Of a stretch of DNA of 29,269 nucleotides, positions 1 to 29,269 are shown piece by piece. Every line of letters begins with the position of its first letter. Positions within the stretch are counted from its first letter, which is position 1. Source of the stretch: a virus; IMG/VR virus record IMGVR_UViG_3300044822_000045, positions 1 through 29,269 of that record; one strand, 5' to 3'. The notes under the pieces were generated by a model. The model was given only the letters and a program-made list of their open reading frames with translations. It was not told the DNA's origin and made no database searches. A program made the position numbers and the translations under genes.

Positions 1-164
1 AGGTAGCCGCCGGTCGAGCAATCGAGCGCACCCGTGCCGAACTTCGCACTTGCGCTAACCCGCGCACCGCCATTCGCCGTGACGAGGTTGCCACCCCCTG
101 ATGAGTCGGTGAAGCTGGTCGAGCCGTTCGGCCCATCGAAGTGCAGAAGGAGGGAGGTGCTCAT
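1..164 (-). CDS. LamG/jelly-roll-like virion protein, 5' part only (runs off the left edge)
   Basis: The first 54 codons of a minus-strand gene are present, starting with ATG at 164 and continuing beyond base 1. The translation opens MSTSLLLHFDGPNGSTSFTD and continues with small residues and a K-F-G-T-G-A-L stretch. This is the usual start of LamG/concanavalin-like jelly-roll domains in phage tail fibre or adhesin proteins, where the early LHFDG and later FG.GAL strands are diagnostic. The ATG overlaps the stop of the J-like gene by one base (TGATG), so it is the next late-operon gene after the baseplate. A role in host-surface binding is inferred from position and fold. Only the N-terminus can be judged. 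Confidence 0.6.
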   Translation of the reverse strand, partial: MSTSLLLHFDGPNGSTSFTDSSGGGNLVTANGGARVSASAKFGTGALDCSTGGY

Positions 165-1336
165 CAGGTCACGAAGCTGACATTCGAGGGCGCCGCGACC
201 GCCGCCTCGTTATAGGCAAGCTCGATGTCCGCGCTCACCGGGCTCAGGGCATTTTTCTGCAAGGTCATCCCGGTGATCGCGAACGTCCCCGCGTACGCGG
301 TGCCCAAGAGAGATGCGGGGACGATCAGCCCGAAGTAGCTCACACCCGCCCCGATCGGCAAGTCGGCCAAGAAGGCGACCAGCGCTGCCGCAATGAGGGG
401 CTGCGTCGAGCTCGACCAGCCCGAAAGCGCTCTCAAGGTGATCGCCACCGAGATCGTCGCATCGGTCGGGGTCGAGTAATTGATCAGCCGGGTCGAACCG
501 TTCGCATCGGTGAGCGTTGCCGAAATGCTCCCAAAGGTCGGGATGCCGGGGGTGATCTTCAAGAATATCGCGTTCTGGATCGCGCTCTCGACGCCGCCCT
601 CGACCACGAACGCCAGGCTGTTCGCCGGAATGCCCTGCGCATCGGCCCCCGAGGTGTTGTTCTCGATGCCCGCAACGCGGGTGACCCCGGGGAGCGCTTC
701 TAAGGAGGCGACGATGCCCGCGAAGATGGTCTGGGAGGGCAAGGCGACGGATTGGGACTGGCGGATGCGCAAAGCGGCATCGGTTTCGACCGGTGCGCCC
801 ACTGCGGCAGCCGCCGCATTGGTGATGCTCTGCCAGCCGTAGGTGGGAGTTTGGATGGAATTGATTGCCCCGATGGCCGCGGTAATGGCGCCCGCTTCGG
901 TGCAGGTCGCAATCACATCGATCGTGCCCGCGCTTGGGATCGTGACGCTCGTCGGCAATGCCCAGATGTTCCCGTTGGTATCGACCCCCGCCCCGTTGGT
1001 GATGGTGGTGATGTTGGCCACCCCGCCCACGCTCACCGTGGCGGTGGAGTAGGAGGGCACCAGGCGCTTCAGGCCATTGATTTTGACATTCGAGGAAAGC
1101 CCCGTCCCTTGCGCGGTCGCGGGGCTGAAAGAGTTGTAGGCGGCAATGCAGGCGATGTTCGCATCGCTCAAGGCCAAGGCAAACACCGCCAAGAGCTGCC
1201 CGTCCTGGGTGTCATCGTCCAAGTCGGCATCGGCCCCGAAGATCCCGAGGTACTGGGTCTTGAGGAAGGTGAGAATTTCCGCATACGTCGGGGCGGAGAT
1301 GCCGGTGGCGGAAATCGTCGCGGCGGTCGAGCTCAT
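164..1336 (-). CDS. Baseplate J-like protein (baseplate wedge)
   Basis: A 390-residue protein of the baseplate J-like family (Mu gp47 / P2 J type), which builds the wedges around the central hub of contractile tails. The start is the ATG at 1336 (MSSTAATISATG), which overlaps the stop of the preceding gp25-like gene as ATGA. The reading frame stays open upstream, but that extension is antisense-like to the preceding gene and is not used. Family-like features are the acidic stretch DADLDDDTQDGQ near residue 30, the G-L-x-x-N-V-K-I-N-G-L-K-R segment near 75, and the conserved ETDAALRIRQ with G-V-T-R-V in mid-protein. The order gp25 then J is standard in myophages. Confidence 0.85.
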   Translation of the reverse strand: MSSTAATISATGISAPTYAEILTFLKTQYLGIFGADADLDDDTQDGQLLAVFALALSDANIACIAAYNSFSPATAQGTGLSSNVKINGLKRLVPSYSTATVSVGGVANITTITNGAGVDTNGNIWALPTSVTIPSAGTIDVIATCTEAGAITAAIGAINSIQTPTYGWQSITNAAAAAVGAPVETDAALRIRQSQSVALPSQTIFAGIVASLEALPGVTRVAGIENNTSGADAQGIPANSLAFVVEGGVESAIQNAIFLKITPGIPTFGSISATLTDANGSTRLINYSTPTDATISVAITLRALSGWSSSTQPLIAAALVAFLADLPIGAGVSYFGLIVPASLLGTAYAGTFAITGMTLQKNALSPVSADIELAYNEAAVAAPSNVSFVT

Positions 1337-1656
1337 GTCGACACCGAAACCGGGCCGTAGATCGTCTGTACGGTGGCGCTCACGGAGAAAGCCCGGGCTG
1401 TGATATTCGAGCGATAGGAGAGGATCGATTGCACATTCGGGGTACTCAAGATGCGTTGTTTCAAGTACGCATCGGGGTTTTGGGATTTGGCTAAAATGCT
1501 CTGAAGGTACGGGGTGCCCTCGGTCACATCCAAGAACCACTCGCCCTGCCAGAGCTTCAGGCGCGTCAAGATGGCTTGTGCGACCGCGGGGGCATCCACG
1601 AGAAAGGGCACGCCGATCTGGTAATCGCCGTTGGCATCTAAGGCGCGGTATCTCAT
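1333..1656 (-). CDS. gp25-like baseplate wedge protein
   Basis: A 107-residue small baseplate protein of the T4 gp25 / Mu gp46 type. The central W-x-G-E-W-F-L-D...G-T-P-Y motif (about residues 36-50) is the hallmark of this fold. Members cap the tail sheath and join it to the baseplate wedge. The gene overlaps both neighbours by 4 nt (ATGA at each end), between the spike gene and the J-like gene, which is the expected order and indicates translational coupling. The length is normal for the family. Confidence 0.82.
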   Translation of the reverse strand: MRYRALDANGDYQIGVPFLVDAPAVAQAILTRLKLWQGEWFLDVTEGTPYLQSILAKSQNPDAYLKQRILSTPNVQSILSYRSNITARAFSVSATVQTIYGPVSVST

Positions 1657-2417
1657 GTGGGCGGTCCTGAATTGCTGCTGCCGCTCGCGACGCCTGAATG
1701 CGTGTGAGTTTCGAGCACGATCCCATCGCCGGTGGTGGCGCGCGCGGCGGTCAAGGTGCCGGGGATGCCCACATCGCCGCTCGCATCAATCGTCACGCCA
1801 TTCATGCTGATGCCCCCGCTCGAGATCAAGGTGATGCCCGCCGTGGCCGTGATGCTCACAGCCGCCGCGGTCCTGATGCCGATCGCGTGCGTGGTCGGGT
1901 TCAGGCTGATCGAGGCGAGCCCGTCATCGCTTTTGATCTGAACGTTCGAGGGATCGATCGGGTAGGACTTCGGCAAAGAGCGAACACCGACCAAGGCAAA
2001 GCCGTCGGATAAGTGATGCATGCGAAGATCCGGCGGATTCATCGCCGGGTTTGGCTGCCCGCCGAGGGGCGGCAAAAAACCCTGCTGCCACCAGGCATCG
2101 ATGCAGCGGCTCGCGAAAATCACCAGGCACTCATCCCCGGCTTTGACGGGAAAGGTCATCAAGGCCCCGCCGCCGCCCTGGAATAACAACGGGCAGTCGA
2201 GGAGCACGGGCATGGTGAGGGCTTGGAAGGTGCCGGCTTGAGTCAGCACCCGCCCATTTACCGTGGGTTGGATGTCCGCGATCATCGGACCCAAGCCGGA
2301 GGCCGCGGGGAATTGCTTGATCACTCCCGGCAGTGCCGTCCACTGGCGGGCGGCAAAGGACTGCATCGCGAGCCGGAAGGTCTCCGGTTCGTCTAAATAG
2401 CGTTCGCGTTGATCCAT
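1653..2417 (-). CDS. Tail spike/puncturing protein (Gp138/gpV-like) with HxH tip motif
   Basis: A 254-residue protein whose N-terminal half resembles the Gp138-type OB-fold domain of phage membrane-piercing spikes (Mu gpV/gp45 analogues). The C-terminal third is a beta-helix-like run of short repeats (SITATAGITLISSGG, SMNGVTIDASG). It ends in ETHTHSGVASGSSNSGPPT. The HTH triplet near residues 238-240 is the HxH motif that binds iron at the needle tip of such spikes. The start is ATG at 2417 (MDQRERYL), one base after the hub stop; longer in-frame starts lie inside the hub gene. The protein should sit under the hub and pierce the outer membrane. Confidence 0.8.
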   Translation of the reverse strand: MDQRERYLDEPETFRLAMQSFAARQWTALPGVIKQFPAASGLGPMIADIQPTVNGRVLTQAGTFQALTMPVLLDCPLLFQGGGGALMTFPVKAGDECLVIFASRCIDAWWQQGFLPPLGGQPNPAMNPPDLRMHHLSDGFALVGVRSLPKSYPIDPSNVQIKSDDGLASISLNPTTHAIGIRTAAAVSITATAGITLISSGGISMNGVTIDASGDVGIPGTLTAARATTGDGIVLETHTHSGVASGSSNSGPPT

Positions 2418-2418
2418 G

Positions 2419-3405
2419 TCAGTAGCCGTAGCGCTTGATCGCGTCTGCTTTGCCGACGGCAAAGAGCGCCGTGATCGCATCGGCCGAGGGCACCACGGCA
2501 TCGACCGAGAGACAGGTCAGATCCGAGTACCAATTCTCTCCGCGGGTATCCCCGGAATGATTCGCGCACATCACGTAGTACAGGCCATCGCCGGCCACTT
2601 GGGTCGCCTGCGCGAGCTGCGGATTCGTGACCTGGGAGTTCAGGTCCAGGCTCAAGCGAAACTGATTGACTTGCGCGTTCAATTGGACGAGCTGCCCGAC
2701 CTTGATCGCGGGGTTGAGCAAGGTTCTGATATTGATCCCGGCCTGGGTTTGTTCCGGCACGCCGATCAATCCGGTGCTAACCGAGATCAGGGGAATATCC
2801 CCGCCCGGGATGTAGGAGACATAGGGTATGAAGGTCAGCGCCCCATCCTGGATGCTCCACTTGCAATTGTTCTGCGCGGCAAAGTCCCGCGCCTCATCGC
2901 GCGCCATGCCATAGCTCACCCGTCCACGCACCAGGCCGTTCGCGGGGAAGTTCGGCCGGTAGCCAGCGGTGATGGTCTGACTGATGCCAACCTGTTGCAT
3001 CGCATGCTGAATCTGGTCCGCGATCGCGCCCGGCTTTGAGCCGGCGGGAACGGAGGTGAAGATCGGCGCGAAGTTGTACGCCTCATCGCCATCGGCGGCC
3101 GTCAAGTCCACATAGGAGTCGAGCTGATTCACTCGCCCCTGGCGAAATTGTTTGATCGTGCCCTGAAAGAGCAGCCCCATCTTCCCCGGGTAACCGGCCG
3201 AGAGCGTCAGAGTCGAGAATTCCGTGGCGCCGATTTTGGTCGCCGTCGGCTTCGACAGATTGTAGATGCGCGCGTCTAAGGAATTCGGGGTTTGAAAGTC
3301 GCCCCGTCTCACCGTGAACGTGCACCAGAAATTGCCGAAGTCGATCCCCTCGCCTGAGTCCTTGGAGACGATCAGGGAGAGCTGCCGTAAGAATTGCTGG
3401 CTCAT
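2419..3405 (-). CDS. Baseplate hub protein (gp27/gpD-like)
   Basis: A 328-residue protein that begins MSQQFLRQLSLIVSK and contains FTVRRGDFQTPNSLDARIYN, the typical opening of central hub proteins in Pam3-like and related small myophages. In this family, FxVxRGD...P..L..RIYNLS marks the first barrel of the hub trimer that links the tube to the spike. The gene overlaps the upstream plug gene by ATGA and is followed after one base by the spike gene, in keeping with hub and spike forming one complex. No lysozyme domain is visible. Confidence 0.78.
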   Translation of the reverse strand: MSQQFLRQLSLIVSKDSGEGIDFGNFWCTFTVRRGDFQTPNSLDARIYNLSKPTATKIGATEFSTLTLSAGYPGKMGLLFQGTIKQFRQGRVNQLDSYVDLTAADGDEAYNFAPIFTSVPAGSKPGAIADQIQHAMQQVGISQTITAGYRPNFPANGLVRGRVSYGMARDEARDFAAQNNCKWSIQDGALTFIPYVSYIPGGDIPLISVSTGLIGVPEQTQAGINIRTLLNPAIKVGQLVQLNAQVNQFRLSLDLNSQVTNPQLAQATQVAGDGLYYVMCANHSGDTRGENWYSDLTCLSVDAVVPSADAITALFAVGKADAIKRYGY

Positions 3406-3704
3406 GCGACGTAGTACAGAAGGCCATCTGTTCCAAGGTTTGCAAACGTCGGAACCGCATCGGGATCACTCGTGGTCTGCACCCACAAGGACCCGGTGAA
3501 TCCCAGGTAGTCGTACTGCGCCAAGAGATCGGCGCCGGTGATGAGGGGAATGCCGCAGACAATCGCGTTGCCTTGGGAGTCTGCGATATCGAGAATCCAG
3601 CCCAGGCCGTTGCGGTACTGGACCGACAACGTGTAGACGACCCCGCTCAGCGTGATCGAGAGAACTTGCGACTTCGCCTGCAGCGGCACGCCGTAGATGC
3701 TCAA
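3402..3704 (-). CDS. Baseplate plug-like small protein (Pam3 gp18-like)
   Basis: A 100-residue beta-rich protein starting MSIYGVPLQAKSQVLSITL with a later WILDIADSQGNAIVCGIPLITGADLL. The pattern of a short N-terminal strand pair, then G-W-x-L-D-I, then a G-x-P-L-x-T-G-D-L-L stretch matches proteins annotated as phage baseplate plug in Pam3-type contractile tails. It lies between the Dit-like and hub genes, with ATGA overlaps on both sides, which is where the plug is encoded in that group. The role as a stopper inside the baseplate is inferred from family and position. Confidence 0.68.
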   Translation of the reverse strand: MSIYGVPLQAKSQVLSITLSGVVYTLSVQYRNGLGWILDIADSQGNAIVCGIPLITGADLLAQYDYLGFTGSLWVQTTSDPDAVPTFANLGTDGLLYYVA

Positions 3705-4399
3705 TGCAATTCCCCGGGGTAGAAAATGCCTGCCGCCTCATCGCTGCCTTCCGGCCAGCTCGCCGGCGGCGCCGATCCACCCGGATTCGGCGAGACATTG
3801 CTTTGCAGTGCTTGCGGCCCGCTGTTCGTGGTCTCACCCGTGCTCTGCGGCAGGGCTTGATTGGCGATCGGCGCCAGGGTGGTCGATTGGGTTTGCACGA
3901 TGATCACCTGCCGAAGGGAGGCGGTGACCATCAAGGCCCGGGAGGTTTTCTGATCGCGCGTTAAGTGCAGCGCCGAGAACATCATGTTGGTGTAGCGGCG
4001 GATGGAGCTCTGCACCGTGAAGGGGAGGAGCGATTGCTGCAGTTCCAGGAGCTGGGAGTAGACCCCGGAGACGTAGTCGGAGGTGGAGAGGCCGGGAACC
4101 GTGGGGCCGCCGTTCGAAGGTGCGCCGCCGCCGGAGAAGAGCGCGACGATGCCTAAGAGGCCGTGGGAGTTCGACCAGCCGCAGCGAAGCACGAGCTCAG
4201 CGGGTTTGACGAAGGCGTGATCGGAAATTTGCGCGCCGGCCTCAACGGGGTGATCGGTGACGCTCACCGTGTCGGAGGCCTCCTCCTCGATCGTCGCCTG
4301 GATCGCAATCCCGCCGATATTCCCCTGCGGGATCAGCGTGAGGTAATTATCGAGGGCACTGAAGGCTGCCCCGGCGAGGGAGGTGAGTACGGCGCTCAT
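3701..4399 (-). CDS. Dit-like baseplate/tail protein
   Basis: A 232-residue protein. It opens with a hydrophobic segment (residues 1-25). A central ATIEEEASDTVSVTDHPVE stretch and I-S-D-H-A-F-V-K-P-A-E-L follow; V-T-x-H-P-V-E...I-S-D-H is the characteristic core of Dit-like baseplate proteins in small myophages. These form the hub ring that joins the tail tube to the baseplate. The C-terminus is a Gly/Pro/Ser-rich tail (about 190-232). The gene overlaps the tape-measure stop and the plug start by ATGA. The assignment rests on sequence pattern and gene order. Confidence 0.72.
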   Translation of the reverse strand: MSAVLTSLAGAAFSALDNYLTLIPQGNIGGIAIQATIEEEASDTVSVTDHPVEAGAQISDHAFVKPAELVLRCGWSNSHGLLGIVALFSGGGAPSNGGPTVPGLSTSDYVSGVYSQLLELQQSLLPFTVQSSIRRYTNMMFSALHLTRDQKTSRALMVTASLRQVIIVQTQSTTLAPIANQALPQSTGETTNSGPQALQSNVSPNPGGSAPPASWPEGSDEAAGIFYPGELH

Positions 4400-5922
4400 C
4401 GGTTACTCGGGGCGAATTCGCGCACGATGGCGGCATTGACGCGGGATTGTTCGGCGGCGATCAGGCGGGCCAGGGACGCTTTGTCCTGGTCCGTGCCGTG
4501 GATGATGATGTCGGTCTTTTGCTGGAAGTTGATCGGGCTCGAGTCGAGCACGTCCTTGCTCGGGAAAGCCCGATTCTCGCCGGTGCCGTTCGGGTCCTGG
4601 TACATCTGGCGAAGCTTCGCGTGCCCGTACATCTGGTCGGAGTACTGCTTCGCGTCGTAGATCCCGGAGCCCAATTTCTCACCCAACTGCGCGAGCCAGT
4701 TGGACGGGAACATCTTGTCGAAGCCCCAGCCCAAGCCGACGCCGGCGCCGGCCACCAAGCCCGCGAGGCCTAACCGTGAGAGCACGACCGCGAGCCCGCC
4801 GAGCAAGCCGCCGCCCGCCGCCCCCGCGGCGACCGTGCCGCCGGCGGTGGTGAACATCGCGGCCGTCAATTTCGCGAACCCGCCCGCCAAGCTCAAAATG
4901 CCGGTGATGATCCCGGTCGCGCCCATGAGCTTCAGTGCCGCCGCGGCGGCCAAGAGCTTCGTGCTCCACCCGCCGGTCACGCCGTCCAAATCGACAAATT
5001 TCTCGTACAGCCAGTCAATGGCGGGCTTGACGATCTTGTAGACTTTCTCGATTTCGCCGAAGGCTTCTTTGATCCGCTTCTGGATCTCATCCCCGTGGGC
5101 ATTCACCCAGTCCAAGAGTTCGGCGAATTTCTTGATCAGCCAGTCAAAGGCGAGAACCAGATCATCGATCGCCTGCTTGCCGTGGGCGGTGGCGAGTTTG
5201 GAGAACGAGCTGAGCACGTGTTCGATGGCCGCCATCGCGGGACCTTCGAACCGCAGGAACAGCTGCTCCACCTGCATCTTCACGTCTTCCAACTGCACCT
5301 TGAATCGGTGCGCGGCTTTGGTGACCGCATCCCAGCCGCGGGTGCGTTTCTCCTGGCGCTCGAGCTCGGCCTGGAAGCCCGGGGTGGAGATCGCGAGCAT
5401 GGTGCGATCGGAGATGCCGAGCTGCCCGGCGAGCTGGTTAGCCAAGTAGCCTTGGCCATTCGCGCGCTGCTGCTGGAACAGCTTGCCGAGCGCGCCCATG
5501 AGGTCGACGCCCGAGCGTAGGTGTCCGTTGTTATCGCGGGTCGATTCCCCGACTTGTTTCAGCCATCCGCCGAGGAAGCTCTCGCCGGCGGGGTTGTTGC
5601 GCAGGAAGGCCGCAAGCCCCTCGACCGAGCCTTGCGCTTCATCGACCGAGGCGCCGAAATTGCGCGCGGCCAGGCCGTAGGCCTTCAGGCTCGAGGCGGA
5701 GCTGTTGGTGCGCTGCGAGGCGAAGTAGAGTTCCTCCAAGGAACTCGCCCAGCGCGCGACGCCGATCGAAACCGCCAGCGCGGTCGCTTCGATCTCGAGC
5801 CCGAGCTTCACCACGGATTTGGTGATGTCGGTCAAGCCCGTCTTGAATTTCTTGAGCGCGGCTTCGTCGTGCTTGTACCCAAGCGCCACGAGGAAACTTT
5901 TTATGACGGTGGACTCAGCCAT
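4396..5922 (-). CDS. Tail tape measure protein (short)
   Basis: A 508-residue protein placed just after the tail chaperone genes and before the baseplate genes, the fixed position of tape-measure genes. The first about 320 residues are mainly helical with charged heptads. A hydrophobic glycine/alanine stretch (about residues 325-405, with GATGIITGILSL, AAGAAGGGLLGGLAVV and GLVAGAGVGLGWGF) resembles the membrane-active segment of tape measures. ATG at 5922 has an AAGGA ribosome-binding site about 9-12 bases upstream. Tape measure length sets tail length; 508 residues suggests a short tail (roughly 75 nm if helical at 0.15 nm per residue). No peptidase domain is seen. Confidence 0.8.
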   Translation of the reverse strand: MAESTVIKSFLVALGYKHDEAALKKFKTGLTDITKSVVKLGLEIEATALAVSIGVARWASSLEELYFASQRTNSSASSLKAYGLAARNFGASVDEAQGSVEGLAAFLRNNPAGESFLGGWLKQVGESTRDNNGHLRSGVDLMGALGKLFQQQRANGQGYLANQLAGQLGISDRTMLAISTPGFQAELERQEKRTRGWDAVTKAAHRFKVQLEDVKMQVEQLFLRFEGPAMAAIEHVLSSFSKLATAHGKQAIDDLVLAFDWLIKKFAELLDWVNAHGDEIQKRIKEAFGEIEKVYKIVKPAIDWLYEKFVDLDGVTGGWSTKLLAAAAALKLMGATGIITGILSLAGGFAKLTAAMFTTAGGTVAAGAAGGGLLGGLAVVLSRLGLAGLVAGAGVGLGWGFDKMFPSNWLAQLGEKLGSGIYDAKQYSDQMYGHAKLRQMYQDPNGTGENRAFPSKDVLDSSPINFQQKTDIIIHGTDQDKASLARLIAAEQSRVNAAIVREFAPSNR

Positions 5923-6041
5923 TTACCGATATCCTTGATGAATCTGATTCGATGAGAGCGCTTGAGCAACCTTAGGTAACGCACCCAAGGCGCCGGGGGC
6001 TAGCGTCGCCCGCTGAGCTAGGCTTGAGCGCTCTCTTCCAA

Positions 6042-6218
6042 TCAATCCTTGGGTCTTAAGAGCTCCTCGTTATCCGCCCGCACCGCGAGGGAGTCCGAGA
6101 GGAGCGCGAGAAAGCACAGATCGACCGAGCCGTCGAGGAGCGAGTGGGCAGCGAGGAGCCCGGCATGCACGGGGGATAAGATCCAATCCTCCCCGCCCGG
6201 CAATTCAAAAAACGTCAC
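6042..6218 (-). CDS. Small second tail-chaperone-like protein, 58 aa
   Basis: A short open frame starts at GTG 6218, overlaps the tail assembly chaperone stop as GTGA, and ends TGA at 6042. The 58-residue product begins VTFFELPGGEDWILSP and ends RADNEELLRPKD. The position between the tail chaperone and the tape measure, and the overlap, match the second chaperone reading frame (lambda T, P2 E' analogues). Here it appears to be made by re-initiation, because no obvious slippery heptamer precedes the first stop. The acidic, compact composition fits a structured small protein. It is shorter than many gene callers allow. The function is inferred from position. Confidence 0.6.
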   Translation of the reverse strand: MTFFELPGGEDWILSPVHAGLLAAHSLLDGSVDLCFLALLSDSLAVRADNEELLRPKD

Positions 6219-6658
6219 GCCGCTTGAGGTTCCCTGGCGCTGGTAAGGAACCCTCGAGTAAAATTTGCGAGGCTCTCTTTGAGCACCCTCACCGTGAGCC
6301 GCAGCAATAGCGAGGGATCATTCAGCTCCGCGATCATCGAACCCTTGGCAGGGCCCGACCAGAAGGCAATCCAGTTGCCCTGATGCTTGATGCGGATGAC
6401 CGAGAGGCACTCGCCGAACACGTACTCGGCGTCCTCGTTCTTCATCGCGGACAGCGCATCGGTGAAAGGCTGCGCGAGGGCGGCGACTTCCAGCCAGTCC
6501 TCGGCGGATTTGTTCTCGTTGATCGCCTTCGCGATTTCCGAGATCAGCGGCGCGAGGGCGGGGAGGAGTGTTGAAATCTTGCGCGTGAGGTGCAGCTGCA
6601 CCATCGCGGAGGGTTTCTCGAAGCGGTATTCCCGCCCGTCCAGTTCAAATTCGATCAT
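6215..6658 (-). CDS. Phage tail assembly chaperone
   Basis: A 147-residue protein starting MIEFELDGREYRFEKPSAM at ATG 6658, overlapping the tube stop by one base (TGATG). The pattern of a short beta N-terminus (x-F-x-L-D-G-R-x-Y), then a helical M-x-Q-x-H-L-x-R-K body, then W-I-A-F-W...L-N-D-P-S-L matches tail assembly chaperones of sheathed phages (the TAC family next to DUF3277 tubes). It would bind the tape measure while the tube polymerises around it. Gene order tube, TAC, small partner, tape measure supports this. Confidence 0.75.
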   Translation of the reverse strand: MIEFELDGREYRFEKPSAMVQLHLTRKISTLLPALAPLISEIAKAINENKSAEDWLEVAALAQPFTDALSAMKNEDAEYVFGECLSVIRIKHQGNWIAFWSGPAKGSMIAELNDPSLLLRLTVRVLKESLANFTRGFLTSAREPQAA

Positions 6659-7098
6659 CAGTAGACCCCGAGCACGGTGTCGATGGCGAGAGAGTCGAAG
6701 GTCCACTCCATCATCTCGCCGGTCTTGCCGTACTTGATGGTGGGCTTTTTCTTGAACGCACAGCCCGTCGCGGTGGTGATATCCCCGCTCTGCACTTGCC
6801 GGACGACAATGGTGTTCTGGCCCCACAGGGCGGAGGAGAGCGACTGCGCGTCGTACATCGCCTGCAGGATCGCATTGGTCGGGGAGGTCTTTAGGTACCG
6901 CGCAGAGACGGTTCCTGATCGGTCGGCGTGCAGAGAGTGCATGCCCTTGCCATCCGCTCCGATGGTCATGGTGCTGCGATCGCCGACGGCATCGAAGGTG
7001 ATGCCCTCATCGGCGACGGCGGCGCCGTAGGCCAAATTGGCAATGCCGGTGGGACCTGAGAGGGAGCCGACGACGTCCTGAAATGCATAGGTGTTCAT
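6658..7098 (-). CDS. Tail tube protein (DUF3277-like)
   Basis: A 146-residue protein starting MNTYAFQDVVGSLSGPTG and ending in TFDSLAIDTVLGVY. This is the DUF3277 type of phage protein that forms the inner tube of contractile tails, with N-terminal Y-x-F-x-D-V and C-terminal beta strands around KKPTIKYG. ATG 7098 is preceded by AAGGA. It follows the sheath gene after 12 bases and precedes the tail chaperone, as expected. The family is about 145 residues, so the gene looks complete. Confidence 0.8.
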   Translation of the reverse strand: MNTYAFQDVVGSLSGPTGIANLAYGAAVADEGITFDAVGDRSTMTIGADGKGMHSLHADRSGTVSARYLKTSPTNAILQAMYDAQSLSSALWGQNTIVVRQVQSGDITTATGCAFKKKPTIKYGKTGEMMEWTFDSLAIDTVLGVY

Positions 7099-7110
7099 GG
7101 GATAAATTCC

Positions 7111-8598
7111 TTAGGCGTTGCAGTTCAAGAGCACGTCGGCCGAATGGATCGCGCCGGTGAATTTGATCGCCGCGGTGATGAGAGGTGAGGCGCGCGTTGC
7201 CCGCACCGCCGGGGTCTGAGTCGCAATCGGCGGGGCATACACGTAGTAGCCCTTGACGAGCGTTTGGCCCTTGGCGATGGCGCCAAAGGCGGGACCGTTC
7301 CACACCCCGGGGCCGATGAGGTCATTGCCGACCGCCTGGTCCAACGAGGCGCTCACCGTGGTGATCTCTTGGTTCACCCCGGCATCGGTCTGCGGGATCT
7401 TGGTGCTCGAGGTGTAGAAAAGATTGAAGAGGTCGGTCTGGATCTCATTCTGCAGCCAGTCGGTGCCGTGGATGATGTCGAAGAACTGGCCCGAGGCCAT
7501 CACGCCTTCCTGCAAAATCGCGGTGCCGTTGTTGTAGTTCACGAAGACATTGCAGTTCTTCGCCTTCAAGGTGGCGGCCTGCGTCTCGGTCAGCGTCTCC
7601 GCCTGGATGAGCGCCTCTTGCTTGAACTTCAGGGTATAGAGCGTGTTCGAGCCATCGAAATCCACGGTGAAGGCAAGGCCGAAAATCGCCACTGCCGAAT
7701 AAGGGCTCGAGCTCGAGTACTGGGTGAAGGTGCGGGTCAGGTTCAACGCTTGCAGCGCACTTGCGATATCGGTCGTGCTCGAGGGGTTCAAAACGGCCGC
7801 TTCTTGGGTCGAGTTGCCGAAGATGCGTGAAACACCAAGGCCCTGGATGAAGGAGCCGACGGCCAGAACGTCCGCATCGGAGGGCATGACCGAGGCGGCA
7901 AAGGCGAGGCCGTACCAGTTATTCGTCATGTTGGCGAGCGTTTGCACGGCAGAGAGCGCGGTCTCTGCGGCAATTCCGGCGACGACACTGCCGCCGGCGG
8001 CGAGATTGAGGCCCATGAGGGGGGAGAGATCGGTGCCTGAGAAGGGCGCGGTGGCCAAGCTCACCGAGGAGCTCGCGCCCGTGGTCGCGCTCGTCACCAC
8101 AAATTGACCGTTCGCGGCATTCCACACGACGGTGGCAAAGCCGGCCAAAGCCGTCTGTACCGCGGAAGCCACACCGTTCAAATTGGTGACGGCCGAGAGG
8201 TTGATCGAGGTCAGGGCATGGGAAGTGCCGTCGACGATGATCGTGAACCCGCCGCTCGCGACCGCGGTGAAGGCTCCGAGCGCTTGAGCGGTGGCGCCCA
8301 AGACCCCGCCGCTGAGCCGGCCGCAGGTCGCGGTGCGCGCCCAGGCGCCGATGTAGAGCTGGGTCGGGGTCGGGGTTTGCCCGAAGTACGCCGCCGCGGC
8401 CTGGTACTCAGGTCCGCTCGGGTAATCCGCCGAGACTTGGGTGAGCGAGGTATAGAGCCGATAGCGCGAGGTGGTATCGATGACGCCCGAGTCGCCCAGG
8501 ATAAGGGGGAGCCCAAAGTTTCGAAGCGCCGCTCCCGTCGGGGAGATCGAGACTTGCACATTGATGACATCGCTGACCGAGAGGCCGAGATTGGTCAT
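7111..8598 (-). CDS. Tail sheath protein (DUF3383-like)
   Basis: A 495-residue protein starting MTNLGLSVSDVINVQVSISP, the standard opening of DUF3383 proteins, which are the contractile sheath subunits of this phage group. Other family features are the LILGDSGVIDTTSRYRLYTSL block near residue 35, a variable serine/alanine-rich middle domain exposed on the sheath surface, and the C-terminal conserved core with NCNVFVNYNNGTAILQEG and GTDWLQNEIQTDLFNLFY. ATG 8598 has AAGGA upstream. The presence of a sheath identifies the virion as a myovirus. Confidence 0.85.
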   Translation of the reverse strand: MTNLGLSVSDVINVQVSISPTGAALRNFGLPLILGDSGVIDTTSRYRLYTSLTQVSADYPSGPEYQAAAAYFGQTPTPTQLYIGAWARTATCGRLSGGVLGATAQALGAFTAVASGGFTIIVDGTSHALTSINLSAVTNLNGVASAVQTALAGFATVVWNAANGQFVVTSATTGASSSVSLATAPFSGTDLSPLMGLNLAAGGSVVAGIAAETALSAVQTLANMTNNWYGLAFAASVMPSDADVLAVGSFIQGLGVSRIFGNSTQEAAVLNPSSTTDIASALQALNLTRTFTQYSSSSPYSAVAIFGLAFTVDFDGSNTLYTLKFKQEALIQAETLTETQAATLKAKNCNVFVNYNNGTAILQEGVMASGQFFDIIHGTDWLQNEIQTDLFNLFYTSSTKIPQTDAGVNQEITTVSASLDQAVGNDLIGPGVWNGPAFGAIAKGQTLVKGYYVYAPPIATQTPAVRATRASPLITAAIKFTGAIHSADVLLNCNA

Positions 8599-8608
8599 TC
8601 GTTATTCC

Positions 8609-9175
8609 TTAAGGGTAAGAGATCAGTTCATCGATGACGGTGTCATCGATCAGTTGGACGTTCGCGCTCACGAGGTGCGTGATGGCATAGGTGCGCATCA
8701 CCTTGCGGCGGAACGTCAGAGCCAGATCCGCGCGCCGGATCCACTGCTGGTTCACGAGCTCCGGCACCTGGCGGATCGGGCCGTTCGAGGTGAAGCGGAT
8801 AGGGAGCAAGCTTTCGGTGTTCTGCGGGATCGAAAGCCCGTCGCGAAGCATCTTGGCCATCCCTTGCGCATTCGGACCGTAGAAGCTCGAGAGGACATCA
8901 ATGCCTTCGTGGCGCCAGTAGTCGGTGTTATCGGCTACCGGGTCATAGGCGATCCAGGGGCCCGCATCCCCTTCTTGCGTGCTCACCCCGAGCGCGCACC
9001 AGTTGACCTTGGGTTCCGGCTGCTTCGGTGGCGTCGGCTGCCAGCGCGGCCGCACGAGTGACCCGTCAAGGCCCGTCACCTGTGAGATGAGCGCCTGAAA
9101 GATCGCATCGAGCGCGTCATCGTCCGCCACGGCGCCCGTCGGCAGAAGCACTCCGCCGGTCGCACTGGTGTTCAT
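8609..9175 (-). CDS. Tail/neck terminator protein (LIC_12616-like)
   Basis: A 188-residue protein with NWCALGVSTQEGDAGPWIAYDP and YWRHEGIDVLSSFYGPNAQ. This signature belongs to the LIC_12616 / phage neck terminator proteins, which cap the tail tube before head joining. It sits directly upstream of the sheath gene (10-base gap) and after the head-closure-like gene, where the tail terminator is normally found. Length is typical. No enzymatic motif is present. Confidence 0.72.
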   Translation of the reverse strand: MNTSATGGVLLPTGAVADDDALDAIFQALISQVTGLDGSLVRPRWQPTPPKQPEPKVNWCALGVSTQEGDAGPWIAYDPVADNTDYWRHEGIDVLSSFYGPNAQGMAKMLRDGLSIPQNTESLLPIRFTSNGPIRQVPELVNQQWIRRADLALTFRRKVMRTYAITHLVSANVQLIDDTVIDELISYP

Positions 9176-9179
9176 GATT

Positions 9180-9551
9180 TCAGCCCGACAGCGGTTTCAG
9201 TTCACAGACCGCTTGCACGAAGCCGCGGCCGTAGCTCGAGTAGTCATTCACATCGGTGACGGTGTACCTCGCGCCGCGCCATTGGATGACATCGGCGGTG
9301 AGGCCGTGCTTGCCATCGATCAGAATGAATCGCGTGACGATCAGAATGCTGCCCGTGATCCGCTCCCCGTCCGGGGTGCGCTCGAGTTCGCTCCCTCGAA
9401 GGGAGGTCACGACCCCCTGGAACGGAATCGCGGTCACGGTGTTCTGCGCCAGGCCGTCAGCGCCCACGAGCTGCACGCCGCGGTTACACAAGAGCGTGCG
9501 GTCGACGAAGTCCGGATCCGTCAGAAGATCCGTCACGTCGAGATTGGGCAT
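9180..9551 (-). CDS. Head-closure/neck protein
   Basis: A 123-residue protein from ATG 9551 (MPNLDVTDLLTDPDFVD). AGGAAA lies seven bases upstream, so this start is favoured over an in-frame ATG at 9596 that would overlap the homing endonuclease gene. L-L-x-D-P-D-F near residue 10 and a beta-rich body (RFILIDGKHGL, QWRGARYTVTDVNDYSSYGRGFV) resemble head-tail joining proteins of DUF4054/DUF2184-type phages. The gene belongs to the neck block but is separated from the preceding neck gene by the homing endonuclease. The exact role is by position. Confidence 0.6.
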   Translation of the reverse strand: MPNLDVTDLLTDPDFVDRTLLCNRGVQLVGADGLAQNTVTAIPFQGVVTSLRGSELERTPDGERITGSILIVTRFILIDGKHGLTADVIQWRGARYTVTDVNDYSSYGRGFVQAVCELKPLSG

Positions 9552-9559
9552 GTGATTTC

Positions 9560-10240
9560 CTAAGCTTTTGCTCTTTTGACCATTCCGCGAATCCATCCCG
9601 CGGGGATTGGTTCGCCAGCGCGCAACTGAAGATTCACCGCGCCATCATTTGCCCACTGCCTACCTGTCATCGCGATGCGTGCGCCTACTCCGCGCTCTGG
9701 GTCTGCCCACTGCCGCAGCATGGAGGCGGTGCGCGCCGCCCGCTGTTTCTTCGTATGCTTCTTGCCTAGCTTCGCCGCTGCCATCTTGGCCTTCGACTCA
9801 GGAGACCATTCTTTACCCACATTCCACGGGACGAAGCCCTTCTTGAATCGCGTTTTCTTGGCAAAGGCGAGAGCCTTAGCCCGGTAAACGGGGTCCTGCC
9901 AGTGGCGCAGTTTTGACGCGCGGATTTTCCGCCGAACCGATGCGACAGAGGCCGGCGAATCTTCGCCGCCCGGCACGATGTTGTATCCACCGGGACAGAG
10001 AGTCGACATGGACGCTATGAATTCACGCTCCATCTGCGCAACTTCAGCCCGAGTACCGGAACCGAGGACTGACCTGATGATTCCCTTTGTCCCGTATTTT
10101 CTCATCGCGCTATATAGCGCAGATTTTAAACCACGCTTCGCGCAGTGCTGATGCGACCGCCAGCGAGCGTCAACATTGCTCGCAATCCCAACGTAGCGTT
10201 TGCCGTTGGGGAATTCCAGGCAGTAGACATAATCAGCCAA
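9560..10240 (-). CDS. GIY-YIG homing endonuclease with NUMOD3-like repeats
   Basis: A 226-residue free-standing homing endonuclease. The GIY-YIG nuclease domain is at residues 4-90: YVY (4-6), YVG (16-18), a basic helix with R26, glutamate E71 in MERE, and Y-N at 86-87. Two NUMOD3-like DNA-binding motifs follow (NVGKEWSPESKAKM at 140-153 and the GKKHTKKQR region). A C-terminal W-A-N-D-G...I-P-A-G-W-I-R-G segment resembles the recognition module of phage endonucleases. The start is TTG 10240, immediately after the TAG of the neck gene. It has no structural role and interrupts an otherwise tight neck operon, so it is a selfish insertion that probably cleaves related phage DNA near this site. 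Confidence 0.88.
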   Translation of the reverse strand: MADYVYCLEFPNGKRYVGIASNVDARWRSHQHCAKRGLKSALYSAMRKYGTKGIIRSVLGSGTRAEVAQMEREFIASMSTLCPGGYNIVPGGEDSPASVASVRRKIRASKLRHWQDPVYRAKALAFAKKTRFKKGFVPWNVGKEWSPESKAKMAAAKLGKKHTKKQRAARTASMLRQWADPERGVGARIAMTGRQWANDGAVNLQLRAGEPIPAGWIRGMVKRAKA

Positions 10241-10831
10241 CTAGATTTTTCTCACCACTGAGGTTATCGAATTTCTCAATTGTGATGTATTAATTAATGG
10301 CTTGATTCCGGTGGCCGCCTGCGCATCCGCCGGCGACATGCCGGAGTCCACCAGCTGCATGTATTGCTTCTCGCTCTTGCGCATGGAAGCGGTGCCGCGC
10401 GAGCGGTGGCGATTGCGAATGGTCGAGGGCGCCAGGGGCACGAAGTTCCCGGAGTTGATTTCATTGCGCGCGAAATTAGCGCCGATGATTCCGGCGGCTT
10501 GCAATGCTTGATCCGCCTTGGCGGTATCCCCGACAAGGGCCGCATCCGCTGCAGCCCGCATTTGCACGAGCGCGGGGTCGGTGGCTTTGTCGACGCCCGG
10601 AATGAGGAATGGTCGCGCGGGAATATTCGCCGCGGGGCTCCCGAATTCATGGACGTACGCCAACGCCGCGTTGTTCATCGGGTCGCCGTCTTGCCGTGCG
10701 TCGGCTGACTCGGGAAACCCGATCAGCACTTGGTTCCCGACCAAATCCTGCAGAGAGGCGAACACTTCGGAGACGATGTCCTTGGTGATCGTTACGGGAT
10801 TCGCAAAGCCGGGATCGAATCGTAGAGCCAT
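10241..10831 (-). CDS. Tail completion/neck protein (HK97 gp10-like)
   Basis: A 196-residue protein with LVGNQVLIGFPES, an N-N-A-A-L-A-Y-V-H-E-F-G-S-P segment (about 52-65) and I-P-A-R-P-F-L-I-P-G. The A-x-x-H-E-F-G...I-P-x-R-P-F signature is typical of gp10/virion-morphogenesis neck proteins. It ends with PLINTSQLRNSITSVVRKI, the normal C-terminal helix. The last about 60 bases are distinctly AT-rich compared with the rest and abut the homing endonuclease, suggesting co-conversion when that gene arrived. ATG 10831 has an AAGG site. Confidence 0.72.
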   Translation of the reverse strand: MALRFDPGFANPVTITKDIVSEVFASLQDLVGNQVLIGFPESADARQDGDPMNNAALAYVHEFGSPAANIPARPFLIPGVDKATDPALVQMRAAADAALVGDTAKADQALQAAGIIGANFARNEINSGNFVPLAPSTIRNRHRSRGTASMRKSEKQYMQLVDSGMSPADAQAATGIKPLINTSQLRNSITSVVRKI

Positions 10832-10855
10832 TGAATTACCTTCAAATTGTCATCT

Positions 10856-11113
10856 ATGCTTCGATGCGTGAAATTCACAGAACATCGCGATTCGATGGCG
10901 CCCTTGGTCGAGCTTGCCGACCGGGCCGCGCTGCTCGCGCACTGCCGCCGGTTGCTCTCCCCGCCGCTCTCCCCGATGCTGTTCCAGTTCAGCGATGAGA
11001 AGCTGGAAGTCACGCCCTATGTCGACGATCCGCGCACTGGGTGGGATACGCACCTGGTCATCATCAAGGGATTTGGCCCCTTGGGTTACACCGATGGGCC
11101 CGTGCCGCCGTGA
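10856..11113 (+). CDS. Hypothetical plus-strand gene inside the minus-strand late operon (moron candidate)
   Basis: An 85-residue open frame on the strand opposite to all surrounding late genes. It fills a 283-base stretch where the minus strand has no credible gene. The product has a helical N-terminal part (LADRAALLAHCRRLL) and a beta-like C-terminal part with WDTHLVIIKGFGPLGYTDGP, which reads like folded protein. ATG 10856 is used here; TTG 10847 and ATG 10895 are alternatives, and none has a good ribosome-binding site. Phage morons often sit this way. No family is recognised and the gene could be spurious. Confidence 0.42.
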   Translation: MLRCVKFTEHRDSMAPLVELADRAALLAHCRRLLSPPLSPMLFQFSDEKLEVTPYVDDPRTGWDTHLVIIKGFGPLGYTDGPVPP

Positions 11114-11114
11114 C

Positions 11115-11501
11115 TTAGAACTGCACGCCGCCGGCGCCTAAGAGCCGCGCCATGTTCAGGAACTGAATGCCGTAGCTGCTCATATTCCAAAAATCCCCAT
11201 CCGTGAGCAAGACGCTTTGCGCGTCATAGCCCGCGGAGACTTTATCGACCGCCTTCGCGGTCATGATCCCCTGCACGGCTCCGGGTATTCCCCCGGCCGC
11301 CGCCACCTGCTGATCCCTTGCGGCGAGGGTCAGGTGATGGCAGATGAACAGGCTCGTCCCGGTATCGATCAGGGTGTCCCATCGATTCGGGTCCAAGAGC
11401 AAAACGGACACCGAGAGCCACAATCCGATCGCCGCATCCGTGTAGGCCACGGGATCCGTGAACTCGGGGAACTGCGCTCGTAACGTCGCCGGGGTGACCA
11501 A
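11115..11501 (-). CDS. Head-tail connector protein (DUF4054-like)
   Basis: A 128-residue protein beginning with T-P-A-T-L-R-A-Q-F-P-E-F and ending with QFLNMARLLGAGGVQF. F-P-E-F near the start, a helix with LFICHHLTLAARDQ, and S-A-G-Y-D...W-N-x-S-x-Y-G-x-x-F-L are the marks of DUF4054 connector proteins. These bind the portal ring to form the head completion layer. The start is TTG 11501, directly after the TAG of the preceding small gene, the same TAG-TTG junction as at the homing endonuclease. Length is normal. Confidence 0.75.
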   Translation of the reverse strand: MVTPATLRAQFPEFTDPVAYTDAAIGLWLSVSVLLLDPNRWDTLIDTGTSLFICHHLTLAARDQQVAAAGGIPGAVQGIMTAKAVDKVSAGYDAQSVLLTDGDFWNMSSYGIQFLNMARLLGAGGVQF

Positions 11502-11705
11502 CTAGCGACCCTTGCGCTCTTTGGCGTCAGGCTTCTCTTCCACCTTCTCTCTCTCAGCCGCCTTCTCGATGTGCCCATCGGCACCCGCTCTGATCCACGG
11601 ATGATTGGCCGTCTCATCCGAGATCTCGTGCGCGCCCACCGGGAAGGATCGCTCCACCCCCGGAGTGCAGAACACGAACGGTTTTATGACCGTGATTTTT
11701 GACAT
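11502..11705 (-). CDS. Small head-associated protein, 67 aa
   Basis: A 67-residue protein (MSKITVIKPFVFCTPGVERS) with a short beta N-terminus, a helix (VGAHEISDETANHPWIRAGADG) and a highly charged Lys/Glu tail (EKAAEREKVEEKPDAKERKGR). Proteins of this layout are common between the major capsid and connector genes of small myophages and siphophages, usually called structural or hypothetical. ATG 11705 has an AGGGGA site upstream. A role in head completion is only suggested by position. Confidence 0.6.
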   Translation of the reverse strand: MSKITVIKPFVFCTPGVERSFPVGAHEISDETANHPWIRAGADGHIEKAAEREKVEEKPDAKERKGR

Positions 11706-11724
11706 AGCGTAATCCCCTTCCGGT

Positions 11725-12798
11725 TTAACCCAGGTTAGCCCTGCGACCGGCTGTCTCAGGATATACGAGCTCGACCGCACCCATACGACCAAAATAGGTC
11801 GTCAATTGCCTGAGGTCCCGATACTCGAGCGGGGTTCTCTGCAGGGGCACCAGGGGGTAGCGCACGCGCATCGGATCTTTGATGTACGCATGCATGGAAT
11901 CGGTCGCTGCCGGGCCGCGGCCGCCGTTGTTGGTACCCGTGAGCCACTTGCAGGGCTGCACTTCCAAGGGCTTCCCGTTGATCGCGTTCGAGAGGCAATT
12001 GATCTTCAAGTACTCCAAGATGCTCATGTTGCCGGCGCTCGAGATCTTGGTGGAGACCAGGAGCGTATAGGGGGCGGGCGCAATCAAAAGCCGCTCGGGG
12101 CACAGCGCATAGGCGGTGGCCGCCCACACGGAGTTCAGGAGCGAGTTGACATCGGCGACGATCAGATCGGCAGCCGTTGCAGGGTTTGCCGTGATGAGCG
12201 CAGCCCATCCGCCCGTGACGGCGTTGCCGACATTGGTCATGCTCACGTGGTTCAGCATGCCGGTGGTCCCGACCACGGTGTCACCCATGTACACCAGCTT
12301 GTCGATGTCCATCTGGTACTTCAATTGCATGGCGGCGAATTTCTGCTGATCGACCGGGCGGCCTAACTTTTGTGCCGATTCGAGTTCCGGGAGCGTCCAG
12401 CCGAGCTGCATGCCCCAAATGCCCAACGGGTTGATCGTCTTGCCGATATCCAAGGCAATTCCCGTGATGGCATTCGAGTCCTTGCCGATCCAGGCGATAT
12501 CCGAACCCGCAACGCCCGAGGCAGCCGCAAAGTTCGAATTCGTGAAGCTCGAGAACTCATCGGCGATCGAGACATCTTCCCGCAGGTCGATATCGCGCGC
12601 CCAGGTCACCGAGGCCAAGGGCTGGTGCAGCCGCTGGTCCAGGCGCTCGAGTTCGCCCACCAAAAAGACGCCCGCGGCGTCGATCGTCTGGGAATCAAAG
12701 GTCATCAGGCCGTCGCGCGTTTTGAACGCCCGACGGGAGCTCATCTGGCCATCGCGCGTTTGAGTCGCCCGACGGACCGCTTGTCGTACAGTCATCAT
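11725..12798 (-). CDS. Major capsid protein (DUF2184-like)
   Basis: A 357-residue capsid protein. The DUF2184 core begins at M32 (MTFDSQTIDAAGVFLVGELERLD). It contains RDIDLREDVSIADE and a GLPVDQQ-like GRPVDQQKFAAMQLKYQMDIDKLVYMGDT block, then GMLNH and a C-terminal FGRMGAVELVYPETAGRRANLG. The start used is the ATG pair at 12798. ATG 12705 (MTFDSQ) is an alternative that removes a 31-residue leader. That leader is a duplicated 13-residue segment and may be a propeptide removed by the DUF2213 protease upstream; this is inference. Confidence 0.82.
   Translation of the reverse strand: MMTVRQAVRRATQTRDGQMSSRRAFKTRDGLMTFDSQTIDAAGVFLVGELERLDQRLHQPLASVTWARDIDLREDVSIADEFSSFTNSNFAAASGVAGSDIAWIGKDSNAITGIALDIGKTINPLGIWGMQLGWTLPELESAQKLGRPVDQQKFAAMQLKYQMDIDKLVYMGDTVVGTTGMLNHVSMTNVGNAVTGGWAALITANPATAADLIVADVNSLLNSVWAATAYALCPERLLIAPAPYTLLVSTKISSAGNMSILEYLKINCLSNAINGKPLEVQPCKWLTGTNNGGRGPAATDSMHAYIKDPMRVRYPLVPLQRTPLEYRDLRQLTTYFGRMGAVELVYPETAGRRANLG
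12702..12777 (-). repeat. 39-nt tandem duplication in the capsid leader
   Basis: Two imperfect copies, at about 12702-12738 and 12741-12777, are offset by 39 bases (13 codons). They encode VRRATQTRDGQMS and SRRAFKTRDGLMT. They lie entirely within the N-terminal extension of the capsid protein. The offset keeps the frame, so the duplication is tolerated as protein. Confidence 0.7.
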
Positions 12799-12836
12799 GT
12801 GTGTGTTTCTTCCGAAAAAGTGGTGTGTCAGGGGAA

Positions 12837-13325
12837 TCAGATGTTGAAGGCGATTTCGACGTTGCCGCTCGCATCGGCCGGGCCCATGAAGGCGACTCCG
12901 AGGAGTGCGACGTTCGAGCCGCCAACCGAGGTCGCCTCGAGGCCGCCGATCGGGGTGCCCGCTGCGGCATTCGCGTAGCGCACATACACCGTGCCTTGGG
13001 CAGTCGGGGTACCGGCATTTGATTGCACGGTCATGTAGCCGCGGCGCAGGATGTTCGCAAGGCCGCTCGTCAAGGGAACCGCGGTGCCGAGCGGGTCAGA
13101 GGCATTCGCGCCCGTGATGGGATAGGGTCGGACGAGAAAGCCGTACGGGGCGGTATCGCCCACGGCGGAGAGCGGTACGAACAGGCCCGCGGCGATCTTG
13201 CCGGGGATGCCGTAGCTTAAAAAGGGTGCGGCGGCATTCAAAGGCTGTGCTTCGATGGTGGCGATCGATTGGCGAGACACATCGCCCGGGATGCCCTGGG
13301 CCATCCGGTAGAGAATTGCAGTCAT
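12837..13325 (-). CDS. Head cement/decoration protein (structural cement Gp24-like)
   Basis: A 162-residue beta-rich, glycine/alanine-rich protein (MTAILYRMAQGIPGDVSRQS) with GLFVPLSAVGD, LVRPYPITG and G-T-V-Y-V-R-Y-A-N segments. The order DUF2213 protein, this gene, then DUF2184 capsid is the usual one, and the intervening protein is the structural cement that decorates or clamps capsid hexamers. ATG 13325 is preceded by AAGGA. Confidence 0.72.
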   Translation of the reverse strand: MTAILYRMAQGIPGDVSRQSIATIEAQPLNAAAPFLSYGIPGKIAAGLFVPLSAVGDTAPYGFLVRPYPITGANASDPLGTAVPLTSGLANILRRGYMTVQSNAGTPTAQGTVYVRYANAAAGTPIGGLEATSVGGSNVALLGVAFMGPADASGNVEIAFNI

Positions 13326-13348
13326 GTGAGATTGTCCTTAAGTGAAAA

Positions 13349-14020
13349 TTAGCGGTTGGCCCAGAAGGCTTTGTTCGCATCGTTGATGCTCGTGACCGAG
13401 CCGGCTTTCCCGAAGTCGCGGGTCGCGGTGCCCTTCAAGGCGCCCGCGCGGTTGTTGCGCAGGCGTGCCAATTCGGCGGCGCCGTTGAAGACGCCCAAGA
13501 GCGCATCGCCGGTCAAGGTTTTGATATCGCGTCCCATCAGGAACGGCTCGATGAATTCCTTGCCCGCGTCCGTGGCATCGGCGGTGGCCAATGCCTTGGT
13601 GAGGAGCTGAGGCAGCGCGGCTTTGCCCGACAACGCATCGCCGGTCGGGATCTGAATCCCGGGGCAGAGAATCTCGGCGCGCGAGAAGATCTCCTTCAGC
13701 GCATCGCCGGTGTAGGTCTTGCCCAAGTCGACTTGCTTGCCGGCGTTCTCGGCCTCGAGCGCATCTTTGGCCTCTTTGTCTTTCTTCTCTTCCTCTTCGT
13801 CGTCCTCGGCCTTTTTCTTCTCGGCCCGCTCCTCATCCGCGTCCTTCGCTTTCATCGCGGCGAGCTCATCGCGCACTTCGCGCAAGGAGTCCTTGACCTT
13901 CTTCATTTCGGGATCGCTCTCCTCATCCTCGGATTCGAGCTCGGCCTTCATGGCGCGCTCGTCCTTCGCCTTGAAGGCATCCATGAATCGGTTCAAGCGA
14001 TCGGCAAAAGTGGTTTTCAT
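13349..14020 (-). CDS. Nested scaffold protein from internal start (candidate)
   Basis: Inside the DUF2213 gene, ATG at 14020 (MKTTFADRLNRFMDAFKAKD) is preceded by AGGAG with an 8-base gap, a better ribosome-binding site than most true starts here. Translation from it, in the same frame, gives a 223-residue protein equal to the acidic/coiled-coil scaffold half. This is the arrangement of lambda C/Nu3 and many DUF2213-type genes, where free scaffold is made in excess over the protease fusion. Seen: the strong internal start. Inferred: its use. Confidence 0.6.
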   Translation of the reverse strand: MKTTFADRLNRFMDAFKAKDERAMKAELESEDEESDPEMKKVKDSLREVRDELAAMKAKDADEERAEKKKAEDDEEEEKKDKEAKDALEAENAGKQVDLGKTYTGDALKEIFSRAEILCPGIQIPTGDALSGKAALPQLLTKALATADATDAGKEFIEPFLMGRDIKTLTGDALLGVFNGAAELARLRNNRAGALKGTATRDFGKAGSVTSINDANKAFWANR

Positions 14021-14842
14021 CAAAAATTCTCCTGGGAAGTGGTCGCGTGTGGCGCAACGCGGGCCGGCTCGGCCCCTCGTTACTAGGGCAACGTGGTTGC
14101 CCACGATATTGGTCTGCACCCCTCGTCCGGGCGCGGTCTGTTCGTAATCGGATTCGTAGCCTGCGGATAATTCCGGCAGGTACTGATTCACATGGGCAAT
14201 CGCATCGGCGGCGGTGATGAGCAAGTCCGCGAAGAGCAGGTCATCCTCGATCCCGGTTCCGCGGCGCACGTTCTGCGTGACGCCCACCGTGAGTGCGTTC
14301 CAGTTCGAAGGCCCGACGAACTCATTGGGGTGATCGACCGTGACGCTCTTGCCCTCGAAGCTCGCCATGGTCTTCTCCGAGAAGACCTGCTCGGGGGTGC
14401 GCTCGACGCGGATATCCCCGGAGGCGTCGGGCTCCAAGGGCACCTCATCGGTGCCGTAGCGCTGCTCGCCGGTGCGGGCAATGGCCACGCCCTCGCACAG
14501 CAGAAACCCTTCTGGCGTGATGCGGCGGGTCTTGCCTAATTCGCCCGGCGCATAGAAGGCCATCCGGTCGAGCATCTGCACATGGCGGTGCGCAGGGCGG
14601 CTGTCGTGCGTCTCGTTCATTCGGTAAAGCTCGTTCAATCGTTTGGCCGCGGTGCCGAGCTCATCGCGCCGCTTCTCTAGGAGCGGGTGTTTCATCAATT
14701 GGCCTTTGAATGCGCCGTTTGCTTGAGGCTTATTCGAGATCTCCTCGAATCGGCTGATGTCTTTTTCGATCTCGCGCATTTTTTGCTCGAGGCCGGCAAT
14801 GGCGGTGCGCAGTTGATGCCCCTGCAAATCTTGGGTCTGCAT
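13349..14842 (-). CDS. Prohead protease/scaffold protein (DUF2213-like)
   Basis: A 497-residue protein in three parts. Residues 1-88 are a coiled-coil N-terminal extension (EQKMREIEKDISRFEEI) not usual for the family. About 89-275 is a DUF2213 domain: MLDRMAFYAPGELGKTRRI, V-D-H-P-N-E-F near 174, and G-N-H-V-A-L-V-T-R-G-R-A-G near 257, probably the catalytic H/S region. About 276-497 is a charged coiled scaffold (EEDDEEEEKKDKEAKDA) and a C-terminal helix-rich end. ATG 14842 overlaps the MuF stop by one base. ATG 14620 is an alternative start. It should process and shape the procapsid. Confidence 0.78.
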   Translation of the reverse strand: MQTQDLQGHQLRTAIAGLEQKMREIEKDISRFEEISNKPQANGAFKGQLMKHPLLEKRRDELGTAAKRLNELYRMNETHDSRPAHRHVQMLDRMAFYAPGELGKTRRITPEGFLLCEGVAIARTGEQRYGTDEVPLEPDASGDIRVERTPEQVFSEKTMASFEGKSVTVDHPNEFVGPSNWNALTVGVTQNVRRGTGIEDDLLFADLLITAADAIAHVNQYLPELSAGYESDYEQTAPGRGVQTNIVGNHVALVTRGRAGPRCATRDHFPGEFLMKTTFADRLNRFMDAFKAKDERAMKAELESEDEESDPEMKKVKDSLREVRDELAAMKAKDADEERAEKKKAEDDEEEEKKDKEAKDALEAENAGKQVDLGKTYTGDALKEIFSRAEILCPGIQIPTGDALSGKAALPQLLTKALATADATDAGKEFIEPFLMGRDIKTLTGDALLGVFNGAAELARLRNNRAGALKGTATRDFGKAGSVTSINDANKAFWANR

Positions 14843-15681
14843 CAGCTGTTCATCCTCGGATCATCGAGCAGCGGCTCTGGCCAGCAACGGCAGTTCGGAA
14901 ATTGGCCGGGGTGGTGGTAGCGGATCTTGCCGTTCTCATTCACCGCGGGCGGGTGGGCCCACTCGCAAATCTTGCCTTCCATGGCTTTGTGTCCCGCTCG
15001 CACGTCCTGATCGCCGGCGGTGCGCCAGCGGTAGTGACTCGAGCCTGCGTGTTCGGCGCGCGCTTGGGTCAGGACGGACGCGGTTCTAGCGACTTCGGTG
15101 CGTGCAATCAGCAGGGCGCGGGATTCGGTCACCGCGCCGGTGCGCAGGATCTCTTTCGAGATCTCGCTCGCGCGGGTCGAATTCTCGAGCCCCTGGAGCG
15201 TCAGTTGATGCACCCGCTCCCCCGCCTGTCGCGGCAGGGATTGGATGAGCGAGACTTGTTCCGAAAGCAAGGAGCGCATGCGCTCACCCACCGGCGTCTG
15301 CACGATGTCGTGATGCAGCTGGGTCGAGATCGCTTGTCCCAAGCTGCGCCAGGACTCCAAGTCCCGCGCGTTCACCTCATTCAGCATCTTTCTGGCGGTC
15401 GACTTCGCCCAGGGCAGCAACGCTTCCGCATAGGCTTTCAGCATCTCAGGCAGCGAGGGCGCCAAGGGCGAGAGGGGTTCGCGCGCATGTAACCCGTGCC
15501 GGTCGATCTCCGCCGCGGTCTGATCGGCGGCGCCCGCGATCAGTTCGCCGACGTGCTCGGCGATCTGCCTAAGCGATTTGGCGTACAGGCGCTCCGGGCG
15601 CTTAGTCTTCGTCGGGTTCTGTCGCCCCGGGCGCTTCCTTGCGTCCGTGGTTTGCACGGAGCAGCTCAGGGGCGCGATCAT
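14842..15681 (-). CDS. Phage head morphogenesis protein (MuF/SPP1 gp7-like)
   Basis: A 279-residue protein with the MuF-type C-terminal domain: an R-A-L-L-I-A-R-T-E-V-A-R-T helix, then Y-R-W-R-T-A-G-D-Q-D-V-R, then H-H-P-G-Q-F-P-N-C-R-C-W-P at the C-terminus. The D.RxGH...P..NCRC pattern is diagnostic. These proteins bind the portal and enter the head. The start overlaps the portal stop by ATGA. No fused effector domain is seen; the N-terminal 150 residues are helical. Confidence 0.85.
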   Translation of the reverse strand: MIAPLSCSVQTTDARKRPGRQNPTKTKRPERLYAKSLRQIAEHVGELIAGAADQTAAEIDRHGLHAREPLSPLAPSLPEMLKAYAEALLPWAKSTARKMLNEVNARDLESWRSLGQAISTQLHHDIVQTPVGERMRSLLSEQVSLIQSLPRQAGERVHQLTLQGLENSTRASEISKEILRTGAVTESRALLIARTEVARTASVLTQARAEHAGSSHYRWRTAGDQDVRAGHKAMEGKICEWAHPPAVNENGKIRYHHPGQFPNCRCWPEPLLDDPRMNS

Positions 15682-17114
15682 TCATCGGCCGTAAGATGCG
15701 GCTCATCGTCCGACTCATCGCCCTTTGGTGGCTTGGGGTCGGTCAACCCGAGCGCGCCAGGAGAGGGGGCCGGATCGCTCTCAGCTTCCGTGATCTGTTC
15801 ATCAGTGATATTCGTGAACAGCCCGCTCACGCGCGACTGCTGCTTGAGCTCTCGCAAGGCGGTGGCCCGGTCGATGATCTGGCTCTCGTACGCGGTGTTG
15901 ATCGCGGCGGTCGACTGGTTGCCGACCGTGGCTTTCTGCTCATCGGAGAGCAGCCACAAGGACTTGAAGGAGAGCTCGAACTGCTTCGGCGGTGCCTGCC
16001 CGAAGGTCGACACGTACGCCACGTGGTAGAGCGTCTCGCAGCCCGGGCCCAAGTCCGCGACCTGGTCCTGCTTGACCTTGTCGTAGTAATTGCGAAGGTC
16101 CGAATCGCCTGAGTTAAAGCCCGCCGGGGACTGGCCGAAGAGACGAACTGCGGGGGTCTCTAGCGCCCCGCAGAGCTGCTCGCCCATCTGCACGAGCACG
16201 GCATCCAACCCGCCAAACGCATACTGATGCGTCTCGAATTCATCCTGCGCGTCCATGAGGGTTAAGCCCTCGTTACTCTGGAACACGCGGATCATGTTGA
16301 TCGTCTCGGCGAGCTTGCCCATCGCGATCTGGTTGCCCGCGATCATGTCGCGCAAACCTTTCACCTTGTAGGTGCGAAGGTGCGCCTTGTAGACCAGCTG
16401 GGCGATGCCCGCGGTGGTCGAATCGAAGGCGATCATCCGATCCCACAGACGCTCCAGGACCGATTGGCCCCAGAGGTTCTCGCTGATCCTCTGCCAGTAC
16501 GGGAGCTCCACGCCCTCCAGGCGGATCACGCGCGAGTGGTGGATTTTCATCCGCGGCATGCCGCCCGTATCGGGGAGCGTGTCGTACCACTGGGGCTTGC
16601 CGTAATTCGGGCCAAAGTCAGAAACCAAATTCTGCAGCGAGGGCTGCACCACCCAGCGGTCCAGGGGCAACAATCCCTTGAACTGCCCCTTGCGCAGCGT
16701 CTCAATGCGTAAGGGCGTTGATTGGTCCTGCCCATCGATCATCATGAAGGCGAGGGCCCCGCCATAGAGGCGCGACCATTTGATCGTGGCGCAGAGCTGC
16801 TTCCAGATCTGTAAGCGCGAGATCTCCTTGTCGAAGGCCTGCAGCTGGTCGGGCGTTACCGTGGACTTGAGCTCGATGCCCTCGCGCGTCATGTCCTTCG
16901 CCACACAGTCGACCGCGCGGCCCGCGATCCAGGAGCCGCGGTAGGTCCACTCCATGAGCAAGCGGTTGCGAGTAACGGGGTTGAACCCGTATTTCGCCCC
17001 ATCGTTCAAGTTCCCCGTGCCGTGGCCGGTGCGGGTCAGGAAATTCTGAATGCTGTCGGTGGTCTGCGTCCCGGCGGTGCGCGCTTTCTTCCGGTTGCTC
17101 ACTGGCGCAGCCAC
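15678..17114 (-). CDS. Portal protein (DUF1073-like)
   Basis: A 478-residue portal of the DUF1073 type. It has G-x-x-R-L-L-M-E-W-T-Y-R-G-S-W-I-A near residue 52, V-D-C-V-A-K-D-M-T-R-E-G, Y-G-G-A-L-A-F-M-M-I-D near 115, W-G-Q-S-V-L-E-R-L-W-D in mid-protein, and G-Q-S-P-A-G-F-N-S-G-D-S-D-L-R-N-Y-Y-D near 330. GTG 17114 is the longest start; GTG 17102 (MSNRKK) overlaps the terL stop as GTGA and is equally plausible. Some DUF1073 portals carry a fused C-terminal anti-CBASS nuclease domain; here the C-terminus is a short acidic tail, so none is fused. Confidence 0.85.
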   Translation of the reverse strand: MAAPVSNRKKARTAGTQTTDSIQNFLTRTGHGTGNLNDGAKYGFNPVTRNRLLMEWTYRGSWIAGRAVDCVAKDMTREGIELKSTVTPDQLQAFDKEISRLQIWKQLCATIKWSRLYGGALAFMMIDGQDQSTPLRIETLRKGQFKGLLPLDRWVVQPSLQNLVSDFGPNYGKPQWYDTLPDTGGMPRMKIHHSRVIRLEGVELPYWQRISENLWGQSVLERLWDRMIAFDSTTAGIAQLVYKAHLRTYKVKGLRDMIAGNQIAMGKLAETINMIRVFQSNEGLTLMDAQDEFETHQYAFGGLDAVLVQMGEQLCGALETPAVRLFGQSPAGFNSGDSDLRNYYDKVKQDQVADLGPGCETLYHVAYVSTFGQAPPKQFELSFKSLWLLSDEQKATVGNQSTAAINTAYESQIIDRATALRELKQQSRVSGLFTNITDEQITEAESDPAPSPGALGLTDPKPPKGDESDDEPHLTADE

Positions 17115-18676
17115 ACATCAAGATGCCGGCTGCCGGGCTGATAGCAAATCATCACCGCATCGGCCAAGTTCGGGGACTTGGCCCCATCCGGGGCTTTATC
17201 CACCAGGATCTTCCCCACGCCGTTGATGGTGTAGGTCGGTTGGGAGAGTTCCATGGTGAGCGCCAATAGTTCAGGTAATTCGGGATCGATCGAGATCAAG
17301 TCGTCCGGGTCGACCGTCAACCCCTCGACCACCGCGCGATAGGTGGCCTGAAAGCGCAAGCGAAGCGCCCACCAGGCCTGCGCTTTGGCGTTCGCGAAAA
17401 AATCTTTATTTGAGCGTTCGGGCACCATCTGCCCCTCGGGGTCATCGACCGCACCGGAGCCTCGGAAGGGCGCATCACGCACTTGGCGAAGGCCCGCATC
17501 CTGGCGCTCCTGGTTGATCTGCCTTGCGTCCCCACGCACACCGGCCCCCAACCCATCGGCGTCGTAGTCAAAGCTGTCGTAGCCGTGGGCTTCACAGAGC
17601 GAGAAAGCCCGGATCACGCTCTGGTAGATATCCCCGCCCTTCCCGGACCAGGATTCCAAGTGCTCGAGGGTGACCCCGCGGCGCCCGGCGAAGGCGTTCT
17701 TGTCCGATCCTTCATCGGCGACGTCCAGGCCCGCGTACTTGCGGCCCGTGGGCGAGAGGCCCAATTTCTCGAGCGCGCCAATGGCGGATTGCACCCAAGC
17801 CGAAGGAATCAGCACCCCTTCGACCGAGGCCGAATAGTTGATGTCGACTTCGGCCGCCAGAGTGACGGGATCCAAATCCCGCTGCTGCTTGGCATACCAG
17901 GCGTCATCTTTTCGCGGGTCATCCCGCCAGTGAAAGGTGAACACTTTGATCTTGCCGCCGAAGCGCTTTTGCGCGAAGGGATTCCCCATCCCGTTCGGGG
18001 TGGAGATGTCCTGGCGGCAGTTGGTCGTCTGCGATAAGGAAGCATCCACGAGCTGCGGGTGCTCGAGGAAGGCCGCCTCATCGACGATGTAGAAGCTGGT
18101 GCGATCGCCGCGTCCGATCCCATCCCCGGATTCCCCGCCGATGGCGGACTCGGTGTCCGGGAACACGATCCGCATGTGCGGGGCGTGGCGCTTTCGATCC
18201 CACGAGCCGCGAAACTCGGGCGGCAGGTTGGTCAGGAACGTGCGGGCTTTCTCGAAGAGCGCCTTCGGGCTCCCGATGCGGTCGATGTATTCCTCTTTGC
18301 GGGAACCAAATCCGACCACGACACCGCGATTGAACAAACAGATCGTGCAAGCCAATGCGACGGTGAGCCACGACATGCCCATGTCGCGCGTCTTCTCGGT
18401 CAAGCCCGGTTCCTGGTTTTTCCAGCGCTCCAAGAACCAGCCGATCCAGTCGTGCTGACGGGGGAAGAGCACGAACGGAATCGCGGTGGGCAAGCCCCGC
18501 TCCACCTGCCGCGGATCCAAGGTCATGCCCCAGTCGTTGATGAATTCGGCCGGGTGATCCTTGTAGAAACTTTTGAGCGCCGGCAGCACCTTCGGTTCTG
18601 CGCGAATTCTCGCGAGGCGCGCTAAACGCGACTGGAACACCTCGCTGTAGTCGGGCTTGCGCCAGTCAAAGCTCAT
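17099..18676 (-). CDS. Terminase large subunit (ATPase-nuclease)
   Basis: A 525-residue TerL. The ATPase part has a deviant Walker A at E94-K-T-R-D-M-G-M-S-W103 and Walker B SFYIVDEAAF with D199-E200. The RNase H-like nuclease has A-G-L-D-V-A-D with D318/D321, D-Y-D-A-D-G-L-G near D372/D374, and S-P-N-L-A-D-A-V with D506. It drives DNA into the prohead and cuts the concatemer. The start overlaps terS by ATGA and the end overlaps the portal by 16 bases. Full length for the family. Confidence 0.9.
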   Translation of the reverse strand: MSFDWRKPDYSEVFQSRLARLARIRAEPKVLPALKSFYKDHPAEFINDWGMTLDPRQVERGLPTAIPFVLFPRQHDWIGWFLERWKNQEPGLTEKTRDMGMSWLTVALACTICLFNRGVVVGFGSRKEEYIDRIGSPKALFEKARTFLTNLPPEFRGSWDRKRHAPHMRIVFPDTESAIGGESGDGIGRGDRTSFYIVDEAAFLEHPQLVDASLSQTTNCRQDISTPNGMGNPFAQKRFGGKIKVFTFHWRDDPRKDDAWYAKQQRDLDPVTLAAEVDINYSASVEGVLIPSAWVQSAIGALEKLGLSPTGRKYAGLDVADEGSDKNAFAGRRGVTLEHLESWSGKGGDIYQSVIRAFSLCEAHGYDSFDYDADGLGAGVRGDARQINQERQDAGLRQVRDAPFRGSGAVDDPEGQMVPERSNKDFFANAKAQAWWALRLRFQATYRAVVEGLTVDPDDLISIDPELPELLALTMELSQPTYTINGVGKILVDKAPDGAKSPNLADAVMICYQPGSRHLDVWLRQ

Positions 18677-19128
18677 TCACCCTTGATGATGCGTTGGTAG
18701 ATACGCGCCGCTTCCACGGGGTCGGTGGCCGTCAGGTCGACCGAGGCGGTGAGAATGGCGCCCGTCAGGTCCACCTTCTCGCCGTATTTCTTGGGTCGCA
18801 ATTTCGCGGCCACCCACTTGCGGGCGTCCACCCTCAAGCGACTTCTCGCGATGTGGTCATGGTCGACGAGCTCGTGGCCGTCCACCATCCGGTAGTCGCG
18901 CGTGCCGTCATCGGCGATCTCGACGATCTCATCGGCGTAGGTGTCGGCTTGGGCCTCGCGGGCGCGCGCGTACTGGTCGCGAAACTCGAGGTTCGCCTCG
19001 AGCCAGCGGAACACGGTGGCCTTATCCGGATGCCCAGCGGCGCAAATCGCCCGCAGCGACTCACCGTCCGCTATGCGTGCGCAAATCGCGGCGGCCTTAC
19101 CAGGCGTGTAGCGTGAGGGCCTACCCAT
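18673..19128 (-). CDS. Terminase small subunit
   Basis: A 151-residue DNA-binding protein starting MGRPSRYTPGKAAAICARI, the common opening of Sf6-type small terminases. It has an N-terminal helix-turn-helix (about 10-45, with S-L-R-A-I-C...T-V-F-R-W-L) and A-R-E-A-Q-A-D-T-Y-A-D-E-I-V-E-I-A-D-D near 55-75, ending R-K-W-V-A-A-K-L-R-P-K-K-Y-G-E-K. ATG 19128 is chosen because the family starts MGRPS; an in-frame ATG at 19161 touches the terminator and lacks a ribosome-binding site. It recognises the packaging site for TerL. Confidence 0.8.
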   Translation of the reverse strand: MGRPSRYTPGKAAAICARIADGESLRAICAAGHPDKATVFRWLEANLEFRDQYARAREAQADTYADEIVEIADDGTRDYRMVDGHELVDHDHIARSRLRVDARKWVAAKLRPKKYGEKVDLTGAILTASVDLTATDPVEAARIYQRIIKGE

Positions 19129-19159
19129 GAGGTGTGTGATTTCGTCGGGGCATAAATGC

Positions 19160-19182
19160 AAAAACCCGCAACGTGTGCGGGT
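19160..19182 (-). terminator. Intrinsic terminator ahead of the late genes (tR'-like)
   Basis: Read on the minus strand, ACCCGCA-CACGT-TGCGGGT forms a 7-bp GC-rich stem followed by a run of T. It lies between a promoter (19233-19261) and terS, so unmodified transcripts would stop before the late genes. The upstream gene encodes a Q-like antiterminator, which explains such a placement. Confidence 0.7.
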
Positions 19183-19232
19183 CTTCTCTCGATTGTGCGT
19201 AGGTTTTCATCACCTCGCATCGTAGGGTTGCG

Positions 19233-19261
19233 AATATAGGGGGGTTTCTAGGTACTTACAA
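19233..19261 (-). promoter_or_regulatory. Putative late promoter (pR'-like)
   Basis: On the minus strand, TTGTAA (19261-19256) and TATATT (19238-19233) are separated by exactly 17 bases, a 4/6 and 5/6 match to sigma70 boxes. The start would be near 19226, about 45 bases before the terminator stem. It lies directly downstream of the Q-like gene, as in lambda. No Q-binding site or pause element can be proven by eye. Confidence 0.5.
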
Positions 19262-19286
19262 ATTATGGAATTGGTTCACAGTTCTT

Positions 19287-19703
19287 TTAGGCGTATTCGG
19301 GTGTCTTTTGCGACCACGCGCGCAGAAAGGAGGCGACATCCCGGCGCGCATAGCGAAGCAGGTACTTCACCCGATCAATGGACAGGCCGAGCTCGTGGGC
19401 GATGGCCTCGAAAGGCTCGCACGCCACGTACAGGTGCGTGACGATGTGCCGCTCCTCGTGGGGCAGGAGAGCCACGCCCTGATCGACCGCTTCGATGTGC
19501 GAGGGCATCTCGATGGGCGCATCGCCCGATCCTGCCCCATGCACCCCGTACTTCATCATGCGCGCGATGGTCGACACGGCGCCGCTCTGGCCCGAGCGCT
19601 CAGAGGCACACCACATCGCCCAGCCCATCAAGCGCTCATGGATGTCGCGGGTTTCCGGGGCCATGGCGTTCTCGCCCCTGCGGTCGCGGATCATGGCGCT
19701 CAT
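19287..19703 (-). CDS. Q-like late antitermination protein
   Basis: A 138-residue protein from ATG 19703, with GAGGAG eight bases upstream and an ATGA overlap with the previous gene. Residues 20-52 (RDIHERLMGWAMWCASERSG) and a C-terminal HTH of sigma region 4 type (about 80-120: LLPHEERHIVTHLYV, then FEAIAHELGLSIDRVKYLLRYAR) are typical of phage Q antiterminators. These bind near the late promoter and load onto RNA polymerase. The gene is followed at once by a promoter and then a terminator before terS, supporting the role. A longer upstream frame exists but overlaps neighbouring genes. Confidence 0.72.
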   Translation of the reverse strand: MSAMIRDRRGENAMAPETRDIHERLMGWAMWCASERSGQSGAVSTIARMMKYGVHGAGSGDAPIEMPSHIEAVDQGVALLPHEERHIVTHLYVACEPFEAIAHELGLSIDRVKYLLRYARRDVASFLRAWSQKTPEYA

Positions 19704-19876
19704 CGGGATCGCTCCTCGAGTGTCTCCAGGCGAAAAGCGATATCGGCTAATTGCCCGTGATTGCCCTCGGTCGCGGCGAGAATCTCCTTGAGCAGCGCCG
19801 TCTGCATCTTCGCTTGCGCCAAGCTTTCGAGCGCGATCCGGGTGTTCTCGTCCTTGGCGACATCCACGGCCATCAT
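19700..19876 (-). CDS. Small hypothetical protein, about 58 aa
   Basis: From ATG 19876 (MMAVDVAKDENTRIALESLA), overlapping the previous stop as TGATGATG and the Q start as ATGA. It is helical, with a central amphipathic coil (QAKMQTALLKEILAATEG) and LADIAFRLETLEERSR. A TTG at 19906 is an alternative start. Coiled small proteins of this kind occur near fibre genes, but the function is not recognisable. Tight overlap on both sides supports it being translated. Confidence 0.55.
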   Translation of the reverse strand: MMAVDVAKDENTRIALESLAQAKMQTALLKEILAATEGNHGQLADIAFRLETLEERSR

Positions 19877-20031
19877 TGGGGTTCGCTCGATGGGGCGTAA
19901 ATCCAACCGATCTGCGCCCCTTGCGCGAGCACCAGCGTGAAGGTGTCGCGATTGAGATCACTCTTGCCATCCCACTCAACCAACCCGATCACAAACCCCA
20001 GGGCATCGACCATGGCGTAGAGGTGTTTCAT
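19873..20031 (-). CDS. Small WDG-type protein, 52 aa
   Basis: From ATG 20031 (MKHLYAMVDALGFVIGLVEW), or ATG 20043 with four more residues; neither has a clear ribosome-binding site. The layout V-D-x-x-G-x-V-I...V-E-W-D-G, then I-G-W-I-Y near the end, parallels the preceding gene (H-V-x-I-D...V-V-I-W-D-G...I-G-D-T-W-D-G). Such short WDG proteins are frequent just after phage fibre genes and may be fibre-tip or assembly helpers. The stop overlaps the next ATG. Confidence 0.55.
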   Translation of the reverse strand: MKHLYAMVDALGFVIGLVEWDGKSDLNRDTFTLVLAQGAQIGWIYAPSSEPQ

Positions 20032-20074
20032 GAAGGTGAGCATCCCGACAGTTGGGGGGCTTGAAGGTGAGCAT

Positions 20075-20257
20075 TCATTCGCTGTCCGCCGGGGGTCCGG
20101 GCGTGAACTTCTCGCCGTCCCATGTGTCGCCGATCTGAGCCGTGTCGGACTCAATCAGCGTGCCTGTGGGCGGCGGGTCGATGGGCACCTGGCCGTCCCA
20201 GATCACTACGTCGTTGACGGTGTGCGTGCTGTCGATTTGAACGTGGCGGATGCCCAT
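20075..20257 (-). CDS. Small WDG-type protein, 60 aa
   Basis: A 60-residue protein (MGIRHVQIDSTHTVNDVVIW) with V-V-I-W-D-G, a proline-rich IDPPPTG turn and I-G-D-T-W-D-G-E-K-F-T-P near the end. It overlaps the upstream stop as TAATG. It resembles the following small gene in layout, so the two are likely distant paralogues. This type is often found as the last domain of tail fibres or as separate small genes beside them. The function is not known. Confidence 0.6.
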   Translation of the reverse strand: MGIRHVQIDSTHTVNDVVIWDGQVPIDPPPTGTLIESDTAQIGDTWDGEKFTPGPPADSE

Positions 20258-21324
20258 TACGGACTCGTCGGATAGAGCTTCATGCTGTAGCGCTCCAGAA
20301 TGATCCAGTCGGTTGCAGCCGTGACGAGTTCCATCTCAAGCCCGGCCGTTTGATTCGCGGTCGTGTCGATGGTCGAGCCGGTCGCGAGGTAGAACGGGTT
20401 CGCGACCGTCGCCCAGTTGTAGTCGCCACCGGGAACGCCGCCCGCCCGCATGTTGATCTGGGAGTTCGTCGCCCCCTGATTGCTGATCGAGTTCATCGCG
20501 CCGCCGACGAACATGGACACGAGATTCGATTGCCCGACCTGGGCGGTGCCGAAGAAACAGGCCATGACTTTGCCGCCCGCGCTGCCCGGACCCGATGCGA
20601 ACCAGCTTGTTTCTAGCGAGCCGTTGAGGCCGAACGAATTGCCCGCGATGGTCGCTTTCGGTCCCTGGATGAAGGTCGCCGTCGTTTGCGCGAACGCGCC
20701 CGGACCCGTGGTGGCAAAGGCTGTCGGCGCTGCTTGAAAGACCGGCGTGCCGCTCGAATAGGCGTTGTTGTAGACCTGCCCCACCGTCGTCGATGACCAG
20801 TTCGTCCAGTACCAGCCCGCCGATGAGCCGGTGCTGATCGCACCCGCCGGGAAGTACGCATAGCAGTTCCCGACCACGCGCGGCAGCGGCGCGGGATAGC
20901 CCGTTGTGCCGGTCGGGGCCGCCGAGAGCCAGATCGCCGAGTTCGCGAATGCTCCCACAGTCGAAAGCGTGCCGCCGCTGATCGTCCCCTGGCAGACCGT
21001 CGTCGAGGAACCGCTGTTGCCGGTGACGGTGAAAAACTTGTAGGTCGTATCGAGAATCGTGAGCACGCGGCCCACATCGGACGCAGACCCGAGCAACGTG
21101 GCGGCGCTGAACGTCGCTGTCACGCTGCCGCTCGTCGCGCTGAACGTCACCGTGGCCGAACTTGCGGGCCGCTGGCCGATCACCACGACGCCGTTGTTCT
21201 GCATGTAGCTCGAAGGCGTCAGGACGAACGGAATCGCCCCTTGCAAGATCGAGCGCACGGCGAGGTCCACGTACCGCGCGGCGTCTGTCGGATTGACCGG
21301 CGCTACCCCTGCTTGCTGTCTCAC
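20257..21324 (-). CDS. Virion-associated protein, probably receptor-binding or fibre-related, 355 aa
   Basis: From GTG 21324, eight bases after AAGGTG. It is Ser/Thr/Gly/Ala-rich with few charges and beta-prone throughout, as in fibre and spike proteins. The N-terminal NPTDAARYVDLAVRSILQGAIP is helix-like. The middle has SAGWYWTNWSSTTVGQVYNN, a motif seen in phage proteins with tail adhesin character. The C-terminus DWIILERYSMKLYPTSP is beta-like. It follows the collagen-like gene after 40 bases. No enzyme motif is seen. The role in host contact is inferred from composition and position. Confidence 0.55.
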   Translation of the reverse strand: MRQQAGVAPVNPTDAARYVDLAVRSILQGAIPFVLTPSSYMQNNGVVVIGQRPASSATVTFSATSGSVTATFSAATLLGSASDVGRVLTILDTTYKFFTVTGNSGSSTTVCQGTISGGTLSTVGAFANSAIWLSAAPTGTTGYPAPLPRVVGNCYAYFPAGAISTGSSAGWYWTNWSSTTVGQVYNNAYSSGTPVFQAAPTAFATTGPGAFAQTTATFIQGPKATIAGNSFGLNGSLETSWFASGPGSAGGKVMACFFGTAQVGQSNLVSMFVGGAMNSISNQGATNSQINMRAGGVPGGDYNWATVANPFYLATGSTIDTTANQTAGLEMELVTAATDWIILERYSMKLYPTSP

Positions 21325-21364
21325 GGGATGCTCACCTTCATATCCCTCAGTGGAGTCATGTGTT

Positions 21365-23005
21365 TCATCCGATCACCGTGCAGCCGAAACTACTCGCAGC
21401 CGGGGGAGAGCCCGTCAAAAACGTGATCGTCGCGGCATTGAGCCCGCGCGTGACATCGCCCTCGAACTCGACGCCCGTCGCTTCATAGAAAAGCCCGACC
21501 GAGTAATGCTTCGAACCGATGTTGTGAGTGAGCGTGAACACCGTAGTCACACCGTCTCCTAAGTTGTCGAACGGGTACTTCTGCGGGAAGGTCGAGGGCA
21601 CATCCGCCGCGACCAAAGCGCGCAAGCCTGAGACGGTCGTGCCGCCGGTCGGACTCGCTGCCGTTGCAAGGATTTGATTCGGCGTGCCTGATGGAGCGGG
21701 GCCTGCCGGGCCGGTCGCCCCCGTTGCCCCGTTCGTTCCATTGGTCCCGTTGGTGCCCGCGGCGCCCGTGGCCCCCGTCGCGCCATTCGCCCCGTTCGTG
21801 CCATTCGCGCCCGCCGGTCCCGTGAGCCCCGCGGGGCCGGTGGCTCCCGTTGCCCCGGTCGCACCGGCGGGAATCCCGAAATTGAAGATCGCCGCCGCGC
21901 TCGTCCCCGCGTTCGTGACCGTGGGGCTCGAGCCCGCGCTCAAGCCGCTGGCACTGCCCGCGGCAATCGTGGCGGCTGTGCCGGTGGGACCCGTGACGCC
22001 GATGGGGCCTTGAGCACCCGTGGCGCCCGCGCTGCCCGTGGCTCCTGTAGCGCCGGTGGCACCCGCATTTCCGGTTGCGCCGGCCGGTATGCCGAAATTG
22101 AAGGTGGCCGCCGCGCTCGTGCCGGAATTGGCCACCGTGGGGGAGGCGCCGGCCGCCAGAGGCGTTGCGGTGCCGGCGGTAATGGTTGCGGCTGTTCCGG
22201 TTGCCCCCGTCGCGCCGGTGAGGCCAGTCGGACCTGTCGGGCCGGTAGCACCGGTCACACCGATCGGGCCTTGCGGGCCGGTGGCGCCGTTCGTGCCGGT
22301 GGCACCCGTGAGGCCGATGGGACCAGTGGCACCCGTTGGCCCTGTGGGACCCTGCGGACCCGTCAGACCTATCGGCCCTTGCGCGCCGGTTGCGCCGGCC
22401 GCTCCGTTGGTTCCAGCGGCACCCGTGAGGCCGGTGGGACCCTGAGGCCCTGTCGGTCCGGTTGCGCCCGTCAGGCCAATCGGCCCTTGCGCGCCCGTCA
22501 ATCCCGTAGGCCCGGTCAATCCGGTCGGTCCGGCGATCCCTTGAGCTCCGCTCGGCCCGGTCAAGCCGATGGGGCCTTGAGCACCCGTCAGTCCGGTGGG
22601 GCCGGTGGCGCCGGTCGGACCCTGCACGCCGGTGAGGCCGATGGGTCCTTGCGGTCCGGTGGGTCCATCCGCTCCCGTGGGGCCGGTGGCGCCGGTGGGT
22701 CCGATCGCGCCGGTGGGTCCGGTGAGTCCCATGGGACCTTGTGGGCCCGTCAAACCCTCCACGCCTTGCGGACCGGCCGGCCCGGTGAGACCCATCGCTC
22801 CGCTAAGGCCCTCGGGGCCCTGCGGTCCGATGGAGCCTTCCACCCCTTGCGCACCCGTCGGCCCCGGTATCCCTTGCGGCCCTTCGCTGCCGGGGGGACC
22901 TGAGATCCCCTGGGGGAGCGAGAAGGCAATGGCGACGCTCGCGATGAGCGTGAGCACCACGTTGATCGGGGGAGATTGGGTCACCGTGACGTTCACATCG
23001 CTCAC
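21365..23005 (-). CDS. Collagen-like tail fibre protein
   Basis: A 546-residue protein. Residues 1-30 contain a hydrophobic [13 protein letters not shown] stretch. About residues 33-445 are Gly-X-Y triplets (GPTGAQG, GLTGPQG, GATGPTG), broken by two spacers of about 40 residues that each end in FNFGIPAG. A globular C-terminal domain (about 450-546: [15 protein letters not shown], then [20 protein letters not shown]) closes it. GTG 23005 overlaps the previous stop as GTGA. Collagen-like stalks carrying a receptor-binding head are known in phage tail fibres. The DNA is highly repetitive and triplet number may vary. Confidence 0.8.
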
Positions 23006-23385
23006 GGGAATGAGGGCCCCGCCGGAAAGAGCTCCACCGGGCCATAGAGGAGCGAGGATATCTCCCCGCTCGCATCTCGAAGTGCGAGCACCCAGCGCGG
23101 CGCGGTGATCTCATTGGGAAAGAGCGGAACGGGCGGAAGCGCTAAGCTCACCGCGGCGGGCAGGGAGAGCTCGGCAGTCCCGAGCGTCGGAACGGTACTC
23201 AGCACCGTGAACGTCCCAGCCAGGAGCCCGTTGATCCACAGCTGCGCGGCCAAGGCCGAGCCGGTCAGATCTGTGGGCGTGCCATCGGGATTGGTGAAGG
23301 TGAGAAGACACGAGAAATCCGCGCCCACGCGAATTTGCAACGGCACGCAGGTGCCGATGTTTCCGACCTCACTGCCATTTAGCAC
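23002..23385 (-). CDS. BppU-like small tail/fibre base protein
   Basis: A 127-residue beta-rich protein. [20 protein letters not shown] near residue 18 and P-x-D-L-T-G-S-A-L resemble BppU-type or Ig-like N-terminal domains, in which a G-D-x-F...D-G-x-P-x-D-L-T-G motif is shared. It sits directly before the collagen-like fibre with a GTGA overlap and may link that fibre to the virion. The start is GTG 23385, inside the end of a 27-codon frame upstream. Length fits. Confidence 0.6.
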
Positions 23386-23462
23386 TCGACACGGAAGCGT
23401 CGGAGCTCATTGGCGGCCTCATCATCCTCACCGTCATTCGGACCGGGGTCGAAAGTATTCAT
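23379..23462 (-). CDS. Possible 27-aa peptide gene
   Basis: ATG 23462 preceded by AAGGTG with a 4-base gap opens a 27-residue frame (MNTFDPGPNDGEDDEAANEL) ending TAA at 23379. The GTG of the next gene overlaps this end by seven bases. The good ribosome-binding site and overlap suggest either a real small acidic peptide or a leader cistron that couples translation to the next gene. No family is recognised. Confidence 0.42.
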   Translation of the reverse strand: MNTFDPGPNDGEDDEAANELRRFRVEC

Positions 23463-23556
23463 GCGGCACCTTCGTGTGTGGGTGCGCACCGATAGCACCT
23501 TGTGTTAGCTCGCGGTTCCGAAAGGCGGGGAATCGGAAGAAACAGGTGGGTTTTAT

Positions 23557-23805
23557 TTAATCGCTGCGACGTGGGTCATACGGGGGGAGCGGCCCTTTCG
23601 GGGGTTTCTCCTCGCCCGTCCAGCGCAATGCCTTGGCGATCGAGAGCACGAGCACCAAGGGAACGCTGTGGCGAATGGCGATGGCGATGCGGCTCAAGGG
23701 GTGGAGCTGGCCCAAGCGCGCGCGCAGCGCTTTCGCCTCGATGTGATCCGCGCGTGCGGCCAGTAGGTCGGCGCGAATTTGCGCGCGAACGTCAAGGATG
23801 CGCAA
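23557..23805 (-). CDS. Hypothetical protein with one hydrophobic helix, 82 aa
   Basis: From TTG 23805, with GAGG nine bases before it. The N-terminal half is a basic helix (AQIRADLLAARADHIEAKALRARL). About residues 38-62 (SRIAIAIRHSVPLVLVLSIAKALRW) form a hydrophobic segment that could insert in a membrane. The end is proline-rich and charged. It belongs to the leftward early block after the unknown 166-aa gene. A holin-like role is conceivable from topology, but nothing specific supports it. Confidence 0.5.
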   Translation of the reverse strand: MRILDVRAQIRADLLAARADHIEAKALRARLGQLHPLSRIAIAIRHSVPLVLVLSIAKALRWTGEEKPPKGPLPPYDPRRSD

Positions 23806-23848
23806 AGAGGGCCTCGCATCGGTCCAAACGATACGAGGCGTCCCCTCT

Positions 23849-24349
23849 CTAGTTCGCTGCGGCGGATTGCGTCTCCGCGCGGGCCTTGCGATCTTCGCGG
23901 GTCATCTCCTTCGGCGGGCGGCCGCGGGTGCGCTTTTGCATGGCACTCGCCCTGATCCTGCCATTGCCCCCGGAGAGGTGCGCCCAGGGTGAGGTCCCCT
24001 CGATCTCGCACGGGACTCCCAGGAGCGGCAAGGCGGCGATCTTCGCATCCTCGATCTGCGCGGTACCGATGATCACACCGTCCTCGCGCGCCTTCAGCTC
24101 CACATCCTCGAGATCGCACTTGGCGAGAATCTTCTTCCCACCCGGGAAGAGTCGCAAGGAAGCACCGGGCACCTTGCCCTCCAGGTGAAACGCGCCGGCG
24201 GCGGTGCGCGGCGTGCCGTTCGACTGGAACAGCATCTCGTAGGCGCCGGGCACGAAGGAGCTGATCTCCTCCTTGCGCAGGGTGAATCTCGCATTGATCT
24301 CCCCGTCCCTGCGGCCGGGGGTGAGTGAGACTTGGCTGAAATTAAACAT
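23849..24349 (-). CDS. Hypothetical early protein, 166 aa
   Basis: From ATG 24349 (MFNFSQVSLTPGRRDGEINA), with AGGAG eight bases upstream, a strong start. It is beta-rich through residue about 130 (YEMLFQSNGTPRTAAGAFHLEGKV, DVELKAREDGVIIGTAQIED). It has a basic AT-hook-like C-terminal tail (QKRTRGRPPKEMTREDRKAR, with the R-G-R-P core), suggesting nucleic-acid contact. Downstream of a VRR-NUC nuclease and the replication genes, a DNA-metabolism role is plausible. No family is recognised. Confidence 0.58.
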   Translation of the reverse strand: MFNFSQVSLTPGRRDGEINARFTLRKEEISSFVPGAYEMLFQSNGTPRTAAGAFHLEGKVPGASLRLFPGGKKILAKCDLEDVELKAREDGVIIGTAQIEDAKIAALPLLGVPCEIEGTSPWAHLSGGNGRIRASAMQKRTRGRPPKEMTREDRKARAETQSAAAN

Positions 24350-24400
24350 CGGCAATTCTCCTTGACGAAGTTGACACCCGGGCAGTGTCGCGCCGATTTA

Positions 24401-24805
24401 TCACGGTTGCAACAAATAGCTCTTGATCGCGAGCATCGCCGCTTCCCACCCTTTGCAGATCGCGGTGGCGTAATGATCTTGCACGAGCGCCCGAAATTTC
24501 TCTTGATCCTCGCTCACTACACCGCCGCGGGTGCGCTTTAGTTCCAGGAAGAGGCCATGGTCCGCGCCCTTCGGGATCGGGAGAAAATAATCAAACACAC
24601 CCGCTTTGAAGCCTTGGCGCTTCATGCGTGCCATCTGGATCGCGCGGTGTTTCGCATCGCCGGCGAGCACGGCGCCGTTCGCGCTCATGAGGAGGTAATC
24701 ACTCAACGGTTTGCCGCGGTGGCGCTGCGTGCGTGCCCAGTCGAGGAGCCACTCCGCTTCGTCTTTTTCGAGCGGTACCTGGGCTTTGAGTTTGAACGCG
24801 GCCAT
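24401..24805 (-). CDS. VRR-NUC domain nuclease
   Basis: A 134-residue protein. S41-A-N-G-A (about 41-45) and H53-R-A-I-Q-M-A precede the PD-(D/E)XK core G69-V-F-D72, L87-E-L-K90 with E88/K90, and a downstream Q101. This order (G-x-x-D, E-x-K, then S-x-x-Q) is that of VRR-NUC nucleases in phage replication blocks, often thought to be structure-specific or resolvase-like. ATG 24805 overlaps the P-like stop by one base. The PD motif reads F-D rather than P-D. Confidence 0.75.
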   Translation of the reverse strand: MAAFKLKAQVPLEKDEAEWLLDWARTQRHRGKPLSDYLLMSANGAVLAGDAKHRAIQMARMKRQGFKAGVFDYFLPIPKGADHGLFLELKRTRGGVVSEDQEKFRALVQDHYATAICKGWEAAMLAIKSYLLQP

Positions 24806-25446
24806 CAGGCGAGCAGCGGGAGAGAATCCTGCTTTGGGTTGCCGCGCGCCATCGAGGCCGGGAATGGCATTTGCGCATCGGGCGAGCTCACCATCACCCG
24901 GTACTGCTCGAGCGTTTTGTGACTCACCTCCCCGATGCGCGAGAGGCCAAACAGCCAGCGGCGCACGAACTCCCTCGGCGTTGAGAGATCATCGCCCTCG
25001 AGGATGTAGCCGCAAAACTCCTGCACCAGCGCGCGCTTCATCTCGAGCACTTTGGCGAGTTCGGGCGAGGCCTCGCACTCGAGCATGCCGTGGGGCGGCA
25101 CGAAGCGGCCGGCTGATCCCAACCCGCCGCGGTTCGCGATGTGGATCAGCAGCAGCCGGTTCGCGAATTGCCCGAGGGTGTCGCGCTCGTCTTTCGGGGC
25201 CTCGGCCTGCACGTGGGTGGTGCGCGTTTGCTGCTTGTGCAAATCCCAAAGCTCATGCACGCCGGGGAATTTCTCCGGGCCCTCCTCGCTCAAGGCCCGA
25301 TCGACCACTCGCGCGAATTGCAGCAGCGACATTCTCGCCATGCCCGACCAGTACGCCTCCTCGCGTTTCTTGCCGCACGGCAGGTTGTAGCCCGCGCAGA
25401 GTTTCTCGAGCAGCGCCACAAATTCCTCCCGGTCAGTGCTGAGCAT
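24805..25446 (-). CDS. P-like replication protein (helicase-loader position)
   Basis: From ATG 25446 (MLSTDREEFVALLEKLCAGY), giving 213 residues and a 14-base overlap with the O-like gene; ATG 25500 gives 18 more. The N-terminal half (EFVALLEKLCAGYNLP, then M-A-R-M-S-L-L-Q-F-A-R-V-V-D-R-A-L) resembles phage proteins annotated as replication protein P or its analogue. These pair with an O-like initiator to recruit the host helicase. No Walker motifs are present, so it is not a DnaC-type ATPase. Identity rests mainly on gene order. Confidence 0.52.
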   Translation of the reverse strand: MLSTDREEFVALLEKLCAGYNLPCGKKREEAYWSGMARMSLLQFARVVDRALSEEGPEKFPGVHELWDLHKQQTRTTHVQAEAPKDERDTLGQFANRLLLIHIANRGGLGSAGRFVPPHGMLECEASPELAKVLEMKRALVQEFCGYILEGDDLSTPREFVRRWLFGLSRIGEVSHKTLEQYRVMVSSPDAQMPFPASMARGNPKQDSLPLLA

Positions 25447-26245
25447 CGCGCTCTCGAGCTTCGAGCTCAGCGGTGCTCGGAGCGCGCTTACTCGCCCCAT
25501 TATTGCCGCGCGGCGCCGCAAAGAGTCCCTTGTAGCCGTTCCCGATCGAGTGCTCGACCGCGGCCACTTGCGCGGCATGACCCCCGAGCTTCGCGAACTT
25601 CTCGCGCAAGCTCTCGAGGCTGTGCGGTGCGACCGGACGTCCTTCGGCCTTGCAGTACTTCAGCCATTTTGCAAACGCCCACCCACTCACAAAATCTTGC
25701 CCGGTAGTACGTAAAGATTTTGCTGGGGGTGGTAGTAATTCTTTGTTTGAGTCTGAGTATGAGTCTGAGTTTGTGTATGAGTCTGGTGTCGCTGGTGTTT
25801 GCCGGTGTCGCTGGTGTTTGCCGGTGTCGGACGGTGTCGCTGTGTTTGCCTGTGTTTGCGTCTCCTTTTGCTTGTCGCGATAGCGCTTGGTTTTTGCGGC
25901 ATTTCGCCCATCGAGGACTTGTCGGTTGCTCGCTGCCCGGTCGCGGTACTTTTGGATGTTGACGACGCGCCAGCCCCAATTGCGCGCGGGGTCGATCAAT
26001 TCCAGGCGCCGGCCCTCGAGCGCGGTTGAGCGACTGGCGGTGTCGGGTGCCATGAAGTCATCCAGGCACTTTTGCAACAGCTTCGGCGGGATGCCGATCG
26101 CCGCGGCGATGACCTGCGGCGTCTTGTCGATTTCACCGCGCGCATCGGCCATGGACAAAAGGCACCCCCACACCCCGGTGTAGGGCCAGCGACCGTAGAG
26201 GGAGCCCTCGAGCATGCTCGAGAAGAGCGGGGTGTACCCGGACAC
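25433..26245 (-). CDS. O-like phage replication initiator
   Basis: A 270-residue protein from GTG 26245. Residues 1-115 hold a winged-helix-like domain (SGYTPLFSSMLEGSLYGRWPYTGVWGCLLS, then V-I-A-A-A-I-G-I-P-P-K-L-L-Q-K-C-L), the usual start of phage replisome-organising proteins. About 125-185 is a low-complexity Thr/Gln/Ser linker. The C-terminal part (W-L-K-Y-C-K-A-E-G-R-P near 210 and I-G-N-G-Y-K-G-L-F-A-A-P) is the conserved end of these proteins. DNA under the linker is repetitive (see origin). It should bind the origin and recruit the P-like protein. Confidence 0.72.
   Translation of the reverse strand: MSGYTPLFSSMLEGSLYGRWPYTGVWGCLLSMADARGEIDKTPQVIAAAIGIPPKLLQKCLDDFMAPDTASRSTALEGRRLELIDPARNWGWRVVNIQKYRDRAASNRQVLDGRNAAKTKRYRDKQKETQTQANTATPSDTGKHQRHRQTPATPDSYTNSDSYSDSNKELLPPPAKSLRTTGQDFVSGWAFAKWLKYCKAEGRPVAPHSLESLREKFAKLGGHAAQVAAVEHSIGNGYKGLFAAPRGNNGASKRAPSTAELEARERDAQH
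25690..25860. other. Candidate replication origin with iterons inside the O-like gene
   Basis: A 9-bp inverted repeat, CAAAATCTT (25690-25698) and AAGATTTTG (25714-25722), sits in an AT-richer stretch. Next come 12-base TGAGTCTGAGT(A/T) repeats (25748-25785). Then two exact 19-base copies of GGTGTCGCTGGTGTTTGCC (25785-25803, 25804-25822) and degenerate copies to 25860. Direct repeats with adjacent AT-rich DNA inside an initiator gene match the organisation of lambda ori within O. Whether replication starts here is inference. Confidence 0.55.
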
Positions 26246-26266
26246 AGGAATGAGGGCCGGGTGATG

Positions 26267-26434
26267 TTAAGTCGAGGCCGGCGCCGGCGGTTCTTGGTTT
26301 AAGGTGGGTGGGTGGGGATGAAGAAAAAACGGCTGGGTAAACCCGAGGGACTCGGCGAGCCGGCGGTTATCCTCCGCCACGAGGCGCAGCTCCCGCTCGC
26401 GCTCGATTCGAAGCTTATCTTTCTGACGTCGCAT
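26267..26434 (-). CDS. Small charged protein at the head of the leftward early block, 55 aa
   Basis: ATG 26434 is preceded by AAGGAG with an eight-base gap, one of the best ribosome-binding sites in the window. It encodes 55 residues (MRRQKDKLRIERERELRLVA...), a charged N-terminal helix with coiled-coil character and a proline-rich tail (HPHPPTLNQEPPAPAST). It is the first gene after the divergent control region and is followed by the replication genes. The position is that of a Cro/CII-type early gene, but no HTH is visible. It falls below usual length cut-offs. Confidence 0.6.
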   Translation of the reverse strand: MRRQKDKLRIERERELRLVAEDNRRLAESLGFTQPFFLHPHPPTLNQEPPAPAST

Positions 26435-26518
26435 GACACATTCTCCTTACGTGACTACAAGGTGTTGCGCAGCCAAAAGACGCCGCGCGTGGTGACGGTG
26501 GTCCGTCGCAAATGAGCG

Positions 26519-26588
26519 AAATTTACCCACCGATGGGGAACCCCAAGCGTGGGTAAAGTTGTACCTGGATACGGTATACTTTTACCCA
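26519..26588. promoter_or_regulatory. Divergent promoter/operator region with TTTACCCA boxes
   Basis: TTTACCCAC at 26522-26530 and its exact inverse GTGGGTAAA at 26549-26557 form a 9-bp inverted repeat; TTTACCCA recurs at 26581-26588. A -10-like TATACT (26575-26580) faces right towards the coiled-coil genes. A weaker TAAATT (26525-26520) faces left towards the replication block, with TTGGGG (26546-26541) 15 bases before it. The boxes overlap both. Related TGGGTAAACCC copies are at 26334-26344 and 27708-27718. Which regulator binds is unknown. Confidence 0.45.
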
Positions 26589-26618
26589 TGGCGAAATTCC
26601 CGACTTTGCGGGGCGGCA

Positions 26619-26936
26619 ATGGCCGCTGACCTGGAAGACCCTGCCCGACTGCTCGTCGAAGCGGCCCGCTTGCAAGCCGCCACCGCGCAACTCTTGGCCG
26701 CGACCGATGGGCGTTTGGGGCGCCTCGAAACCCACATCGAGTACATGCGCGCCGATATCGGGGAACTCAAAACCGGGCAGAAGGAACTGCGAGCAGAATT
26801 CGACAAAGTGCGCACCGAGATGCACGCGGAGTTCAAGTTCCTGCTGCGTCTGATGATCGCCATGTTCGCGACTTTGGGCACGCTCATGCTGGGACTCGCC
26901 GGCATGGTGGCGCACGGTTTCGGCTGGCTGAAATAA
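26619..26936 (+). CDS. Coiled-coil protein with C-terminal membrane segment, first of a pair
   Basis: A 105-residue protein from ATG 26619 (MAADLEDPARLLVEAARLQA). About residues 5-75 form a coiled coil (GRLGRLETHIEYMRADIGEL, KTGQKELRAEFDKVRTEM). About 78-100 (FLLRLMIAMFATLGTLMLGLAGMVA) form one membrane helix, ending GFGWLK. The next gene starts on its TAA (TAATG) and shares the opening MAAD, the H/E-F-K pattern and the C-terminal anchor, so the two are paralogues. The topology resembles Bdr-like and XhlA-like proteins. No lysis neighbours are present. A membrane-linked role such as superinfection control is speculation. Confidence 0.62.
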   Translation: MAADLEDPARLLVEAARLQAATAQLLAATDGRLGRLETHIEYMRADIGELKTGQKELRAEFDKVRTEMHAEFKFLLRLMIAMFATLGTLMLGLAGMVAHGFGWLK

Positions 26937-27307
26937 TGGCCGCTGACATCGAAGAGAACACCCGCCTACTCTCCCAGCTCGCAGACCTGCCGCCGCGGGT
27001 CGCGCGAATCGAGTCCGACGTCGAGAACATCAAGGACAACATCGCGGAGCTGAAAGGTGATGTGAAGGCGCTGCGCGGTGAGCTGCGCGGCGAGATCAAG
27101 GAGCTGCGCGGCGAGATCAAGGAGCTGCGCGGCGAGATGAGCGCCGAATTCAAATCGGTGCGCGCGGAGGCGACGGCGTTTCGCGAGGCGGTGCACACGG
27201 AATTCAAATCCGTGCGCGCGGATATGCGCTCGGACTTTCGCTGGCTCCTCGCGCTGCTGATTCCCACCTTGGGTGCATTGCTCGCCAAAGCGTTCCACTG
27301 GCTCTGA
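26936..27307 (+). CDS. Coiled-coil protein with C-terminal membrane segment, second of a pair
   Basis: A 123-residue protein (MAADIEENTRLLSQLADLPP). A long coiled coil spans about 18-98. It includes three copies of a seven-residue unit E-L-R-G-E-I/M-K/S near 49-69 and two E-F-K-S-V-R-A segments. A terminal hydrophobic helix (WLLALLIPTLGALLAKAF) follows. The first 12 bases of the gene equal those of the preceding paralogue. Bdr-type proteins share this repeat-plus-anchor layout. It would form an oligomer at the inner membrane; the function is unknown. Confidence 0.65.
   Translation: MAADIEENTRLLSQLADLPPRVARIESDVENIKDNIAELKGDVKALRGELRGEIKELRGEIKELRGEMSAEFKSVRAEATAFREAVHTEFKSVRADMRSDFRWLLALLIPTLGALLAKAFHWL
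27080..27142 (+). repeat. 21-nt tandem repeat, three units
   Basis: Units at 27080-27100, 27101-27121 and 27122-27142 read GAGCTGCGCGGCGAGATcAAG-like, the first two identical and the third diverging at its end. Each adds exactly one heptad to the coiled coil, so copy-number change would keep the frame and alter coil length. Confidence 0.85.
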
Positions 27308-27538
27308 GCGAGATCAGGGTCTTTGTGCTCTGAGCGCTGATCGAGCGGTAAGGCGAGCTGCTCGCTCACGCCGCGCACTCCGGTGAGCGCCTGGCGAGAT
27401 AGACACTCATGTGGGGCACCGACCGCGCTGCAATACGGGTATCAGCGGCGCGTGAAAATATGTTGTGCGCGAGTCCTTGCCCGTATTCGGGACGGCGGCT
27501 AACATCCCGATATGTTCAGCGCAGCACTTCACGGGTTC
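27308..27538. other. Intergenic region with one operator-like site
   Basis: No gene is credible in these 231 bases between the converging coiled-coil and repressor genes. A repressor-operator-like palindrome TGCCCG-TATT-CGGGAC lies at 27478-27493, matching the sites at 27781 and 28447 in one arm and the spacing. TTGCCC (27477-27482) and TAACAT (27500-27505) spaced by 17 bases could form a weak rightward promoter over it. A small perfect hairpin, GCGAGC-T-GCTCGC, lies near 27353 but lacks a T tract, so it is not called a terminator. Confidence 0.4.
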
Positions 27539-27769
27539 TCACGCGGCTTCAAGCTCGTCGTCGAGAAACCGGGTGAGCGCGGCACACGTCGAGATGCGCG
27601 GATCATCCGTCTCGCCATTGGCGATTTTCTTGATCGTGCCGAACGGGACGCCATCCGGATCGTCTTCGGTTTTGGTGCCCCGCACGATGTACTCCCACCA
27701 GGATTTTTGGGTAAACCCTTGCGGGATCGCGTTCAGTCGCTCGCGCAGCGTGTCGAGGTCGATGTCCAT
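27539..27769 (-). CDS. Small repressor-like HTH protein with leaderless start
   Basis: A 76-residue protein from ATG 27769 (MDIDLDTLRERLNAIPQGFT). The segment about 38-62 (G-V-P-F-G-T-I-K-K-I-A-N-G-E-T-D-D-P-R-I-S) is a Cro/CI-type helix-turn-helix, where a tight turn precedes I-x-x-I-A-x-G. It lacks a peptidase or dimerisation domain, so it is a minimal regulator. The -10 box ends six bases before the ATG, which places the RNA start on the A of ATG, a leaderless mRNA as for lambda cI from pRM. The operator in its own promoter implies autoregulation. CI versus Cro identity is unresolved. Confidence 0.62.
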   Translation of the reverse strand: MDIDLDTLRERLNAIPQGFTQKSWWEYIVRGTKTEDDPDGVPFGTIKKIANGETDDPRISTCAALTRFLDDELEAA

Positions 27770-27775
27770 AAGCCG

Positions 27776-27804
27776 AAGATAGTCCCGTATCCGGGACTCG
27801 TCAA
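27776..27804 (-). promoter_or_regulatory. Repressor promoter with embedded operator
   Basis: On the minus strand, TTGACG (27804-27799) and TATCTT (27781-27776) lie 17 bases apart. The spacer holds the 18-bp palindrome AGTCCCG-TATC-CGGGACT (plus-strand 27781-27798), so a bound repressor would block polymerase. The same design occurs at 28441-28469. Confidence 0.7.
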
Positions 27805-27843
27805 GCCCGATGCTGGGATAGCCCTTTCCCTGGTTGGCGCTTG

Positions 27844-28230
27844 ATGGCGAAGCAGACACCCCTAGAGAAGATGCTCTGGCATTTGAGGCAGGATTTATCG
27901 ACGAATTTGATGGTCGCGATTAATAATCGATTCCCCGGCACCGCCAACTGGGCCGCCGCGCTTGAGAAGGAGTCAGGCGTCAGCGATACGGTGATCCGCC
28001 GGCTCGTGAATGACCCTCACGGCCAAAAGGGCAAGTACTACTATCCGACGATTGAAACCCTGCTAAAACTAGCGAATCCGCTCGGCGTAACTGCGGAATC
28101 CTTGCTGCACAGTCCGCGCAGCAAACCCCAACCTGGCGGGGGCGGAGGTAACACGTCTGAGGTAGCACCTGCTGTAGAAACGGACGTTTCGCAAACCCCA
28201 GGACGCCCGCTCATTCACGAACCCGCCTAG
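27844..28230 (+). CDS. Cro/C1-type HTH regulator, 128 aa
   Basis: From ATG 27844 (MAKQTPLEKMLWHLRQDLST); a TTG at 27841 is adjacent. Residues about 33-58 hold a helix-turn-helix (A-N-W-A-A-A-L-E-K-E-S-G-V-S-D-T-V-I-R-R-L-V-N-D). T-I-E-T-L-L-K-L-A-N-P-L-G-V-T-A-E-S-L-L follows, the conserved end of HTH_3 domains. The C-terminus (about 92-128) is a flexible Gly/Pro/Thr tail with no S24 peptidase, so RecA-type self-cleavage is not expected. It diverges from the 76-aa repressor-like gene, and the pair forms the switch. No strong ribosome-binding site is seen. Confidence 0.68.
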   Translation: MAKQTPLEKMLWHLRQDLSTNLMVAINNRFPGTANWAAALEKESGVSDTVIRRLVNDPHGQKGKYYYPTIETLLKLANPLGVTAESLLHSPRSKPQPGGGGGNTSEVAPAVETDVSQTPGRPLIHEPA

Positions 28231-28357
28231 GAATATCCCTTAATCGCCTAATTCAGAAATGAAATATTTTTGCGACTGTGCGCTAACAGACATTGCTTTT
28301 GCACCGCGCGCGGAGTTATACCGGCCGTCCGCGGTAAGGGATATCCGCTTTTCTTAG

Positions 28358-28392
28358 AGCGCCTATCTCCCGCTAGCGGAGCAGCGCTTTTA
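28358..28392 (+). terminator. Possible terminator after the HTH gene
   Basis: AGCGC (28358-28362) pairs with GCGCT (28384-28388), an inner CTCC pairs with GGAG around a GCTAGC loop, and TTTTATT follows. The stem is imperfect (bulges), so this is tentative. The 264-base gap also holds a 10-bp inverted repeat, ATATCCCTTA (28233-28242) and TAAGGGATAT (28335-28344). Confidence 0.35.
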
Positions 28393-28407
28393 TTAAAGGG
28401 CTGCCCC

Positions 28408-28469
28408 ACTGTGAGCATTCTCACAGTCCCGTAAACGGGCTTGACTGGTCCCGTATGCGGGACTATAGT
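28408..28469 (+). promoter_or_regulatory. Strong rightward promoter with stacked operators
   Basis: TTGACT (28441-28446) and TATAGT (28464-28469) are 17 bases apart, close to the sigma70 consensus. The spacer holds GGTCCCG-TATG-CGGGACT (28447-28464). A second site, AGTCCCG-TAAA-CGGGCTT (28425-28442), covers the -35 box. Just upstream is a different perfect palindrome, ACTGTGAG-CATT-CTCACAGT (28408-28427). Start near 28476, with a short leader before ATG 28495. Repression by the regulator of the same operator at 27781 is inferred. Confidence 0.75.
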
Positions 28470-28494
28470 GGCTCCACATTCACCGGAGCCATCC

Positions 28495-28806
28495 ATGCCA
28501 CCCCCCTTCGCAACCCTCGATTCCCTCGCCCGCGCCCTCGCGCAAACCAACGCCGAGCGCCGCGCACGCCTCGATACCGCGCTGGTCCTCGCCACCGCGA
28601 ATGCCTCGCACGCCGCCGCACGCCTCGCATGGGATCTCGATGAGCGCAAGCTCGATGTGTTCGCCGGATCACCCAAAGCCCACCGCACACCGATCTTCTG
28701 CTACACCTGCCGCGCACGCTATTCGTCAGATTGCGAATGCACGGCCGATGATCTTGATGCGAGCGCCGAGGAAGGCCGCTGCTCACGATTGGGGATCGAT
28801 CCGTGA
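28495..28806 (+). CDS. Zinc-ribbon-like early protein, 103 aa
   Basis: From ATG 28495, seven bases after GGAG. The N-terminal half is alanine-rich and helical (LARALAQTNAERRARLDTAL). The C-terminal half has C69-x-x-C72 and C80-x-C82 in F-C-Y-T-C-R-A-R-Y-S-S-D-C-E-C, which could bind zinc, plus C96. It is the first gene of the rightward operon under the repressed promoter, so it is an early lytic gene. The stop overlaps the next GTG as GTGA. No known family; a host-takeover or regulatory role is only a guess. Confidence 0.6.
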   Translation: MPPPFATLDSLARALAQTNAERRARLDTALVLATANASHAAARLAWDLDERKLDVFAGSPKAHRTPIFCYTCRARYSSDCECTADDLDASAEEGRCSRLGIDP

Positions 28807-29075
28807 GCGCGCTCATCAAGCCCGTCGCCATCGCCAAAACCGAGGCCGGTCAATACACCCTGATCGCAAGCGGTGATCGGGCTCTGCCCTTTTGCTGGAT
28901 CGAGACCCACTGCGGCACCACCCGCACCATGGCGGCTTTCGTGCTCGCGAGCGATGCCATTTTGCTGCTCGCCCACTACCAGGCGCGCGAGAGCGCCGAA
29001 GCTGATCAAGTGGGTGCGCTCGAAGCTCGTCGACGGCACCGATTATGGGGCTCGAGAAGGGGGATCGATCCGTGA
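28803..29075 (+). CDS. Duplicated early protein, copy 1, 90 aa
   Basis: From GTG 28803 (MSALIKPVAIAKTEAGQYTL), overlapping the previous stop as GTGA. The first 66 residues look like a compact fold (YTLIASGDRALPFCWIETHC, then TMAAFVLASDAILLLAHYQA). The last about 24 residues in frame are Arg-rich and odd, while the +1 frame there reads KLIKWVRSKLVDGTDYGARE, which looks more natural. A frameshift near 29000 in this copy is therefore possible. It ends TGA 29075 over the GTG of copy 2. No family is recognised. Confidence 0.55.
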   Translation: MSALIKPVAIAKTEAGQYTLIASGDRALPFCWIETHCGTTRTMAAFVLASDAILLLAHYQARESAEADQVGALEARRRHRLWGSRRGIDP

Positions 29076-29269
29076 GCGCGCTCATCAAGCCCGTCGCCAT
29101 CGCCAAAACCAAGGCCGGTCAATACACCCTGATCGCAACCGCTGATCGGGCTCTGCCCTTTTGCTGGATCGAGACCCACTGCGGCACCACCCGCACCATG
29201 GCGGCTTTCGTGCTCGCGAGCGATGCCATTTTGCTGCTCGCCCACTACCAGGCGCGCGAGAGCGCCGAA
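29072..29269 (+). CDS. Duplicated early protein, copy 2 (partial, runs off the right edge)
   Basis: From GTG 29072, overlapping the stop of copy 1 as GTGA. The 66 visible residues match copy 1 except E to K in K-T-K-A-G and a change at I-A-T-A-D. The C-terminal part that would show whether this copy is the intact one is outside the window. The same unknown function as copy 1 is expected. Confidence 0.6.
   Translation, partial: MSALIKPVAIAKTKAGQYTLIATADRALPFCWIETHCGTTRTMAAFVLASDAILLLAHYQARESAE

Follow-up and report, generated by a model that had tools for sequence, protein, structure and literature searches.

A probable mirrored lambda-type immunity region built on a shared operator in a contractile-tailed phage

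A divergent pair of small genes, with the same palindrome embedded in two promoters, raises the question of whether these parts form a lysogeny switch, and of which protein would hold the lysogenic state and which the lytic one. The window, that is, the whole stretch of DNA analysed here (29,269 bases, GC 62%), is the entire IMG/VR record. Its leftward structural genes, encoding sheath, baseplate, tape measure, portal, capsid and terminase, indicate a contractile-tailed phage, and its nearest capsids are those of Bordetella phage IFTN9 (70%) and Burkholderia phage Magia (64% identical). Just before the terminase genes, a leftward protein (19287-19979) has sigma-70 region 4-like and Q-like matches and is a candidate late-gene activator. 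We conclude, with a probability of roughly 0.78, that the locus is a mirrored compact lambda-type immunity region of a temperate contractile-tailed phage, in which a CI-like protein would repress both early promoters, PR and PL, through a shared operator.

A genome-wide scan for the palindrome, the check that the initial annotation had suggested, returned four exact copies of CCCGTANNCGGG in the 29.3-kb record (at 27480, 27784, 28428 and 28450), all inside 982 bp, where shuffles and Markov simulations gave an expected count of 0.08-0.09. The strict core is some 50-fold over expectation, four CCCGN4CGGG motifs within 1 kb occurred in 0 simulations, and the symmetrised consensus of the sites is CAGTCCCGTATACGGGACTG. 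Scans for both proteins of the pair in viral and genome contigs found one relative only (IMGVR_UViG_3300044822_000103, 44,335 bp), and conservation as described here therefore rests on a pair. The sites and the two early promoters are as follows.

27478-27493, no strand: site 1, third operator TGCCCGTATTCGGGAC, which shares bases with the -35 and the spacer of the probable cI promoter; core identical in the relative
27782-27797, no strand: site 2, operator OR GTCCCGTATCCGGGAC, filling the PR spacer; kept in the relative at 4941
28426-28441, no strand: site 3, distal operator of OL GTCCCGTAAACGGGCT, abutting the PL -35 and centred at -42.5; identical 16-mer in the relative
28448-28463, no strand: site 4, proximal operator of OL GTCCCGTATGCGGGAC, in the PL spacer; exact reverse complement in the relative
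27776-27804, minus strand: PR, TTGACG-17-TATCTT, predicted early lytic promoter for cro; -10 kept in the relative, where the -35 is TTGCAG
28441-28469, plus strand: PL, TTGACT-17-TATAGT, predicted +1 at about 28476

Palindromes of this kind might arise by chance in a genome of such GC content, and a loose 3-mismatch search for the 16-mer was indeed not enriched (19 observed against 34 expected), so that significance is carried by the strict core together with position. Chance is nevertheless a vanishingly improbable explanation, which we regard as refuted because all four of these clustered sites have been kept in a diverged relative, in position and in register. A matrix built from the relative's sites only ranks the four sites of the window first, at 18.8-21.5 bits with the next match at 10.9, and found no match at the four-site level in 20 shuffles; matrices built from either genome rank the other genome's four sites first. 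The reversal of site 4 in the relative means that both symmetry-breaking bases have changed while the arms were kept. The blocks around the site-1 promoter, PR and OL/PL are 89%, 86% and 96% identical to the relative, in contrast to 45-69% for neighbouring non-coding DNA and 62% for the cI gene, and the DNA upstream of the site-1 promoter block is 48% identical. Two rightward genes in tandem (26619-26936 and 26936-27307) separate cro from the replication genes in the window and encode small coiled-coil proteins that have a hydrophobic C-terminal segment. Directly ahead of its own copy of such a gene, in a promoter-like stretch containing TATAAT, the relative has a fifth site that scores 18.6 bits; in the window the fifth site has decayed. 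Among viral contigs, 74 contain the exact 14-base operator core, with promoter context in the known relative only; a search for the promoter-plus-operator pattern likewise returned the known relative only, and the stretch 28280-28500 has no similarity to known phages.

The initial annotation had placed the operator in the spacers of a leftward and a rightward promoter, and both placements are borne out. In the former, TTGACG (27804-27799) and TATCTT (27781-27776) are 17 nt apart with GTCCCGTATCCGGGAC at 27782-27797; in the latter, TTGACT (28441-28446) and TATAGT (28464-28469) are 17 nt apart with GTCCCGTATGCGGGAC at 28448-28463. Both operators are centred at -20.5, and the return of this operator at another early promoter, beyond cI, is a feature of a lambda-type region. 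With GTCCCG-TANN-CGGGAC lying between the -35 and -10 of PR and PL alike, a bound dimer would exclude RNA polymerase. A further site had been described as covering the rightward -35; the site is present, but its core (28428-28439) stops one base short of the -35 and so abuts it. Its centre is 22 bp from that of site 4, and such an arrangement, two helical turns upstream, would be suited to cooperative binding. By sigma70-like score PL is second-best and PR third-best in the window, although these scores, which use E. coli hexamer frequencies, are usable as a ranking only. The cro ATG begins at the predicted +1 of PR (27769), which suggests that the cro mRNA is leaderless, as in phage PY54.

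The roles of the two proteins are suggested by their families and by the genes that lie behind each promoter.

27539-27769, minus strand: 76-aa Cro-like HTH protein; phrog_9425 match (E 2e-6), weak alignment to PAJU2 Cro, 83% identical in the relative
27844-28230, plus strand: 128-aa CI-like repressor; HTH domain at about residues 6-88, Gly/Pro-rich tail
25433-26245, minus strand: replication-initiation O-like gene on the Cro (PR) arm; phrog_678 match (E 2.3e-7)
28495-28806, plus strand: opening gene of the rightward operon behind PL, 103 aa; partial homologue in the relative

A divergent HTH repressor and Cro gene pair with an operator between them is what is found here, with weak family scores. 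The Pfam matches of both regulators are below cutoffs (HTH_3 for the 128-aa protein, E 3.5e-4), and a sequence search of solved structures gave a convincing match for neither. The model of the 76-aa protein is of low confidence (pLDDT 61) and no fold match was found for it; phrog_9425 is a transcriptional repressor family. The AlphaFold model of the 128-aa protein (pLDDT 71) has XRE and P22 c2 DNA-binding domains as its top Foldseek matches (probability 0.98-0.99, E about 0.1-0.3), while its tail is mostly below 50 and is probably disordered. At the C-terminus of the protein, a variable Gly/Pro linker leads into a conserved SQTPxxPLIHEPA tail. No peptidase family match, as expected of a C-terminal self-cleaving domain, was found in the 128-aa protein, and induction may therefore bypass RecA-stimulated self-cleavage.

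The initial annotation took the leftward promoter to be that of the repressor and the rightward operon to be the lytic one, a labelling that is probably wrong. It would make the 76-aa protein a self-repressing prophage repressor and the 128-aa protein a lytic regulator, and it is in keeping with the HTH-like segments in both proteins and with the spacer operator in PR, which would autoregulate the 76-aa gene. We consider this assignment unlikely, as the 76-aa protein falls in a Cro-type family and replication genes follow its gene, the position that cro has in Magia and PAJU2, whereas the modelled 128-aa protein resembles CI/c2 DNA-binding domains and is encoded between OR and OL. With the leftward gene probably Cro-like and the 128-aa gene CI-like, both promoters with a spacer operator would be lytic, comparable to lambda OR/OL.

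The arms agree with this arrangement. The Cro arm of the relative carries a primase/helicase-like ATPase, and its right arm, behind PL, exonuclease genes and an integrase; the window stops 0.8 kb into its rightward operon, and its own recombination genes and integrase are therefore out of view. Given replication genes on the Cro arm of both phages and exonucleases and integrase on the rightward arm of the relative, the gene order, replication-cro-OR-cI-OL/PL-recombination-integrase, is that of lambda, mirrored. At the right end of the window (28804-29269), the final 197 bases match a stretch lying 269 bp further upstream at 194 of 197 positions. This repeat stems either from duplication in tandem of the gene at 28803 or from assembly at the end of the contig. 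The compact lysogeny switch with a shared operator that was initially proposed is thus upheld by the conserved sites, the divergent HTH pair, the replication arm and the recombination/integrase arm of the relative.

We propose that PR drives leftward transcription of a leaderless cro mRNA and on into the replication arm, that PL drives the recombination/integration arm, and that the 128-aa CI-like protein most likely binds the operators at PR and PL, which would switch both arms off, with the 76-aa Cro-like protein probably competing for the same sites. Alternatively, the operators might be used by Cro only, with the CI-like protein acting elsewhere or by another route, in line with the greater conservation of Cro than of CI (83% against 56% identity to the relative), a pattern that the operators share. 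This seems to us quite improbable, since the region yielded no second palindrome that recurs at the promoters, and the CI-like protein keeps every residue of its presumed recognition-helix region, SGVSDTVIRRL, in the relative.

In the likely expression of the repressor the locus departs from the lambda layout. Only one operator site lies between cI and cro, where a lambda-type region would have three. Consensus scoring from OR to the cI start gave no PRM-like promoter back-to-back with PR, the best rightward score being 1.8 in the window and 5.2, with a poor spacer, in the relative. The imperfect third site reported near 27478 exists (27478-27493), and it lies in a promoter that the initial annotation had missed.

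27477-27505, plus strand: probable cI promoter (PRE-like in position), TTGCCC-17-TAACAT, antisense to cro; score 9.4, the same in both phages

This promoter is oriented antisense through cro into cI and, because no PRM-like promoter was found, it is probably the cI promoter. With an operator in a promoter that reads into cI, the repressor would limit its own synthesis. The earlier suggestion that one protein of the pair governs both itself and the lytic genes is thereby retained for lytic control, at both spacer promoters, while the site of autoregulation moves to 27478; a single repressor would probably shut off all lytic genes and also limit itself. The predicted start of the site-1 promoter falls on an ATG, as does that of PR. 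This ATG opens a 110-aa reading frame antisense to cro (27512-27844) that ends in a TGATG over the cI start and looked like a coupled leader gene. Its substitutions by codon position are 26/5/9 in the overlap, where they follow the third position of cro, and 6/8/5 between cro and cI, so that it is not under visible protein selection and was rejected.

Between cI and OL/PL, both phages have a further conserved element, preceded by a weak promoter-like sequence.

28327-28404, plus strand: conserved RNA element of two abutting stem-loops
28293-28322, plus strand: TTGCTT-18-TATACC, a weak promoter-like sequence immediately ahead of the RNA element, scoring 6.7 in the window and 7.4 in the relative

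The element is 90% identical between the phages, with one two-sided compensatory change (CTTT/AAAG to CATT/AATG), and folds at -37.3 and -38.4 kcal/mol (z -3.6 and -4.0) on the plus strand, more weakly on the other. An Rfam search gave nothing above the gathering score and there is no second copy. A terminator was considered and rejected, as no T-run follows the element in the relative. RNA-level control of rightward transcription, by antitermination or antipausing, is a first guess and is offered as a lead. The element resembles the put RNA of HK022 in outline, being about 70-80 nt long with two adjacent stem-loops near an early promoter (PMC9378689). It differs in lying upstream of PL as a single copy, whereas put is found just downstream of PL with a second copy after PR (PMC9378689).

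It is possible, though we would put it forward only tentatively, that the switch has no PRM at all, its sole cI promoter being distal, operator-bearing and directed head-on into PR through cro, with the structured RNA adding put-like or other RNA control at the PL arm. Were this so, one operator type would serve both autoregulation and the silencing of cro through transcriptional interference.

In lambda, cI and cro are divergent, PR and PL share operators, the replication arm lies behind cro and the recombination and integration genes behind PL, and an antisense promoter, PRE, lies beyond cro. The present region shares the divergent pair, the shared operators at PR and PL, the contents of the arms and the antisense promoter beyond cro. 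Unlike lambda, it is a mirror image, with OR and OL about 0.65 kb apart, one OR site instead of three, no PRM found, a CI without a peptidase domain, an operator inside the PRE-like promoter and no cII seen. The probable distal, operator-bearing cI promoter and the conserved two-hairpin RNA are departures from lambda that lend themselves to testing.

The immB region of the telomere phages PY54 and N15 likewise has a palindromic 16-bp operator and a leaderless cro, predicted here and shown experimentally, together with a leaderless cI mRNA, in PY54, where the cI promoter is also unclear (PMC4488713). In contrast, those phages have a linear-plasmid lifestyle, and in PY54 Cro has only one binding site, located upstream of cI, instead of sites at both early promoters (PMC4488713).

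The closest parallel in geometry is with Magia (NC_070954; PMC7883833), an isolated phage with a related capsid, for which the annotation gives a temperate lifestyle, a C2-like repressor and a Cro. Magia has the same cI-cro-replication order and a short repressor (114 aa). The spacer of its PR, TTGCGG-17-TAGTAT, holds an ATAAC..GGTTAT palindrome, and the predicted +1 coincides with the cro ATG; at PL there are two operators, one before a TTGACA -35 and one in the spacer. It differs in having three sites between cI and cro, with none found beyond cro, and in the form of its operator, ATAACYNNRGTTAT as opposed to CCCGTANNCGGG. Since the geometry matches and the operator sequence differs, the window appears to hold a new immunity specificity of a known architecture, defined by CCCGTANNCGGG and two candidate regulators, and the comparison suggests that operator and repressor specificities are exchanged while the promoter architecture stays fixed.
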